From Listeria seeligeri serovar 1/2b str. SLCC3954 (GTDB lineage Bacteria; Bacillota; Bacilli; Lactobacillales; Listeriaceae): a stretch of 64,000 nt of DNA. Made by a program: the position numbers and the translations under genes. Under the pieces are notes generated by a model that saw only the letters and a list, made by a program, of their open reading frames with translations, made no database searches and was not told where the DNA came from. The stretch covers positions 2,356,001 through 2,420,000 of the forward strand of contig NC_013891.1 of the NCBI RefSeq assembly GCF_000027145.1. Reading direction: 5' to 3'. Shown in pieces: positions 1 through 64,000 of this stretch (position 1 is the stretch's first letter; each line of letters starts with the position of its first letter).

Positions 1-1
1 G

Positions 2-1486
2 ATGAATAATATAATTTTAATGCCGATTTTAATTCCTTTTTTGGGAGCAATTGTTTTAATGTTACTTCCAAAACGAGTGATTATACAACGGATTTTTGCT
101 TTAATTTTTAGTGGAATCTTAGTTGTTGCAACTTTTTCCCTTGTGTTTTATGTTCGTGAAAATGGGATTACGACACTAAATATCGGAAACTGGGCCGCAC
201 CATTTGGAATCACGATGGTTGGCGATATGTTTGCCGTTTTACTTACAGCAACAACGAGTATCATTCTTTTCTGCGTAATCTTGTATTCTTTTTATACGAT
301 TGGAAAACCACGTGAGAAATTCCTTTATTATCCAGCGATGTTGTTTATGATTGTTGGTGTCAATGGTTCATTTTTAACGGGTGATATTTTCAATATGTTT
401 GTCTTTTTCGAAGTAATGTTAATGGCGTCTTATGTGCTACTCGTCATTGGTGGTACACAGGTTCAACTTAAAGCAACGATTAAATATTTATTAATCAATG
501 TAGTTGGTTCTGCATTTTTCGTTGTTGCGATTGCCTTGCTTTACTCGATGATTGGGACACTGAATATGGCGGATATTTCTCAAAAAATCACCGACTTAAA
601 CGGAGCGAATACTGGCATGATAAGTGTTGTAGCTGTCCTTTTCTTATTTGTATTTGGACTTAAAGCTGGACTTTTCCCGCTTTACTTCTGGCTCCCTGGT
701 TCTTACTTTGCTCCGCCAATTCCGGTTCTTGCTTTGTTTGGTGGCCTTTTGACGAAGGTTGGGGTTTATGCAATAATTCGGACCTATACGCTGTTCTTTA
801 GCTCACTTACAGATTTTGTTGTACCGCTACTCGGAATACTGGCGATAGTGACGATTATTCTTGGTGTGATTGGCGCGATTAGTTATTATGATATGAAGAC
901 GATTGTGATTTACAATATTATGATTGCAATTGGTGTAATTTTGTTCAGTGTTTCGATTATGACACGGGAATCAATGACTGGAGCTGTATTTTACTTAATT
1001 CACGATATGATAATTAAAGCTGCCCTATTCCTCATTGTCGGAATAGTCATGGCGATTACCGGTTACTCTAGCGTGAAAAAATTCAGCGGCTTAATGACCG
1101 TCAAACCGTCTCTTGGTTGGATTTTCTTCATTGCTACGTTAGGACTTTCCGGGATTCCTCCTCTGAGCGGATTTGTTGGTAAACTTTTGATTGTCGAAGG
1201 AGCTTTCTCAGCTGGTCAAATTGCTGGTGGGATCATTATTCTTCTTTCAAGTTTATTCGTTCTCATGTCATTAATTAAAGTCTTTACAAAAGGCTTCTGG
1301 GGTGAGAAAAAAGGAGTATTCAACTTACAAATCCCTTATAGGAAAATGCTTGTCCCTGTAATTATTTTAATAACTATTTCGATTGCTTATGGCGTGTTTA
1401 GTAATGCAATTTATCCGTTTATTGAACAGGCGGTTGATCCACTAGTTGACCCTTCTGTCTATATTCATGCGGTGATAAAGGAGTGA
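2..1486 (+). CDS. mrpD: Na+/H+ antiporter subunit MrpD
   Basis: Integral membrane subunit of the Mrp (Mnh) multi-subunit cation/proton antiporter, used for sodium and pH homeostasis. The 494 residues are almost entirely hydrophobic, with about 14 predicted helices. They carry the two charged residues typical of NuoL/M/N-type antiporter subunits: Glu137 in FFEVMLMASY and Lys221 in FGLKAGLFPL. The ATG at base 2 sits in an ATGA, so the gene probably overlaps the stop of an upstream mrpC outside the window. It is followed after 6 bp by mrpE, in the canonical D-E-F-G order. Complete and intact as far as can be seen. Confidence 0.97.
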   Translation: MNNIILMPILIPFLGAIVLMLLPKRVIIQRIFALIFSGILVVATFSLVFYVRENGITTLNIGNWAAPFGITMVGDMFAVLLTATTSIILFCVILYSFYTIGKPREKFLYYPAMLFMIVGVNGSFLTGDIFNMFVFFEVMLMASYVLLVIGGTQVQLKATIKYLLINVVGSAFFVVAIALLYSMIGTLNMADISQKITDLNGANTGMISVVAVLFLFVFGLKAGLFPLYFWLPGSYFAPPIPVLALFGGLLTKVGVYAIIRTYTLFFSSLTDFVVPLLGILAIVTIILGVIGAISYYDMKTIVIYNIMIAIGVILFSVSIMTRESMTGAVFYLIHDMIIKAALFLIVGIVMAITGYSSVKKFSGLMTVKPSLGWIFFIATLGLSGIPPLSGFVGKLLIVEGAFSAGQIAGGIIILLSSLFVLMSLIKVFTKGFWGEKKGVFNLQIPYRKMLVPVIILITISIAYGVFSNAIYPFIEQAVDPLVDPSVYIHAVIKE

Positions 1487-1492
1487 TAAAAG

Positions 1493-1972
1493 ATGGCTTT
1501 TCAACTTATTCTTAATATAATACTTGCTTGTTTGTGGATGTTTCTTGAGTCATCGTTTAGTTTTGCGACATTTATCATCGGCTTTATCATCGGGATATTC
1601 TTGTTACTTTTCATGCGACGCTTTCTTGGGTCACGGTTTTACATTTTCCGTTTGTTCGCGTTAGTCAAATTAGTATTCCGTTTCTTACATGATTTAATCG
1701 TTTCTACTATTCATGTAAGCCGGATTGTCTTAAAAAAAGATATGAACATTCGTCCTGGAATTTTCAGATATGATACAACGCTTGAAACTGACTGGGAAGT
1801 AACCATGCTTGCTCTACTGATTACCTTAACACCAGGAACGCTTTCGATTGATATTTCGGATGATTACAAGGCAATTTATGTTCATTCACTTCATGTTCCG
1901 AATATTGAAGAAGAAATTGCTACCATTCGCAAATCCTATGAGGGCGCGATTATGGAGGTGTTCCACGGATGA
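1493..1972 (+). CDS. mrpE: Na+/H+ antiporter subunit MrpE
   Basis: Small membrane subunit of the Mrp antiporter, 159 aa, the usual size for MrpE. Hydrophobic helices lie in the first ~70 residues. They are followed by a soluble part with the family-typical LITLTPGTLSID segment (about residues 109-120). It starts 6 bp after mrpD, and its stop overlaps the start of mrpF by 4 bp (ATGA), so the subunits are likely translationally coupled. MrpE is not related to respiratory-complex subunits and is thought to help assembly of the complex. Confidence 0.95.
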   Translation: MAFQLILNIILACLWMFLESSFSFATFIIGFIIGIFLLLFMRRFLGSRFYIFRLFALVKLVFRFLHDLIVSTIHVSRIVLKKDMNIRPGIFRYDTTLETDWEVTMLALLITLTPGTLSIDISDDYKAIYVHSLHVPNIEEEIATIRKSYEGAIMEVFHG

Positions 1973-2256
1973 TAATTCAAATTGCTTTATCCATTGGTTT
2001 GCTACTATACTCGATTTCGACTTTTTTATACCTTTACCGAATTTTAAAAGGACCGACCACATCGGACAAAGTAGTAGCGCTCGATTCTATCGGGATGAAC
2101 TTGGTTGCTATCGTGGCTCTACTATCCATGTTTTATGATACAAATGCATTTCTAGATGTTATTTTACTGATTGCTTTACTTGCATTTATTGGAACAGTTT
2201 CCTTTGCTAAATTTATTGAGAAAGGGAAGGTGATTGACCGTGAACGTGATAATTGA
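1969..2256 (+). CDS. mrpF: Na+/H+ antiporter subunit MrpF
   Basis: 95-aa, three-helix membrane subunit of the Mrp antiporter. It has the family motif GPTTSDKVVALDSIGMN (about residues 29-45), which includes the conserved charged residue used in ion translocation. It overlaps mrpE at its start by 4 bp. Its 3' end overlaps the likely start of mrpG by 17 bp. This places it firmly in a coupled polycistronic unit. Confidence 0.95.
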   Translation: MIIQIALSIGLLLYSISTFLYLYRILKGPTTSDKVVALDSIGMNLVAIVALLSMFYDTNAFLDVILLIALLAFIGTVSFAKFIEKGKVIDRERDN

Positions 2257-2833
2257 AATTATTATCTCCGTGATGATTTTAATCGGTGGCTTGCTTAGTA
2301 TTCTTGCAGCAATTGGCGTTATTCGCTTGCCTGACGTTTATACAAGAACTCATGCAGCTGGGATTAGTAATACTTTCGGAGTCAGCTTGTTATTATTTGC
2401 CACAGTTGGCTACTTTTTCCACTCAGGAGAAGGTTTTAATGCGCGGGTGTTGCTCGCTATTCTCTTTATTTTCTTAACAACCCCTGTTGCCTCACACTTA
2501 ATTAACCGAGCAGCATACGATACTGGGGTTCCACTTGCGATTCGAATTCGTGACCAATTACGTTCGGTGAAAAAAGACGACATCAAGAAGAAGAAGAGTC
2601 TTATTATTCGCCAAGAACAAATTGAAAAAGCGCGGCAAGAACGTGAGGAACTTGAGGAACGGATGGAATGGGAACGTCGCGAAGAAAAAATCGACGAACG
2701 AGAAGACCAAGAAGATGAACAGCGCGAACGTGATGAACGAACAATTGAAGAACAGTCAGATGATTCCGAGCATGAAATTATCGAACAAGATGAAAGCGAA
2801 ACAGAAGCAGACGAAGATTCAACTGATAAATAG
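2240..2833 (+). CDS. mrpG: Na+/H+ antiporter subunit MrpG with long charged C-terminal tail
   Basis: Last subunit of the Mrp antiporter. Residues about 1-95 form three helices with the MrpG signature (GVIRLPDVYTRTHAAG). The rest, about 85 residues, is an extremely charged, probably coiled-coil tail rich in Glu, Arg, Lys and Asp. MrpG proteins are usually about 110-145 aa, so 197 aa is long. I chose the GTG at 2240 rather than the in-frame TTG at 2234, because the Shine-Dalgarno AAGGTGA (2228-2233) is correctly spaced only for the GTG. The tail is in frame, and no frameshift was seen at its junction. Confidence 0.93.
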   Translation: MNVIIEIIISVMILIGGLLSILAAIGVIRLPDVYTRTHAAGISNTFGVSLLLFATVGYFFHSGEGFNARVLLAILFIFLTTPVASHLINRAAYDTGVPLAIRIRDQLRSVKKDDIKKKKSLIIRQEQIEKARQEREELEERMEWERREEKIDEREDQEDEQRERDERTIEEQSDDSEHEIIEQDESETEADEDSTDK

Positions 2834-2853
2834 AAAAAGCATGGCAAGAGTTA

Positions 2854-3243
2854 TTACTCTCCGCCATGCTTTTCATTTCTTTTCTTTTTCACTGCAATCG
2901 TACAACGACTAATACAAATTAATTTACCTACTTCATCTGTAATTTTAACTTCCCATACTTGAGTACTTTTACCAAGATGAACTGCTTCTGCGTTCGCTGT
3001 AATAAGACCCGATTTTTTAGAAGCAAGATGATTCGCGTTAATCTCTAAGCCAAATACTATTTCGTCTCGTTCGATAGATTTAGCAGCACCGATACTCGCG
3101 GCATGCTCTGCTAATACAACGGAAACTCCACCGTGCAAATAGCCAAATGGTTGATGTACTTTTTCGGTTACTTCTAATTGAACTACTGCTTTTCCTTTTT
3201 CTACTGAAATAATTTGAATACCGATCGTTTCTTGGAGTCCCAT
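2854..3243 (-). CDS. hotdog-fold thioesterase, YuxO/PaaI family
   Basis: 129-aa hotdog-fold acyl-CoA thioesterase. The family motif HGGV (His37) and Glu46 in VVLAEHAA form the expected active site. In Bacillus subtilis a homologue (YuxO) also lies beside the mrp operon and is linked to DHNA-CoA hydrolysis in menaquinone synthesis. That role is plausible here but inferred. The start is taken at MGLQ because an upstream in-frame ATG at 3261 lies inside the Shine-Dalgarno sequence (GAAGGG). It converges with mrpG, with only 20 bp between the stops. Confidence 0.9.
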   Translation of the reverse strand: MGLQETIGIQIISVEKGKAVVQLEVTEKVHQPFGYLHGGVSVVLAEHAASIGAAKSIERDEIVFGLEINANHLASKKSGLITANAEAVHLGKSTQVWEVKITDEVGKLICISRCTIAVKKKRNEKHGGE

Positions 3244-3371
3244 GTATTCCCTTCTTTCCAAAATTGATTTATACTTTATTATATAAGAGTTGAAAGAAAA
3301 ATTCTAGAATGTGTTTCTATCAAGATTAGTTGTGGTAAAATAAGAGTAGACTTTTTGACAGGAGAGATTAG

Positions 3372-3845
3372 ATGTCGATATTTATGAATACACCATTAAT
3401 TGCATCCATTATTGCGATTGTATTCGCACAAGTAGTTAAAGTGCCGATACATATACTAGTATACCGCAAATTCAATGTCGGACTAATGTTTTCTACTGGA
3501 GGCATGCCTAGTTCTCATTCTGCTGCAGTGACTGCTTTAATGACAACACTTGCAATTGAATATGGTTTAGATTCGCCTTACTTCGCTATTGCAGTTGTTT
3601 TCGGCATCATTGTAATGTTTGATGCAACAGGAGTTAGACGACAAGCTGGAGAACAAGCTGTCGTATTAAACAGACTAGTTACTGATTTCCAAGAATTCGT
3701 AGAGCACGCAAAAGGACTTGCAGCACCTGAACAAGCGGAAAAAACAAAACATTTAAAAGAATTACTTGGTCATAAACCAATGGAAGTTTTCTTTGGAGCT
3801 GTGACCGGTGTTATTATTGGGTTTATAATGGAAATTATTTTGTAG
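3372..3845 (+). CDS. YuiD-type divergent PAP2-family membrane protein
   Basis: 157-aa membrane protein of the DUF212/'divergent PAP2' family (B. subtilis YuiD). Motifs are GGMPSSHSAAVTAL (about residues 47-60) and VMFDATGVRRQAGEQA (about 88-103), resembling the acid-phosphatase/haloperoxidase active-site motifs. There are four or five helices. The substrate is unknown, so a lipid-phosphate phosphatase role is inference. A good Shine-Dalgarno (GACAGGAGAG) precedes the ATG. A TG-N-TAAAAT extended -10 lies just upstream near 3335-3340. It ends in a strong bidirectional terminator. Confidence 0.88.
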   Translation: MSIFMNTPLIASIIAIVFAQVVKVPIHILVYRKFNVGLMFSTGGMPSSHSAAVTALMTTLAIEYGLDSPYFAIAVVFGIIVMFDATGVRRQAGEQAVVLNRLVTDFQEFVEHAKGLAAPEQAEKTKHLKELLGHKPMEVFFGAVTGVIIGFIMEIIL

Positions 3846-3848
3846 TAA

Positions 3849-3875
3849 AAAAGCTGGCTACCCGCCAGCTTTTTT
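3849..3875. terminator. bidirectional intrinsic terminator
   Basis: Perfect stem AAAAGCTGGC/GCCAGCTTTT around a 5-nt loop, flanked by A and T runs. It serves the YuiD-like gene on + and the converging aldo/keto reductase on -. Confidence 0.9.
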
Positions 3876-3889
3876 ATTACCTGAAAATA

Positions 3890-4741
3890 TTAGACACCTA
3901 ATTTGCGACTTGCCATCCAGCGAATCATCTCTGGATCCGCGTGAGAGAAAAACTGACTTTCCCCTTCATTCAATGTTGCAATGTCATTTTTATCTGCTTC
4001 TGTTAATTCAAAATCAAAAATCGCCAAATTCTCTTTCATTCGTTCTGGTTTAACTGTTTTTGACAGTGTAATAACATCTTGTTCTACTAACCAGCGAAGA
4101 ATTACTTGCGCGACTGATTTGTTATATTTCTTCGCGATTTTAATTAAAATCGGATTATTAAATATATCATTTTTCCCTTCCGCAAATGGTGCCCAAGCTT
4201 CTGGCATAATTCCTTCTGATTTCAAAGCTTCGATATTTTTAGACTGTTGTTGAAATGGATTTATTTCGATTTGATTAACTTGCGGAACGACTTCATTAAA
4301 TTCGGCAAGATCAACTGCTTTATCAACCCCAAAATTCGAAATACCAATCGCCCTTATTTTCCCCGCTTTTTGTAGTTCTTCCATCGCAAGCCACGCCCCG
4401 TATACATCATTAAATGGCTGATGGATAAGTAATAAATCCACATACTCTAAACCAAGACGATGTAAAGAACGTTCAAAAGAAGTAACAACTCCTTTATAGC
4501 TTACATTTTCCACCCAAATTTTTGTGGTAATAAATAATTCTTCGCGAGGAACGCCTGATTCAGCAATTCCCTTACCTACAGCTTCCTCATTCATGTAACT
4601 TTGCGCCGTATCAATGTGACGGTAACCTGCTTTAATTGCCTCTCTGACTGCCTTCTCTGCTTCTTCTGGTTCTGTAATTTGATATGTCCCAAATCCTAAA
4701 ATCGGTATTTCTACACCATTATTTAATTTTACTGTTTTCAT
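3890..4741 (-). CDS. aldo/keto reductase
   Basis: 283-aa NADPH-dependent aldo/keto reductase of the YvgN/2,5-diketo-gluconate reductase type. The catalytic tetrad is visible as Asp44, Tyr49 (RHIDTAQSY), Lys74 (ITTKIW) and His107 (LLLIHQPF). It probably detoxifies methylglyoxal and other reactive carbonyls in the cytosol, going by homologues. The ATG has a strong Shine-Dalgarno (GAGGAGGG). Its promoter is a long-spacer type with a MerR-like operator (see 4796-4826), which fits induction by electrophiles. It has the usual length and is intact. Confidence 0.95.
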   Translation of the reverse strand: MKTVKLNNGVEIPILGFGTYQITEPEEAEKAVREAIKAGYRHIDTAQSYMNEEAVGKGIAESGVPREELFITTKIWVENVSYKGVVTSFERSLHRLGLEYVDLLLIHQPFNDVYGAWLAMEELQKAGKIRAIGISNFGVDKAVDLAEFNEVVPQVNQIEINPFQQQSKNIEALKSEGIMPEAWAPFAEGKNDIFNNPILIKIAKKYNKSVAQVILRWLVEQDVITLSKTVKPERMKENLAIFDFELTEADKNDIATLNEGESQFFSHADPEMIRWMASRKLGV

Positions 4742-4795
4742 AAAAAAACCCTCCTCGTTCCTTAAAACTTTGCTCTATCTGTCTTCCTAATATCT

Positions 4796-4826
4796 ACTAT
4801 AAACCTTGAAGTGCACTCCAACACAA
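4796..4826 (-). promoter_or_regulatory. 19-bp-spacer promoter with MerR-type operator
   Basis: On the minus strand TTGTGT (4821-4826) and TATAGT (4796-4801) are separated by 19 bp. The spacer overlaps a 16-bp dyad TTGGAGTGCACTTCAA (4806-4821), symmetric except for one base pair. An overlong spacer carrying a dyad is the hallmark of MerR-family-activated promoters. The dyad resembles the NmlR/AdhR class operator, which controls aldehyde-response genes. It faces the aldo/keto reductase. No MerR gene is nearby. Confidence 0.75.
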
Positions 4827-4960
4827 GAGAAATCCCTTGAAATTAGTTTTCTTGCTGTTTATTTGCCAGTGCTAAAGGGAAACGAACAACATAATCTATT
4901 TTAAATGCTACTTCAGATTTATTTGATAGGACAGCAGAAAGTTTATAAGGAGTGGACTTC

Positions 4961-6190
4961 ATGAAAAAATTAACATTCGCATTTGGTATTTATACGTTAA
5001 CGCTCGGACTGATTGTAGGCGCCATTGCTGCATTTTTTATCGGCTTGGTGCATTTTTCGACCGAGTTTTTATGGACTTTTGCACCTGAGCAATTCAATTC
5101 ACCGTGGTTTTATCCGATTTGTATAGGATTAATCGGTGGCTTGTTGGTCGGGCTTTTACAAATTAAATTTGGTGACTACCCTCGCTCGATGCATGAAAAT
5201 ATGGCGGAATTGAAGCGCACTGGTCGCATCGAGTACAAAAACCGTTTATTTAAAACAATTGTAAGTGCTTGGATTATTCTTTCTTTCGGCGCAAGTGTTG
5301 GGCCTGAAGCAGCTTTAATCGGTATTGTTGGTAGCACAACTACATGGATTATTGACCATTTAAAACTGTCTTTGAAACATAAAGAAGAATTGATAAGTTT
5401 AAGTATTGGCGCGATTATTTCAAGTATCTTCCTTTCGCCTTTTAGTGGCTTGGCTGAGGAAATTGATGACAGTACAGAAGCTAAGAAAATTCCGAAACAA
5501 TCTAAGTTACTCTTGTCTATTCTCATTTCTTTTAGTGCACTTGCTTCTTTTTTATGGCTGAAATCATTTATGAAAATCCCCGAAAGTATTTTTTCGATTC
5601 GTTTACCTGATGCTGGATGGTCATGGTGGTTTGTTGTACTATTTATCCCGATGATTATTTTAGGATGGTTGTTTAGTATTTATTTCGAGCAACTCCAAGT
5701 TTACATAGCCAAAGCCCTTTCTTTCATTAAAAATAAAATGGTGCTTGCGCTACTCGGCGGTCTAAGTATTGGGATATTTGGTATCATTTCTTACTACTTA
5801 TTATTTTCCGGAGAACATCAACTAATTGAAGTAACAAAATCAGTTCAAGAATTCTCAATTACTGCTTTACTTATTATCGCTCTCCTAAAACCGCTTCTTG
5901 TTGCGATTTGTTTGGCTACCGGTTGGAAAGGTGGCGCGATTTTTCCGGCGATTTTCTCTAGTAGTGTGATGGGCTATTTAGTAACTGTATGGCTTGATGG
6001 ACCTACTGGATTTTTAATCACGATTTTTGTTGCTGCAAGTTGTACGAAAATTGTCGGTAAACCAGTTTTAACTGCTTCCATTCTGTTATTTGTTTTTCCA
6101 CTACAGTTCTTCCCTTTCATTCTACTAACTGCCTTTATTGTAAATAAAAATTGGTGGGCTAGTTTTAAACAATTGTCGCAACATAATTAA
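4961..6190 (+). CDS. ClC-family chloride channel/transporter protein
   Basis: 409-aa polytopic membrane protein of the voltage-gated chloride channel superfamily. The canonical GREGP selectivity/gating motif appears as GASVGPEAALIG, so the gating glutamate is kept (Glu116) but the flanking residues are changed (GPEAA). The second half carries the family GWKGGAIFPAIFSS motif (around residue 325). The start is the ATG at 4961 with Shine-Dalgarno AAGGAGT; an in-frame GTG at 4952 lies inside that site. Ion specificity (chloride, fluoride or other) cannot be told from sequence. Confidence 0.88.
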   Translation: MKKLTFAFGIYTLTLGLIVGAIAAFFIGLVHFSTEFLWTFAPEQFNSPWFYPICIGLIGGLLVGLLQIKFGDYPRSMHENMAELKRTGRIEYKNRLFKTIVSAWIILSFGASVGPEAALIGIVGSTTTWIIDHLKLSLKHKEELISLSIGAIISSIFLSPFSGLAEEIDDSTEAKKIPKQSKLLLSILISFSALASFLWLKSFMKIPESIFSIRLPDAGWSWWFVVLFIPMIILGWLFSIYFEQLQVYIAKALSFIKNKMVLALLGGLSIGIFGIISYYLLFSGEHQLIEVTKSVQEFSITALLIIALLKPLLVAICLATGWKGGAIFPAIFSSSVMGYLVTVWLDGPTGFLITIFVAASCTKIVGKPVLTASILLFVFPLQFFPFILLTAFIVNKNWWASFKQLSQHN

Positions 6191-6219
6191 AAACACCAAG
6201 GAAGATTTCCTTGATGTGT
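6188..6219 (-). terminator. intrinsic terminator
   Basis: Imperfect stem with AAGGAA/TTCCTT core. On the minus strand it is followed by TTTTTAATT. It ends the Crp/Fnr-family gene, and also lies just after the ClC gene. Confidence 0.7.
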
Positions 6220-6231
6220 CTAAGTTGTATA

Positions 6232-6861
6232 TTAACTTTCTTTTTTTATATAGAATTTTCCTTGTTTTTCTTTTAGTATTTCTTTATCAATAAGAAGGAG
6301 TAATTTTTCATTTAGGAGTTTGCGAGATATTTTGCCGTATTTGGCCATTTTCATTTTATTGATATACTTGGGGATTTGTTGATAACCATCCTCGCTTTCA
6401 ATTTCTAGTTTTTCACATAGGTATTGTAATGCGTAGACAATTCTTTCTTCTGCTGATAAGTCATATTTAATTAATTCATTATATAAGTTTTTATTGTTTA
6501 CTAAAGTAGCTTCTAAAAGCCATTCCATATAGGATGGCTTATTTGTGGCGTAATTTAAAAAGTATTCCCTATCAATAAAAACGAGCGAAACTTCCGTATC
6601 ACATACTAAGTGTAACTCGTTTTCGCCACTAATAGATGCGACTTGTTGATTAATAATATCTCCATTTGAAAAAAAATGGAGAATCTGAAATTTTTTATTT
6701 TCCACATGAAGAATTCCATTTGCAATGATAATAAATTCGTCTAAAAAATTTTCTCCTTTGATAATCTTATTTTTAGAGAGTTTTTCGCAGCGGATCCATT
6801 TATCTTTTAATTTATATTTGTTTAATTCTTGGACCATTTCTTTTACTTTTTCATTATACAA
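6232..6861 (-). CDS. Crp/Fnr-family transcriptional regulator
   Basis: 209-aa protein with an N-terminal cyclic-nucleotide-binding-type beta-barrel (about residues 15-120, including FFSNGDIINQ) and a C-terminal helix-turn-helix/wing region (about 140-205). Listeria encodes many such Crp/Fnr paralogues, including PrfA. The usual cAMP-contact residues are not recognisable and the HTH is divergent, so ligand and targets are unknown. It is a single gene with its own terminator. There is no cysteine cluster, so an Fnr-like iron-sulfur sensor is unlikely. Confidence 0.82.
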   Translation of the reverse strand: MYNEKVKEMVQELNKYKLKDKWIRCEKLSKNKIIKGENFLDEFIIIANGILHVENKKFQILHFFSNGDIINQQVASISGENELHLVCDTEVSLVFIDREYFLNYATNKPSYMEWLLEATLVNNKNLYNELIKYDLSAEERIVYALQYLCEKLEIESEDGYQQIPKYINKMKMAKYGKISRKLLNEKLLLLIDKEILKEKQGKFYIKKES

Positions 6862-6978
6862 ATGTATCTCCTCCTACTAGTTTTACTAAGTTTAGCAGGA
6901 TTGGAGAGTAGCTACATGTGGATTTTACACACTATTTCGATTCATTTTCGTCTAAATTATTACAAAATAAACCAGAAA

Positions 6979-7022
6979 TCAAAAAAGAAATTCTCATCCA
7001 TTGAATGGAGAGAATTTCTTTT
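6979..7022 (-). terminator. intrinsic terminator
   Basis: Long stem (AAGAAATTCTC paired with GAGAATTTCTT) followed on the minus strand by a T-rich run. It lies immediately after the stop of the YwqG-like gene. Confidence 0.8.
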
Positions 7023-7841
7023 TCATGAACAATCCCAGTTATACATAATATTAGAAAAGTCACGGTTAATTAAATCTTGTTTATTAATGAAAAAGTTTCC
7101 TACACCACAGTCGCCCCACATAATCACCATTCGATTCTCTTCAAAATCTTCTGAAGCTAATTGGAATAGTAAAGTATCATGATGTGGATTTTCTGTGTAA
7201 GCACGGGGATCTTCTTGGGTGAAAAATGGATATCCACCAATTTGGCTTTCTTCTGCCGCCAAATTAAGTAGTTCATCCGCCTTATCTTCATCTTCCGCAA
7301 AAATTTGATCCGCTAATTCGTAAAAATTTTGACCGAATTCGTTTTCAAAATCGTAGCTATCTTGTAACAAAATTTGATCAGATACTTGTCCGGAAATTTT
7401 AAATTCACCGTTTACAACTGGATAAAAGTCGGTTTTCGCTACATCCGCAAAAAAAGAATCTTGTTCTTCCGCTGTAAGACTTTCACTACCTAAATCTTCA
7501 AAGAAAAACACTCGAAAATTCTCTTGTTTGGTTGGATTATCAAAATTTAGTCCTAATAAATCATCTTGATAATCAATATAAAATGCCAATAAACCAAATT
7601 CTGGATAATTTTCCATTTGCGGCATTTCCGAAAAATTGATTTGTGCTAAAAGTGAAAGCGGCTTACCTTCTTCGGTTACTGGATAGCCTTGTTCTTTTGG
7701 CAAGTATCCGCGCCCCCCTGCTTTACTTTGGAGTAATGAAAGTGTGCCAGAATCTTTGAAGTGTAATACTATTCGTTCTTTTTCTGTTTCTAAAAATCGC
7801 TCTGCCCATTCACTAGGAAGAATATCAAAAAGCTGTTCCAT
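7023..7841 (-). CDS. YwqG/DUF1963 family protein
   Basis: 272-aa acidic cytosolic protein of the YwqG (DUF1963) family. Typical features are GGRGYLPKEQGYPVTEEGKPLSLLAQINFSE near residues 42-72, and a C-terminal WGDCGVGNFFI segment (about 247-257). Biochemical function is not established for this family. YwqG relatives are sometimes linked to toxin-immunity clusters, but nothing here supports such a role. The Shine-Dalgarno GAAGGTAA precedes the ATG. It is monocistronic, with terminators on both sides. Confidence 0.88.
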   Translation of the reverse strand: MEQLFDILPSEWAERFLETEKERIVLHFKDSGTLSLLQSKAGGRGYLPKEQGYPVTEEGKPLSLLAQINFSEMPQMENYPEFGLLAFYIDYQDDLLGLNFDNPTKQENFRVFFFEDLGSESLTAEEQDSFFADVAKTDFYPVVNGEFKISGQVSDQILLQDSYDFENEFGQNFYELADQIFAEDEDKADELLNLAAEESQIGGYPFFTQEDPRAYTENPHHDTLLFQLASEDFEENRMVIMWGDCGVGNFFINKQDLINRDFSNIMYNWDCS

Positions 7842-7876
7842 GCGTTACCTTCTTTCTTTTTTTCTAATTATAACAT

Positions 7877-7918
7877 GAAAAAAGTGCAATATCTGATGAA
7901 AATAGACATTGCACTTCT
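7877..7918 (-). terminator. intrinsic terminator
   Basis: Stem AAGTGCAAT/ATTGCACTT followed on the minus strand by TTTTTTC. It ends the NADH dehydrogenase gene. Confidence 0.85.
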
Positions 7919-7924
7919 TTCTTG

Positions 7925-9136
7925 TTATTTGTAAAATTTGAATTTCCCTTTACTTGCTAAAACGCCTGAACCGCCGATTAATAAAAGTGCGCGGTCATCA
8001 ATAACTTTTTTCATCACGGATGCTGGATAGCCTTTTAGATTTTTCCCAAAGACAACACCGATTGCGTCATTATCACCTAATGAGCAAACAGTTCCTTTTT
8101 CGTGATACACAAAATCTTCTAAGTCTGTTTCGCCTTTTACTAATTTTGCTAAGTTAATTGCTGCTACGTCAGCTTGTTGCATTGCGATTTGAGCAGTTGG
8201 TGGGAATGGACGTTCATTTGCTGGGTTGATGATTAATGAACAATCACCAACGATTAAAATTTCTTCATTACCTGGGACAGTTAAGTTGTTGTTTACTTTT
8301 ACACGTCCACGCCCAGCTTCAAAACCAGAAGCTTCAATAACACTATTACCGCGAACCCCGGCTGCCCAGATAATCGTTGCTGCTTTAATTTCACGAATTT
8401 CATTTTCACTTTCAGCATATTTTACACCGTCAGCTGTTGCTTCTTTTACTGGTTTGCCAACATGGAATTCTACGCCACGATCTTCTAGAACGCCAACTCC
8501 GTAATCCACTAATTTAGCATCAAATTGTGGCAATACTTTTGGAGCTGCTTCCATACAGAAAATCCGTACTTTTTCGCGTGGAACGTCATATTCTTTCACT
8601 AGTTCTGGAATGCGGTTAGTTAATTCCCCAAGAAACTCGATTCCAGTAAAGCCAGCTCCACCAACGATAATAGTTAATAATTCATCACGAGGATCCGTTT
8701 TCCATTTAGCAAATTGCGCTTCGATATGTGCACGAATTTTTTTCACTGATTCTACACTTGTAATTGTAAACGCATATTCTTTTAAACCACTGATTCCAAA
8801 TGTTTCTGCTTCTGACCCAAGAGCAATTAATAAATAGTCATAGCTGATATCGCCATTTGCATTTAGTGTGACAGTTTTTTCATCTTTATTAATTTTTACT
8901 ACAGTGTCTTGAATGAAAGTTGTTTTTGATTCGTTAACAACTTTTTCAAGTGGATACATTAATTTTTCAGGTTCAATTGTTCCAGCTGCTGCTTCGTGTA
9001 ACCATGTCGTTTCATGATGATAGTCATTCTTATTCACTAGAACGATTTCGGCTTCCAAATTTCTTTGTTGCAATTTGCGTAATGTTTTTAGTCCCCCGTA
9101 TCCTGCTCCGAGAATGACAATTTTTGGTTTACTCAT
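7925..9136 (-). CDS. type II NADH:quinone oxidoreductase (NDH-2)
   Basis: 403-aa single-subunit flavoprotein that passes electrons from NADH to menaquinone at the inner face of the membrane. It has the N-terminal FAD-binding Rossmann motif IVILGAGYGGLKTL (residues 5-18), an internal NAD-binding motif IVGGAGFTGIEFLGEL, and the FAD-closing LIVGDCS segment. There is no signal or transmembrane span. It corresponds to the B. subtilis YutJ/Ndh group and, by position, to one of the Listeria respiratory NADH dehydrogenases. It is divergently arranged with the NADPH-dependent reductase at 9587. Confidence 0.93.
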   Translation of the reverse strand: MSKPKIVILGAGYGGLKTLRKLQQRNLEAEIVLVNKNDYHHETTWLHEAAAGTIEPEKLMYPLEKVVNESKTTFIQDTVVKINKDEKTVTLNANGDISYDYLLIALGSEAETFGISGLKEYAFTITSVESVKKIRAHIEAQFAKWKTDPRDELLTIIVGGAGFTGIEFLGELTNRIPELVKEYDVPREKVRIFCMEAAPKVLPQFDAKLVDYGVGVLEDRGVEFHVGKPVKEATADGVKYAESENEIREIKAATIIWAAGVRGNSVIEASGFEAGRGRVKVNNNLTVPGNEEILIVGDCSLIINPANERPFPPTAQIAMQQADVAAINLAKLVKGETDLEDFVYHEKGTVCSLGDNDAIGVVFGKNLKGYPASVMKKVIDDRALLLIGGSGVLASKGKFKFYK

Positions 9137-9586
9137 CTGTTATCACATCTACTTTCCCTTATATTTTTCTTCACAAAAAAAATTGCATTAAGAATTTCTT
9201 ACTGCACCTATGTAGATTGCGCTAAAAATCTACCGCAAACTATTTAAAAGCGAAAATGGTAAGTACCAATATATTCCCTTTTTTACAGCTTACAAACTAT
9301 ATCATAGACTTTTTGAGTAGCATTTTCAAGAAAGCGAACTTGTGGTTTTTTGCTTCTTAGGAACTAGGTTAGAGTGGTATACGATTTTATTCACAATAAA
9401 GCTCTCTTGTCACTTGATTTAAGGAATCATCCTTTGTTTCATCCAAAATTGGTCTAGTTCATTTTTAGTATTTATTTGATACTAGCAATCCCGCAAACAT
9501 TCTTTTTCAAAAATTTATGCTAAAATATGCTTATTGCAACTTTAGCGATTTCATAAGGAATTTAGTACCTAGGGGGGTGATGTGTT
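9137..9586. other. 450-bp divergent intergenic region
   Basis: Gene-free space between two divergent flavoprotein genes. A plausible promoter for the leftward NADH dehydrogenase is TTGTAA (9290-9295) with TATATT (9268-9273) at 16-bp spacing. An extended -10, TGC-TAAAAT (9518-9526), lies before the rightward reductase. I saw no convincing hairpin, dyad or small gene in the remainder. Confidence 0.5.
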
Positions 9587-10582
9587 TTGGATGAAAAAAC
9601 AAAAATTTATGATATCACGATCATTGGTGGTGGACCGGTTGGGCTATTTGCGGCCTTTTATGCTGGAATGCGCAATGCGAGTGTGAAAATAATCGAAAGT
9701 TTACCACAATTAGGCGGGCAACTTTCAACGCTTTATCCCGAGAAGTATATTTATGATATTCCGGGCTATCCATCGGTTCGCGCACAAGAACTTGTGAACA
9801 ATCTAATTCAACAAATGAAGCCTTTTGAGCCTACAGTTGCGCTAGAAGAAGCAGTTCAAAGCGTGGAAAAACAAGTGGATGGAACATTTGAAATCATCAC
9901 AAAAACAGACACACATTATAGTAAAGCGGTGATTATTACAGCTGGTAACGGGGCATTTGAACCTAGACGTTTAGATCTCCCTGAAGCTGAACAATATGAA
10001 GGAACCAGTATTCACTACTTTATCAATGATATAAGCCGTTTTTCCGGTCGACGTGTCGCAGTTTGTGGTGGTGGAGATTCCGCAGTTGACTGGGCGCTTA
10101 TGCTCGAAAAAGTTGCGAGCTCTGTGTCAATTGTTCACAGACGCAATGCTTTTCGCGCACATGAGCATAGCGTGAGTAATTTAGAAAAATCTTCTATCGA
10201 GGTTAAAACACCATTCATTCCAACTGAAGTACTTGGAGATGGCGACAAATTAACCCATATTACGTTACAAGAAGTAAAAGGAGATGCGAAAGAAACGCTG
10301 GAAATTGATGATTTCGTTATTAATTACGGCTTTGTTTCCTCACTCGGTCCAATCAAAAATTGGGGATTAGAGCTAGAACGTAATTCCATTATTGTTAACT
10401 CTAAAATGGAAACAAGCATCCCTGGCATTTACTGTGCTGGCGATATTTGTACTTATGATGGCAAAGTCAAACTGATTGCGACTGGTTTTGGAGAAGCACC
10501 AACTGCCGTAAATAACGCAATGAATTTCATTGATCCAAAAGCACGCGTCCAACCGATGCATTCGACATCTTTATTTGAATAA
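9587..10582 (+). CDS. ferredoxin/flavodoxin--NADP reductase, YumC (thioredoxin-reductase-like) type
   Basis: 331-aa FAD- and NADPH-binding oxidoreductase that shuttles electrons between NADPH and flavodoxin or ferredoxin. It has FAD motif [16 protein letters not shown] (residues 12-27), [23 protein letters not shown] motif [12 protein letters not shown], and the C-terminal [26 protein letters not shown]. It lacks the CxxC redox pair of true thioredoxin reductase, as expected for YumC-type enzymes. The start is a TTG with a strong Shine-Dalgarno (GGGGGGTGAT, 9572-9581); no ATG lies near it in frame. Confidence 0.93.
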
Positions 10583-10587
10583 CAACC

Positions 10588-10622
10588 AAAGCCACGAGGT
10601 AACTTGTGGTTTTATTTTTTTT
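10588..10622 (+). terminator. intrinsic terminator
   Basis: Stem CCACGAG/CTTGTGG followed by TTTTATTTTTTTTTT, directly after the reductase gene. Confidence 0.85.
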
Positions 10623-10669
10623 TTACCGGGAAAAGTTCTTTGTAGATATTTTTTAGGAGGAGATTAGCA

Positions 10670-11299
10670 ATGAATGTACTTGTAATTGGCGCAAATGGTA
10701 AAATCGGCCGTCATCTAGTAGAAAAACTTTCCATGGAAAAAGGTTTTTTTGTACGAGCAATGGTTAGAAAAGCGGAACAAGTAGAAGCGCTTGAAAAACT
10801 CGGTGCAAAACCAATTATTGCGGATTTAAAAAAAGATTTTATTTACGCTTATGATGAAATAGAAGCAGTAGTTTTTACAGCAGGCTCTGGCGGACATACC
10901 CCTCCTGAAGAAACAATCAAAATTGATCAGGACGGTGCAATTAAAGCAATCGAGTTTGCAAAAGAAAGAGGCGTTCGGCGATTTATCATCGTTAGTTCAT
11001 ACGGCGCAGATAATCCAGAAAACGGCCCCGAGTCTCTCGTTCATTATTTGAAAGCCAAAGCAAAAGCGGATGAAGCCCTAAAAAGCAGTGGACTTGATTA
11101 TACGATTATTCGCCCAGTCGGACTTTCGGATGATGCTGGAACTGGGAAAGTGGCTGAAGTTTCCGGTGCACCAAAAACATCAATACCTCGCGAAGATGTG
11201 GCCAGTTTTATCACGGAAGCTTTAGCACAAAAATCCAGTATTCATCAAACATATACCATCGAAAGCGGCGAAACTCCTGTCACCAAATTTTTCAACTAA
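10670..11299 (+). CDS. SDR-family NAD(P)-binding protein (YhfK-like)
   Basis: 209-aa atypical short-chain dehydrogenase/NmrA-like protein. The N-terminal Rossmann motif is LVIGANGKIGRHLVEKL (residues 4-20). SSYGAD and LDYTIIRPVGLSD segments typify the SDR_a5/YhfK group. The substrate is unknown; members are often annotated as NAD(P)H-binding oxidoreductases or redox sensors. The Shine-Dalgarno AGGAGGAG precedes the ATG. It stands alone between terminators. Confidence 0.9.
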   Translation: MNVLVIGANGKIGRHLVEKLSMEKGFFVRAMVRKAEQVEALEKLGAKPIIADLKKDFIYAYDEIEAVVFTAGSGGHTPPEETIKIDQDGAIKAIEFAKERGVRRFIIVSSYGADNPENGPESLVHYLKAKAKADEALKSSGLDYTIIRPVGLSDDAGTGKVAEVSGAPKTSIPREDVASFITEALAQKSSIHQTYTIESGETPVTKFFN

Positions 11300-11300
11300 T

Positions 11301-11341
11301 AAAAAAGCGATGATGCCAATTTTAACGGCTCATCGCTTTTC
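11301..11341. terminator. bidirectional intrinsic terminator
   Basis: Stem AAGCGATGA/TCATCGCTT with inner GCC/GGC pairs, flanked by A6 and T4. It is shared by the SDR gene (+) and the DUF1450 gene (-). Confidence 0.85.
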
Positions 11342-11349
11342 CTATATTA

Positions 11350-11583
11350 TTAAAATGGATTCTCTTCCAAAAATGTATATATATTCGCAACTAATTCATC
11401 CGGCGTCTCTCCCCGAACTACTTCCCCGTCCACTAAAGCAAACAAGCTCGTTGCACATAAATCACAGTAAGTTAGACAATCATATTCAATCACATCTAAA
11501 CTATCATCCGCGTCTAATTTTGCAAATGCAGCATCTGCTCCACTAGCTAAATTATTCACGCAAAATTCCACGATAGGATTCAT
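11350..11583 (-). CDS. YuzB family protein (DUF1450)
   Basis: 77-aa small acidic protein of the YuzB/DUF1450 family, with conserved cysteines (FCVNN, YDCLTYCDLCA) at about residues 8, 35, 39 and 42. They could bind a metal or iron-sulfur centre, but no function is established. It lies 22 bp downstream of the YuzD-like gene and is likely co-transcribed with it. In Bacillus the yuzB and yuzD genes are also near yutJ/yumC-type redox genes, which hints at a redox role (inference). Confidence 0.88.
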   Translation of the reverse strand: MNPIVEFCVNNLASGADAAFAKLDADDSLDVIEYDCLTYCDLCATSLFALVDGEVVRGETPDELVANIYTFLEENPF

Positions 11584-11605
11584 TTCTTCTTGCCTCCTAG
11601 AAATC

Positions 11606-11932
11606 TTACATTGTCGCTGAGTAGCCGCGATCCGTCATTACTTGGTAAATATCTTTCAACCGCGGATTTCCTTCTGCTATAATTTCACCATCAACAACAA
11701 TCACTGGATACATATAGTCCTCATCAACAATCTTATTCGCCATATCCGCAAGCTCTGTTGTATTTGGCGGATTAAATATATCCACATACTCCACTACAAA
11801 TGGTTGATCAGAAAACTTCCTACCAATAGCCGCCCGAAGCCATTCCTCGGTCTCTTTCGAGGATGGCGCTCCGACACAACTCGCACAAATAGTCGTTGAA
11901 CCATATACATATAACTTTGCTTCATTTACCAT
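11606..11932 (-). CDS. YuzD family protein (DUF1462), thioredoxin-like
   Basis: 108-aa protein of the DUF1462/YuzD family with a thioredoxin-like fold. The sequence YGSTTICASCVGAPSSKETEEWL shows a CxxC pair near the N-terminus, and a YPVIVVDGEIIAEGNPRLKDI segment resembles the cis-proline loop of redoxins. Function is unknown. The start is placed at ATG 11932; a GTG one codon upstream is equally compatible with the AGGTGA Shine-Dalgarno. It is the first gene of a likely two-gene unit with the DUF1450 gene. Confidence 0.88.
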   Translation of the reverse strand: MVNEAKLYVYGSTTICASCVGAPSSKETEEWLRAAIGRKFSDQPFVVEYVDIFNPPNTTELADMANKIVDEDYMYPVIVVDGEIIAEGNPRLKDIYQVMTDRGYSATM

Positions 11933-12039
11933 CACGCTTCACCTCACTATCATTGTACAAAAACCTACCCAAAAAAGCGACTATGCTGTTTCACTTTAGT
12001 ATAACTATTAAATTTCATGAATTTTTATAAAGCTAAGAA

Positions 12040-12068
12040 TTGACACAAATTTCTAGATATATTATAAT
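12040..12068 (+). promoter_or_regulatory. consensus sigma-A promoter
   Basis: TTGACA (12040-12045), 17-bp spacer, TATAAT (12063-12068). Both hexamers match consensus exactly, and it is the strongest promoter I found in the window. It does not precede a protein gene, and points into the putative small RNA. Confidence 0.88.
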
Positions 12069-12074
12069 ATTTCC

Positions 12075-12259
12075 AATACATTGTATTTCTTTAACGCTGT
12101 GATGTATTATCGAAATAAATTTATTTGGTTGTACCCGTGATTTCACGGTCAACATATAAGTAACACTCCCTTTAACAATTGGGCGCGCAACCCAATTGTC
12201 TTTCAACCTTACCAGTTGAAAGAGCACGTTCCTTTCTGAGCCTTAGGAACGTGTTTTTG
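12075..12259 (+). ncRNA. putative small regulatory RNA (~185 nt)
   Basis: Begins about 7 bp after a perfect promoter and ends at an intrinsic terminator (CACGTTCCT/AGGAACGTG then TTTTT, 12225-12258). Between them are hairpins CCGTGA/TCACGG (12135-12148), CAATTGGG/CCCAATTG (12176-12198, 7-nt loop) and CTTTCAAC/GTTGAAAG (12200-12222, 7-nt loop). The linker ACTCCCTTTAAC (about 12164-12175) is CU-rich and predicted unpaired. It could pair with purine-rich ribosome-binding sites, as Listeria LhrC-type RNAs do. No reading frame with a ribosome-binding site was seen. I do not recognise it as a named RNA. Confidence 0.7.
12225..12258 (+). terminator. intrinsic terminator of the putative small RNA
   Basis: Nine-bp stem CACGTTCCT/AGGAACGTG with an 11-nt loop, followed by five T residues. 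Confidence 0.88.
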
Positions 12260-12262
12260 TTT

Positions 12263-12570
12263 GGCCCGTTCGAAGCAAAGCGAGTTACGGGCCAAATATG
12301 CATGCGAGCAACGCGAGCATGTAATCCTTCAGCACCTCACACCCCAAAAAACCTAACCTATCTAATTCCGGCCCGTTCGAAGCAAAGCGAGTTACGGGCC
12401 AAATATGCATGCGAGCAACGCGAGCATGTAATCCTTCAGCACCTCACACCCCAAAAACCTAACCTACCTAATTCCGGCCCGTTCGAAGCAAAGCGAGTTA
12501 CGGGCCAAATGTGCATGCGAGCAACACGAGCATATAATCCTTCAGCACCTCACACCCCAAAAACCTAACC
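12263..12570. repeat. three-copy tandem repeat, 106/107-bp period
   Basis: Near-identical units start at 12263, 12370 and 12476; the last is about 95 bp. Each unit holds a stem GGCCCGT/ACGGGCC closing a GAAGCAAAGCGAG loop, then a second stem built on CATGC/GCATG, then a C- and A-rich spacer. The period is not a multiple of 3 and no frame stays open meaningfully, so it is not coding. It starts directly after the small-RNA terminator. Confidence 0.92.
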
Positions 12571-12645
12571 AAACTTCATCCAGATCGTCCCAAACAAAAA
12601 ACGCACCCTAAAAAACCAATCCCTTCCCATTTTCCATTATCCTGT

Positions 12646-12651
12646 TATAAT
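12646..12651 (+). promoter_or_regulatory. probable promoter of the NifU-like gene (-10)
   Basis: TATAAT (12646-12651) preceded by TG one base upstream (extended -10), with TTCCCA (12624-12629) as a weak -35 at 16 bp. Confidence 0.55.
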
Positions 12652-12692
12652 AGAAAATATAATAACTCCGCACGAAAGGAGAGCTATTTCCT

Positions 12693-12929
12693 ATGGAAGA
12701 AATTAGTTATGCCGAAGTTGATAAAGCCTTAAAAAAATTCCGCCCCTTCCTAGTCCGTGACGGTGGCGATTATGAACTTGTGGAAGTAACTCCAGACGGT
12801 ACCGTAAAGATTAAGTTACTTGGCGCATGTGAGACTTGCCCAAGCTCTGATATGACATTAAAGATGGGAATTGAGCTAACTTTAGCTGAAAAAATCATTG
12901 GATTCAAAGAAGTTGTGCAAGTTTTTTAG
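12693..12929 (+). CDS. NifU-like iron-sulfur scaffold domain protein (YutI type)
   Basis: 78-aa protein consisting only of the NifU C-terminal domain. Cys46 and Cys49 (GACETCPSS) are the [4Fe-4S]-ligating pair. It is probably an iron-sulfur carrier that delivers clusters made by the Suf system encoded further along in this window. The Shine-Dalgarno AAAGGAGAG precedes the ATG. It is transcribed alone, with its own extended -10 promoter and terminator. Confidence 0.93.
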   Translation: MEEISYAEVDKALKKFRPFLVRDGGDYELVEVTPDGTVKIKLLGACETCPSSDMTLKMGIELTLAEKIIGFKEVVQVF

Positions 12930-12940
12930 AAAGAATAGCT

Positions 12941-12970
12941 TAGCGGCCTAATCAAACGGTCGCTATTTTT
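12941..12970 (+). terminator. intrinsic terminator
   Basis: Stem TAGCGGCC/GGTCGCTA with a 9-nt loop, followed by TTTTT. Confidence 0.8.
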
Positions 12971-13042
12971 GTATGAAGATGTTTAGAAATCCTGTAAACG
13001 TCTATCATACAATATACATACAAGAAATAAGGAGGTAAAATA

Positions 13043-13543
13043 ATGGTAGAAAAACAAAGCGCCTTAGAGTCAAAAGCCCGTAGTTGGCTTATCGAACGCG
13101 GTGTAGAAATTGATGATATTGCAGAACTCGTTTTATTTTTACAACAAAAATATCATCCTGGCTTAGAACTTGAAATTTGTCGCCAAAATGTGGAACATGT
13201 CCTGCGCAAGCGAGAAGTTCAAAATGCTGTTTTAACCGGCATACAGCTAGATGTAATGGCCGAAAAAGGCGAACTTGTCCAACCACTTCAAAATATCATT
13301 AGTGCTGATGAAGGGCTATATGGCGTAGATGAAATTTTAGCACTTTCCATCGTCAATGTTTACGGCTCTATCGGATTTACTAATTATGGTTATATTGATA
13401 AAGTAAAACCCGGTATTCTGGCAAAATTAAATGAACATGACGGAATTGCGGTTCATACCTTTTTAGATGATATTGTTGGAGCGATAGCGGCTGCAGCGGC
13501 AAGTCGCCTCGCACACAGTTATCATGACGATATTGTAAATTAA
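13043..13543 (+). CDS. ltrC: LtrC/YutG, phosphatidylglycerophosphatase A-related protein
   Basis: 166-aa protein of the PgpA-related YutG group. In Listeria monocytogenes the homologue was named LtrC (low temperature requirement). Conserved features are YGSIGFTNYGYIDKVKPG (about residues 109-126) and HTFLDDIVGAIAAAAASRLAH (about 139-158). The acidic residues resemble the phosphatase A active site, but the protein lacks the long hydrophobic helices of E. coli PgpA, so the enzymatic assignment is tentative. The Shine-Dalgarno is strong (AAGGAGGTAAAATA-ATG). Confidence 0.88.
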   Translation: MVEKQSALESKARSWLIERGVEIDDIAELVLFLQQKYHPGLELEICRQNVEHVLRKREVQNAVLTGIQLDVMAEKGELVQPLQNIISADEGLYGVDEILALSIVNVYGSIGFTNYGYIDKVKPGILAKLNEHDGIAVHTFLDDIVGAIAAAAASRLAHSYHDDIVN

Positions 13544-13546
13544 ACA

Positions 13547-13600
13547 AACACCCAGTAAAAAGAGAGTTTAGCCCTCCGATTTTACTGGGTGTTCTTTTTT
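13547..13600. terminator. bidirectional terminator overlapping the 3' end of the minus-strand CDS
   Basis: Fourteen-bp perfect stem AACACCCAGTAAAA/TTTTACTGGGTGTT with a T6 run on +. The right arm lies inside the last codons of the CBS-domain protein gene, so that gene's terminator encloses its stop codon. Confidence 0.88.
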
Positions 13601-14878
13601 CCATTTTACTTCTACTTGGCGAATGGAGTTTTTATTCATCGAGCGAACAATAAACCGGTAACCTTCATACTCAATTTCATCACCAGCTTCTAGATCAAAC
13701 CGTTCAAGTAACATCCATCCTGATAATGTATGTACCCCGTGGCTATCAATTGCGATACCAAGCGTTTCCTCAACTTCAAGGAGCGGTTCTGAACCAGCCA
13801 TAATAAAATGATTCGCAGCTACTTTTCGAATTCCTTTTGGTCCTTTTGCTTCTTCCATATCACCAACAATAACTTCCATGATGTCTTCTAGTGTCACTAT
13901 TCCCGCTGTCCCACCATACTCATCTGTCAAAACAGCAAATGGTTCACTTTCTTCCTGCATTTTTACAAGTAGTTCTTCTAAAGCCATACCTTCAAAAACT
14001 TCTAAAACTGGCGTAATAAATGGCTTAATTGGCTTGTTTATAATTGCCTCATCTTTGCCAAGCCCGGCCATTACAGCACTAACACGAAGCATTCCAACAA
14101 TATGGTCCTTATCGTCATCTTCCATTACCGGAAAAATATGGTATGTATGTTCTGAAGTTAGTTTCAATAAGTCCCGCACTGTTGCCGTTTGGTCAATCGT
14201 AATCATCGACATTCGCGGTATCATTACTTCTTTTGCAGGTACATCGCCAAGTTTAAATATATTTTTCATATATCGAAATTCTTGTGGATTCAAAAGTCCT
14301 TGTTTATAACTATCTTCAAAAATGATTTTAAGTTCTGTTGGCGTCATTTGATCTGCATCATCTGTCTGCTTCACACCAAACATCCGTGTGATTAAATTGG
14401 CCGAATTATTCAGTAACCAATTAAGTGGAAATGTTAACCGATACCAATAAACAAGTGGTCTAGCAATAAACAGCGCTACTTTTTCCGTGCTTTGAATCGT
14501 AAATGTCTTTGGAGCAAGTTCCCCAAGAACCACATTTAGAAAAGTAATCAATATAAAAGAAACGAAAATCGAAATCGGTTTTTCGACCGATTCTGGTATT
14601 GGTAACATTAGAAATAACGGTTCCAGCCAGCCACGCATTGTTGCTTCCCCTACCCACCCCATTGCAAGGGCAGCAAGTGTATTACCTAATTGACAAGCAG
14701 CCAAATAGTCATTCATATTGGACGTTACTTTTTTGACATATTTTGCACGCGGATTATCGGTTGCCAGTAGTTGCAAGACAGTTGGCTTCCTAATTGCTAC
14801 AATCGCAAATTCACTTGCAACAAAAAAGGCCGTTGCCGCGATTAAAAATATAACAAAAAAATCATTAAAAATGTCCAT
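13568..14878 (-). CDS. CNNM/hemolysin-C-type transporter with CBS domains
   Basis: 436-aa membrane protein of the CNNM/TlyC family (B. subtilis YhdP/YrkA type). An N-terminal DUF21 domain has 3-4 helices (about residues 1-180). It is followed by two CBS domains (about 205-330, including DEYGGTAGIVTLEDIMEVIVGD) and a C-terminal CorC/HlyC domain. Homologues move or control magnesium. The 'hemolysin' label is historical and not supported here. The start has Shine-Dalgarno AAGGAGAAT. Its terminator overlaps its last codons. Confidence 0.92.
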   Translation of the reverse strand: MDIFNDFFVIFLIAATAFFVASEFAIVAIRKPTVLQLLATDNPRAKYVKKVTSNMNDYLAACQLGNTLAALAMGWVGEATMRGWLEPLFLMLPIPESVEKPISIFVSFILITFLNVVLGELAPKTFTIQSTEKVALFIARPLVYWYRLTFPLNWLLNNSANLITRMFGVKQTDDADQMTPTELKIIFEDSYKQGLLNPQEFRYMKNIFKLGDVPAKEVMIPRMSMITIDQTATVRDLLKLTSEHTYHIFPVMEDDDKDHIVGMLRVSAVMAGLGKDEAIINKPIKPFITPVLEVFEGMALEELLVKMQEESEPFAVLTDEYGGTAGIVTLEDIMEVIVGDMEEAKGPKGIRKVAANHFIMAGSEPLLEVEETLGIAIDSHGVHTLSGWMLLERFDLEAGDEIEYEGYRFIVRSMNKNSIRQVEVKWKKEHPVKSEG

Positions 14879-14912
14879 TCCACATTCTCCTTATCTGCTG
14901 CCTTTAATTCTT

Positions 14913-15356
14913 TTAGCGTTCAAACCATAAATCAGCAACTGCTTCCCCATCAATAATTTCTCCTGTTTTTTCAAAGCCGTATTTCGCATAAAATTTTTCG
15001 GCTACAACATTCTCTAGTTCATAAGATAAGCGAAGTCGGGCCGGTTTTTCTGGAAGATTTTTTACTTTTTCGATGATTTGCGTAAGGGCATCTCCGCCGT
15101 AACCTTTGCCTTGGTGTTCTTTTCCTGTCATAAACCTAACAAGCCAAAACTCCCCATCTTCTGTGTCCATTCCGTACATCGCATAACCAACTGGGGTATT
15201 ATCTGCATAAATAACAAGCGAATGATATGTTTCTTCAAAACTCGCTTCAATGATTGAATACCAGTTTTCAGCCACAAATATTTTTTGCTCTGGATGTACT
15301 TCTAGTTTTGCCGTATCGTGAAAATTAGCTTTTGTTACTTTTTGGATAGAAACCAT
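14913..15356 (-). CDS. GNAT-family N-acetyltransferase
   Basis: 147-aa acetyltransferase of the GNAT superfamily, similar to spermine/spermidine acetyltransferases (BltD/PaiA group). The acetyl-CoA loop is seen in FMTGKEHQGKGYGGDALTQII (about residues 71-91), with the Q/RxxGxG/A motif as HQGKGYG. The C-terminal YAKYGFEKTGEI is typical. The substrate is not determined. It lies just upstream of the CBS transporter gene (34-bp gap) and may be co-transcribed with it. Confidence 0.9.
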   Translation of the reverse strand: MVSIQKVTKANFHDTAKLEVHPEQKIFVAENWYSIIEASFEETYHSLVIYADNTPVGYAMYGMDTEDGEFWLVRFMTGKEHQGKGYGGDALTQIIEKVKNLPEKPARLRLSYELENVVAEKFYAKYGFEKTGEIIDGEAVADLWFER

Positions 15357-15380
15357 TATTTCTCCCCCATTTCATTGATA

Positions 15381-15409
15381 AAAAAAGAGCAGAAAAATTC
15401 CGCTCTTCT
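15381..15409 (-). terminator. intrinsic terminator
   Basis: Stem AAGAGC/GCTCTT, followed on the minus strand by T7. It ends the yunD-yutD-yutF group and overlaps the last stop codon. Confidence 0.78.
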
Positions 15410-16190
15410 AGTTTATTTTCCAATCAGTTAGCTTATCTACTGCATAAGTTGGCTGGACTTCTTTTGTTTGCAAGGCTTCTTTTGAAGTGAAACCAGTGTG
15501 GACAATTAATGTATCCATTCCGTAGTTAATTCCTGCCAAAATATCGGTCTCGTAATTATCGCCCACCATCAGTGCTTCATCTTTTGTTACACCGAGTTTT
15601 GCGAGTGCTTGTTCCATAATAATCGGCTCTGGCTTACCAATAAAAACGGGTGCTGTTTCAGTCGCCACGGAAACAACCGAAGTGATTGATCCATTCCCTG
15701 GCAATAAACCGCGTTCAGTCGGAATTGCTGCATCACCATTCGTGGAAATGAACATCGCACCGCTTCGAACAGCAAGAGCCGCTTTCGCAAATTTTTCATA
15801 ATCGACTTCTCTGTCAAGACCAACAACGACAAAAGCTGGATTACTAGAGGTTATTTCAAATCCATTATCTGTTAGTTCTTGTTTTATTCCACGTTCTCCG
15901 ATAACATAAACCGTTTTTTCACGATTTTGTTCCAGCATAAATTGGACAGTTGCTTGCGAAGTCGTAAAAACATCATCACTAACCGCTTGAATCCCCATAT
16001 CAGTTAAGTGTTCGGCAACTTGACCTGGAGTTTTCGTTGAGTTGTTTGTTACAAATAAATATGGTAACCCGGCACGTTTTAAGTTTTCGATAAAAATAAT
16101 TGCTTCGGGGATAACTTCTGCGCCGCGATACATCGTTCCATCTAAATCAATTAAATAAGCTTTATAATTCTTCAATTTGTAATTCCTCAC
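15408..16190 (-). CDS. NagD-type HAD phosphatase (YutF)
   Basis: 260-aa haloacid-dehalogenase-superfamily phosphatase. Motif I is LIDLDGTMYRG (Asp15, Asp17), motif II is LFVTNNST, and motif III/IV is ALMVGDNYETDILAG. The Cap-type IIA (NagD/PGP) length fits. It is predicted to dephosphorylate small phosphorylated metabolites such as sugar phosphates or nucleotides; the true substrate is unknown. It is the last gene of a tight group with the YutD-like and YunD-like genes (3-bp gap to the YutD-like gene). Confidence 0.93.
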   Translation of the reverse strand: MRNYKLKNYKAYLIDLDGTMYRGAEVIPEAIIFIENLKRAGLPYLFVTNNSTKTPGQVAEHLTDMGIQAVSDDVFTTSQATVQFMLEQNREKTVYVIGERGIKQELTDNGFEITSSNPAFVVVGLDREVDYEKFAKAALAVRSGAMFISTNGDAAIPTERGLLPGNGSITSVVSVATETAPVFIGKPEPIIMEQALAKLGVTKDEALMVGDNYETDILAGINYGMDTLIVHTGFTSKEALQTKEVQPTYAVDKLTDWKIN

Positions 16191-16193
16191 TTA

Positions 16194-16469
16194 CTATTTT
16201 ACTTTTTTTATGACAAAATAAGCACAACCAAAATTGCAGTATTCATAGATATATTCTTTTAATGTACTGATCTTGTTGTCATAAGCAGCTTTGCGATTAT
16301 CATCCTCAAAAAAGCCTTTTAATCTAAGTTGATCGTAACCCCAATCACCGACAATATAGTCATATCTTCCAAGGATATCGCTAAAACGTTCATTTAACTT
16401 TTCCTCGTCAAAAGCATCGCGATAATTGGTGATAATTTCATAATTTAAATCTTGAATCGTAATCGTCAC
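16194..16469 (-). CDS. YutD-like protein (DUF1027)
   Basis: 91-aa protein of the YutD/DUF1027 family, recognised from YDYIVGDWGYDQLRLKGFF (about residues 36-54) and the cysteine-containing YEYCNFGCAYFVIKK end. Function is unknown. The start is a GTG whose last two bases overlap the TGA stop of the upstream phosphatase gene (GTGA). The Shine-Dalgarno AGGAGG sits inside the upstream coding end, indicating translational coupling. Confidence 0.9.
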   Translation of the reverse strand: MTITIQDLNYEIITNYRDAFDEEKLNERFSDILGRYDYIVGDWGYDQLRLKGFFEDDNRKAAYDNKISTLKEYIYEYCNFGCAYFVIKKVK

Positions 16470-17854
16470 TTGTTTTCCTCCTGCCCATACATTTTTTTAA
16501 GTTTCCATTTTAAAATATCTCGTAATAATTCTGGTGTATATACTTCTTTTCGTTTTATTTGTTTCACAATTGGGAAAAACGGTGCAAATACAAAAGTATC
16601 ATGCGTCGCTATCCGGTAATCCCGGTTTTTATCAATTGGTTTATTATCAAAAAGGGCGATTTCCTTCACTGGGTCAAAACCAGTACGGTCCGCCAAAATG
16701 GTGCCGAAAAATTCACCACGAAAGCCAAATCCTCGTAAAGGAATATCTTTTAGTTCAGCTTTTTTTCGGTAGATGCCGTCAATCAATATTTCCAGTTCCG
16801 CGCCAGTCATTGTGAGTACAATTGCATTAAGGGGATGAGGCAACATTTGGTGGATATCAAAAGCAGTAACAATTCCTGCTTCAAAATCCGTCATAAAAAT
16901 CCCTGCATTCATCACAAATGTCTCCGCGCCAGTCCATTCACAAACAGCATCATTTAAAATATGTGCAATTTCGGAGTCATCAAACCAATTATGCGCTAAC
17001 TTTTCAGGAATCGCAACTACTTTTTCCGCGAGTTCATCTCGTCCTTTTTCAAAAAAGGCTTTAATTTCATTTGCTTCGTTTGGTGGAGCTGGTAGGTCTT
17101 CTGTTTTAAAGGTGGTCGCTGTTTTAGTATGGATTTGATTATCATCAGTTAATACAATATCCACTTTACCAACATATTCTCCCCACCGTCCAGCAGCAGC
17201 GAGTAGAGCCTGCCCTTCCAGTTTTCCATTTTCAAGCAAATGATGTGTATGCCCACCTAAAATAACATCAACTTCAGGGATTTCAAGTGCAATTCGTTCA
17301 TCGGTTGGTAATCCTAAATGGCTCAGCATAATAACTAAGTCGGTATCTTTTTCTAAGCTAGCAATTTGTTTTTTTATTGCACTAAGCGGTTCTTCTACTC
17401 CCCAGCCCATTTCTTCATAATATTCTTTAAATGCTGCTGTGGCACCAATTATTGCTACTTTTATTTGATTTATTTCTTTATATACAATTGATTTCACCCA
17501 GTCCGGTTGATTTGTTCTCGCTTTATCCGCAAAAAAATTACAACAAACCACTGGAAAAACAGCATTTTTATATAAATTGTCTAAGTCTTCGTGTGGTAAA
17601 GTTGTTCCTTCATTATTACCAAACGTTACTGCATCATAAGGTAGTTGATTGAGTAAATCAGTATTGGCAAGCCCGTTTGTGCCTTCAGTAAGCGGATGAA
17701 CGCGGTCCAAAAAGTCACCTATATCAAAGAACAGCGCTGAATCGCCTTCTTTACTTGCAATGGTTCGTTTCTCTTTTAGAAAAGCAAAAATGCGTGGCCA
17801 ATGCTCCAAGTGACTATGAACATCATTTGTATGCCATAAAGTTAAATGTTTCAT
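16466..17854 (-). CDS. YunD-like cytosolic metallophosphatase/5'-nucleotidase
   Basis: 462-aa calcineurin-type metallophosphatase fused to a 5'-nucleotidase C-terminal domain, like UshA/CpdB but without a signal peptide. Metal ligands are visible in LWHTNDVHSH (His8, Asp11, His13), FGNNEG, MLSHLG and GGHTHH. The C-terminal domain spans about residues 300-460. In Firmicutes the family is associated with intracellular nucleotide or nucleotide-diphosphate hydrolysis. It is first in a three-gene group with the YutD-like and NagD-like genes. Confidence 0.92.
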   Translation of the reverse strand: MKHLTLWHTNDVHSHLEHWPRIFAFLKEKRTIASKEGDSALFFDIGDFLDRVHPLTEGTNGLANTDLLNQLPYDAVTFGNNEGTTLPHEDLDNLYKNAVFPVVCCNFFADKARTNQPDWVKSIVYKEINQIKVAIIGATAAFKEYYEEMGWGVEEPLSAIKKQIASLEKDTDLVIMLSHLGLPTDERIALEIPEVDVILGGHTHHLLENGKLEGQALLAAAGRWGEYVGKVDIVLTDDNQIHTKTATTFKTEDLPAPPNEANEIKAFFEKGRDELAEKVVAIPEKLAHNWFDDSEIAHILNDAVCEWTGAETFVMNAGIFMTDFEAGIVTAFDIHQMLPHPLNAIVLTMTGAELEILIDGIYRKKAELKDIPLRGFGFRGEFFGTILADRTGFDPVKEIALFDNKPIDKNRDYRIATHDTFVFAPFFPIVKQIKRKEVYTPELLRDILKWKLKKMYGQEENK

Positions 17855-17988
17855 TAATCCATCCCACTCCTCACTATAACTATTGTAGCTTAAATCTCGT
17901 TTTTTTACACGTGTTGGGGCTGCAAGAATCGCGCGTTCCTGATTTTATGTTATGATAGAATATATTGTTTTTAAAGGGAAGTGATTTT

Positions 17989-18828
17989 TTGGATATTACG
18001 CAAACAGTCGAAATCCTTCTAATCTCTGTTTTTGCAGGGGTGGTTGGCTCTTTGCTTGGTCTTGGAGGCGGAATTATTGTAACGCCTGCCCTGACCCTTA
18101 TTTTTGGAATTGACATCCAGTATGCGATTGGTGCGAGTATTATTTCCGTTATTGCTACAAGTAGTGGTTCTGCGGTCGCTTACATAAAGGACGGAATTAC
18201 AAACTTACGAGTCGGTATGTTTCTGGAAATCGCTACAACAGTCGGCGCAATAACTGGCGCTTTTGTGAGTGGTCTACTTTCAGCAACAGCTTTATACATT
18301 ATATTCGGTCTTTTACTACTTTATTCGGCTTTCAACATGATTAAAAAAGTGGGTTCAGAATTTCCAACGAACGTAAAACCAGATCCAATTGCTACAAAAT
18401 TAAACTTGCATGATTCGTATTACGACAAATCGCTACGGCAAACGGTCGATTATCAAGTCGCGAATGTTCCCGCGGGCTTTGGCGTGATGTACGGAGCTGG
18501 GATTGCGAGTGGTTTGCTTGGTATCGGTAGCGGCGCTTTTAAAGTAATGGCACTTGATGTCTTTATGAAAATGCCGCTTAAAGTAAGCAGTGCGACTAGT
18601 AACTTAATGATGGGCGTAACTGCGGCTGCTAGTGCAACGGTATATTTATTCCAAGGTGACATTCAACCAGCAATTGCTGCTCCTGTTGCGATTGGGGTGT
18701 TAATTGGCGCCACACTTGGAACTCGCGTCATGCAACGTTTGAAAAGCAAAGTCATTCGGATTATTTTCATTCCTGTCATTTTATATGTTGCCTTCCAAAT
18801 GATATTAGAAGGATTGGGGTGGATTTAA
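17989..18828 (+). CDS. TauE/SafE-family permease (YunE)
   Basis: 279-aa polytopic membrane protein of the TauE/SafE (DUF81) family, predicted to export sulfite or organosulfonates. It has eight or so helices, a typical GGGIIVTPAL motif near residue 27, and a second-half repeat GIGSGAFKVMALD. The start is a TTG at 17989 preceded by AAAGGGAAGTGA; an in-frame TTG at 17965 lacks a ribosome-binding site. The stop codon directly abuts the ATG of the next gene, so the two are coupled. Confidence 0.9.
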   Translation: MDITQTVEILLISVFAGVVGSLLGLGGGIIVTPALTLIFGIDIQYAIGASIISVIATSSGSAVAYIKDGITNLRVGMFLEIATTVGAITGAFVSGLLSATALYIIFGLLLLYSAFNMIKKVGSEFPTNVKPDPIATKLNLHDSYYDKSLRQTVDYQVANVPAGFGVMYGAGIASGLLGIGSGAFKVMALDVFMKMPLKVSSATSNLMMGVTAAASATVYLFQGDIQPAIAAPVAIGVLIGATLGTRVMQRLKSKVIRIIFIPVILYVAFQMILEGLGWI

Positions 18829-19194
18829 ATGACTGAGAAAAAAGATGAGATGTACCGCGTCGAACTTATTGTAAGTGCATTGTTACGAATCGGTGTTGTT
18901 TTGAGTGCAATTATCATTGTTTTCGGGCTTGTGATGCTTTTTGTGACTGGCGAAACCGGCTATCCTGGGGAAACTTATCCAACATCGCTCACCGCCATTT
19001 TTAGTGGACTTAGCACGCTTAAACCATACGCCATCATGATGTTTGGCCTATTTTGCTTAATTTTAACTCCAGTCTTACGCGTTGTCGTTTCTCTATTTAC
19101 ATTTTTGAAAGAGAAAGATTACTTGTATGTCGGAATCACTGGGCTAGTATTGGTTATTTTAGTTATTAGTTTTTTGATTGGTATTAAAGCCTAA
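18829..19194 (+). CDS. DUF1634 membrane protein
   Basis: 121-aa protein with three transmembrane helices (about residues 10-40, 65-88 and 98-118) of the DUF1634 family. Its gene regularly follows TauE/SafE permease genes, as here with no intervening base, so it is probably a partner subunit of that permease. No catalytic motif is seen. It ends at a strong shared terminator. Confidence 0.88.
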   Translation: MTEKKDEMYRVELIVSALLRIGVVLSAIIIVFGLVMLFVTGETGYPGETYPTSLTAIFSGLSTLKPYAIMMFGLFCLILTPVLRVVVSLFTFLKEKDYLYVGITGLVLVILVISFLIGIKA

Positions 19195-19236
19195 AAAAGC
19201 ATGGTGCAGAAAATTTATCTGCGCCATGCTTTTTTT
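19193..19236. terminator. bidirectional intrinsic terminator
   Basis: Long stem AAGCATGGTGCAGA paired with TCTGCGCCATGCTT, flanked by A6 and T7. It overlaps the stop codons of both converging genes. Confidence 0.92.
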
Positions 19237-20076
19237 ACTCAGAAAATAAATCCATTTGCATTGGAGCCAAACCATGGAACTCCACATTTAATGCCGTTTG
19301 TAAATGTTTGGCATTGTCTGCTGCATCCCCGCCGCTGTTATTGTTAAAAATGACAACGACTTCTTTAGACAACTTTTGCAAGTGTTCGACATATTTCGCC
19401 CATTCTTTAATTTCCTCATCATTATAACGATATAGCGTCCGGACTTCGCGCCATTCAGGACTACTCGCTTTCATCCAGCCATATTGGTTCCGACCGTGTA
19501 ATCTTACCATTGTCATTTCTGGACTTGTCTCGCGTAAAATAATCGGCACACTTCCAGAACCAACTTGCGGCTCGTCAACAACCGTATGAATGAAGTCTAA
19601 CTCTTTAAGTAGCTCTAACGTTTTTTCGGTATTTTGTTCGGTATACCAAGAATTATTCCGAAATTCAATCGCAACTGGCAAATCACCCATTTTCCCAGCA
19701 ATGTATTTTAAGTAAACCACATTTTCTTTCGTACAGTTAAAATATGGTGGAAATTGGAATAAAATCGCTTTTAATTTTCCCGTTTCACTTATTGGTGCAA
19801 TCATATCCATATAAGCCGTATACATTGCATTTTCACTATCAAAATACTGCGACCATTCTTTGTGTTTCGTCATTGCCGAAAAAGCTTTAACCACAAAACG
19901 AAATTCTTCTGGTGTTTGCGCTGCCCAGTTTGCCGTCGTTCTCGGCGAAGGAATGGCATAAAAACTAGTATCTACTTCTACCACAGGAAAATGTGCCGCA
20001 TAATCAGCCAGAGTTAATTTTTTCGTTTGCAACAAAGAATCATGATCACTCCACCCAGTTAATCCGATTGTAATCA
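19235..20076 (-). CDS. DUF72 family protein (YunF)
   Basis: About 280-aa TIM-barrel-like DUF72 protein (B. subtilis YunF). Typical segments are ITIGLTGWSDH at the N-terminus, VEFRNNSWY, VRLHGRN, and VVIFNNNSGGDAADNAKHLQ near the C-terminus. Function is unknown; an endonuclease IV-like fold has been noted for the family. The start is uncertain: GTG at 20076 (better Shine-Dalgarno spacing to GAGGGTGG) or GTG at 20086. It is monocistronic. Confidence 0.9.
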
Positions 20077-20204
20077 CCGCTACCACCCTCTCTATATTTT
20101 AGCGTTTATTTATGTTTATTATAACGCAAAATGGAGGGGGAATCTTTTAATTTGGTTTTTAGTGCATAATTTTGAAAAATGGAATAGGAAATATTAAGTA
20201 ATCA

Positions 20205-20238
20205 ATAAAAAAAAGAAAGCGAGATTCCGCTTCCTCTT
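20205..20238 (-). terminator. intrinsic terminator of the suf operon
   Basis: Hairpin with AAGCG/CGCTT core extended by AAG/CTT, followed on the minus strand by T8. It lies just after sufB. Confidence 0.8.
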
Positions 20239-20252
20239 AAAATTTTAATTAA

Positions 20253-21647
20253 TCAACCAATCGAACCTTCCATTTCAAACTTAATCAAACGGTTCATTTC
20301 AACGGCGTATTCCATTGGTAATTCTTTTGTAAATGGTTCAATGAAGCCCATTACGATCATTTCGGTCGCTTCTTCTTCGCTTAAACCACGACTCATTAGA
20401 TAGAAAAGTTGTTCTTCTGAAACCTTAGAAACCTTTGCTTCGTGTTCTAATGAGATGTTGCTGTTTAAAATTTCGTTGTAAGGAATGGTATCAGATGTGG
20501 AAAGATTATCCATTATTAGCGTGTCACACTCGATATTCGAACGCGCTCCATCTGCATTACGGCCAAAATGAACGATTCCACGGTACGTTACGTTTCCGCC
20601 TTGCTTAGAAATCGACTTCGATACGATAGTAGACGACGTATTAGGCGCATAGTGCATCATTTTTGCTCCGGCATCCTGACGTTGCCCTTTACCAGCAATC
20701 GCGATAGAAAGGGTTGTTCCACGCGCACCTTCACCACGTAAATGCACGGCTGGGTATTTCATCGTTAATTTCGAACCGATGTTACCATCAATCCATTCCA
20801 TCGTCGCATTTTCCTCACAGAAAGTACGTTTTGTTACTAAGTTATAAACGTTATTTGCCCAGTTTTGAATCGTTGTATAACGGCAATAAGCGCCTGGTTT
20901 AACAATGATTTCAACAACCGCAGAGTGAAGTGAATTTGTTGTATAAACAGGAGCCGTACAGCCTTCTACATAGTTTACACTCGCATTTTCATCCACAATG
21001 ATTAACGTCCGTTCAAATTGTCCCATGTTTTCGGAGTTAATCCGGAAATAAGCTTGTAGCGGCGTATCTACTTTGATGCCTGGTGGTACGTAGATGAATG
21101 AACCACCTGACCAAACAGCAGAGTTAAGAGCTGCGAACTTATTATCAGTTGGCGGAATCACCTTAGCAAAATACTCTCTGAAAATATCTTCATTTTCTTT
21201 TAAAGCAGAATCGGTATCTTTAAAAACAATTCCTAAGTCTTCTAGGTCTTGCTTCATATTATGATAAACTACCTCGGATTCGTACTGTGCAGATGCTCCA
21301 GCCAAGTATTTTTGTTCTGCTTCAGGAATACCAAGTTTATCAAAAGTACGCTTAATTTCTTCAGGAACTTCATCCCATGAACGCACGGTTTGTTCTGATG
21401 GTTTCACGTAGTAAGTAATGTCTTCAAACTTAAGCTCTGATAAGTCGCCACCCCAAGTCGGCATCGGCATTTTATAAAATTGTTCTAAAGACTTCAAACG
21501 GAATTCAAGCATCCATTCTGGTTCATCTTTAATATTCGAAATTTCTCTTACAACTTTTTCTGTTAATCCGCGTTCTGTACGGAACACAGAGGTATCTTTA
21601 TCATGGAATCCGTATTGGTATTCGCCAATTTCTGGAATTTCAGTCAT
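20253..21647 (-). CDS. sufB: Fe-S cluster assembly protein SufB
   Basis: 464-aa core scaffold subunit of the SufBCD complex on which iron-sulfur clusters are built. It has the beta-helix SufBD fold, with characteristic [28 protein letters not shown] and C-terminal [21 protein letters not shown]. The Cys in VEGCTAP corresponds to a conserved cluster-assembly cysteine. It is last in the sufC-D-S-U-B operon, 22 bp after sufU, with a clear Shine-Dalgarno (AAAGGAGGAT). Standard length. Confidence 0.98.
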
Positions 21648-21669
21648 GTCGTATCCTCCTTTTCGCTAC

Positions 21670-23336
<1,667 letters not shown>

Positions 23337-24638
23337 TTAGCGCACTTTCCCTTCGATTACTTCCCGAAGCATTGTTTTAACACTTTCGATTGGTAACTTA
23401 CGAACTACTGGGTCTAAGAAGCCATGAATAACTAATCGTTCTGCTTCTTTTTGTGAAATACCGCGACTCATCAGATAGAATAATTGTAAAGGATCAACAC
23501 GACCAACAGAGGCTGCATGACCTGCAACTACATCATTTTCATCAATTAATAAAATTGGGTTCGCATCGCCGCGTGCTTCTGGGCTAAGCATTAGTACACG
23601 TGATTCTTGTTGTGCGTCTGATTTAGAAGCACCATGCTTAATGTGACCAATTCCGTTAAAAATAGTTGTTGCACTTTCTTTCATAACACCATGAGATAAA
23701 ATCGTACCTGTAGAAGCTTTTCCGTAATGAGTTACTCGTGTTGTAACATTTTGTGTTTGCTTACCACGTCCAACAGTCACCGTTTTCACATCAGCGGAAG
23801 AACCATCTCCCATTAAGTTCGTTACGTTTTCATTGATTGTGTCGCCATCATTCATTAAACCAAGCGCCCATTCAATTTGGCTATCAGTTCCGATATGACC
23901 ACGACGGTTCACGTAAGCAGTTGCTCCACTAGCAAGATTATCTACGCCACCAAAAGTAATTCGCGCATTTTTCTCTGCAATAACTTCTTCAACAATGCTA
24001 ACAATTCCTTTAGGCACGTTATTTACAGTTACATAGTTTTCTACATATGTGACAGAGCTGTTATCATCAGCAACAAGTAACACATGGTTAACTAAAGGCG
24101 ATTCTGCTTTGTCTTGAACAAAAACAGCTTGAATTGGTGATTTCACCTCGACGTTTTTAGGTACATAAAGGAAAATACCACCGTTAACAAGCGCCGCATG
24201 AAACGCAGTCAGCTTGTGCTCATTGACTTGTACCGCGTCAGTCATGAAGTATTTTTTCACAAGTTCAGGATGGTTTTTAACAGCCGTAATAATATCTGTA
24301 AAAATAACCCCTTGGTCGATTAATTCTTGATTAAGTTGTAATCTCGCAGGGCGTTCATCCATTTGAACGTAAAAGTTTGCATCTTTATTATCTAAATCAA
24401 CTAGATTTGCTACTTTTTCAGGTAAAGTTTCATTTGTAACTCCTTCTTTAAAAGGAATAAAAGTTTGAAACTTTGTGAAATTCCAGCGTGTAATTTTTGT
24501 TTTATCCACATAAGGTAAGTCCAGTTCCCCGTAAGCTTTAAAAGCACTGCGACGAATATCTAAAAACCAATCCGGTTCATTCGCATTACTTGAAAAAGCG
24601 TGGATAAAATCATCTTTAATCGTCATATTTTCTGCCAT
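23337..24638 (-). CDS. sufD: Fe-S cluster assembly protein SufD
   Basis: 433-aa SufB paralogue and partner in the SufBCD scaffold. It shares the C-terminal SufBD region ([39 protein letters not shown]). The histidine in GHAASVGR corresponds to the functionally important SufD histidine. It lies 18 bp downstream of sufC and abuts sufS. Standard length. Confidence 0.97.
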   Translation of the reverse strand: MAENMTIKDDFIHAFSSNANEPDWFLDIRRSAFKAYGELDLPYVDKTKITRWNFTKFQTFIPFKEGVTNETLPEKVANLVDLDNKDANFYVQMDERPARLQLNQELIDQGVIFTDIITAVKNHPELVKKYFMTDAVQVNEHKLTAFHAALVNGGIFLYVPKNVEVKSPIQAVFVQDKAESPLVNHVLLVADDNSSVTYVENYVTVNNVPKGIVSIVEEVIAEKNARITFGGVDNLASGATAYVNRRGHIGTDSQIEWALGLMNDGDTINENVTNLMGDGSSADVKTVTVGRGKQTQNVTTRVTHYGKASTGTILSHGVMKESATTIFNGIGHIKHGASKSDAQQESRVLMLSPEARGDANPILLIDENDVVAGHAASVGRVDPLQLFYLMSRGISQKEAERLVIHGFLDPVVRKLPIESVKTMLREVIEGKVR

Positions 24639-24656
24639 GATTTTAACCTCACTTCC

Positions 24657-25442
24657 TTATTGTTGGTCTACTGCTTCTTCTTCCTCAAGTTCAATACCAA
24701 GTTCTTGCTTAATCCAGTCGTAACCTTCTGCTTCTAAACGTTTAGCAAGTTCAGGTCCGCCTTCTTTTACTACTTTCCCTTGCATCATTACATGTACAAA
24801 GTCTGGCGTAATGTAGTTAAGCAAACGTTGGTAATGGGTGATAATTAAGCAGCCAAATCCTTCGCCGCGCATTTCGTTTACACCTTTTGAGACAACTTTA
24901 AGTGCATCAATATCAAGACCGGAATCGATTTCGTCTAAGATTGCTAGTTTTGGCTCAATCATTAATAATTGGAGAATTTCATTACGTTTTTTCTCTCCGC
25001 CTGAAAATCCTTCATTTAAGTAACGTTCTGCCATTTCTTCATCCATATCTAAAATATCCATTTTTGCGTCTAATTTGCGGATAAATTGCATTACTGGAAT
25101 TTCGTCGCCTTCTTCGCGTCGGCTGTTGATTGCTGCACGGATGAATTCAGCATTTGTAACCCCGCTAATTTCACTTGGATATTGCATCGCTAAGAAAAGA
25201 CCACAACGAGCGCGTTCGTCTACTTCCATTTCTAGCACATCTTCGCCGTCGAGCGTAATTGTTCCTTGTGTTACTTCATATTTCGGATGCCCCATAATCG
25301 CTGAGGACAACGTAGATTTCCCTGTTCCATTTGGTCCCATGATTGCGTGGATTTCTCCAGTTGAAATTTCAAGATTAACACCTTTCAAAATCTCTTTTCC
25401 TTCTATTTCAACATGTAAATCTTGAATCTTTAAAGTTGCCAT
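24657..25442 (-). CDS. sufC: Fe-S cluster assembly ATPase SufC
   Basis: 261-aa ABC-type ATPase of the SufBCD complex. Walker A is GPNGTGKST (about residues 36-44), the signature is NEGFSGGEKKRNEILQ, Walker B is LAILDEIDSGLD, and the switch His is in CLIITHYQRLL. It is soluble, not part of a transporter. It is first gene of the suf operon; the Shine-Dalgarno AGGGAGGAC precedes the ATG. Confidence 0.98.
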   Translation of the reverse strand: MATLKIQDLHVEIEGKEILKGVNLEISTGEIHAIMGPNGTGKSTLSSAIMGHPKYEVTQGTITLDGEDVLEMEVDERARCGLFLAMQYPSEISGVTNAEFIRAAINSRREEGDEIPVMQFIRKLDAKMDILDMDEEMAERYLNEGFSGGEKKRNEILQLLMIEPKLAILDEIDSGLDIDALKVVSKGVNEMRGEGFGCLIITHYQRLLNYITPDFVHVMMQGKVVKEGGPELAKRLEAEGYDWIKQELGIELEEEEAVDQQ

Positions 25443-25792
25443 AAAAAAAGTCCTCCCTAGTGTAAATTTTGCATAATCCTAGTTTAGTATAATTCTAATC
25501 TGATTACAACTATAAAAACCAGCACTCTTCGCATTCTCCCCTTCATTCTACTATTAATAGCCGATTTTTTCCAGTTTTCGAGCATTATCACTGCTTCCAT
25601 TTTATTTGAGAAAATTTAAGAATAGCGATTGACAGAAATGAAGAGTGTTTTATAGCAATACAATCCAGCCATTCTTTCCATTAAAAAAGGATTGTATATC
25701 TTATTTAGATGTGGTATTGTTGTAACGTAACAAATTTGAAACATAATAACTTATTTGTAATAAACGATTAATTATTGAAGGAGAATTCAAAT
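25443..25792. other. 350-bp divergent intergenic region (suf / lipoprotein)
   Basis: Holds a plausible rightward promoter TTGTAA (25720-25725) - 16 bp - CATAAT (25742-25747) for the lipoprotein gene. The -35 overlaps an inverted repeat TTGTT/AACAA. A second rightward TTGACA lies at 25629-25634. Downstream of it is a 9-bp perfect inverted repeat ATACAATCC (25658-25666) / GGATTGTAT (25689-25697). For the leftward suf operon, TATACT-like sequence sits near 25480-25490 without a clear -35. No gene was seen. Confidence 0.5.
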
Positions 25793-26872
25793 ATGAAGAA
25801 AGCAATAATGGCTGTGACCATCTTTGTATTGCTTTTAGCCACACTATCTGGGTGTAGCTCACCTAAGTCCGACTTCACTGCGGCTCTAAAGAAAGTTACC
25901 GAAAACAAACAATATACAACTAATGTTACATTCGAAATAAATGACTTATCGAGTAATTACATCCAACAATTTGGCCCTGACGTATCTCTAACCCAACTAA
26001 AAAAATCTAATCTTCAATATAAAATTTCTGTAGATAGCGATTCCTCCTCTTCGTATAGCGGTTTCTCGCTTCACTGGGCTGGTAATAAGCCACTTGATCT
26101 AACACTTCACGCGCTTCAAAATAGCGATGATGGAAAAGCTTATATCCCAGTTTCTGACATCTATGACGCATCTGACAGCATCTCCAGTTTGCTAACAGAT
26201 TCTACAGCAAAAATATTTAATGAAGTACTTGCAGAAAATAAAGATTTAGAATCAAAATACCTTAATTTTTTTGAAACTATTCAAAACTTTTCTAATCAAA
26301 CCATTGATACTGAAACAGTTGATCGCCAAGCAGCAGAATTAAAAAAAATTGAAGAAAAAAGTGGCATTGCGATTTATACTTACCTTAACGACTTAGATGA
26401 TCATCATTTCACCGCAAAAGATAATGGCGATATCGTCCTCAAATTAAGTAAAAACGAAATTAGCGACCTTATTAATGAAGTGATGGACACGCTTGACGAT
26501 GACGGCAATGTCGTCACACTTATTTCTGAAATAAATAGCAGCACTCAAAAAGAAGCAGAAGCAACTTGGAATTCCCAACAAAAAGCAATTCGCTCTTCTT
26601 TGAAAAATCTCACATCTAAAAAACAACAAAGTTTAGAGTTCAAACTAACTTTGACACCTGACAGCAAGAAAGGTTTTAGCAAAGCGACAATTGATACGGA
26701 CTATAAAGATACAGCAACGAATAAATCGATGAGCTTCACTACAACTATTGATATGCTTGATTACGAAGAAGTTCCTCCGATGCCTAAAGGAAATGAAATC
26801 GTTTCGAAAAAAGAACTGGATAAAGCCATTTCAGATGGCCTGAAACTATATTTAGGAAGTTCAATGCAATAA
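25793..26872 (+). CDS. putative lipoprotein, unknown function
   Basis: 359-aa predicted lipoprotein. The signal peptide ends in a lipobox LSG-C (Cys21), giving a membrane-anchored extracytoplasmic protein. The mature part is Ser/Asp/Lys-rich and lacks any motif I recognise; its shape (repeated beta-rich segments, DTDYKDTATNKSMSFTTTIDML near the end) resembles LolA/LppX-like or DUF6612-type lipoproteins, which is a guess. The start is ATG 25793 with AAGGAG at 25778-25783; the in-frame TTG at 25775 overlaps that site. It is transcribed alone. Confidence 0.85.
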   Translation: MKKAIMAVTIFVLLLATLSGCSSPKSDFTAALKKVTENKQYTTNVTFEINDLSSNYIQQFGPDVSLTQLKKSNLQYKISVDSDSSSSYSGFSLHWAGNKPLDLTLHALQNSDDGKAYIPVSDIYDASDSISSLLTDSTAKIFNEVLAENKDLESKYLNFFETIQNFSNQTIDTETVDRQAAELKKIEEKSGIAIYTYLNDLDDHHFTAKDNGDIVLKLSKNEISDLINEVMDTLDDDGNVVTLISEINSSTQKEAEATWNSQQKAIRSSLKNLTSKKQQSLEFKLTLTPDSKKGFSKATIDTDYKDTATNKSMSFTTTIDMLDYEEVPPMPKGNEIVSKKELDKAISDGLKLYLGSSMQ

Positions 26873-26910
26873 AAAAATCCTTTTACCAAAGCGGTAAAAG
26901 GATTTTTTTA
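26871..26910. terminator. bidirectional intrinsic terminator
   Basis: Perfect 15-bp stem AAAAATCCTTTTACC/GGTAAAAGGATTTTT, 5-nt loop, with flanking A and T runs. Shared by the lipoprotein gene and metQ. Confidence 0.93.
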
Positions 26911-26912
26911 TT

Positions 26913-27746
26913 TTATTTGTCAACTGGAACTACTGCTCCGTCCCATTCTTTCGTAATATAATCTTGAATTTCTTTGGAATGAAGTACTTTAACTAATTCT
27001 TTAATATTTTTATCATCTTTTTTCTCTTCTGTAGTTACAACGATATTTGCATATGGAGATTCTTTACTTTCAATCGCAATTGCGTCTTTTGAAGGGTTTA
27101 AACCTTGGTCAACCACAAAGTTAGAGTTAATTGCTACAACATCGCCTTCTTCGTTATTGTATGCAGTCATCAAGTAAGCTGGATCAAAGTCATATTTGAA
27201 TTTCAAGTTTTTCGGATTATCTTTAATATCATCAAACGTTGCATCTTGAGGTTTTACGCCATCTTTAAGAGTTAATAAGCCATTATCAACAAAAATCCCA
27301 ATAACGCGCGGCCAGTCTGATTTTGAATTAGATAGCAATACTTGTGCACCATCTTTTAAATCTTTAATATCTTTTACTTTTTTGGAATAAAGGCCCATTG
27401 GTTCGATATGAATCGCGCCTACATCAGCGAATTTATAGCCTTTTTCTTTTTCTTCTAATTCAAGATATGGTTTATGTTGGAAATAGTTAGCATCTAAATC
27501 GCCTTCTTCTAGCGCTTTATTAGGCATAACGTAATCTGTGTATTTCACAATTTTCAAGTCAATTCCTTTTTCTTTCAAAATTGGTTTTGCTTGTTCCAAA
27601 ATTTGCGCATGAGGTGTATTTGAAGCACCCACTACCAATTCCTTATTATCGTCTTTGCTAGATGACGCTTTATCTGAGGAGCTACCGCAAGCTGTAAGTA
27701 CTAAAACTAAACTTAATGTGAAAATGAATCCAAGAACCTTTTTCAT
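26913..27746 (-). CDS. metQ: methionine ABC transporter substrate-binding lipoprotein MetQ
   Basis: 277-aa NlpA-family lipoprotein that binds D/L-methionine outside the cell. It has a signal peptide with lipobox LTA-C (Cys20), then the conserved VVGASNTPHAQILE, YFQHKPYLE, and SNSKSDWPRVIGIF-like segments. It is the last gene of metN-metI-metQ. The S-box leader of the operon supports methionine rather than another ligand. Confidence 0.96.
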   Translation of the reverse strand: MKKVLGFIFTLSLVLVLTACGSSSDKASSSKDDNKELVVGASNTPHAQILEQAKPILKEKGIDLKIVKYTDYVMPNKALEEGDLDANYFQHKPYLELEEKEKGYKFADVGAIHIEPMGLYSKKVKDIKDLKDGAQVLLSNSKSDWPRVIGIFVDNGLLTLKDGVKPQDATFDDIKDNPKNLKFKYDFDPAYLMTAYNNEEGDVVAINSNFVVDQGLNPSKDAIAIESKESPYANIVVTTEEKKDDKNIKELVKVLHSKEIQDYITKEWDGAVVPVDK

Positions 27747-27809
27747 GAAAATCTCTCCTTTTTTGCGGGGATTCCGCGTTTTTTATATAAATTGCTTCAT
27801 ATACATTGG

Positions 27810-28484
27810 TTAGCGTTTATCAGTTCGTTTCGTTAAGAAGTCGCCGATAAACTGGAAAATAAAGACGATAATCAAAATAATAATGGTGGCTAGCACGGTT
27901 ACATCAGGTTGTCCACGTTGGAAACCTTCAAGATAAGCGGTATTCCCAAGTCCGCCAGCCCCAATAACTCCTGCCATCGCCGTGAAGCCAACTAACGAAA
28001 TAGCCGTTACGGTAATCCCGGAAATAATTGCTGGCAAGGCTTCTGGTATAAGTACTTTGCCAATAATAGTAAACATATTAGCACCCATAGATTTTGCTGC
28101 TTCGATAACCCCTTTGTCTACTTCCCGAAAGGCAATTTCCACCATCCGACCATAAAAAGGAGCTGCTGAGATAATCAGCGCTGGTAAAGCTGCTTTCGGT
28201 CCAATTACTGTTCCAACAAGTGATTTTGTCATTGGAAGAAGCAATACAATCAAAATAATAAATGGAATCGATCGGAAAACATTGACAAGTATCGCTGTAA
28301 TCCAATAAAGTATCCGCGCACCAACATGTTTTTTATTGTTGGTTAAAAATAGGAGTAATCCTAAAACTATTCCTAGTAGAAAAACCGCAAAAAGTGAAAC
28401 CAGTGTCATATACAGCGTTTCTTGCGTTGCTACCCACATCATCTGAAAATCAACATTGGGAAATAATTCTTGTAATTTCGTCAT
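27810..28484 (-). CDS. metI: methionine ABC transporter permease MetI
   Basis: 224-aa inner-membrane permease with five helices. It has the coupling EAA loop (EAAKSMGANMFTIIGKVLIPEALPAIISG, about residues 133-161). It overlaps metN by 4 bp at its start, and is followed by a 63-bp gap and metQ. It forms the MetN2-MetI2 complex. Confidence 0.96.
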   Translation of the reverse strand: MTKLQELFPNVDFQMMWVATQETLYMTLVSLFAVFLLGIVLGLLLFLTNNKKHVGARILYWITAILVNVFRSIPFIILIVLLLPMTKSLVGTVIGPKAALPALIISAAPFYGRMVEIAFREVDKGVIEAAKSMGANMFTIIGKVLIPEALPAIISGITVTAISLVGFTAMAGVIGAGGLGNTAYLEGFQRGQPDVTVLATIIILIIVFIFQFIGDFLTKRTDKR

Positions 28485-29503
28485 CGTTCTAACACTTCCG
28501 TTTCTACTTTAAGTTGACGTAGCTGTGTTAGACTCGCATTCATTGCCTCTTCTGTACCTAAAATCTGTACATAAAGTGTTCCATAAGCGCCGTTTTGTGT
28601 TTGTGTTAAATTCCCGTGCAAGACATTTAGCATCACATCATTTTCCTTAGCTACTTGAGAAATAACTGGTTGAGTCGCATTTTCACTCATAAAGAGTAAT
28701 TTTAATATTTTTCCTTCTGAGTAGTTATCAAGCAATAGATGGATTAATTCTTCTGTTTCGTCTGAATCAGTAACTTGGCGAACGAAGCGCTGGGTTACTT
28801 TTTCTTTTGGATGGCGGAAAACATCTAATACGTCGCCAAGTTCCACGACTTTTCCGTTTTCCATCACAGCTACACGATTGCAAATTTTTCGAATAACATG
28901 CATTTCGTGGGTGATAACAATGATTGTAAGGTTTAGCCGTTTGTTAATATCTAATAAAAGTTCTAAAACTTCATCTGTTGTTTGTGGATCAAGCGCTGAA
29001 GTTGCTTCATCGCATAGCAGTACTTTTGGATTATTAGCAAGCGCTCGAGCAATCCCGACTCGTTGTTTTTGTCCGCCACTTAATTCAGCAGGATAAGCAT
29101 TTTCTTTTCCTTCTAAACCAACTAGTCGAATTAATTCATTTACACGAAAACGTCTTTTTTCACCACGTACTCCAGCAATTTCAAGTGGAAAAGCAATGTT
29201 TTCTGCAACAGTACGCGACCATAATAAATTAAAATGCTGGAAGATCATCCCAATTTGCTGACGAGCTTTCCGAAGTTTGCCACCGCGTATTTGGCTGATA
29301 AGTAAATTATCTACTTCGATGGTACCTTCTGTCGGTAGTTCTAGGCCATTAAACATTCGAATTAGTGTGCTCTTTCCGGCGCCTGAATAGCCAACTACCC
29401 CAAAAATCTCACCTTGTTCAATTTCTAAATCGACATTATCGACTGCTTTAATTTTATTATTCCTCGATGTATATTCTTTTACAACGTGCTGTAACGTAAT
29501 CAT
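28481..29503 (-). CDS. metN: methionine ABC transporter ATP-binding protein MetN
   Basis: 340-aa ATPase of the methionine importer. Walker A is GYSGAGKST, signature ELSGGQKQRVGIARAL, Walker B VLLCDEATSALD. A C-terminal NIL/ACT domain (about residues 265-340) senses cytosolic methionine for trans-inhibition. The start is ATG 29503 with AAGGTGAT; an in-frame GTG at 29512 overlaps that site. It is the first gene behind an S-box riboswitch. Confidence 0.96.
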   Translation of the reverse strand: MITLQHVVKEYTSRNNKIKAVDNVDLEIEQGEIFGVVGYSGAGKSTLIRMFNGLELPTEGTIEVDNLLISQIRGGKLRKARQQIGMIFQHFNLLWSRTVAENIAFPLEIAGVRGEKRRFRVNELIRLVGLEGKENAYPAELSGGQKQRVGIARALANNPKVLLCDEATSALDPQTTDEVLELLLDINKRLNLTIIVITHEMHVIRKICNRVAVMENGKVVELGDVLDVFRHPKEKVTQRFVRQVTDSDETEELIHLLLDNYSEGKILKLLFMSENATQPVISQVAKENDVMLNVLHGNLTQTQNGAYGTLYVQILGTEEAMNASLTQLRQLKVETEVLER

Positions 29504-29529
29504 CTCAATCACCTTTTTCTACATTTCTG

Positions 29530-29711
29530 GTATACAAAAAGCCTTTCTGCTGATGAGCAGAAAGGCAGCATTTTTTCAAATGGACTAACTTCCTTCTCAT
29601 CTTTCAGAACAAATTACTGTTCTGCATGACTTAGCACCTTAAACGAATAAAGAATTATTGTTTAGGTTGCTGGGTTTCATAGGGCATTTCCCTCCACCAC
29701 TCTGGATAAGA
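29530..29711 (-). promoter_or_regulatory. S-box (SAM-I) riboswitch of metNIQ
   Basis: On the minus strand the leader begins CTTATCCAGAGTGGTGGAGG and continues with GCCCTATGAAACCCAGCAACC, the diagnostic SAM-I aptamer core. It ends in a terminator GCCTTTCTGC/GCAGAAAGGC (29541-29566) followed by a T run. A long alternative antiterminator segment lies between. SAM binding should stop transcription before metN. By position it matches the L. monocytogenes element reported to act also in trans on prfA (SreA); whether it does so here is not shown. Confidence 0.95.
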
Positions 29712-29723
29712 TTTCTAAATATT

Positions 29724-29729
29724 ATTATA
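29724..29729 (-). promoter_or_regulatory. -10 of the S-box/metNIQ promoter
   Basis: Minus-strand TATAAT preceded by TGA, an extended -10, about 12 bp before the start of the S-box aptamer. Confidence 0.65.
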
Positions 29730-29804
29730 TCACTTCATCTGTGATTATTGTGACGTTTCTTGTTTTTTCATATTACCTTGTCCGTTACACTTTGTCAATA
29801 TTTT

Positions 29805-29993
29805 TTATTTATAATTTATTTCACTGATAATCCCACTATTCAAATTCGTCCCTTTACTAGCTAGCGGTGAGGCAATTTTAATTTGCGCCCTATTTTGAGA
29901 ATTAACATCACCCTTATTTACTTGGGCTAAATAAAAAAATACCGCAATAACTGTAATACAAGCAACAACAATCAGAACTAAATGCTTTTTCAT
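29805..29993 (-). CDS. small membrane-anchored protein downstream of cesK
   Basis: 62-aa protein with an N-terminal hydrophobic helix (about residues 4-25) and a short polar tail. It could be an anchored small protein or a secreted peptide after cleavage; there is no lipobox. A strong Shine-Dalgarno (GGAGGGTGAACAA-ATG) supports translation. It lies 78 bp downstream of the histidine kinase gene, on the same strand with no terminator between, so it is likely the third gene of that operon. I do not recognise a domain. Confidence 0.75.
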   Translation of the reverse strand: MKKHLVLIVVACITVIAVFFYLAQVNKGDVNSQNRAQIKIASPLASKGTNLNSGIISEINYK

Positions 29994-30071
29994 TTGTTCA
30001 CCCTCCGTAATTTATATTCTACTGAACGAATATAAATCGGACGGAAAGAAACATTTAAGAATTTTTAAAGA

Positions 30072-31214
30072 TTAGCTGAGCGGTAACTTAACGATAAAGC
30101 TGGTTTTACGATTTTTACTTTCGGCAGTGACAATTCCACCGTGTTTTTCAACGATAGACTTAGCAATAGCGAGCCCCAGACCAGTCCCAGTTGTCGTCCG
30201 GTTTTTATCCGCTTTATAAAAACGCTCGAACAGATAAGGTAAATCGATTTCTGAAATTTCTTGGCCATAATTCGTTACTCGCACAACAGCCATATTTTCT
30301 TCTTGTTTTGCACTTACATCAATTTGTTTATTGCCTTCACCGTAACGAAGCGCATTCGAAAAAAGATTCTCAAATAAACGCATAATTTGGTTGCCATCAC
30401 CGCTAATAATTAATTTTTTCGCTTCAAAATGTTCGACAATCTGCATATTTCGCTCGGTTGCCTGCCCATCGTATTCCGCAACTAACTGGCTTAGCAATTC
30501 AATTACATCAAGTTCATCTTTTTTCAGTTGGTACTCCACGCTATCAAGTCGCGTATAAGAGAATAAATCATCAATTAATTTATGCAAATGTCGCGCCTTC
30601 CCGTAGACAAGTTCCGTGTAATATCGCAGTTCAATTTCATCACGATAACGATCTTCATGGATGTAACTTAAGTAACCCAAAATCGAAGTTAAAGGTGTCC
30701 GAAGATCGTGCGAAACGTTCGTAATCAAGTCATTTCTAGCTTGTTGGGCTTGCTCTTCTTGCTTCATTAATTTGTTTTGGCGTTCGCGCATACTTTCAAT
30801 ATTCCGCTCCAACTCTTGAATCTCTGGAACAAAACTTTCGGTATCAACTGGTTTTCCATCATTCAAGGCAAAATTGATTGTGCGCAGCTGTTTCTTCAAA
30901 AGTCGTTGTCGCATAAAACGATAGAAAAAAGAGAAAAATAAGCAAGTAATCAAGAAAATAATAAAATAATTGATTAACACTACCCAAATCGAATCCATCA
31001 CGCGGACATATTTATTAGGGCCGAATAAACTAACAATCGCCCGGGTTAGTTCTTTCAAAAACAATGAATCGTCTCTAATCGAAATCGCCCATAAATAAAT
31101 AGTTTGTACCGTAAATATTCCTAAAATCCATGAAATAGCTGCAAAAAAAGTTGCCTGCCAAATATTCATCACATGGCTAATTTTAGTAAACAACATTTCT
31201 ATTCTATATTTCAA
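30072..31214 (-). CDS. cesK: sensor histidine kinase (CesK-like)
   Basis: 380-aa membrane histidine kinase. Two transmembrane helices (about residues 14-40 and 78-102) flank a short external loop. Then come a linker, the HisKA phosphoacceptor NVSHDLRTPLTS (His169) and a HATPase domain with NLFSNALRYG and GTGLGLAIAKSIV. By neighbours and architecture it corresponds to Listeria CesK, which responds to cell-wall-active antibiotics. The start is uncertain: TTG at 31214, inside the end of cesR, or ATG at 31196. Confidence 0.9.
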   Translation of the reverse strand: MKYRIEMLFTKISHVMNIWQATFFAAISWILGIFTVQTIYLWAISIRDDSLFLKELTRAIVSLFGPNKYVRVMDSIWVVLINYFIIFLITCLFFSFFYRFMRQRLLKKQLRTINFALNDGKPVDTESFVPEIQELERNIESMRERQNKLMKQEEQAQQARNDLITNVSHDLRTPLTSILGYLSYIHEDRYRDEIELRYYTELVYGKARHLHKLIDDLFSYTRLDSVEYQLKKDELDVIELLSQLVAEYDGQATERNMQIVEHFEAKKLIISGDGNQIMRLFENLFSNALRYGEGNKQIDVSAKQEENMAVVRVTNYGQEISEIDLPYLFERFYKADKNRTTTGTGLGLAIAKSIVEKHGGIVTAESKNRKTSFIVKLPLS

Positions 31215-31899
31215 CTTTGTATCCTACTCCCCAAATGGTCTTAATTACGTTTTCTCCGCCCATCGCATCACGCAATTTATCACGTAGATTACTAATGTGC
31301 ACCATAACAGTTTTACTTGCTCCGAGTGCCTTTTCTTGCCAAATTTTCTCAAAAATATATTCGGAACTAAAAACCCGACCTGGTTCGCTCACAAGTAAAA
31401 ATAAAATATCAAACTCCGATGTCGTCAAATGAAGTTCTTTTCCGCTTACAGTTACAACATGAAGTGCGCGGTCAACTACAATAGGTCCAATAATAACCTT
31501 ATCTTGGCTAATTGGCTCGGCTTGGCTCATCTGCTGCATCCGACGCAAAATTGCTTTAACGCGAACAGAAAGCTCTAGCGGATTAAACGGCTTCACCATG
31601 TAATCGTCTGCACCAGTCAAAAGCCCCATAATTTTATCATTATCTTCTGCCTTAGCACTGAGCATCAAAATTGGCGTCAAAATCCCTTCGCTTCTCATTA
31701 ATCGGCAAACTTCTAAGCCATTCATTTCTGGCATCATAATATCTAAAATAACCAAAGTAGGCTGTTTTTCTTGTACAAGACGCCAAACCTCTGCGCCATC
31801 ATATGCTAAGTAAATCGTATAGCCTTCATTTTGCAAATATAATTTCACTAAATCCACAATTTCTTTATCATCATCGGCAATCAAAATTGAAGTTGTCAT
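31204..31899 (-). CDS. cesR: response regulator, OmpR family (CesR-like)
   Basis: 231-aa response regulator. The receiver domain has acidic pocket ADDDKE, phosphoacceptor Asp53 (ILDIMMPEMNG) and Lys in VKPFNPLE. The C-terminal winged helix is of OmpR/PhoB type (TTSEFDILFLL, VMVHISNLRDKL). It pairs with the overlapping kinase gene. The start ATG 31899 has Shine-Dalgarno AAAGGAAA; an in-frame ATG at 31917 overlaps that region. An extended -10, TGC-TACAAT, lies at 31932-31940. The CesR identity rests on synteny. Confidence 0.92.
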   Translation of the reverse strand: MTTSILIADDDKEIVDLVKLYLQNEGYTIYLAYDGAEVWRLVQEKQPTLVILDIMMPEMNGLEVCRLMRSEGILTPILMLSAKAEDNDKIMGLLTGADDYMVKPFNPLELSVRVKAILRRMQQMSQAEPISQDKVIIGPIVVDRALHVVTVSGKELHLTTSEFDILFLLVSEPGRVFSSEYIFEKIWQEKALGASKTVMVHISNLRDKLRDAMGGENVIKTIWGVGYKVEI

Positions 31900-31973
31900 A
31901 CTAGATTTCCTTTCCATTCCTTGATTAACCTATTGTAGCACTTTTGAAAGAAATCGAATAGAAAGAGCTAGTT

Positions 31974-32849
31974 TCAATTTCTAGTCAGGACGCGTTCTTC
32001 TTCTGGCTCTAAGTGAATAAGGACTTCTGCCTTTGCGTAAAAATCCATTATCTCTGCTTCAATTTCATCACAGAGCGAATGAGCACTTTCGATTGTCATT
32101 GATGAAGAAACAACTAGATGGAAATCAATATATTCTTCTGCTCCAGCACGTCTAGAACGAAAATCATGGAATTCAATAAACTTGTTTTTATGTGTCAAAA
32201 TAATTTGCTTAATCGCCATTTCCTCATCCATTGACAAACGCTTATCCATAAGTGGTGGGAATGATTCTTTTAAGAGTTTATATGCTTCAAACATAATGTA
32301 AAAGGCTGTTAAAATCGCAATAACTGGATCAAGCCACAGCCACCCGGTTATGTATACTAAAAACAAACTAAGGGCAATTCCTAGTGAAGTAAAAACATCA
32401 GTATATAAATGTAGCGCGTTCGATTTCATTGCTACAGAATTCGCCTCTTCAGCAGCTTTTTTGATAATTCGTGATACCACAATATTAATGAGCGCCCCCA
32501 AAAGCATCACCATAATTCCAAGTGCAGGAAAACGGATTTCATGTGGGTTAACTAATTTATTGACTGATTCGATAATAATCCAAATACCCGCTACAAAAAT
32601 CAGCAAGGTTTCAATGGTCCCGGCAATGTTTTCTGCTTTACCATGGCCATATGGATGGTCCTCATCTGCCGGTTGATTCGAAATCCGAATCGAAAAGAAG
32701 GTAATTATCGACGCAAATAAATCCATCGATGAGTGAATCCCTTCTGAAATCACTGCGACAGACCCTGTAAAAAAGCCAACAACTAACTTAAGTACAACAA
32801 TAACAAAATTACTACAAACAGATAAAATAGTAAGATTAGAATGGTTCAT
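31974..32849 (-). CDS. cation diffusion facilitator family transporter
   Basis: 291-aa CDF transporter exporting divalent metals such as Zn, Co, Mn or Fe in exchange for protons. The first helices contain SEGIHSSMDLFASIITFFSIR; the metal-site motif is HxxxD-like (HPYGHGKAEN and NALHLYTDVFTSLG). The C-terminal cytoplasmic domain spans about residues 205-291. The start is ATG 32849 because CGGAGG lies 8 bp upstream; a longer frame from 32942 lacks a ribosome-binding site. The metal cannot be read from sequence. Confidence 0.9.
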   Translation of the reverse strand: MNHSNLTILSVCSNFVIVVLKLVVGFFTGSVAVISEGIHSSMDLFASIITFFSIRISNQPADEDHPYGHGKAENIAGTIETLLIFVAGIWIIIESVNKLVNPHEIRFPALGIMVMLLGALINIVVSRIIKKAAEEANSVAMKSNALHLYTDVFTSLGIALSLFLVYITGWLWLDPVIAILTAFYIMFEAYKLLKESFPPLMDKRLSMDEEMAIKQIILTHKNKFIEFHDFRSRRAGAEEYIDFHLVVSSSMTIESAHSLCDEIEAEIMDFYAKAEVLIHLEPEEERVLTRN

Positions 32850-33027
32850 AGAAAAAGCCTCCGATATATTATGTTTCACTAAAAATCTCTCTTTATAAAA
32901 CACAAATTTAACAACTCGAATTATCTTACCATGTCTGCCCAAATTGTGTCTATAGCAATGTTTTTAGCTAAATACATTTCTATATCAGATGCGAAACTTT
33001 GTTGCGTAAGGGCAAATTTTAACACAG

Positions 33028-33060
33028 AAAAAATCCCTGTATCACTCACTATACAGGAAT
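33028..33060 (-). terminator. intrinsic terminator overlapping the thioredoxin stop codon
   Basis: Stem CCTGTAT/ATACAGG followed on the minus strand by T6. It includes the last codons and stop of the thioredoxin-like gene. Confidence 0.8.
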
Positions 33061-33350
33061 TCAAAAATAGCCGTTACATCATGTAATTTATAGCTGACAT
33101 CTACCGGATTTCCTTCTTTAAATTTCACTAAAGCTGGCACAGATGTAATTTCTAAAGTTTGAGCAATTTCTGGCACATAATTTAAATCTACTTTTGCAAT
33201 TGTCGTATGGATATTATCTACGTTTTGCGTCATATCAACTAAGCGGCTAGCCATTTGGCAATTACCACACATTGGCGTGAAAAAGAAAACGGTAAAATCC
33301 GCGCCATTTTTTTGCGCCGCATGTAAAGTTTCTTTTTCCCAATTATCCAG
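33042..33350 (-). CDS. thioredoxin-like protein with apparent CTG start
   Basis: 102-aa thioredoxin-fold protein (YtpP-like) with active-site sequence FTPMCGNCQM, and a cis-proline region SVPALVKF. The first in-frame ATG lies at the catalytic Met (33272) and would remove the first beta strand. Upstream, the only plausible start is CTG at 33348-33350, correctly spaced (8 bp) from a perfect AGGAGG (33359-33364). An in-frame stop lies just before that. I therefore place the start at CTG, giving an N-terminus LDNWEKETLHAAQ of normal length. Confidence 0.8.
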   Translation of the reverse strand: MDNWEKETLHAAQKNGADFTVFFFTPMCGNCQMASRLVDMTQNVDNIHTTIAKVDLNYVPEIAQTLEITSVPALVKFKEGNPVDVSYKLHDVTAIFEFLYSE

Positions 33351-33366
33351 AGAAAACGCCTCCTAT

Positions 33367-33402
33367 AAAAAAAGGCCGATTCGGTTATCCCAAGCCGGCC
33401 TC
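33367..33402 (-). terminator. intrinsic terminator of gcvH
   Basis: Stem with GGCCG/CGGCC, followed on the minus strand by T7-ATA, which runs directly into the AGGAGG of the next gene. Confidence 0.75.
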
Positions 33403-33409
33403 GTATGAA

Positions 33410-33787
33410 TTAATCTAATGTTTTTTCGTAATCTTCACTTGATAAAAGTGCTGATACATCCGCATCTTGAACTTCTGTAAGTTTTAAAATCCAGCCAGTA
33501 TCATATGGATTGCTATTAATTAGTTCAGGTTCATCTTCTAACGTTTCATTTACAGCAACTACTTTTCCACTTACTGGTGCATAGAAATCGGATACTGTTT
33601 TAACGGATTCAATACTTCCAATCGAATCGCCTTTTGCAACCGTATCGCCAACTTCTGGTAATTCAACAAATACGATATCCCCTAATTGATCTTGCGCAAA
33701 ATCAGTGATCCCGATAAGATAACTACCATCCTCCGCTTTCACCCATTCGTGTTCTTCTGTGTACAATAAGTCTTTTGGTAAACTCAT
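33410..33787 (-). CDS. gcvH: glycine cleavage system H protein
   Basis: 125-aa lipoyl carrier. The lipoylated lysine is Lys63 in GSIESVKTVSD. The flanking GDSIG and FYAPVSGKVVAVNE segments are standard. No other glycine-cleavage genes are adjacent, as is normal in Bacillus relatives, where GcvH also feeds lipoyl relay. The Shine-Dalgarno AGGAGG precedes the ATG. Confidence 0.96.
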   Translation of the reverse strand: MSLPKDLLYTEEHEWVKAEDGSYLIGITDFAQDQLGDIVFVELPEVGDTVAKGDSIGSIESVKTVSDFYAPVSGKVVAVNETLEDEPELINSNPYDTGWILKLTEVQDADVSALLSSEDYEKTLD

Positions 33788-33825
33788 TTTCTAAACTCCT
33801 CCTTTTCTTGCAATTATCTATATGA

Positions 33826-34179
33826 CTATTTCCAAGTTGTTTCAAATTCTTGTTCATTAAAACCTAATGTTACTTCTTTGCCATTGGTTGTTAATGGGCG
33901 CTTAATTAGCATCCCATCAGAAGCTAGTAGTTCATAAGTTTCTTTAAGCGACATTGTATCAATTTTGTCTTTTAACCCTAGCTCGCGGTACTTAATACCA
34001 CTTGTATTAAAGAAACGACGGATTGGAAGCCCGCTAAGCTCATGCCACGATTGTAACTCTTCTGCACTTGGCGTTTCTGTTTTAATATCTATTTCCTTAA
34101 AATCCGTGTTCTCATTTTCAAGCCATGCTTTTGCCTTTTTGCAGGTGCTACATTTTGGATACCAATAAAAATTAATCAT
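33826..34179 (-). CDS. Spx/ArsC-family protein (YusI-like)
   Basis: 117-aa thioredoxin-fold protein of the Spx/ArsC/YffB family. The N-terminal YPKCSTCKKAKAWLE carries a CxxC pair, and LIKRPLTTNGKEV is the family C-terminal motif. It could be a thiol-dependent reductase or regulator; Spx-type RNA-polymerase contact residues are not evident. It lies 38 bp upstream of gcvH and is probably co-transcribed, the same arrangement as yusI-gcvH in B. subtilis. Confidence 0.92.
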   Translation of the reverse strand: MINFYWYPKCSTCKKAKAWLENENTDFKEIDIKTETPSAEELQSWHELSGLPIRRFFNTSGIKYRELGLKDKIDTMSLKETYELLASDGMLIKRPLTTNGKEVTLGFNEQEFETTWK

Positions 34180-34293
34180 TTTGCCTCTCCCTCCGATTGC
34201 ATTCTACTACTATCATAGTGCATTTTTTGCGAAAGTACAAATGGCAACACTTAGAAAAAAGCAGAGAATTTGAAAGCGTATACATTAACGATT

Positions 34294-34332
34294 TTTAAAA
34301 TACAAAAGCCAGATTCGACTTTTGTATTTTGC
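34294..34332 (-). terminator. intrinsic terminator
   Basis: Perfect 12-bp stem AAAATACAAAAG/CTTTTGTATTTT. It ends the tandem rodA-like genes and is nearly symmetric. Confidence 0.85.
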
Positions 34333-34335
34333 TTT

Positions 34336-35511
34336 TTAAGAAGCGTGATTTTCTTCTTTTACTTCAAACATCGACTTCTTGTAATTAAACCTTATCCCGA
34401 GCACTAGTCCGACTGCCATCATGTTTCCGAGCAGCGCACTACCACCGTAACTAATAAACGGAAGTGGAATACCTGTTATAGGTAACAAACCAATGTTCAT
34501 ACCAACATTTTCAAGCACATGGAACATAATCATCATCACAACACCGGTACAAATATACGAATAAAACGGAATACCTACATCGAGTGCAACGCGAATAATT
34601 TGGTATATTAATAAGAAATAAATCGCCAAGAGAATACTTGCCCCGATAAAGCCATAATCCCCAGCTACGATTGTAAAAATAAAGTCATTATGGTTTTCGG
34701 GAATCGCGATTGCATCGTATCCGGCACCGTTCCCAGTAATTTGCCCAGAACCAATTGCTGTTAAAGCCCGGAGCACTTGATAACCGCCACCTTGAGGATC
34801 GTTTTCTGGATTTATCCAGGTTGTAATCCGTTCAAACTGATATGGTTTAAAACCAAGACTCGTAAGCCAGTTTTGGTGATAAATAACCATCCAAATTAGC
34901 GTCGTTCCAATAGCTGCAATCGATCCAAATAGCGGTAAAATAATCTTCCAGCTAATTCCAGAGATAAGAATCATCCCTGACATAATAGCGATAAACACAA
35001 GAGCTGTCCCAAGATCGGGTTGTAACATAATCAAAATAAGTGGTGCAAGTGTAAATAAGCCGATTTTTGTCAGTAACCAAGTATCTGAACCAAGCCTATG
35101 AATCTTATACGCACGGTTATGATCCCAAATTACTTTTGCTAAAACGATAATTAAAATTACTTTTACGACCTCAGATGGCTGAAGATTCCCAAGAAAAGGA
35201 ATAACAATCCAGCTTTTTGCGCCTTTTATTTCTTTACCAAAGAATAAAACAAAGACAAGCATAAATAGGCCAAGTCCATAGAAATAATAAGACCATTTCA
35301 TTAGTCGATCGTAATCTAATTGCATGACGACAATGATTGCAAAAGTGGCAACTACAAACCACATCGCTTGTTTCACAACAAAGTTTGCATCATATTGGTT
35401 ATTAGTTAATTGAGCGCTATAAATGGACACTAAGCTGATTATCATCAGCAACATCATTGAAAGAACTATCCCGTAATCAATGCGTCCAGCTAGTTTATTT
35501 TGTTGATTCAT
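34336..35511 (-). CDS. SEDS-family peptidoglycan polymerase (RodA-like), copy A
   Basis: 391-aa polytopic protein of the FtsW/RodA/SpoVE family, the lipid II-polymerising glycosyltransferases of the elongasome. About ten helices. Signature segments are LQPDLGTALVFIAI, YQFERITTWINPENDPQGGGYQ, IPENHNDFIFTIVAGDYGF and the C-terminal GIPLPFISYGGSALL. The motif that commonly reads FAVLAEELG is changed to FTIVAGDYG. It is adjacent to a close paralogue; Listeria is known to have several RodA proteins. Confidence 0.93.
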   Translation of the reverse strand: MNQQNKLAGRIDYGIVLSMMLLMIISLVSIYSAQLTNNQYDANFVVKQAMWFVVATFAIIVVMQLDYDRLMKWSYYFYGLGLFMLVFVLFFGKEIKGAKSWIVIPFLGNLQPSEVVKVILIIVLAKVIWDHNRAYKIHRLGSDTWLLTKIGLFTLAPLILIMLQPDLGTALVFIAIMSGMILISGISWKIILPLFGSIAAIGTTLIWMVIYHQNWLTSLGFKPYQFERITTWINPENDPQGGGYQVLRALTAIGSGQITGNGAGYDAIAIPENHNDFIFTIVAGDYGFIGASILLAIYFLLIYQIIRVALDVGIPFYSYICTGVVMMIMFHVLENVGMNIGLLPITGIPLPFISYGGSALLGNMMAVGLVLGIRFNYKKSMFEVKEENHAS

Positions 35512-35586
35512 TATTTAATTACTCCTTACTGGTTGGTTTGTAAAAACTTAAGTAACACTTTCTCCCAAACAGTTAAAAAAAGAAAA

Positions 35587-36756
35587 TCAAAGCCGATTTC
35601 CTTCTCCTAAGTTAACTTCTGGAGCATTATATCTCGCTGATAACACGAGCCCAAGTGCCATAAATGCGCCAAGAAGAGAGCTTCCCCCATAACTGACAAA
35701 AAGTAGTGGAATACCGGTAATTGGAAGTAAACCAATTGTCATTCCGATATTTTCTAAAACGTGAAATAAAATCATCGAGCAAACACCGGCACAAATATAT
35801 GAATAAAACGGAATATCAATATCTAGCGCCACTCGAATTATTTGGTAAATCAGTAAAAAGTATAACATAATTAACAGACAGCCACCAATAAAACCAAAAT
35901 TACCACCAATAATAGAGAAAATAAAATCATTGTGGTTTTCTGGAATAGCAATTGCCTGATTGCCGATACCATTTCCTTGCAGCTGTCCTGACCCAATCGC
36001 TTGCATCGACCGCAGAAGCTGCATTCCGTCACCAAGCGGATCCTCTTCTGGTCGTAACCAAGAAGTAATTCGTTTAAATTGATACGGTTCAAATCCTAAT
36101 TTTTGTAAAAAAGCTTGATTATATAAAACTAAATAAATTAAAGTCGCACCAATTACAGTAATAGCACTAAATAACGGTACTAAGATTTTCCAAGTAACCC
36201 CACTAATAAAAACCATACCGATAATAATTGCGATAAACACTAAAATTGTCCCTAAATCTGGCTGAAGTGCAACCAAACCAAGCGGGATAATTGAAATAAT
36301 TCCTACTTTTAAAAGCAATTGAATATCCATTTTTATGGTATGTAGTTGATATTTTTTATTATGATCCCAAATCACTTTTGCAAGCGCGAGAATCAAGAAG
36401 CTTTTCATTAATTCTGATGGTTGCAAGCTTCCAAGCGAACCAATACTAATCCAACTTTTCGACCCTTTTCGTTCGTCACCCACGATTAATACTAGAACAA
36501 GAAGTAAGTTTCCTAAGCCGTATAAATAGTATGCTGCCCATTGAAGTTTATCATAGTCGAAAAAAAGTACGATAACAAAGACTACTCCTGTAGAAATAAC
36601 AATCCAAATAGACTGTTGTAGCAAGAAATTATTTGTATACTGGTCATTAACAAGTCCAGCCACATAAATCGCCACAAGCCCGATAATGCAAAGTAACATC
36701 ATTAAGAAAATAATTGCATAATCAACTCGAACTGCTTTTTTTCTATTTCTAGCCAT
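35587..36756 (-). CDS. SEDS-family peptidoglycan polymerase (RodA-like), copy B
   Basis: 389-aa paralogue of the neighbouring RodA-like protein, clearly from a tandem duplication, with the same motif order (LQPDLGTILVFIAI, YQFKRITSWLRPEEDPLGDGMQ, IPENHNDFIFSIIGGNFGF, GIPLLFVSYGGSSLL). The loop reads GGNFG instead of GDYG. It lies 75 bp upstream of copy A on the same strand, with no terminator between. It starts with a short basic N-terminus (MARNRKKAVRVDYA). Confidence 0.93.
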   Translation of the reverse strand: MARNRKKAVRVDYAIIFLMMLLCIIGLVAIYVAGLVNDQYTNNFLLQQSIWIVISTGVVFVIVLFFDYDKLQWAAYYLYGLGNLLLVLVLIVGDERKGSKSWISIGSLGSLQPSELMKSFLILALAKVIWDHNKKYQLHTIKMDIQLLLKVGIISIIPLGLVALQPDLGTILVFIAIIIGMVFISGVTWKILVPLFSAITVIGATLIYLVLYNQAFLQKLGFEPYQFKRITSWLRPEEDPLGDGMQLLRSMQAIGSGQLQGNGIGNQAIAIPENHNDFIFSIIGGNFGFIGGCLLIMLYFLLIYQIIRVALDIDIPFYSYICAGVCSMILFHVLENIGMTIGLLPITGIPLLFVSYGGSSLLGAFMALGLVLSARYNAPEVNLGEGNRL

Positions 36757-36793
36757 GCTACTTCCGCCCTTTTTTGTTTAGATTTCCAAATAG

Positions 36794-36828
36794 AAAAAAG
36801 CTGCTATTCTTAAAAAGAGCAACAGCCT
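36794..36828 (-). terminator. intrinsic terminator of hupDGC
   Basis: Stem GCTG..TTCTT paired with AAGAG..CAGC (one mismatch), followed on the minus strand by T6. It lies about 70 bp after the ATPase gene. Confidence 0.75.
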
Positions 36829-36900
36829 TCATCTATTATAATAAAGTTTATCTAGGATAGGAAGCTTTTTCACTAAATTCTAATCTTCTTTCTGTTTTCT

Positions 36901-37692
36901 TTAATATTCAAATCTCGTCGAAGCAAGCGGATGAATATGTTGTTTGCCGTTTTTTTCGGTAATGTCAGCAGTAATATGGAAAACATTTTTTAGCAAGTCA
37001 ATCGTGAACACTTCTTTTGGTGTACCACTTTTCACTAAGCGACCATTTTCACAAACAAAGACATAATCACTGTAAATCGCAGCTTGATTTAAGTCATGTA
37101 ACACTAAAACAATCGTTAAATTGTATTCTTTATTTAAATGAACAAGCAAATCTAATAGTTCTAGTTGATGAGCGATATCAAGATAGGTTGTTGGTTCATC
37201 AAGTAGTAGAATCGGCGTTTTTTGAGCTAATGCCATCGCAAGCCATGCCCGTTGTCGTTCACCGCCAGATAACGAATGGAGCGGTCGATATGCCAAATTT
37301 TCTAAGTTGCAAACTTTAATAGCCCACTGGATTACGGCCTCATCTTCATCTTGTAAGGTCGATAGAAAGCTTCGGTAAGGCAAGCGACCATACGCCACTA
37401 AATCATGAACAATGACATCTACTAGACCTTCTGGTGCCTGTGCTAACATCGTCATTTTTTTCGCTAGTTCTTTTGCTGAGATATCAGTAATGTTTTTTTC
37501 GCCTAATAAAATCTCCCCACTATCTGGTGTCAAAAGTCGCATCATTAAACGTAACATAGTTGATTTCCCAGAACCATTTGGGCCGATAAGAGTTGTAATT
37601 TTGCCCTCCGGAATAGCTGCATTGATATCTGACATTTGAAAATCTCTTTTGCGCGAGAAAGAAATATTTTTTAGTTCTAATGCTGGTTTCAT
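36901..37692 (-). CDS. hupC: heme/iron ABC transporter ATP-binding protein (HupC)
   Basis: 263-aa FecE/FhuC-type ATPase. Walker A GPNGSGKST, signature SLSGGERQRAWLAMAL, Walker B ILLLDEPTTYLD, switch LVLHDLNQAA. It forms the importer with the overlapping permease gene (4-bp overlap) and the lipoprotein HupD. By order it matches the Listeria hupDGC hemin/hemoglobin uptake operon; siderophore uptake is the alternative. Confidence 0.93.
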   Translation of the reverse strand: MKPALELKNISFSRKRDFQMSDINAAIPEGKITTLIGPNGSGKSTMLRLMMRLLTPDSGEILLGEKNITDISAKELAKKMTMLAQAPEGLVDVIVHDLVAYGRLPYRSFLSTLQDEDEAVIQWAIKVCNLENLAYRPLHSLSGGERQRAWLAMALAQKTPILLLDEPTTYLDIAHQLELLDLLVHLNKEYNLTIVLVLHDLNQAAIYSDYVFVCENGRLVKSGTPKEVFTIDLLKNVFHITADITEKNGKQHIHPLASTRFEY

Positions 37693-38699
37693 GAAGCAAC
37701 CCTCCCACGTTGAAGTAAGAATAAGAAGAACGGTGCGCCAATCATTGCCAGTAAAATCCCAACAGGAAGCTCAATCGAACCGAACCAACTTCTAGCTGCT
37801 GTATCCGCAAAACCAACTAGCAATGCTCCACCAAGTGCCGATAATGGTAATAAGTATTTATAATCATTTCCGATAATCAAACGGAAAATATGCGGCACGA
37901 CTAAACCAACAAAGCCAATCAAACCAGCAACACTTACCGCGACTCCACTTAGAAAAGCCGCCAACATAATAATGAAAAACCGATGCCGTTCTACTGAAAA
38001 ACCAAGTAATTTCGCTGCGTCATCTCCAAGAAGTAGCACGTTGGAAGAACGAATCGCGAAAGCACTCAAAACAAAACCAATTAACATGTACGGCCAAATT
38101 AATTCCAAATGATACCAACTTTTCCCAGAAAGTGTCCCTGTCATCCAAGAAATAACACTTTGAACTCGGTTACTGTAAAGCACCATCACTCCAGAAGTCA
38201 TTGCACCAATAAAAGCATTAATCGCTACTCCAGATAAAATCACTCGTAACGGCGAAACACCGCGATCCCACGCTAACAAATAAATCAAAATCGCTGTTCC
38301 AAAAGCACCTAAAAACGCACCAATCGGAACAAAAGCTGCCATCGTTGGGAAAACAAGTGTCATTACAATTGCCACAAATCCCCCACCTGCTGAAACCCCA
38401 ATCACACCAGGATCAGCTAACGGATTTCGCATCACACCTTGAAGCAAACAACCTGCAATCGCAAGTGCCGCACCCACAAGAAATGCAATTAACAATCTTG
38501 GTAACCGCAAATTCCAAATCAGCTGATTAGCAAGATCGCTCCCGCCGCCTGTAAGTGTTTGCCAGGCGTCACTATATGTAACTTTTACAGACCCTGTTGT
38601 AAGTCCGTAAAAAAAGGCTAAAATAAGTAAAATAATTACTACCACAAATGTTATCCGTCTACGTTTGCGCCGCGGATCATGCGCCTTCACTGTCGTCAT
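37689..38699 (-). CDS. hupG: heme/iron ABC transporter permease (HupG)
   Basis: 336-aa FecCD/BtuC-family permease with about ten helices. Typical segments are GAALAIAGCLLQGVMRNPLADPGVIGVSAGGG (about residues 58-89), GAFLGAFGTAILIYLL and GFVGLVVPHIFRLIIGNDYK near the C-terminus. Its start immediately follows the hupD stop, and its end overlaps hupC. Confidence 0.94.
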   Translation of the reverse strand: MTTVKAHDPRRKRRRITFVVVIILLILAFFYGLTTGSVKVTYSDAWQTLTGGGSDLANQLIWNLRLPRLLIAFLVGAALAIAGCLLQGVMRNPLADPGVIGVSAGGGFVAIVMTLVFPTMAAFVPIGAFLGAFGTAILIYLLAWDRGVSPLRVILSGVAINAFIGAMTSGVMVLYSNRVQSVISWMTGTLSGKSWYHLELIWPYMLIGFVLSAFAIRSSNVLLLGDDAAKLLGFSVERHRFFIIMLAAFLSGVAVSVAGLIGFVGLVVPHIFRLIIGNDYKYLLPLSALGGALLVGFADTAARSWFGSIELPVGILLAMIGAPFFLFLLQRGRVAS

Positions 38700-39671
38700 T
38701 TAATTGTCCACCTTATTTATTTCGTCTGCCATATAATCGAGTGCCTCGTCAATATTTATCCCTGGATTTGTTCCAAAAAGCTCTGCCGGAAGTACCACAA
38801 TATGATCATTTTTTACTGCACTTGTAGAATTCCAAGCATCATTTTGCTTCATTTCTTTCTTAAATGCCGCTTCAGTTTCTTTCTCATCGCCACCATGAAT
38901 CATCAAGAAAATTACTTCTGGATCAGCTGCGACAATTTTTTCAACATTCATCGAAGCATATTGCGGAAAATTTTCTACTCCTTTAAAGTCCTTGGCAACA
39001 TTTTCCCCGCCAGCCGTTTCTAGAACATCCCCACTCAATGATGATGGTAATGCTGCATAATTACTTCCTGGCGCACCTAAAACAAGCAATGAGCGTACTT
39101 TTTTTCCTTTTTGTTGCTCTTTTATTGCCGCAACTTTTTTATCAATATTTGCTTGAAGTTCCTTTGCTTTATCTTCCTTACCTAAAAGTTCGCCAAGTAC
39201 GGCTGTTTGTTTTTTAATATCATCAATCGAATTTGCGCCAGTCAGAACAACTTTTGGACCAACGCCTTCCATTGCTGGCACATCTTTCAAATTTTGTTCA
39301 GAGCTTGCAACGATTGCATCCGCGCCAAGTGAAGCAATTTTCTCCAAATTCAAGTCATGGGTATTTCCAACTTCTGTCGCATCTTTCGCTCCAGCTGGAA
39401 CACCACTTGCATCTGTCGTTTGGCGACCAACAACCGTGCCGCCAAGTGCATATATAATATTCATATCCGCATTCGTTAGCGCGATAATTCGTTCCGGAAT
39501 TTTATCAAAAGAAACATCTCGACCCGCCATATCCTTTAATTCAAGCGCAGCCTGTGTCTTATTTTGTTTTTCTACTGCTTCGTTTTTCGGATTATTCGCA
39601 GTATCATTTCCACATGAAGCAAGGATTAATGCGGTCGCAATACTTAAAACTAGTATATTTATTTTCTTCAT
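38700..39671 (-). CDS. hupD: heme/iron-binding lipoprotein (HupD)
   Basis: 323-aa periplasmic-binding-protein-like lipoprotein of the FepB/BtuF class. Lipobox LAS-C (Cys20). The mature protein has DMAGRDVSFDKIPERIIALTNADMNI and a two-lobed TroA-type fold. It is predicted to bind heme or a siderophore at the cell surface. The start is ATG 39671 with GGAGGGGAATT; an in-frame upstream ATG at 39701 lacks a ribosome-binding site. First gene of the operon, under a Fur box. Confidence 0.94.
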   Translation of the reverse strand: MKKINILVLSIATALILASCGNDTANNPKNEAVEKQNKTQAALELKDMAGRDVSFDKIPERIIALTNADMNIIYALGGTVVGRQTTDASGVPAGAKDATEVGNTHDLNLEKIASLGADAIVASSEQNLKDVPAMEGVGPKVVLTGANSIDDIKKQTAVLGELLGKEDKAKELQANIDKKVAAIKEQQKGKKVRSLLVLGAPGSNYAALPSSLSGDVLETAGGENVAKDFKGVENFPQYASMNVEKIVAADPEVIFLMIHGGDEKETEAAFKKEMKQNDAWNSTSAVKNDHIVVLPAELFGTNPGINIDEALDYMADEINKVDN

Positions 39672-39709
39672 AATTCCCCTCCAAAACACTGTCCCATTCA
39701 TTTTACTAA

Positions 39710-39715
39710 ATTATA
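39710..39715 (-). promoter_or_regulatory. -10 of the hupDGC promoter
   Basis: Minus-strand TATAAT preceded by TGG, an extended -10. The -35 is poor. Confidence 0.6.
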
Positions 39716-39745
39716 CCACGATATTCAAAAAGTCGGGACCCTAAT

Positions 39746-39760
39746 TGAGAATTATTTTCA
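39746..39760. promoter_or_regulatory. Fur box
   Basis: TGAGAATTATTTTCA matches the 7-1-7 Fur consensus TGATAATNATTATCA at 12 of the 14 defined positions. It lies between hupD (leftward) and the 54-aa gene (rightward), so it can repress one or both. Confidence 0.8.
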
Positions 39761-39825
39761 TCTATAAGCAATTAGTCGATATTATTTCAATAATACTTTA
39801 TAATTAACATAAGGAGGCGATGAAA

Positions 39826-39990
39826 ATGACTGATAATCTTTTTCCGAATCTGTCGCATGAAAACTGCAAAGAAACAATGCCCCCAGTCACAACTGAACAA
39901 TTTAAGGAAGCTGCTATTTTGGAAAAAAACCGCAAACTGGATGAAATTCTAAAAATAGTAGACAAAAAGAAACCAAGTATTAAAAAATAA
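39826..39990 (+). CDS. 54-aa small protein, divergent from hupDGC
   Basis: Short soluble protein starting MTDNLFPNLSHENC, with a charged, helical-looking C-terminal half ending in KKKPSIKK. No domain is recognised. Translation is supported by a perfect AAGGAGG (39811-39817) 8 bp before ATG 39826, a TATAAT at 39799-39804 and an intrinsic terminator just after the stop. A second ATG at 39820 is too close to the ribosome-binding site. It shares the Fur-box region with hupD, so iron regulation is possible but not shown. Confidence 0.78.
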   Translation: MTDNLFPNLSHENCKETMPPVTTEQFKEAAILEKNRKLDEILKIVDKKKPSIKK

Positions 39991-39991
39991 T

Positions 39992-40020
39992 GAGGACCTG
40001 TTCGCGCAGGTTCTTCTTTC
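39992..40020 (+). terminator. intrinsic terminator
   Basis: Stem GGACCTG/CAGGTTC (one G-T pair) followed by TTCTTTC, directly after the 54-aa gene. Confidence 0.7.
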
Positions 40021-40122
40021 AAACCTTAATTCCGAGTTAACTCATAAGATAAGTTATATTTATTTTAATTACTAAAAAAATCATGTATACTAGAAAAAAA
40101 GACACGTCAGGAGGCCCCTACA

Positions 40123-40881
40123 TTGGCTATTTTAGAATTAAATTTCAAATCAGAATGTTTAGCTGTGCAAACAAGTGTAACGGTGATTTTACCCGAAACA
40201 GAGGCACTGTATCATCGCGCTATTCCAAAATATAAAACGTTATATATTCTTCACGGATTGTCGAATAATCATACTACTTATATTCGTAACACTAATATCG
40301 AACGTTATGCCACCGAAAAAGGATTAGCTGTCGTTATGCCTGCTGCCGATCATAGTTTTTATTCGAATATGGTTCATGGCCGTAATTATTTCGAGTTTGT
40401 AAGTAAGGAACTACCACAAGTAATGAAGAATTGGTTGCCCCTTTCAGACAAAAAAGAAGACACTTTTATTGCAGGGCATTCTATGGGAGGTTACGGGGCG
40501 TTTAAAGTCGCCTTAACTTATCCAGAAAATTTCCAAGCAGCTGCTAGTATGTCTGGTGTGATGGACATCAACTACATTATCAATGAAGACTGCTTCGAAA
40601 ACTTTAGCACCAGAGCAATCACAGGCGAAATGACCAGTCAAACTGGAACGGAAAATGACCTATTTCATTTACTAGAACAAAATTTAGCGAACCAAATTGA
40701 ACTACCTAGCCTCTTCCAAAACTGCGGAACTGAAGATTTCCTCTACGAAGATAACATTCGCTTCCGAGATTTCGCGTTAGAAAAGAAGGCACCGCTTGAA
40801 TATCGTGAAGGGCCAGGTGATCATGACTGGGACTTCTGGGATAAGAGTATCAAAGAAATTATTGAATGGTTGCCTTTATAA
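40123..40881 (+). CDS. esterase of the esterase D/acetylesterase type
   Basis: 252-aa alpha/beta hydrolase like XynC/FrmB-type esterases (tributyrin or acetyl esterase). The nucleophile is in FIAGHSMGGYGAFK; the acid is near GTEDFLYEDN and the catalytic His is in GPGDHDWDFWD. It is cytosolic with no signal. The start is TTG at 40123 with a perfect AGGAGG (40109-40114) 8 bp upstream; no nearer ATG exists. A TATACT -10 lies at 40086-40091. Confidence 0.92.
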   Translation: MAILELNFKSECLAVQTSVTVILPETEALYHRAIPKYKTLYILHGLSNNHTTYIRNTNIERYATEKGLAVVMPAADHSFYSNMVHGRNYFEFVSKELPQVMKNWLPLSDKKEDTFIAGHSMGGYGAFKVALTYPENFQAAASMSGVMDINYIINEDCFENFSTRAITGEMTSQTGTENDLFHLLEQNLANQIELPSLFQNCGTEDFLYEDNIRFRDFALEKKAPLEYREGPGDHDWDFWDKSIKEIIEWLPL

Positions 40882-40884
40882 CGC

Positions 40885-40922
40885 AAAGAAGACTTGGACA
40901 AAATCCAAGTCTTCTTTTTTAA
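40885..40922. terminator. bidirectional intrinsic terminator
   Basis: Stem AAGAAGACTTGG/CCAAGTCTTCTT with T6 on +. Shared by the esterase gene and the converging glutamate decarboxylase gene, whose stop lies in the T run. Confidence 0.9.
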
Positions 40923-42322
40923 TGTGTAAATCCGTACGAATCATTTCGCTTTTTATCATGGTAAAGAACTCGCGCATGCTCTAAGTTATGCAACGCCTCG
41001 TGAAAATCTGCGGCAAATTCTTCCGCGACATTATAGCCTAAATCAGCCCGACAAACAAATCGCTGGATAATCGTATCACTTAAATCAGCTGGTAACGGAT
41101 ACGCTGGAACTTGCCACCCCTTCATCAACAGTTGATCTGCTAAGTCATACAACGTCCACTCAACGTCTAGTCCCTCTTTCATTTTATAACAAACAATTGG
41201 TAAATTAGACCCGTCATTAATAATTTCAAAATAGCCACTTTTCTCCACCGTTTTCGCCAGGTAAAGTGCTGTTTTCTTCGTTTTTTCATGAATTTCCCGA
41301 TAACCTTCAAAGCCAAAGCGTAAGAAATTATAATATTGCCCAATAATTTGACTCGCACTTCTGGAGAAATTAATCGCCATCGTTGGCATGGAACCACCTA
41401 AATAACTCACTTCAAAAATAAGTTCTTTTGGCAAATATTCCTTGTCTTTCCAAAGAATCCAACCAACCCCTGGATAAACAAGTCCATATTTATGACCCGA
41501 TGTATTGATAGAAACGACATTTTTCAAGCGGAAATCCCACGACAATTCTGGATCCATAAACGGCGTAAACATCGCGCCACTTGCACCGTCAACATGAATC
41601 ACAAGTTGATGCTCATTCGCTTTATTGTATGCCTCTACTTTTTCATCTAATAAAGCAATATCGTCAAATTTTCCTGTATAAGTAATTCCTAAAATCCCAA
41701 CGATGCCAATTGTATACTCGTCTACTAATTCAAACACTCGGTCGGTATCCAGATTCAAATGTTCTTTATCCATTGGGACAACACGCATGTCAACATCCCA
41801 GTATACACAAAATTTCTCCCAACAAACTTGATACCCAGAGGAAATAATCAAATTAGGACGCTTTGCTTGAATATCCAAACCACGTTCTTCCGCTTTTTTA
41901 CGCCATCTAAATTTCATCGCTAACCCACCGAGCATACAAGCCTCTGAAGACCCGACTGTTGATGTTCCTAAGTACGCCATTTCTTTTGGTGCATTCCATA
42001 AATCTGCTAAAATATTAACACACCGATTTTCCAATTCTGCGGTTTGCGGATATTCTGATTTATCAATGGCATTTTTTTCAAGTGTTTCTGCCATAAGTAA
42101 CTGCGCTTCTTCTTCCATATATGTTTGGCAAAAAGTCGCCAAGTTTTGTCTAGCATTTCCCTCATCCATCAACTGATCTTTTACAAGCTGATAGGCAATG
42201 CGTGGTTCCATGGACTCTTTCTTTAATACATATTTGGGAATACTCGTACTCTCTTCGTCGGAACCAAAGAGTGGAATTCGATAACTTTCATGTTTACGCT
42301 TGTCGTTTTCGCTATAAAGCAT
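40919..42322 (-). CDS. gadD3: glutamate decarboxylase (GadD3-like)
   Basis: 467-aa PLP-dependent enzyme converting glutamate to GABA with consumption of a proton, for acid resistance. The PLP lysine is Lys278 in SINTSGHKYGLVYPG, close to Lys276 of E. coli GadB. HVDGASGAMFTPF and the C-terminal ALHNLEHARVLYH region fit. The start is ATG 42322 with GAAGGAGG; an upstream in-frame ATG lacks a ribosome-binding site. No glutamate/GABA antiporter gene is adjacent, as for the Listeria GadD3 locus, which is thought to support intracellular GABA production. Confidence 0.94.
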   Translation of the reverse strand: MLYSENDKRKHESYRIPLFGSDEESTSIPKYVLKKESMEPRIAYQLVKDQLMDEGNARQNLATFCQTYMEEEAQLLMAETLEKNAIDKSEYPQTAELENRCVNILADLWNAPKEMAYLGTSTVGSSEACMLGGLAMKFRWRKKAEERGLDIQAKRPNLIISSGYQVCWEKFCVYWDVDMRVVPMDKEHLNLDTDRVFELVDEYTIGIVGILGITYTGKFDDIALLDEKVEAYNKANEHQLVIHVDGASGAMFTPFMDPELSWDFRLKNVVSINTSGHKYGLVYPGVGWILWKDKEYLPKELIFEVSYLGGSMPTMAINFSRSASQIIGQYYNFLRFGFEGYREIHEKTKKTALYLAKTVEKSGYFEIINDGSNLPIVCYKMKEGLDVEWTLYDLADQLLMKGWQVPAYPLPADLSDTIIQRFVCRADLGYNVAEEFAADFHEALHNLEHARVLYHDKKRNDSYGFTH

Positions 42323-42415
42323 CTTTTTTCCTCCTTCAAAATTACTTACTGACTCATTTGACCAATACCCATTAAAACAAACACCCAAACCGTTCAATTT
42401 TTCACAAATATTTGT

Positions 42416-42421
42416 TATACT
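42416..42421 (+). promoter_or_regulatory. -10 of the SdpI-like gene
   Basis: TATACT preceded by TGT (extended -10), with TTCAAT 17 bp upstream as a weak -35. Confidence 0.5.
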
Positions 42422-42447
42422 ACAAACATATCCAAGAGGAGGTTATT

Positions 42448-42756
42448 ATGCTTGATTTAATTTTCCCAGTTCTACTCATTATTCTCGGCATCATTTATCT
42501 AGTTCATCCACCTAAAAATAAAGAAAACCGCTTCAGTTACCGAACAAAGGCTTCATTGAAAAACGACTTAACTTGGGAAAAAGCACATCATTTGCTCGGC
42601 TTTTACTGGTTGCTCCTCGGTGGACTATTACTTGTTTTCTCGCTTATATTAGCCTTCATTCCGATGTATGCCTTCATTCGTAGCTCGATACTTCTCACTA
42701 CAAGCATTTTCGCCGTGTTGCTTTCAGTCATTATCGCAGAAAAAAAGTTACAATAA
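42448..42756 (+). CDS. SdpI-family membrane protein
   Basis: 102-aa membrane protein with three helices. A short segment after the first helix, NRFSYRTKASLKNDLTWEKAHH (about residues 28-49), matches the SdpI/YhfL-type C-terminal motif (GYRTxxSxxNxxxWxxA). In Bacillus, SdpI gives immunity to the SdpC toxin, but most family members are stand-alone and of unknown role. The start is ATG 42448 with AGAGGAGG. No toxin gene is adjacent. It is divergent from the glutamate decarboxylase gene. Confidence 0.82.
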   Translation: MLDLIFPVLLIILGIIYLVHPPKNKENRFSYRTKASLKNDLTWEKAHHLLGFYWLLLGGLLLVFSLILAFIPMYAFIRSSILLTTSIFAVLLSVIIAEKKLQ

Positions 42757-42815
42757 AAAGCACTGCAATTAAGCAGTACTCTTCTGTAATCCATTACATA
42801 ATTGACCAAAAAAAT

Positions 42816-43670
42816 TTAGTCATCTTTTACTATTGTATTTCGTTCTGTAACACGGAAAATATGGATTGTGAGATAAACTCGTTCATCTCTTGTTAACTCG
42901 GTATGGTGTGTGTTAATCAAGTAGGCATCAATTTTTTTCGTACAGTCAAATGCTTCTGGATACTTAATTTGCACTTGTTCATACAAAAAATCATCTCCAG
43001 AGTCAACTATCTCTTTTCGAAGCAGACGTTGTGCGAAATACTGTAAATGCGTAATAAAACGAGTATAGTTGAGTGATGTTTCATCCAAAACCATTCCATA
43101 ATGATACGTAACGATACTTAATATGTCTTGAACGATTTGTGTCATTGCTACTGTCATATGCATTTGTTGTCCATCTTGCCTAGCATTTACAATGTGGAGT
43201 GCAATAAAACCTGCCTCGTCCTCATCAAGCTTAATCCCAACTTCTTGTTCAATAAATTCCAGCGCCTTCATACCGACCAAGTACTCCGCGTGATAAAATC
43301 GTTTTATTTCCCATAAAAGTGCATTTTTCAAATTAATTCCTTGATTATAGCGAGATACAGCAAAATTAATATGGTCTGTTAGCGTTAAATAAATATTATC
43401 GCTTAAATCTGTTTCTAGTGTTTCTTGTGCGTACTGGACAACATCATCCGCCACACGCAAATGCTTCAGTGGGATTTCACTGAGTAGTTCTGATAGCTTT
43501 TCTGATAGTTCATGTGTTTCCATAATAAATGTTTTTTCAATCTTGGACGTTTCCACTTCATCTCCAAGTTTCTTTTGAAAAGCAAGGCCGCGTCCCATAA
43601 CCACAGACTCTTTACCATTTTTACCCTCGGCGATTACAACATTGTTATTCAGAATTTTTTTGATAATCAT
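42816..43670 (-). CDS. BglG/LicT-family transcriptional antiterminator
   Basis: 284-aa antiterminator with an N-terminal RNA-binding CAT domain (about residues 1-55; IIKKILNNNVVIAEGKNGKESVVMGRG) and two PTS-regulation domains, PRD1 (about 70-170) and PRD2 (about 175-284). The regulatory histidines are in DHINFAVSR, FIALHIVNA and LTIHIF. Its own leader carries a matching RAT and terminator, so it is autoregulated. No PTS or beta-glucosidase gene is beside it, so its structural targets must lie elsewhere. Confidence 0.94.
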   Translation of the reverse strand: MIIKKILNNNVVIAEGKNGKESVVMGRGLAFQKKLGDEVETSKIEKTFIMETHELSEKLSELLSEIPLKHLRVADDVVQYAQETLETDLSDNIYLTLTDHINFAVSRYNQGINLKNALLWEIKRFYHAEYLVGMKALEFIEQEVGIKLDEDEAGFIALHIVNARQDGQQMHMTVAMTQIVQDILSIVTYHYGMVLDETSLNYTRFITHLQYFAQRLLRKEIVDSGDDFLYEQVQIKYPEAFDCTKKIDAYLINTHHTELTRDERVYLTIHIFRVTERNTIVKDD

Positions 43671-43692
43671 GCATCTTCACCTCTCTCAAAAG

Positions 43693-43753
43693 AAAAAACC
43701 CAAACTAATTCCAATGCTATAGAAATCAAAATAGCACTTGAATTAGTTCAGGT
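43693..43753 (-). terminator. regulated terminator in the antiterminator leader
   Basis: Minus-strand stem AACCTGAACTAATTC paired with GAATTAGTTTGGGTT, followed by a T run. Its 5' arm overlaps the RAT, the arrangement required for antitermination. Confidence 0.9.
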
Positions 43754-43780
43754 TTTGCCTGCCTTGGCAGTAACAATCCT
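43751..43780 (-). promoter_or_regulatory. RAT (ribonucleic antiterminator) site
   Basis: Minus-strand sequence GGATTGTTACTG...GGCAGGCAAAACC, matching the RAT of bglP/licS-type leaders. It overlaps the downstream terminator and precedes the LicT-like gene itself. Confidence 0.92.
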
Positions 43781-43795
43781 ATACATTTCTCTAAC

Positions 43796-43824
43796 ATTAT
43801 AGTACAAAAAGAAACCGATTACAA
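43796..43824 (-). promoter_or_regulatory. promoter of the LicT-like gene
   Basis: Minus-strand TTGTAA (43819-43824), 17-bp spacer, TATAAT (43796-43801), about 16 bp before the RAT. Confidence 0.8.
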
Positions 43825-43934
43825 GTAGTTTTTTGATATTCAATTTAGCCTATAGTTCTTATCTTCCCTAATTTATCATAACTTATTCATTGACATGTGA
43901 TTTACTGCATGCTATTTTTGGCTGGAGGTGATAA

Positions 43935-44348
43935 ATGATGGTAACACGCTCGGAACAAATTTTTGTTAACTTGCCTGTAAGAGATTTACAAGCTACAACT
44001 ACTTTTTTCACGAAGCTTGGTTTTGAGTTTAATCCAAAATTCACAGACGAAAATGCTACTCAAATGATTATTGGAAAAAACATTTTTGCTATGCTCTTGA
44101 AAGAAGATTTCTTCCAGACCTTCCATAAAAGCGCACTTGCAGATACAACAAAAGTTCGCGAAGTCCTCATCACAATTTCACTTGAAAGTCGCGAAGCAGT
44201 TGATGAATTAGTCGATCTTGCTTTAAGCATTGGAGGCGAAACAGCAGCTGAAACCCAAGAATATGAATATATGTATAGCAGAAGTTTTCTAGATCTAGAC
44301 AAGCATCTATGGGAAATTCTCTACTTCAATGAAGATGCATTTGAATAA
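43935..44348 (+). CDS. VOC-family (glyoxalase/bleomycin-resistance-like) protein
   Basis: 137-aa vicinal-oxygen-chelate fold protein with the beta-alpha-beta-beta-beta pattern (QIFVNLPVRDLQATTTFFTKLGFEF; RSFLDLDKHLWEILYF). The metal ligands of glyoxalase I are not conserved at the first position, so it may be a binding or resistance protein rather than a glyoxalase. Two in-frame ATGs (43935 and 43938) both suit GGAGGTGAT. It has a strong bidirectional terminator. Confidence 0.87.
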   Translation: MMVTRSEQIFVNLPVRDLQATTTFFTKLGFEFNPKFTDENATQMIIGKNIFAMLLKEDFFQTFHKSALADTTKVREVLITISLESREAVDELVDLALSIGGETAAETQEYEYMYSRSFLDLDKHLWEILYFNEDAFE

Positions 44349-44391
44349 AAAAAGGAGCTGCTGGAATCGGTCAAATTCCAGCAGCTTTTTT
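44347..44391. terminator. bidirectional terminator overlapping the next CDS
   Basis: Perfect 12-bp stem AGCTGCTGGAAT/ATTCCAGCAGCT, with T6 on +. The right arm encodes the last residues of the minus-strand ClbS-like gene. Confidence 0.9.
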
Positions 44392-44880
44392 AAATTTCTT
44401 CATTTTTTTGATTGCCCAATCGTAATGGCTAGATGTACTAGAAACAAAATAAGCCCCTAGCGAAGTCGTATTAGTCCACTTGAAATATTTCTTTGTGAAT
44501 AACTCTTCGTTTGAATGTCCCTCAATAATAGCCATTTCTATTTTATGTGTCTCATCCAGTAGCTTCCTCGCCTCTGTTAAACTAGTGGTTTGATACTTCT
44601 TCCAAATCACCAAATTGAGTTCCGATGTCGTTTTCCACGTATAACCTTCTGCTGGTGTAATCGGTTTTCCACCAGCCATTCCAACTTTATACCATTCCAA
44701 CATCATTTTATGCCATTCATGTAAATGCACGACAACATCTCGAATATTCTTATCTCGGTCCTCAAAAGGAAAAGGTTGCATTTGTTTTTCTGCAGGAATT
44801 GCATCAATCAAATCATTCAATTTCTGATAATTTTCTTCACTTAATTTTATTAGTTCTGCTTTCGTCGTCGGTCTAGCCAT
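44371..44880 (-). CDS. ClbS/DfsB family four-helix protein
   Basis: 169-aa protein of the ClbS/DfsB (DUF1706) family, a DinB-like four-helix bundle. The start MARPTTKAELIKLSEENYQKL and the segment VVHLHEWHKMMLEWY are diagnostic. ClbS itself hydrolyses colibactin as a self-protection enzyme, but homologues are widespread with unknown function. The start is ATG 44880 with AAGGAG; an upstream in-frame ATG at 44904 is not supported. Confidence 0.88.
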   Translation of the reverse strand: MARPTTKAELIKLSEENYQKLNDLIDAIPAEKQMQPFPFEDRDKNIRDVVVHLHEWHKMMLEWYKVGMAGGKPITPAEGYTWKTTSELNLVIWKKYQTTSLTEARKLLDETHKIEMAIIEGHSNEELFTKKYFKWTNTTSLGAYFVSSTSSHYDWAIKKMKKFKKAAGI

Positions 44881-45004
44881 TTTAACATTACTCCTTTCTA
44901 ACAATTATGTAAGTTTAAACGATTACTTTGTTGCCTTATAAGCGGGATTTTTACTGCATTTAACTTTAAAATAAATGTATAACTTAGAAAAGGATGGTAT
45001 AAAT

Positions 45005-45346
45005 ATGAAAAAAATAATTATTGCTATTATTAGTGTACTTTTTATTGGAGGAATTGCTTTCGCGGCCTATTACTTCTATTTTGGTAAACAACTTAATGCA
45101 CAGGAATATTATGTGAAAATCACCCAAGACGGTGAAAAAACTAGCGAAGGTGCCTTCAACTATTCCTATAACCTTCCCGCATATAATAAAGATGGTGAAG
45201 AAGAAAAAATGTCTTTCACAGCTGACAAAAACTTACGTAAAGGCGCTTACTTAAAACTATACTACAAACCCATCAAAGGCGTCACTACTTTTGAAGAAGT
45301 AAGCCAAGATAAACTACCAAGCAAAGCAGCTGACAAACTTAATTAA
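45005..45346 (+). CDS. YxeA-family (DUF1093) secreted or anchored protein
   Basis: 113-aa protein with an N-terminal signal or anchor helix (MKKIIIAIISVLFIGGIAF) and a compact beta-rich domain (YYVKITQDGE, AYLKLYYKPIKGVTTFEEVSQDKLPSKA) of the YxeA/DUF1093 family. Function is unknown; in Bacillus, yxeA responds to envelope stress. The start is ATG 45005 with AAAGGATGG; an upstream in-frame ATG at 44975 has no ribosome-binding site. Confidence 0.88.
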   Translation: MKKIIIAIISVLFIGGIAFAAYYFYFGKQLNAQEYYVKITQDGEKTSEGAFNYSYNLPAYNKDGEEEKMSFTADKNLRKGAYLKLYYKPIKGVTTFEEVSQDKLPSKAADKLN

Positions 45347-45350
45347 TCAC

Positions 45351-45382
45351 AACTCCCCTTGGTTTTCCTTGGGGGGTTTTTA
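45351..45382 (+). terminator. intrinsic terminator
   Basis: Stem AACTCCCC/GGGGGGTT followed by TTTTTATAT, directly after the YxeA-like gene. Confidence 0.8.
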
Positions 45383-45751
45383 TATGGAGATATACACTTC
45401 AATTCTGCCGTCTGTATGATACCACTCAAAATCCGTATTATAAGCACGTGCTAATTCACTATCACGTTCCCAAATTTCATCCCATACTTGTTTTACAGTT
45501 GTTTCTACTTCAAAAACAAGGTACTCACCAGCTTCAATAATAGTACTCATTTCTTGTATCCAATCAACTGTCCCAACAAGTAAGTCATAGTCGTCCAAAT
45601 AATTACTCGCATAATTACTATAAACTGCAAAAATATCGCCAGCTGGTTTTTCTGCCATCACCTCACCCCAAAGCATTGCAATTGGGCTAAAATCATCATT
45701 ATTGGTTCGTATTTGTTTTCCGTAAATAACTTTATTTTCTTGTAAATTCAC
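45380..45751 (-). CDS. GyrI-like/effector-binding-domain protein (YobU-like)
   Basis: 123-aa protein consisting of a single AraC-type effector-binding (GyrI-like) domain. The central FAVYSNYASNYLDDYDLLVG and the end AYNTDFEWYHTDGRIEVYISI are typical. It probably binds a small molecule. The start is GTG at 45751 with AGAGGTGG upstream. It lies 53 bp downstream of a WYL regulator gene; the same pair (yobU-yobV) exists in B. subtilis. Confidence 0.88.
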   Translation of the reverse strand: MNLQENKVIYGKQIRTNNDDFSPIAMLWGEVMAEKPAGDIFAVYSNYASNYLDDYDLLVGTVDWIQEMSTIIEAGEYLVFEVETTVKQVWDEIWERDSELARAYNTDFEWYHTDGRIEVYISI

Positions 45752-45804
45752 TATTTACCACCTCTTTGAATACATTATAGCGAATAAAACCTGACAACTA
45801 TCTG

Positions 45805-46701
45805 TCAACAATTCAAATTAAAATAAAGTTTTTCCACTTCTTTTTTATACTCTACTTTTAGCGATTCTGGCGCGATAATTTTCACAGAACTAGTAAACAT
45901 TAATAAAAATGGTACAATATTTCTGCTACCATCATACTCAAAAGTAACACGAACAATCTCTGTTTGAATTTCCATTTCTTCTAATAAAAAATAATCCAAC
46001 AATTTTCCCAGTTGATTTTTCGGGAATTCTAAAATAACTTTATCCAATTTTTGTTCACTAGTTTCTATTCTGTTTAATGTTACTATCTCCTTATCAATCT
46101 CCGTTAAACTAAGAATTCGCGTTAATTTAAAATTACGGGTAGCTGCTCTTTTATGACAATATGCCTCTAAATACCAACTACCATCCATTAAATTTAATTT
46201 TTGTGGTGAAATTTGTCTATTTGTTTCCGTCCCGTCCATCGCAACATATGTAATTTCTAATTGTTTACGTTTTTTAAAAGCTTTTTGAATATGAGCCATC
46301 TTACGTTTTACTTCAACTTCGATTTGTTGACGATGTTGTGTAGCTGAATCGAAAAAGATGTGATTTGTAGTTGTTTTTTCTGTCTGTAGTAATGTGATTT
46401 TTTCCCGTAGTAATTCTTGCGTCTCATTCAAAACATATCCGGAGCGCGCTTGTAGAGCCTCAAGCAAAATTTGTTTTTCCGTTTCTGAAAAAGTAAATGT
46501 CGACAACTTGTAAGAATCAAGCATCATAAAGCCACCATTTTTACCCGGTAAAGCCACTACTGGAAACCCCGCATAAAGCAGTGTATCCATATCCCGATAA
46601 ATCGTTCGAGTGCTAACTTCGAACTTTTCCGCTAGTTCACTTGCTAGTACTTTCCGTTCTAATATTAATACTAATATTGCTAAAATCCGCTCTAGTTTCA
46701 C
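45805..46701 (-). CDS. HTH-WYL transcriptional regulator (YobV-like)
   Basis: 298-aa regulator with an N-terminal DeoR/HTH_11 helix-turn-helix (LASELAEKFEVSTRTIYRDMDTLLYAGFPV, about residues 18-47) and a WYL ligand-binding domain (about 135-210; SWYLEAYCHKRAATRNFKLTRI). WYL domains bind nucleic acids or small ligands. It is a likely repressor of itself and the downstream GyrI-like gene. GTG start with GGAGG. Confidence 0.92.
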   Translation of the reverse strand: MKLERILAILVLILERKVLASELAEKFEVSTRTIYRDMDTLLYAGFPVVALPGKNGGFMMLDSYKLSTFTFSETEKQILLEALQARSGYVLNETQELLREKITLLQTEKTTTNHIFFDSATQHRQQIEVEVKRKMAHIQKAFKKRKQLEITYVAMDGTETNRQISPQKLNLMDGSWYLEAYCHKRAATRNFKLTRILSLTEIDKEIVTLNRIETSEQKLDKVILEFPKNQLGKLLDYFLLEEMEIQTEIVRVTFEYDGSRNIVPFLLMFTSSVKIIAPESLKVEYKKEVEKLYFNLNC

Positions 46702-46746
46702 TCATTAAACCTCCAAGCACTTTTAGCATTATTATAACACGCGTTT

Positions 46747-47316
46747 TTACCAATCAAAAACCCATGCATAAGTTATCGACAACACTTCTCGCGCCATACC
46801 TTTGTATTTAGCCATTGTCTTTGATTCTGCTGGAAGCCCTGATACATCAATGTTTTGTCGTTCTGCAAGCATCAGCGCGCGATACATGTGATAATCGCTG
46901 GTGACGATCACCGTTTTGCCTAGTTCAAATTTTTCATTACTATTACTAATATTTTCTTCGGTTCTTTTTGATTTAGTTTCCTTCTCGATTCGGTTCCTTG
47001 CAATCCCTTCGTTCACCAAATATTCTTCCATCACCGACGCTTCTGTCACGCTTTCATCCGCACCTTTCCCGCCACTAACAACAACGCTGACTTTCGGATG
47101 ATTGTTTAAATATACTACCGCCGCATCCAATCGCTCCTGCAAAACAAGTGATGGAGATGCCGGATTCCCATTCACTTTCGCGCCTAAAATAAGTACCGTG
47201 TCTGCATTTTCTGCGGGCTTTTCCTGCGATCCACTAAACATACAAATCGCCACAATGAAAATATATAGCAAACCAATTCCAAATATAATAATAATAATCT
47301 TTCTAAGATGCACCAT
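46747..47316 (-). CDS. YdcF/SanA-family (DUF218) membrane protein
   Basis: 189-aa protein with one N-terminal transmembrane helix (about residues 6-28) and an extracytoplasmic DUF218 domain. It has the acidic motif TVLILGAKVNG, VVSGGKGADESVTEASVMEEYL and VTSDYHMYRALMLAER. DUF218 proteins such as SanA and ElyC affect envelope integrity; the enzymatic function is unproven. The Shine-Dalgarno AGGAGG is 8 bp before the ATG. Confidence 0.9.
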   Translation of the reverse strand: MVHLRKIIIIIFGIGLLYIFIVAICMFSGSQEKPAENADTVLILGAKVNGNPASPSLVLQERLDAAVVYLNNHPKVSVVVSGGKGADESVTEASVMEEYLVNEGIARNRIEKETKSKRTEENISNSNEKFELGKTVIVTSDYHMYRALMLAERQNIDVSGLPAESKTMAKYKGMAREVLSITYAWVFDW

Positions 47317-47535
47317 TTTCGAATCCTCCTCAGCCTCTTTCTATCAAGTTTAACAAATACTTTTAAATAAAAGAGAAAGATAACCTCAAAGTAAGGGAAA
47401 GTTGCTTTAAGAATTGATTCCAATGGGGAGTTCTTTATGTTTACTGGTTATTCAGCTAATAGCAAAAATAATGAAAAGCTTGCCAGAAGTTAACAAGTGC
47501 AAGAATAAGAAGCAAAAACATACTATTCCCAGTAT

Positions 47536-47586
47536 ACAAAAAAGCACTATAAACGGCTTAACAAACCGATTTATAGTGCTTTTTAT
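47536..47586. terminator. terminator of the tmRNA gene (bidirectional)
   Basis: Long stem AAAAGCACTATAAA paired with TTTATAGTGCTTTT, with inner CGG/CCG pairs. It lies about 25 bp beyond the tmRNA 3' end. Confidence 0.92.
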
Positions 47587-47609
47587 CTTTTTCATTCTTC
47601 TTCTAAAAG

Positions 47610-47976
47610 TGGAGATGGTGGGAGTCGAACCCACGTCCAGAAATATCGGCACTTAAATATCTACGAGCGTAGTCACCGTATTAGTATTTCGCATAAACAT
47701 CAGCCCGGTAACAGGCTTCCATTCAGCTAGTCTGATTAAGCTCTTCTAACTAACCCCAGACGGAGATTATTTAGTGTAGCCCACTTAAAGTGAGACCCTT
47801 ACCGTAGCACATGGGCGATGCACGGAGGATCAGCTATGCTACTGCTTATTAGGCAGCGAAAGCTAGGTTTTGTTTTTCTTTGCCAGTTATTATTGGCTTT
47901 GACGTTGATAACGAGGACGATCCCCCCGACTCGCAACTCAAGCTCGAACTATCCCTGTCGAATCCGTAACATCCCC
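47610..47976 (-). ncRNA. ssrA: transfer-messenger RNA (tmRNA)
   Basis: On the minus strand it starts GGGGATGTTACGGATTCGAC and ends with GGGTTCGACTCCCACCATCTCCA, the two halves of the tRNA-Ala-like domain. The internal frame encodes the tag GKEKQNLAFAA-stop (with the tRNA-borne Ala in front). The length of about 367 nt is standard. The 3' CCA is not fully encoded (CATCTCC-A-C-TTT), so the end must be completed by nucleotidyltransferase. It works with SmpB, encoded about 10 kb away, to rescue stalled ribosomes. Confidence 0.98.
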
Positions 47977-47999
47977 AGGAAACAAGTCTAACGGATATC

Positions 48000-48028
48000 A
48001 TTATACAGGAAAAAACAAAGCTTTACAA
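48000..48028 (-). promoter_or_regulatory. tmRNA promoter
   Basis: Minus-strand TTGTAA (48023-48028), 17-bp spacer, TATAAT (48000-48005), about 24 bp before the mature 5' end. Confidence 0.8.
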
Positions 48029-48032
48029 ATAG

Positions 48033-48088
48033 AAAAAACTTGCGCGATAGCCAATAATCTCATTTATTCGCTATCGCACAAGTTTTAT
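48033..48088 (-). terminator. intrinsic terminator of the GH31/internalin operon
   Basis: Stem AAAACTTGCGCGATAGC paired with GCTATCGCACAAGTTTT (one mismatch), directly after the internalin-like gene. Confidence 0.9.
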
Positions 48089-48089
48089 T

Positions 48090-49139
48090 TTAATTGATTG
48101 TCACAGGCACGTTATACTCAAGAATTTCTCCTTCTGAAACATAAGGCATAATACCGTTAAACCCAATAAAAATTGAATAGTCACCTTTTGCTAATGAACT
48201 AGTCGGAACAATAATTTGTTTGGTTGTTTCATCATAATTAACAGCTAATTCATCATAAATGGTTACTCCATTAGAATCAATTATACGAACTTCCTGAAAA
48301 CCACTAATTCTACCAGCATCATCTAGTTGCGTGTAAATTGGTAGTGCAATATTAGCATTAGTCCCCAAAGCAACTGTTTGATTAGGTAAAGTTCCTAGTT
48401 GTCCTACAATAACAATATCATCCAAAATAGTTGGTGGAAGTGTAATTAAATAATTATAACTTAAATTCATACTTTCAAGACTATCCAAATGCGTGAAGTC
48501 AGTCATTTCTGTTTCAAGTTCGTTGAGTTGGAAATCTACCACTTTTAAGCTTTTTAAATTACTAAAGTCAGGAATGTCAGCAGAAGTTAATCCACAATTA
48601 TTCAACTGTAGTGTCTCTAACTTAGGAATATTAGAAAAGTCCGGCAGTCCACCAGTAATTATTCGTTTGTTAAAATCAATCGACGTTAATTCTGGATAGT
48701 TTTGATAGTCTGGAACAGTAATGCTAGCACTCTCGTTTGCCGCTTCTGCTCTAATACTAGCAAGTTTTGGCAAAGTACTTAAATCTGGAAAACTAGTAAA
48801 CATTGTTTGGGTTGGATAAATCATTACACTATTAACATTCGTAAAATACGCATTTTCTAAAAGTTGTAAATCTGCATCCGTTAAATAATTTTTTTCATAA
48901 CCAAATCCTAGGCTAGTCAAGCTATCAATATCTTCTTGCGTAATAACATCATTGACAGATTCTTTATTTAAATTCTGCACCATGTCTTCCGCTAAATTTT
49001 CACTCGGAAAAACATCAATTATCCTACCTGGTAAAGGATAAACATCTTTTACACTTGCACTAGCATTGATTGTTTTAAAAGAAACAACACCAATAATAAT
49101 TACGCTCATAATTAGACAAATTTTCAATATTTTTTTCAT
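48090..49139 (-). CDS. secreted internalin-like LRR protein without wall anchor
   Basis: 349-aa secreted protein with signal peptide (about residues 1-30), an internalin cap region (YPLPGRIIDVFPSENLAEDMVQNL; VNDVITQEDIDSLTSLGFGYEKNYLTDADLQLLENAYFTNV), and five or six leucine-rich repeats of about 21-22 residues (LPKLASIRA, YPELTSIDF, IPKLETLQL, LKSLKVVDF, LDSLESMNL). A C-terminal Ig-like inter-repeat/adaptor domain (about 265-349) follows. It stops without LPXTG, GW modules or WxL, so it is probably released. The start is ATG 49139 with AAGGAG. It sits behind two GH31 genes and a hairpin. Confidence 0.9.
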   Translation of the reverse strand: MKKILKICLIMSVIIIGVVSFKTINASASVKDVYPLPGRIIDVFPSENLAEDMVQNLNKESVNDVITQEDIDSLTSLGFGYEKNYLTDADLQLLENAYFTNVNSVMIYPTQTMFTSFPDLSTLPKLASIRAEAANESASITVPDYQNYPELTSIDFNKRIITGGLPDFSNIPKLETLQLNNCGLTSADIPDFSNLKSLKVVDFQLNELETEMTDFTHLDSLESMNLSYNYLITLPPTILDDIVIVGQLGTLPNQTVALGTNANIALPIYTQLDDAGRISGFQEVRIIDSNGVTIYDELAVNYDETTKQIIVPTSSLAKGDYSIFIGFNGIMPYVSEGEILEYNVPVTIN

Positions 49140-49151
49140 TTCATTCTCCTT

Positions 49152-49190
49152 AAAATACAAAGCGGAATGAAATCATCCCGCTTTGTATTT
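49152..49190 (-). terminator. hairpin between GH31 and internalin genes (terminator or processing site)
   Basis: Thirteen-bp stem AAATACAAAGCGG/CCGCTTTGTATTT. On the minus strand it is followed only by TATTTTAAGGAG, so the internalin ribosome-binding site starts right at the hairpin foot. It is weak as a terminator because of the short U tract. Confidence 0.75.
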
Positions 49191-49192
49191 AT

Positions 49193-52100
49193 TTATTTTG
49201 TACCCGGCATAACCCTGACATTATCAATATGAATACTTGTTCCACCTGGTGAGTCCATTTGGAAACTTGTATTGATATTGCCAGTTGTAACTTTGACGTC
49301 TTTAATTGATACGTAATGCCAAACATTATCTGCCACTAAATCAATTGTTTGTCCATCGCTGCTATCATAATTATTAACGGTCATTTGTGCTTTTGCTGCT
49401 TCATCTTCACTTACTTTGACCCAAGCTTCCACATCATAAGTTGCATTATTCGTTGGGACAGCAATTTGTTGAGCTAGTGTTTGCTCATATGCTCCTGGAA
49501 GATAGAAATACGCGCTTTGGCTACCGAATGCTGGGGATTCTGGAGGATTTACTCCTGATCCACTATCAACACCATATGCCTTCTCTTGACCATCTGGATG
49601 TGACTCTACCCAATTCGTCGTTCCACTTGCATCACGTTCAAATCCGCCATTGTCTAATAAATTTACTTCTGACTGAACTGGAGATTCCACTGGGTCAGCT
49701 GAAACGAGAATTCTGTCCATGTTGATATTCCCGGTTGTTTCGCCATCCATTAAGAAAGTAATTTTATTTGTTCCGGCTTTTAAATCAACCGCTTTTTCAG
49801 TATCAGACCAAATATTCCAGTTTTCGCCTTCAGAAGGGAAAGTAACACGAGAATTGTATTCACCATTTGTATACAAATCAAGCGTTTGCGGCATACCTGT
49901 TCCATTGGCAGTACGTGTATTTAGCACATATTCCCCATCCGCTGGTACATCTACTGTAAATTTAATTTCATCTCCTGCTGTTCCAAATCCACCAACAAAT
50001 CCTGCCCCACTATAGAACCAGTGATCAGTTGCTTCGGCTAGTGTTCCTGAAAGGTCAGCTTCTTCTGCTTCTACTTTTGCAACAGTCGGTGTAAAGCCAA
50101 CATTTACTTTATCGAGCTGTACTTGGTCTGCTTTATCACCAGTATCTGTTACCACTTTATAAGTAATACTATTTTTACCTGCTGAAAGTGGTAATGCTTC
50201 AGATGCTACAGTCCATTCTGCAGCTGGTTTTAAGCTAGTTTGTTTCACAAATTCACCGTTAACAAAAATACTCAATGATTGGTTATCACTTGCTGCATTT
50301 TTGTAAGTTAGGTCAACATTGTAATCACCGGAATCTTTTACGTTTGCATAAACAGTTGATCCAGCGCCATCAGTATCATAACCATCTACATATGTTTTTT
50401 CAGAAACTGGTTTGTCTTCTACAGTACCTGCAAAGCTTGAGCCACTTTCCATTTCGTATGTTCCGGTTTGGACAACACTTTCAGAACCAGTTGTTGTAAT
50501 TACTGTATCAGCAGCGGCTTGAGCTGGTACTTTTACATAAGTTACTGCTCCGTAAATATCACTTGAAACGGCATAACCACCGCCATCTGCATTTTCTAGG
50601 GCAGATAAATCATCATAAAGTTTACTATCCGCTCCATTAACTTGAACGCTTTCTGCTGCATTTCCGTGAAGTTTAACGATATAGTTTTCTGTATCCGCTT
50701 GATAACTTCCTTCTTTTGCACCAACAGTGAAAGTCATTCCGTCCGCTGTTTTCGAAGTAGTCATTTTTTGTTTTAGGTATGTTTCATTTTCGTAGTCAAA
50801 AGATTTTCCGTCATCATCGTAATGTGTAAATGAAGTATTATCATCAGATGCAAAAGTGTCTAAATAAACTGTTTTGACTGCTGATTCGCCAACATAATTT
50901 TGCGGTTGTTGCATTGGCATAATAGCACCTTGTTTTACGAACATTGGTACGTCTGTCCAATCTTCATCATTCACTTCATAATTAATTGTTTGATTTCCTT
51001 CATAAACATCTCCGCGGTTATAATCAATCCAAGTTCCTGCTGGTAAATAAATATCACGCGAACCTGCTCCTTCTTCTAATACAGGCGCTGCAAGAATTCC
51101 ATCACCAAACATCCACTCATCCGTTAAATCAACAACATTTTCATCAGTAGGATTATCAAATGTAAGTGGTTGGACTAATCCAACACCAGATTCATACGCT
51201 TGTCTTTCATAAGCATACATATAAGGAATCATCGAATAACGCCAATTCATGCTGCTTTTTGCCACTTCTTCTGCTGTTCCACCATAAAACCAAGGTTGGC
51301 GTTGTTGGTTGTCATTTCCGTGTGTACGGAAAACTGGTACAAGCGAACTGAATTCCATCCAACGACTATAAAGTTCTGGATCAGGGTTTAAAACTTGGCC
51401 CGAATTTGCATTAAAGCCACCTGTATCCATGCCCCATTTTGTTTGCCCTAAGTTAATTGTAGAAAGCATCGTACTTGGTTGCTCTTGCATACCATTTGCC
51501 CAATCAATTACTTCGCCTTTTTTCCACTGAACTCCAATATCACCTGACCAAGTTGATGTGGAATAGCGTTGTGCTCCTGGGTAATATGTTCTGCCTGTTT
51601 GCCAAACACGTTCATTTGTATATTCACGTTGGCCTTCATACATCGCTTGAGAAGTAAAGCCAGTTGAGAAATTACCGAACCAGTAATCTGCTCCATTGGA
51701 AGATACTTTGTCCGTTTCATCATTCCACCAACCAACAATACCTTTATCTAACGCATCTTCTGAATGTGACCACCACCAGTCACGTTCCTCTGCATTGTAT
51801 GGGTCAATACTTCTAACAGTTACAGGGAATGCATAATCTTCATATGGTGCTTGACCTGGATACCAGTAACCATTTGCTTCAGCGTCTTTACCTTGTTGTG
51901 TTGCGGTACCATCTTCTAAATTAGTCACAACACGCGGTTTGGTAATTCCGATCATTTTAACGCCTAGCTCGTCCATATCAGTTTTTAAAGTTGCATCTGC
52001 TGCGGATGGGAAATTCTCCGTATTCCACGCAAATTCTCCGTAATCCGCACCATGAACTGGGTCGCCGTAAAACTTCCAATCATAATCGAAAGCAAAAGCA

Positions 52101-53128
52101 TCAATCGGGATACCTTTTGCACGATAAGTATCAATGTTTTTTCTGAATTCAGCTTCATCGGTTCCCCACTCAAAATTAGAAAAACCAAGTGACCATTTCG
52201 GCATCATTGGTGTGTGTCCAGTAACATCCGCATAAGAAGACATAATTGCTTCTGGCTCACCTGACATTAAGTACATTTCGACATTTTCTTTTACGTAACG
52301 ACGTCCTTCAACAACCGTATCACCGTAGTAAAACTCTAACTTCTCTTCATCAGAAACAGAATACGGATAACCACCATCGCTGTCTACTAACAGACCGTAA
52401 CCAGCTGTTGACCACATAAATGGTCCCCCAGCATTACCTTGCTGACCCGCCTGAGCAGTTTTTCCGGTATCCGCAGCCGTGTTATCCCGCTCCATTCCAA
52501 GATCGCCCTCACCAAAACTAATTCCATAAGCGCCATACACATGATCACTTGTGCCACGTTTAAATCTGACGCCACCATCAAAAATCCCTCCGTCCGCTGA
52601 TTCAGATAATAACGTTTTCCCGTCTTTATCTTTAAAAGTCATCCGAGCTGGATTTTTGGCGATTTCAAGAGTGCATTCATCTGTAGAAATAATCATTGGA
52701 TCTGATTCTAAGTCAATCGTTGCCCCGATAGCAGTAAAAGTAGCATCCGGATCAATCATCGGCGTAGACTCACTATTTTCAATATTTCTCGGACGCAAAT
52801 TAACTTTGAGTAAGTTGTTTGCTAGTGGAGAAATTTCTAGATAATCATCTTGGTCTTCATCACCATTATCAATTTTAAGTGTAATTACATTATCTGTAAC
52901 AGACGCATCAATTACATTTCCTAGGCCTTCTTCAGCACTTAATTTCGCGTATTCTTCTTTACTTAATTGCTGGGCAGCTTCTGTTTTCGCAGTTTCTTTT
53001 GTTTCTTTTTTTTCGGTTTCTTCCGCATTTACTTTTACTTCAAGTGGCTGAGTTATCCCTAAATTCAACCAAACAAGCGGAAGCACCGCCATACTGACAC
53101 AAACTTGCTTCATCCCTTTTTTCATCAT
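49193..53128 (-). CDS. secreted GH31 enzyme, CtsZ-like 6-alpha-glucosyltransferase candidate
   Basis: 1311-aa secreted glycoside-hydrolase family 31 protein: signal peptide, GH31 N-domain and TIM barrel (about residues 120-800). Asp470 in GWWNDETD is the likely nucleophile, and Asp530 in WSGDIG the acid/base. They are followed by at least two CBM35-like modules (including YEMESGSSFAG and VEAEEADLSG) and a C-terminal carbohydrate-binding-like module (NLLDNGGFERD). The length is near the 1284 aa of the Bacillus 6-alpha-glucosyltransferase CtsZ. It would make isomaltosyl-ended oligosaccharides from starch dextrins outside the cell. Alpha-glucosidase activity is the alternative. Second gene of the operon. 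Confidence 0.88.
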   Translation of the reverse strand: MMKKGMKQVCVSMAVLPLVWLNLGITQPLEVKVNAEETEKKETKETAKTEAAQQLSKEEYAKLSAEEGLGNVIDASVTDNVITLKIDNGDEDQDDYLEISPLANNLLKVNLRPRNIENSESTPMIDPDATFTAIGATIDLESDPMIISTDECTLEIAKNPARMTFKDKDGKTLLSESADGGIFDGGVRFKRGTSDHVYGAYGISFGEGDLGMERDNTAADTGKTAQAGQQGNAGGPFMWSTAGYGLLVDSDGGYPYSVSDEEKLEFYYGDTVVEGRRYVKENVEMYLMSGEPEAIMSSYADVTGHTPMMPKWSLGFSNFEWGTDEAEFRKNIDTYRAKGIPIDAFAFDYDWKFYGDPVHGADYGEFAWNTENFPSAADATLKTDMDELGVKMIGITKPRVVTNLEDGTATQQGKDAEANGYWYPGQAPYEDYAFPVTVRSIDPYNAEERDWWWSHSEDALDKGIVGWWNDETDKVSSNGADYWFGNFSTGFTSQAMYEGQREYTNERVWQTGRTYYPGAQRYSTSTWSGDIGVQWKKGEVIDWANGMQEQPSTMLSTINLGQTKWGMDTGGFNANSGQVLNPDPELYSRWMEFSSLVPVFRTHGNDNQQRQPWFYGGTAEEVAKSSMNWRYSMIPYMYAYERQAYESGVGLVQPLTFDNPTDENVVDLTDEWMFGDGILAAPVLEEGAGSRDIYLPAGTWIDYNRGDVYEGNQTINYEVNDEDWTDVPMFVKQGAIMPMQQPQNYVGESAVKTVYLDTFASDDNTSFTHYDDDGKSFDYENETYLKQKMTTSKTADGMTFTVGAKEGSYQADTENYIVKLHGNAAESVQVNGADSKLYDDLSALENADGGGYAVSSDIYGAVTYVKVPAQAAADTVITTTGSESVVQTGTYEMESGSSFAGTVEDKPVSEKTYVDGYDTDGAGSTVYANVKDSGDYNVDLTYKNAASDNQSLSIFVNGEFVKQTSLKPAAEWTVASEALPLSAGKNSITYKVVTDTGDKADQVQLDKVNVGFTPTVAKVEAEEADLSGTLAEATDHWFYSGAGFVGGFGTAGDEIKFTVDVPADGEYVLNTRTANGTGMPQTLDLYTNGEYNSRVTFPSEGENWNIWSDTEKAVDLKAGTNKITFLMDGETTGNINMDRILVSADPVESPVQSEVNLLDNGGFERDASGTTNWVESHPDGQEKAYGVDSGSGVNPPESPAFGSQSAYFYLPGAYEQTLAQQIAVPTNNATYDVEAWVKVSEDEAAKAQMTVNNYDSSDGQTIDLVADNVWHYVSIKDVKVTTGNINTSFQMDSPGGTSIHIDNVRVMPGTK

Positions 53129-53189
53129 CTCGCCCCGTTTATTAGTTATTTTAAATATCCCTGAAATTCATAGACAAATTCAATTTCTA

Positions 53190-53220
53190 GTTCCCCTCTC
53201 CCTAAGCGGAAAAGAGGAAC
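53190..53220 (-). other. intergenic hairpin between the two GH31 genes
   Basis: Inverted repeat GTTCCCCTCT/AGAGGAAC (one bulge) without a T run, 6 bp after the first GH31 stop. It may stabilise or process the mRNA. Confidence 0.5.
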
Positions 53221-53226
53221 CAAAGC

Positions 53227-56200
53227 TTACTTCTTGATAACTACATGGTCAAAATTAATTCCTGCTGTATCATCTGCTTCAAAATCAAACACGACTTGGT
53301 TATTACCATCATGTAAGGTTACCGGAACTTCTACTGTAGCCCAAGTATCCCAATCTGCCGTTTTCGGTAATGTGATTTTTTGTTTTTTCCCATTCACATA
53401 AACCGTTCTTGTTGCATCTTCTACACCAGCGCTATAGCGAACTTCCATCGTATAATCGGAAGCACCATCTACTGCATCAATATCAAACTCAACCGCTTCT
53501 TTTTCTTGGTCAAAGCTTGCTACAAATCCTGTACCAGTGAATCCAGCGTGGTCATTTCCAGTTGTTACATTTGTTAAGTTACCGAATTCCGCTTCATATG
53601 GCGCATGGTTTGTTCCATTCATCACAATAGTTTGCGCACTTGCTTTTGCTTCAGCTTTTACATAAGTTAGGTTTTGAACGGAATCATAGTAATAGCCTGT
53701 TGCAGCTTCATTAAAGGCATCAAGCGTATCTGTTTTCGCTACTTCTGTTCCATCAATCGTAACGTCTGTTGGTTCTGTACTGAATACTTGCATAGTAGTT
53801 TCGTCTGCCATTGCTGGAAGATCCACAGTTACTTTTTCATTAGCAAAATCTTCTGAAACACTAATATCGCGCATTTCTCCACCGTTTACATCATCATAGA
53901 AACTATATTTGCTATCTCCTGATGGATAAACTCGGAAAGTTAGGTTTTCATATGCATCTAAGTCATTTCCAACATTTTGACCAATTTGGTAACCATCAGT
54001 CATGTTCATCGGAATGATTGCTCCTGCTTTTACAAAGACAGGAAGGGTATCTACATCTGCATAATAAGAAATTGTTTCGCCACCAGGATGGATTCCGCCG
54101 TTCCATAAATCAACCCATTCTCCTTCTGGTAAATAAACTTCTTTTTCTGTTTGACCTTCTTGAACAATCGGTGCTACTAATAAATCATCACCAAACATAT
54201 ATTGTTCATCTAAGCCATGCGTATTAACATCATCTGGATAATCCATTGCCATTTGACGCATCATTGATTTTCCATTATCAGCAGTATCTTTAGCCGCTGT
54301 ATAAATGTATGGTAGTAAATTCATTCTTGTATATAAATATTTTTGGAACGTTGGTAAAATTGTTTCGTCACCTGTTCTAGCTACTGCGTTCCAAGGTGAG
54401 CGTTCTTCACTTGGCGATGGATCTGATTTTTCCGAGTGGAACTGCATAATCGGTGCAAATGCTGCCATTGCTGTTGCACGTTTATAAAGTTCGGACGTCG
54501 GATAATCTCCCGTAAATCCAGCCATATCCCAAGCCCAATAAGAAACACCTGATGTGGAAGCGCTAAGTCCTGCTTTTACAGATGATTGGAATGATTCAAA
54601 AGTAGAAGTTTGATCTCCTGACCAGTAAATTCCTGATTTTTGAGCTCCTGAAGTTCCAGAACGACTGAATGAAACTGCTTCCGGATTAATGCTTTTCGCA
54701 AAATCAAAATAGCTAGAAACATAATCACTTGGATAACGGTTTCTCATTTCTTGTCCATTTTCACCGTTAGAGAAAGTTGTATCACGTCCCCAGACCATTT
54801 CTCCACCATCTGTTTTAAATCCGTCAATACCAACATCTGTTAATAAGTATTCACGTTGCGACGTCCACCAATCTACTGCTTCTTCATTAGTGAAGTCTAG
54901 TAATATCCCATTTCCAAACCATTGTGACGCTGGAACACGATATGGTGCTCCTGTCCCGTCATCTGCTCCGTACCCTTGACTTATCATGTATTCTTCATCA
55001 TTATCTCGTTGTTCGTAAACAGTACCATCATCTTTTAGTACTGGCACTTGCCATAAAACGATATTCATTCCTGCATCATGAACACTGTCCACCATTGTTT
55101 TTGGATCTGTCCATTTTCCGTTAAAAGTAAAATCGTCATAGCCAAATGCTTCCCCGTCTTTTTTAGCTGTGTAGGTTGCATCATTCCAGATATAGTACGT
55201 TTCTTCATCACTCCACTGCTCTAATACAAATCCAGTAGCTGGAATTTCGTTTTCTTCTGCATTAGCTAGTGCTGTACTAACATCTGAATCTCTGTCCCAC
55301 TCATTTGCTGACATCCAAAGACCAAAAGCCCATTTCGGTAGCAAAGTGGTTTTCCCAGTTATATCTGTATAATTATTCACAATATCATTTTGATCTTTCC
55401 CGCTAATAACATAATAGTCTAGCATCGTAGTCATATCTCCATCATTGTCCAAAACAAAACTATATTTATCTTCTACTTTAGAAGCCATTTGGAACTGTGA
55501 ATGGAAATCCGAATTAACGTACATACCATATTTATTAGCACTTACAAAGAATGGTACTGCTAAATAAGTTCTTTCTGCTTGAGCTTGATCTTGATATTCA
55601 TTATAGACATATGTTTCTACATCTTTTCCGCGTTGGTTAATTGTGTCATAACGTTCACCAAAACCATAAAACGCTTCATCGCTTGGTGTTACAAAATTAT
55701 TTTGATATTGGTTAATAACGTTTTTACCATCTGTTAACCAACCTAAACTATTTGCTGTTGTATATTCACTTGTAAGTAAAGTTCCATCTGCTTGATAAAC
55801 TTCCATCCGATATGGTGATTTTTGGATTTCTACTCGTAAATCTTCTGTTGTAATCGTTACTTCATCTGCACCATCTTCTACAGTGTAACCTGATTTACCT
55901 GCATGCCCTGTTTCCTTACCTGTTGGGGAAAGTTCCATCCGTAGCGTATCTAAATCTTCAAAAGATACATATAACTTCGGTGTGAAATCTCCTGCAGTAG
56001 CCGTCATATTCAATGTAATAGAATCGCCATTATCCTCGACACTACTTACGTTCTCAACATATTCCCAGTCTGTTACATAAAAAGTAAACGGACCACTTTC
56101 ATGGGTTGCCCCGCCGTTAGAAGAACCTTTTGTTGTGTAAGTAATCTCATCGCCTTTTTCAAATTTCCCTAAATCTGCTTTCCAATAAGTATTGTTGCCG

Positions 56201-56502
56201 CTATTATAATCATAGCTTGCTGTTACATTTTCTTGTGCTACTCCATTTTTAGTCCATTCCACCCAGACATTATCCCCGTCTTCAATTGGCCAGGTAGTAA
56301 TATTCAGAGTCACGTCTTCCCCAGCTTTTGGATCTCTTGGTGAACGTTCTGTCGGTTGAACAGAATATAAATCATCATCTCCATATGGCGAGTGATATTC
56401 ACCTTCCATCGCAAAAACGTTCGTTCCAAATCCACTTAAACAACTAATAATAAGTATCCCTAGAACAAAAACCAAACTAGCTTTTCTCGTCTTCCGCTTC
56501 AT
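53227..56502 (-). CDS. secreted GH31 enzyme, CtsY-like cycloalternan-forming isomaltosyltransferase candidate
   Basis: 1091-aa secreted GH31 protein: signal peptide (about residues 1-31), an N-terminal Ig/CBM-like domain (about 55-150), GH31 N-domain and barrel with nucleophile Asp565 (GFKTDGGEM) and acid/base Asp630 (YWSGDQTS). The C-terminal domain is CBM35-like (about 965-1091; YEAEFGNLTNV...INFDHVVIKK). Length and layout match the Bacillus isomaltosyltransferase CtsY (1093 aa). A Listeria homologue (Lmo2446) was reported as a cycloalternan-forming enzyme. First gene of the operon, with GGGAGG Shine-Dalgarno. Confidence 0.9.
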   Translation of the reverse strand: MKRKTRKASLVFVLGILIISCLSGFGTNVFAMEGEYHSPYGDDDLYSVQPTERSPRDPKAGEDVTLNITTWPIEDGDNVWVEWTKNGVAQENVTASYDYNSGNNTYWKADLGKFEKGDEITYTTKGSSNGGATHESGPFTFYVTDWEYVENVSSVEDNGDSITLNMTATAGDFTPKLYVSFEDLDTLRMELSPTGKETGHAGKSGYTVEDGADEVTITTEDLRVEIQKSPYRMEVYQADGTLLTSEYTTANSLGWLTDGKNVINQYQNNFVTPSDEAFYGFGERYDTINQRGKDVETYVYNEYQDQAQAERTYLAVPFFVSANKYGMYVNSDFHSQFQMASKVEDKYSFVLDNDGDMTTMLDYYVISGKDQNDIVNNYTDITGKTTLLPKWAFGLWMSANEWDRDSDVSTALANAEENEIPATGFVLEQWSDEETYYIWNDATYTAKKDGEAFGYDDFTFNGKWTDPKTMVDSVHDAGMNIVLWQVPVLKDDGTVYEQRDNDEEYMISQGYGADDGTGAPYRVPASQWFGNGILLDFTNEEAVDWWTSQREYLLTDVGIDGFKTDGGEMVWGRDTTFSNGENGQEMRNRYPSDYVSSYFDFAKSINPEAVSFSRSGTSGAQKSGIYWSGDQTSTFESFQSSVKAGLSASTSGVSYWAWDMAGFTGDYPTSELYKRATAMAAFAPIMQFHSEKSDPSPSEERSPWNAVARTGDETILPTFQKYLYTRMNLLPYIYTAAKDTADNGKSMMRQMAMDYPDDVNTHGLDEQYMFGDDLLVAPIVQEGQTEKEVYLPEGEWVDLWNGGIHPGGETISYYADVDTLPVFVKAGAIIPMNMTDGYQIGQNVGNDLDAYENLTFRVYPSGDSKYSFYDDVNGGEMRDISVSEDFANEKVTVDLPAMADETTMQVFSTEPTDVTIDGTEVAKTDTLDAFNEAATGYYYDSVQNLTYVKAEAKASAQTIVMNGTNHAPYEAEFGNLTNVTTGNDHAGFTGTGFVASFDQEKEAVEFDIDAVDGASDYTMEVRYSAGVEDATRTVYVNGKKQKITLPKTADWDTWATVEVPVTLHDGNNQVVFDFEADDTAGINFDHVVIKK

Positions 56503-56596
56503 CTCACTTTCCTCCCTTAAGTCACCTTTTTCCTAAAAAAGTACTACTTTCGATACAATGTTTTGCAAAATTGTTAATTTTAGAATAGTCGTATTG

Positions 56597-56610
56597 TGCA
56601 AGCGCTCACA
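56597..56610. promoter_or_regulatory. cre-like site (CcpA)
   Basis: TGCAAGCGCTCACA against TGAAARCGYTTTCA: 11 of 14 positions match, including the central AAGCGCT. It lies upstream of the GH31 operon and fits catabolite repression of a polysaccharide-use locus. Confidence 0.6.
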
Positions 56611-56667
56611 TAGTGTTATAATTTTCACAGATACACTACAAATATTCATATTAACCCCTAATTATTA

Positions 56668-56691
56668 CGCAAACCAAATTTTTGGTTTGCG
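56668..56691. promoter_or_regulatory. perfect palindrome, probable operator
   Basis: CGCAAACCAAA-TT-TTTGGTTTGCG, two perfect 11-bp arms around a 2-bp centre. There is no adjacent T run, so it is not a terminator. A GCAAACC half-site recurs at 56713-56719. Probable binding site of the divergent regulator or of a LacI-type protein. Confidence 0.65.
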
Positions 56692-56854
56692 CCAACCAGA
56701 AGAACTTGCAAAGCAAACCTAGAATATCCAGTTAATACTTGTTAAAAAAGTTAACATGTTTTTTCCCTCCTTTTTTAGCTATACAAAAAGTCTATCTTAG
56801 AAACACTACATAAAATTAAAATACATCAAATTTGAACAAAAGGGGTTGTGTTTT

Positions 56855-57766
56855 ATGCAAAATGTTGGTGATACGTTAAAATTCATTCGTAAAAGTAAAG
56901 GTCTAACGCAAAAAGAAGCTTGCACAGAAGCATTAAGTCGTTCTAATTACCAAAAGATTGAGAACAATAAAATCGTGCCTAGTATGGACCGTTTTATCCA
57001 AATCTTACTTAATTTCAATATGACACTTCAAGAATTTGAGTTTGTTAAGCATGGTTTTACTCCTTCTGCAAAAGAAAATATTCTTTATTTATACTCTAAA
57101 ATTCTCACTTCTTCAGAAACAGATATTTTAGCTGATGTTATTTCCAAGTGTGATGATTACTTAAAAGAGCAACCTACTGATATTTTCATTTCAGATGTGA
57201 AAGCTTCTCTTGAAGGGATTTTAATTGCTGAAAGAGAGCATGATTTCAAGCTTGCTAGACAAAAAGTCGCTTACATTTGGGATAGGCTATCTAAATCTGA
57301 TGAATTATTTTGGAATGATATTATGATTCTAAGAAATATTTTCTTTATTTTTGAAAATGAAACCGCTCAACATATTGTTAATCGGCTTATTGTCCAACTT
57401 AAGAAGTATCGTTATTTATATCCAACACTTTCTATTGAAATCTCACTTCATATCAACCGAGCAACTTATTTAATTTTAGATGAAAAATACGAACTTGCCT
57501 TGCATTATATCGAAAAATCGATTAAAATTTCCAAACAAAATCATTATTTTCTCCAATACTGTATGGTGATTGCTAAAAAAGGAATTGTGCTATACAAATT
57601 AGGTGAAAAACAAGCTGGTAAAGAATTTATGCAACGAGCACTTCGAGTTGCCAAAGTACTAGAAGATGAAAACATTTTAAAAGGGATTAAAGGTGAAATA
57701 AATTATTTTCTGCAAGATGATATCGAACAACTTTCACTTGATGAATCTGCTAAAATTAATCTATAA
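56855..57766 (+). CDS. Rgg/PlcR-like HTH regulator with TPR-type C-terminal domain
   Basis: 303-aa regulator with an N-terminal Xre-type helix-turn-helix (VGDTLKFIRKSKGLTQKEACTEALSRSNYQKIENN, about residues 3-37) and an all-helical C-terminal region (about 70-290) of Rgg/MutR/PlcR type, the class that often senses short peptides. It is divergent from the GH31 operon and likely controls it. The start is ATG 56855 with AAAAGGGG; the in-frame TTG at 56846 is too close. No pheromone peptide gene was found beside it, so it may sense something else. Confidence 0.87.
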   Translation: MQNVGDTLKFIRKSKGLTQKEACTEALSRSNYQKIENNKIVPSMDRFIQILLNFNMTLQEFEFVKHGFTPSAKENILYLYSKILTSSETDILADVISKCDDYLKEQPTDIFISDVKASLEGILIAEREHDFKLARQKVAYIWDRLSKSDELFWNDIMILRNIFFIFENETAQHIVNRLIVQLKKYRYLYPTLSIEISLHINRATYLILDEKYELALHYIEKSIKISKQNHYFLQYCMVIAKKGIVLYKLGEKQAGKEFMQRALRVAKVLEDENILKGIKGEINYFLQDDIEQLSLDESAKINL

Positions 57767-57827
57767 AAAAAGCCCAAATCTAGTTTATCCAACTGAATAA
57801 GTTGAATAACTAGATTTGGGTTTTTAT
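57766..57827. terminator. bidirectional intrinsic terminator
   Basis: Perfect 13-bp stem CCCAAATCTAGTT/AACTAGATTTGGG, flanked by A7 and T5. Shared by the regulator gene and smpB. Confidence 0.93.
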
Positions 57828-58288
57828 TGTTGGCGTTCTTTGAAAGCACGCTCAATATCACGTTTTGCTTCTTTTTGTTTTAAGTCTTGGCGTTTATCAT
57901 ATTTCTTTTTACCTCTAGCTACACCGATCAATACTTTTGCGTAACCATCTTTAATATACATTTTTAGCGGGACGATGGAATAACCGGACTCTTTTGTTTC
58001 TCCAATTAAACGACTGATTTGTTTTTTATGAAGAAGTAATTTGCGTGTTCTTAGTGGGTCGTGATTGTAACGGTTTCCTTGTTCGTATGGGCTAATGTGC
58101 ATATTGTGTAAGAAAATTTCCCCTTTATCAATACGTGCATAGGAATCTTTTAAGTTTACCCGTGCATTTCTAACGGATTTAATTTCAGTACCTTGCAGGA
58201 CAATGCCAGCCTCAAAAGTTTCTTCAATTGCGTAATCGTGGCGCGCTTTTTTATTTTGCGCGACTAGCTTACCATCACCTTTTGGCAT
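57824..58288 (-). CDS. smpB: tmRNA-binding protein SmpB
   Basis: 154-aa RNA-binding protein that loads tmRNA on stalled ribosomes. Characteristic are the N-terminal [40 protein letters not shown] and the basic C-terminal tail ([27 protein letters not shown]). It lies 15 bp downstream of rnr, the usual rnr-smpB order. Confidence 0.98.
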
Positions 58289-58303
58289 AACTCCCCATCC
58301 TTT

Positions 58304-60685
58304 CTAGTGACGTTTTTTCTTTTTCGGGCTTTCTTTTGCTACACCTTGGTAAAAAGGTTTTTTCTTCTTTTTCTTTTTCGGTTTTGTATACCATTCGTCT
58401 TCTTTACGTTCTGCTTTCGGTTTCGCTTCTTCTGTGCTACCATTTCTGCGCTTTTTGCGATTGTTTTTAGGATTACTCTTATAGTTTCTCGTTTTATCAA
58501 TCGGTTTTTCTCGTTGGCGTTTTTGCTTATCGCTCACTGGACCTGGCTTGCCTTCACTGCGAAGCGCAAAATCAATTTCACGTGCATCAACATCTACTTT
58601 TGTTACTTCTACTTCCACTTCATCACCAATGCGATAAATTTGGCCAGTTCTTTCGCCAATCATTGCTAGTTGGTTTTGGTGGAATTTGAAATAATCACCT
58701 TTCATCGCACTAACATGGACTAACCCTTCAATCGTTGTCGGTAGTTCAATAAATAAGCCAAAGTTCGTCACGGAACTAATGATACCAATAAAACGTTCCC
58801 CAACTTTGTCGACCATGAATTCCGTTTTCTTAAGTTCATCCGTTTCGCGTTCTGCTTCTACTGCACGGCGCTCCATTTTCGAGCTATGTTCAGCAATCTC
58901 AGGAAGCTCCTCAGCGCGTTTTTCGAGCGTTTCCGGACGAACATCCCCTTTAATCAAATACTCTCTAATTAGCCTGTGGACAATTAAATCCGGGTAACGT
59001 CTGATTGGTGATGTAAAATGTGTATAAAAGTCTGTTGATAGACCAAAATGTCCAGCGCTAACTGTATCATACTTCGCTTGTTGCATAGAACGTAGCATTA
59101 CAGTTGAAACGACCATTTCTTCCGGTTTACCTTTTACTTCTTCTAACACTTGTTGTAAGGCTGCGGGATGAATATCATTTGCTGTACCTTTGACAATTAG
59201 TCCAAAATTAGTAATAAATTCAAAGAAACGCGCTAATTTATCTTCTTTTGGATCTTCATGAATACGATAAATAAATGGTACATCCATCCAGTGGAAATGT
59301 TCTGCAACTGTTTCATTCGCTGCAAGCATAAATTCTTCAATCAAATGCTCCCCTGCTGAACGTTCGCGCATCACAACTGCTTCTGGATGGCCTTCTTCAT
59401 CAACTACTACACGAGCTTCTTTAAAATCAAAATCAATAGCACCACGTTTTTCACGTTTTGCTCGAAGTGTTTCAGCTAAATTTTGCATTGCTTCAAGCAT
59501 TGGAACGATTGGGGCATATTTTTCTCGCAACGCTTCATCTTTTTCAACTAAAATATCATTTACATCTGTATAAGTCATTCTTTCAGTTGTTTTGATGATG
59601 CTTTCAAAAATTTCATGATTGACTACATGACCATCTTGATCAATTTCCATTTCACAACTCATTGTAAAACGGTCTACTTGCGGATTAAGCGAGCAAATCC
59701 CATTAGATAACTTATGTGGTAGCATTGGGATTACGCGATCAACTAAATATACACTAGTTCCACGATCTTGCGCTTCGATATCAAGCGGCGAACCTTCTGT
59801 TACATAGTGCGTTACATCCGCAATATGTACGCCAAGTTTCCAGTTACCATTCGGCAATTGGCTTACTGTTACCGCGTCGTCTAAATCTTTGGCATCTGCC
59901 CCATCAATCGTAATAATCATTTGATCACGTAAATCACGGCGATTACCAATATCCGATGCGTCAACTACATCTGGCGCTTTGCTTACTTGTTCCATCACTT
60001 CTTCCGGGAATCCGATAGAAATGCCATGTTTATGAATAATCGATAAAATATCCACACCAGGGTCATTCCGGTGTCCGATAATTGACTTCACAACACCTCT
60101 AGCACGAGCATGTCCGGTCGCATATTCAGTTAATTCGACGATGACTTTATGACCATCTACTGGTTTTAAACCATCTTCTAAATCAATTTCCACTTCTCCA
60201 AATAGGCGCTTATCATCAGGCATGACAATTGGCGTGCCAGCTAAATCTTCCATATAAGTTCCAACAATTTGCGTGGTTTTTCGCTCGACGATTTTCTTAA
60301 TTGTACCTTCTGCTAGATTATCACTCTTACGTTTCGTGATAGTCGCAAAAACCAAGTCCCCATTCATTGCATCTTTTACTTCATTCGGCGGGATAAAAAT
60401 ATCATCTAATTCTTTCTCTTCCGGGAGAACAAAGCCAAAGCCACGTTCATGAGCTCGAAATGTCCCTTTTACTAAATCCATTTTTTCTGGTAGTGCATAT
60501 CGATTCTTCCTTGAGCGGACAATAGTTCCGGAATCTTCCAGTTTTACCAAGGACTTAACCATTAATTTAAAATCATCTGCATTATTTAAGGCGATTTCTA
60601 TTTCTAAATCTTCTAACGCAAATGTCTTATTCGGCGCTGAAGTTAGTAAGTTCATAATTTTTTCTTCCATTTGTTTTTGTTCCAC
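58304..60685 (-). CDS. rnr: ribonuclease R
   Basis: 793-aa 3'-5' exoribonuclease. It has an N-terminal HTH, two cold-shock domains (about residues 65-230), the RNB catalytic domain (about 255-580, with [15 protein letters not shown]), an S1 domain (about 630-710) and a very Lys/Arg-rich tail (about 715-793). It degrades structured RNA, including non-stop mRNAs released by tmRNA. The start is GTG at 60685 with AGGAGGG. It is upstream of smpB in the same unit. Confidence 0.98.
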
Positions 60686-60718
60686 TTCTGTCCCTCCTCT
60701 CTCTGTTTAAAAAATTGT

Positions 60719-61465
60719 TTATTCTTGCCAGTCTAGACCATCTAAAAAGGTCAAAATTGCTTGATTTACTTCTTTTCGTTCTTTGTCTAATGTTATTACA
60801 TGACCAGAATTTTTAAACCAATGTAATTCTTTTTTTGTTGACTCTACTGTATCATAAATCAACTGCGCTCCGCTTACATCAACCATATCATCTTTTTCTC
60901 CTTGGACAACCATGATTGGAGCATAAATCATATCAATTTCAGCAGCCACGCCATTTATTTCTTCTTTTAACTTGGCGATTGTATTCATTGGTGCGTCAGC
61001 GTAAGCCAACATTTCACTTTCAATTTGTTCAGGATTTTTACCTTCTAATTTCTTATAATTGCGAACGTAATCTAAAAAGCCTTGGATTATCGGGGAGGAG
61101 CTATCCATTCTTGTTGGAGTGCTCATGGCTATAATTCCCTTTAACGGCTTAGAAAAACCTAATTTTAATGAAAAAAGTGCCCCTAGTGAAAGTCCTGCAA
61201 CAGCTATTTCATTATAGCCAAGTGACTTTAAATGGTCGTATGCTGCAAGAACGTCTTCCCACCAGTCTTTGGGTCCTGTTTGTAATAATAAATCTGGTGA
61301 TACGCCGTGCCCCCTATATTGAGGCGCATAGCATGTATAATTATTTTCTTGTAAAAACCTACCTAGAATTCTCACATCCGCTGAGCTACCTGTAAACCCG
61401 TGTAGAAGTAATACTGCTCGTGGACCTTTTTCGAATAAAAATGGTTGTGGTGGTGTTATTTTCAT
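60719..61465 (-). CDS. carboxylesterase, EstA/Est30 type
   Basis: 248-aa alpha/beta hydrolase. The nucleophile serine is in VAGLSLGALFSL, the acid in GEKDDMVDV and the catalytic His in NSGHVITLD. HGFTGSSADVR forms the oxyanion region. It is homologous to Geobacillus Est30, whose gene also sits beside secG and rnr. It is 33 bp upstream of rnr and probably co-transcribed. A paralogue with a changed nucleophile lies at 62113. Confidence 0.95.
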   Translation of the reverse strand: MKITPPQPFLFEKGPRAVLLLHGFTGSSADVRILGRFLQENNYTCYAPQYRGHGVSPDLLLQTGPKDWWEDVLAAYDHLKSLGYNEIAVAGLSLGALFSLKLGFSKPLKGIIAMSTPTRMDSSSPIIQGFLDYVRNYKKLEGKNPEQIESEMLAYADAPMNTIAKLKEEINGVAAEIDMIYAPIMVVQGEKDDMVDVSGAQLIYDTVESTKKELHWFKNSGHVITLDKERKEVNQAILTFLDGLDWQE

Positions 61466-61540
61466 AGTAACTATCGCTCCTTGATTCTTTTTGGAGTTTT
61501 GTCGTGTTAGTTATTGAATAGTTTTGATTCTTTAAATTTC

Positions 61541-61714
61541 ATTTGGTGGATACTTCTGCCTCTTATGGAAACAACGCTCCACTTTGTTACGCCTTGTATT
61601 GGAGTTCTTTGGTAGCTGATTGTTTTTAGTTTCTTGGGTTTTCTTTATTTGGTGGATACTTCCGCTTCTTTTGGAAACAACGCTCCACTTCGTTACGCCT
61701 TGTATTGGAGTTCT
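61541..61714. repeat. two-copy direct repeat, 106-bp spacing
   Basis: Copies of about 68 bp start at 61541 and 61647 and differ at only a few positions. The core reads, on the minus strand, CGTAACGAAGTGGAGCGTT. The spacing equals that of the array at 12263, and the core resembles that array's CGAAGCAAAGCG loop. Confidence 0.85.
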
Positions 61715-61749
61715 AGGGAAGCAGTGGACGCTTCCTGAGAACTCCAATA
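61704..61749. repeat. long imperfect inverted repeat
   Basis: ATTGGAGTTCT pairs with AGAACTCCAAT, and inner GGAAGC with GCTTCC, around a 7-nt loop. No T run follows on either strand, so it is not a simple terminator. Confidence 0.75.
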
Positions 61750-61782
61750 AAAAACCACCTAAATTTTCATTCAGGTGGTTAA
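61748..61782 (-). terminator. intrinsic terminator of secG
   Basis: Stem AACCACCT/AGGTGGTT followed on the minus strand by TTTTTTATT. Confidence 0.85.
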
Positions 61783-61789
61783 CATCTCG

Positions 61790-62023
61790 TTACTGTACAA
61801 AGTATGCCAGTGCAATTAGTATTACGAAGAAAACAACGGATAGAACGATGGTTGTACGGTGTAAAATAAGTTCTAGTCCTCTTGCTTTTTGCTTACCGAA
61901 TAATTGCTCAGCTCCACCAGAGATGGCACCGGATAAGCCAGCACTTTTACCTGGTTGAAGTATAATCACTGTGATTAACAGTACTGATACGATGATGAGT
62001 AAGACCGTTAAAACTGTACTCAT
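61790..62023 (-). CDS. secG: preprotein translocase subunit SecG
   Basis: 77-aa SecYEG accessory subunit with two transmembrane helices (about residues 3-25 and 52-75). The linker [27 protein letters not shown] is diagnostic. The Shine-Dalgarno AGGAGGAA precedes the ATG. It ends in its own terminator. Confidence 0.97.
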
Positions 62024-62112
62024 TGTTCTTTCCTCCTAAAACCGCCCAATTTGACTAAGGTTAATTTTACCATATTTGAGATTATACGTAAAGTCTTGTT
62101 TCGATACAATCA

Positions 62113-62856
62113 TTAAATAACTTTTTCCTCGAGCCAAACCAAATCGTCTAAGAAGTAGATTAAGTCTTCTTCTAAAATATCTTTTTCGCAGTCATTGACG
62201 ATATCATGACCTGAACCTGCATAGAAACACAATTGTTTATCATCTGTGTGAATGTGTTTGAAAATATAATTGGCGTTATCTGCATCGATTTCTTCATCTT
62301 GGCAGCCCTGCCCAATCATAGTTGGAACGTGAATTTTCTCGATATCTTTTGCAACATTTTTGTAAAAACTAGCACGTGCTTCCGTCATGATATCAATCTC
62401 AGGAAGGTAGTTTTTCAACATATTGTCGGCTTCTTGTTCTACTATACCTTGTTTCTTTAATTGTTTAGTTAAATAGTTTTCGATTGGAATATAACGCATT
62501 TTGCGGTTCACATTGGCACATAGTGGAACAATTGCTTTTGGTGAAAATGATTCTGCCATTTTGAGTGCAAAAACACCACCCATAGCTACTCCGACAATTG
62601 CAATTTCATTATATCCATCTTTTTCAAGTTGACGATATCCAGCCACCGCATCTTCATACCACATTTCCGGTGTTGTTTTCAAGAAAATAGCAGGTTCATC
62701 CCCGTGCCCCCTAAAATTTGGCGCATGTACTGTGTACCCATTTTCTGCTAGAATTTCTCCAAGTTCTCTTACGTCTTCTGTAGTCCCTGCAAAGCCATGC
62801 AAGAGCAAAACAGCACGATTTCCCGCTTTTAACGTAAAGCTACGATCCGCACTCAT
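62113..62856 (-). CDS. alpha/beta hydrolase with Ala in place of the nucleophile Ser (pseudo-esterase?)
   Basis: 247-aa paralogue of the Est30-type esterase at 60719 (HGFAGTTEDVRELGEILAENGYTVHAPNFRGHGDEP). Where the family has G-x-S-x-G, this protein has GVAMGG: residue 91 is Ala, codon GCT at 62584-62586 on the minus strand. The likely acid (GQGCQDEEID) and His (GSGHDIVND) remain. Serine-esterase activity is therefore doubtful; it may be a binding protein or use a different mechanism. The frame is otherwise intact and of normal length, with AGGAGG upstream. Confidence 0.88.
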   Translation of the reverse strand: MSADRSFTLKAGNRAVLLLHGFAGTTEDVRELGEILAENGYTVHAPNFRGHGDEPAIFLKTTPEMWYEDAVAGYRQLEKDGYNEIAIVGVAMGGVFALKMAESFSPKAIVPLCANVNRKMRYIPIENYLTKQLKKQGIVEQEADNMLKNYLPEIDIMTEARASFYKNVAKDIEKIHVPTMIGQGCQDEEIDADNANYIFKHIHTDDKQLCFYAGSGHDIVNDCEKDILEEDLIYFLDDLVWLEEKVI

Positions 62857-63037
62857 TTTTACGCAATCCTCCTAATATCATCACTTTTGTAATCCACTCT
62901 ATTGTAGCCCATCTAAAGTAAATAAGCTACCTTTTGAGTTCTGACCAATAGACCAATATTAACCCTATCTATCAAAGTTGTCAAATACTTTTTCCGCACA
63001 TATTAAACACGTTGGTATTAAAGGCTTTCCGGCTTTT

Positions 63038-63757
63038 TTATTTGTGAATTTCTGCGCTTAAATTGGTAAAGAAATTATGAATTAACTGTAATAATTGTTT
63101 TGGTTTTTGTCTTGGTAAATAATGAAGACCGTTCCTTACAATTGCCATTTTGCCACGCTGAACCGAATGCACCATTTTCTTTGTGTCTTTAGAAGATATC
63201 AAATCGTATTCACCAACCACAGCTAAAAGTGGCGCGCTAATTTTTTGCAGATCTGTTTCAGACATATGCGGATGATAAATTGTTAGCGCAAGTTGCTGTT
63301 TCATCCGTTCAAAAAAACGACTAAATGGGGCTATAAGAAGCGCGGCTCCATAAGCAACTCGACAAAATAAATCTGGTAAAAACCGAATTTGGTTTACATG
63401 ATAATTTGTCCCAATCACTACAGAGGCGATTTGTCGATTCGGCTGCATTTTCCCCATAACCAAAGCAACGATACCACCGTCGCTATAACCAACTACTTTG
63501 TATTTATCAATTTTTAAAAAGTCGAGTAATGAAAGCATATCAAGTGCCATTATTTCGAAATCAAGTGGCATATCGCCTGCATCACTTTTTCCGTGGGCAC
63601 GACTATCTACAGCAATTACTTGATGATCAATTGATAAATCATCAATAATTCGCTTTAAGGAACGGTGGCTTTGACCATTGCCATGAATAAGCAGAACTGG
63701 TTCGCCAGTCCCAATAATTTGATAAAACAAATTAATTCCATTGATTTCTGCAATCAT
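63038..63757 (-). CDS. alpha/beta hydrolase
   Basis: 239-aa alpha/beta hydrolase. HGNGQSHRSLKRIIDDL forms the oxyanion region, the nucleophile is in VVGYSDGGIVAL, the acid in GEYDLISSKDT and His in GLHYLPRQKP. The substrate is unknown; it resembles general esterase, haloperoxidase or peptidase-type hydrolases. The start is ATG 63757 with AAGGAG about 10 bp upstream; the in-frame ATG at 63784 is less well supported. It is the third hydrolase in 3 kb, but not close kin of the other two. Confidence 0.88.
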   Translation of the reverse strand: MIAEINGINLFYQIIGTGEPVLLIHGNGQSHRSLKRIIDDLSIDHQVIAVDSRAHGKSDAGDMPLDFEIMALDMLSLLDFLKIDKYKVVGYSDGGIVALVMGKMQPNRQIASVVIGTNYHVNQIRFLPDLFCRVAYGAALLIAPFSRFFERMKQQLALTIYHPHMSETDLQKISAPLLAVVGEYDLISSKDTKKMVHSVQRGKMAIVRNGLHYLPRQKPKQLLQLIHNFFTNLSAEIHK

Positions 63758-63851
63758 AATAGCATTTCTCCTTGCTGAAAACATTTTCTATTCTTATTTT
63801 ACACCTGATTATACTTAATTTCCTATGAAAATGCTTCTATTTGGATTAAAA

Positions 63852-63886
63852 TACGCCTGATTCCATTATTGCTAGAATCAGGCGCA
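63852..63886 (-). terminator. intrinsic terminator
   Basis: Perfect 10-bp stem CGCCTGATTC/GAATCAGGCG, followed on the minus strand by TATTTTAA. It ends the gene running in from the right edge. Confidence 0.75.
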
Positions 63887-63890
63887 CTAT

Positions 63891-64000
63891 TCATTTCATA
63901 AGTCTACGGTGAAATTGCTGTTGTGGCATATCTGCATTAACGATTTTCTTTGGCACAGAATGCTTTTCGGCTAGAGAGTGGTTTTTTTCATGCACCACAG
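63891..64000 (-). CDS. 3' end of an unidentified gene (partial)
   Basis: Open frame from the window edge to TGA at 63891-63893, giving a basic C-terminal segment that ends PQQQFHRRLMK. The 35 visible codons carry no recognisable domain. The matching terminator right after the stop supports it as a real gene end. Confidence 0.6.
   Translation of the reverse strand, partial: VVHEKNHSLAEKHSVPKKIVNADMPQQQFHRRLMK

Follow-up and report, generated by a model that had tools for sequence, protein, structure and literature searches.

Background

The nearest described counterparts of the RNA reported here are the LhrC family of Listeria (LhrC1-5, Rli22 and Rli33-1; Rfam RF00616), whose mRNA partners are lapB, oppA, tcsA and lmo0484. 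As described in PMC4132741, PMC5880928 and PMC8079631, LhrC pairs with Shine-Dalgarno regions through CU-rich sites; the linker site is given as the weakest of the three by which LhrC4 acts on lapB (PMC4132741), and stress control is attributed to LisR or sigma-B (PMC5880928). In the published accounts available, members are 105-121 nt long with two stem-loops and carry at least two UCCC motifs, one in loop A and one in the single-stranded CU-rich linker between the stem-loops, with a third in the terminator loop of LhrC1-5. RsaE, RNAIII, SprD and FsrA, named in PMC4132741 as UCCC sRNAs of low-GC bacteria, share with the present RNA an unpaired C-rich motif that would suit pairing with Shine-Dalgarno regions; the present RNA differs in matching no Rfam model and in being confined to Listeria as far as the searches went.

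Published work on L. monocytogenes also describes a transcript, anti2394-5, that bears on this locus. Two forms detected on tiling arrays, RNA1 (216 nt) and RNA2 (693 nt), are listed in a review table (PMC4374534), and anti2394-2395 is classed as a long asRNA in PMC4179725. Northern confirmation of three asRNAs spanning more than one ORF is mentioned in PMC3179153, where anti2095, anti2325 and anti2394 are named in context; as we read that passage, anti2394 is one of the three. The source cited in all three articles is Toledo-Arana 2009.

Promoter, predicted transcript and fold

The window is the whole 64-kb stretch of DNA that was analysed, and coordinates are positions within it. A sigma-A type promoter, TTGACA-17-TATAAT, lies at 12040..12068 (+), with the -35 hexamer TTGACA at 12040-12045, a 17-nt spacer and the -10 hexamer TATAAT at 12063-12068; it is the sole exact match in the window, where 0.03 would be expected by chance. 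From the positions of this promoter and of an intrinsic terminator, together with the fold score given below, a transcript of ~184 nt was predicted at 12075..12258 (+), both of its ends being predictions. Its variable 5' part would lead into hairpin H1 and an open linker, after which come H2, H3 and the terminator. H1 (12128..12153, +) is formed by the helices GUUG/CAAC (12128-12131/12150-12153) and CCGUG/CACGG (12135-12139/12144-12148). The linker AACACUCCCUUU (12162..12173, +), which contains the only UCCC of the predicted transcript, is conserved, mostly unpaired and proposed as the mRNA-pairing seed. It is followed by H2 (12175..12199, +; helix 12175-12183/12191-12199), H3 (12200..12222, +; helix 12200-12207/12215-12222) and the terminator (12223..12259, +), an 11-pair stem (12223-12233/12245-12255) with an 11-nt loop and then T's. 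The motif TGAGCCTTAGG (12237-12247, +) covers the terminator loop and its closing pairs.

The fold had a minimum free energy of -52.3 kcal/mol, whereas shuffled sequences averaged -32.8 (z -5.31; 0 of 200 shuffles equalled it). The reverse strand likewise folded well (z -3.81, one shuffle equal), as expected of hairpins. Mean unpaired probability of the linker CTCCC was 0.97 in the window sequence and 0.49-1.00 across 14 folded sequences, the linker being about half paired in locus L010 (0.49). A long-range pairing of the 5' part (GUUACU/AGUAAC) appeared in some g3 folds (L023, L026) and was not general. A terminator scan of the window did not list the terminator at 12223-12259, because its 11-nt loop exceeds the scanner's 8-nt limit.

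The earlier note, made from the letters of the window, had claimed an exact sigma-A consensus, well-formed hairpins with a clean intrinsic terminator and a single-stranded linker, and all of these were borne out. Its further claim, that the stretch holds no protein frame, was nearly right: one TTG ORF of 129 aa is present at 12179-12568 (+), crossing H2, H3 and the terminator into a downstream tandem repeat, and was taken as chance. The repeat itself (106 bp, 2.9 copies, with a palindromic head) occupies 12263-12570, directly after the terminator, and related-looking sequence stands 3' of the RNA in some relatives (L011-L013).

Distribution across genomes

BLAST with the window sequence alone (E <= 0.001) gave matches in 28 of 36 Listeriaceae genomes; 15 places (the window's own included) were full or nearly full length and the remainder short. 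Both AACACTCCCTTT and the linker AACACUCCCUUU were present in all 30 homologous places, a 31st locus (L002, a 19-nt match) having been left out as a non-homologue. At E <= 1 the window's own genome (2,797,636 bases) contained one full match and one 19-nt chance match. A two-motif pattern (AACACTCCCTTT plus TGAGCCTTAGG) was found in 29 of the 36 family genomes, once in each, and a reversed control gave 0; the linker is present in these 29 loci by construction, its motif being part of the pattern. A covariance model built from 15 sequences recovered the same 29 genomes at E <= 5e-18, as expected of a model trained on 15 of them, plus two weak others. Neither of the latter was taken as an orthologue: the match in G002 (E 0.083) is a terminator, and that in G023 (E 0.04) overlaps a 49.5-bit LhrC match.

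The RNA was absent from five g1 genomes (G003, G009, G016, G023 and G025) and from both g2 genomes; in all seven, neither AACACTCCCTTT nor TGAGCCTTAGG occurred on either strand of the nifU locus +/-1.5 kb. Among 395 genomes of the order, which include the 36 family genomes and were searched under stricter filters, the 29 known matches and one further match were returned. A candidate relative outside Listeria, G187 (E 3.9e-5), was rejected as a terminator look-alike lacking the UCCC linker. In contigs of named genomes, a scan that may leave out records near the window's genome, the exact pattern occurred in 17 stretches, all titled Listeria; viral contigs gave 0 matches. The pattern was also seen in two plasmid records (L078 and L079, one of 2.9 Mb) and four phage records (H3-H6) of L. 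monocytogenes material, which look like chromosomal sequence under other labels.

The promoter was present in 29/29 loci, a count that leaves out the second loci of two genomes (L030, L031). Both hexamers were exact in 21 of them (20 with the 17-nt spacer, L029 with 18), and the other 8 had a -10 of TATACT, one base off.

Conservation and covariation

Across 15 close relatives, invariant columns made up 97% of the RNA core (12128-12257), 90% of the promoter, 73% of the neighbouring yuzD gene, 71% of the upstream spacer, and 51% each of the 5' part of the RNA and of the downstream sequence. AACACTCCC and TGAGCCTTAGG were invariant in the 15-row alignment. The covariation score was 0.503, against 0.217 for shuffled alignments and at most 0.136 for slid partners, with the alignment made from sequence alone and the structure derived from that same alignment. 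Paired cells amounted to 94.9% (79.7% when shuffled), and 12 of 21 pairs had changed on both sides, which 8 of 500 shuffles reached. By element, the inner stem of H1 persisted in 95% of cells (15 sequences; 2/4 pairs changed on both sides), H2 was paired in 88.9% of cells (5/6) and the terminator stem in 98.2% (5/11). L019 and L029 have an H1 of different sequence and register, and H3 is a gap in the g3 rows.

A failure of the hairpins to be conserved had been named beforehand as a possible refutation of the sRNA; the check was run, and the stems covary and the hairpins are kept. The stand-alone sRNA gene that the earlier note proposed has strong support: the locus is conserved in single copy together with its promoter, its stems covary and its unpaired motifs stay fixed. 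The locus has its own promoter and terminator, a structure kept by covariation and independence from the downstream gene, and it is a real, conserved, stand-alone sRNA gene. The fixed TGAGCCTTAGG atop a covarying stem makes the terminator loop a second fixed element besides the linker, one that the earlier note had missed.

Comparison with LhrC and target searches

Rfam 15 contains no model that matches the sRNA, and a search with RF00616 that allowed E values up to 10 found nothing at 12040-12259, the four LhrC matches of the same genome lying elsewhere. Within the window, Rfam matches over cut-off were confined to a SAM riboswitch (29594-29712, -) and tmRNA (47607-47976, -). Like LhrC, the sRNA is found in Listeria, ends in an intrinsic terminator and has a mostly unpaired linker between stem-loops; this linker has ACUCCCUUU in common with LhrC sequences. 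The longer ACTCCCTTT is common to linker and LhrC as AAACTCCCTTTTTGACC in the window's genome and as TTAACACTCCCTTTTTGACCAG in G035, where the LhrC place scores 102.9 bits, below the 110-bit Rfam cut-off. Against the two or three UCCC motifs of LhrC the sRNA has one, against 105-121 nt it has ~184, and against several copies it has one; it also has extra hairpins (H1, H2 and H3 besides the terminator), a different terminator loop and a consensus promoter. By the tests made, the sRNA is not an LhrC member, and it may nevertheless work like LhrC. Its sigma-A consensus promoter suggests, as far as sequence can tell, control other than the stress type exercised by LisR or sigma-B.

LhrC matches were also counted in ten hand-chosen genomes at E <= 0.01, weak matches included and one genome (G025) being fragmented: G003 had 9, G009 9, G016 7, G025 11 and G023 6 (g1 genomes without the RNA), and G000 had 4, G020 5, G010 8, G011 4 and G035 7 (genomes with it). 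L089 contains, at 1719-1824 (G023:C1:1885218-1885323), a divergent RNA that resembles LhrC and has the motif CUCCCUUU three times (49.5 bits against the 110-bit cut-off).

Complements of the linker with one mismatch numbered 16 in the window's own genome and 16 in the reversed control, and AAGGGAGT before ATG numbered 14 in both. In five other genomes the latter exceeded its control (G020 14/8, G017 20/15, G010 17/6, G012 31/9, G035 27/14), an excess that a Shine-Dalgarno-like pattern might give anyway. Thirty loci with one-mismatch complement sites were looked at, six of them from the window's own genome. A sugar-binding-protein gene at G000:C1:156200 is the one candidate target: its start region in this genome pairs at -17.2 kcal/mol, whereas 49 Shine-Dalgarno-like starts in the window average -9.9 and reach -16.9 at best, but the candidate was picked by complementarity and its pairing energy is therefore not an unbiased test. 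After L209, which begins mid-gene, had been dropped, 13 candidate orthologues had a start region; nine have GGAGTGTT (seven at -17.2, one at -13.7 and one at -19.0) and four have GGAGCGTT, a mismatch (-13.3). Since complementary sites show no excess over control in the window's own genome, the proposed mechanism rests on motif and analogy, not on targets. The sequence AACACTCCCTTTAAAG...CTTTAAAGGGAGTGTT forms an inverted repeat in L131 (G010:C8:22300-23300), at a distance of ~4.6 kb from the RNA.

Gene neighbourhood and alternative readings

The divergent neighbour of the RNA is a yuzD-like gene (11606-11935, -); in 29/29 loci and in the L. monocytogenes locus L079, yuzD is encoded on the other strand at 184-228 nt from the linker. 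A nifU-like gene (12693-12929) lies downstream in the window. The downstream gene varies: 18 loci have nifU at a distance of 80-527 nt, in 11 it falls outside the 1.5 kb fetched, and in L079 an internalin-like gene intervenes, which puts nifU at 2,886 nt. That the RNA is a leader or attenuator of the downstream gene is thus very improbable, the gene changing while the RNA stays constant; a promoter-like site (12624-12651), separate from the promoter of the sRNA, moreover precedes nifU, and the locus matched no known riboswitch in Rfam. The 693-nt form listed for L. monocytogenes (PMC4374534) speaks for such a reading; readthrough of the terminator could produce a form of that kind.

The L. monocytogenes transcripts raise the other question, that of antisense action. 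In strain NCTC7974, yuzD and an internalin-like MucBP gene flank the same sequence; one annotated hypothetical minus-strand ORF overlaps the RNA and a second one follows. A cold-stress paper ties an internalin-like gene to lmo2396 and ltrC to lmo2398 (PMC5491136), and by order the two minus-strand ORFs therefore fit lmo2394 and lmo2395. By gene order, strand and rough length (216 nt listed, ~184 nt predicted), the sRNA has probably been detected already in L. monocytogenes as anti2394-5 and filed as antisense, a point missed earlier: the statement that it matches no named RNA is right for Rfam 15, but a transcript that fits is described in the literature. On the other refutation named beforehand, the lack of a transcript, anti2394-5 gives an answer that is indirect only. 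The top-20 antisense table of PMC5491136 has no entry attributable to the locus, and nothing on it appears in the text available from PMC3911899.

As filed in the reviews (PMC4374534, PMC4179725, PMC3179153), the RNA would be a cis-antisense regulator of the small opposite-strand ORFs, lmo2394/lmo2395 in L. monocytogenes. We judge this improbable. The annotated ORFs of NCTC7974 are in its favour, as is a frame with the same end point in 15/29 loci; in the other 14, however, its stop TAA, which falls at the linker, is AAA, and no ORF of at least 40 aa ends there. Four of the 14 (L021, L022, L024, L025) have ORFs of 65-97 aa in other frames across the RNA, none of which shares the frame of the first, which implies that such frames arise easily. 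Where the opposing ORF is present, its conservation is confined to the stretch that faces the RNA, and N-terminal portions beyond the RNA vary from species to species. With an opposing frame in 15/29 loci only, a conserved opposite-strand gene was not found, and antisense control would leave the covarying stems and fixed unpaired motifs unexplained. The simplest reading is that the opposing ORFs are shadows of a conserved RNA. The filing of anti2394-5 as cis-antisense is at odds with conservation and structure, which favour a stand-alone sRNA, and the absence of the opposing frame from 14/29 loci led us to read the RNA as trans-acting.

It is also unlikely, if less remote, that the action of the RNA depends chiefly on a protein bound at the terminator loop and not on pairing with mRNA. 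TGAGCCTTAGG is fixed on a covarying stem, and in 5 of 6 genomes the RNA gene itself was the only place with its exact 10-nt complement; protein binding would leave unexplained the equally fixed linker that is shared with LhrC. A long antisense partner for the loop was considered and rejected on the same search at 10 exact bases (G017 had one more site), and so was a homodimer joined through kissing contacts between terminator loops, since 913 of 2000 shuffles self-pair as well as the near-palindromic loop does. The loop may contact a protein or offer a short seed of 7-8 nt.

Proposed action and implications

The reading we favour, with some confidence, is that of an independently transcribed, trans-acting base-pairing sRNA, conserved in most Listeria genomes searched, whose UCCC linker pairs with Shine-Dalgarno regions. 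Promoter, structure, conservation, covariation and the shared motif were computed here; trans action, Shine-Dalgarno targets and a role for the terminator loop are what we infer. The strong sigma-A promoter would give a ~184-nt RNA ending at the intrinsic terminator, and the flanking hairpins would hold the linker open. Its UCCC core would then pair with A/G-rich Shine-Dalgarno regions and block translation, as the CU-rich sites of LhrC do; the fixed terminator loop would be a second contact, for which a protein or short pairing is likelier than a long antisense partner. Pairing of this kind to ribosome-binding sites, which had been suggested beforehand by analogy with CU-rich Listeria sRNAs, is the best candidate mechanism on the evidence because the linker has its motif in common with LhrC. 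Counting against the favoured reading are the single UCCC (two or three in LhrC), the half-paired linker of L010 and the absence of the RNA from five g1 genomes. The equal numbers of complementary sites and control sites in the window's own genome, the mismatch in four of 13 candidate orthologues and the weakness of the LhrC4 linker site on lapB count against it too.

A more specific proposal, which we consider doubtful, is that the sRNA is made constitutively and independently of LisR and acts as a partner of the LhrC regulon. Its two fixed contacts, an LhrC-type UCCC linker and a private protein site in the terminator loop, would set a baseline for the mRNAs that LhrC represses under stress. 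The five g1 genomes without the RNA keep LhrC, at 6-11 places against 4-8 in five genomes with it.

This RNA, with a core conserved more strongly than the protein gene beside it, appears in the literature searched only as an antisense transcript. Filing it instead as an sRNA would make a search for targets sensible, and the motif that it has in common with LhrC shows where such a search might begin.
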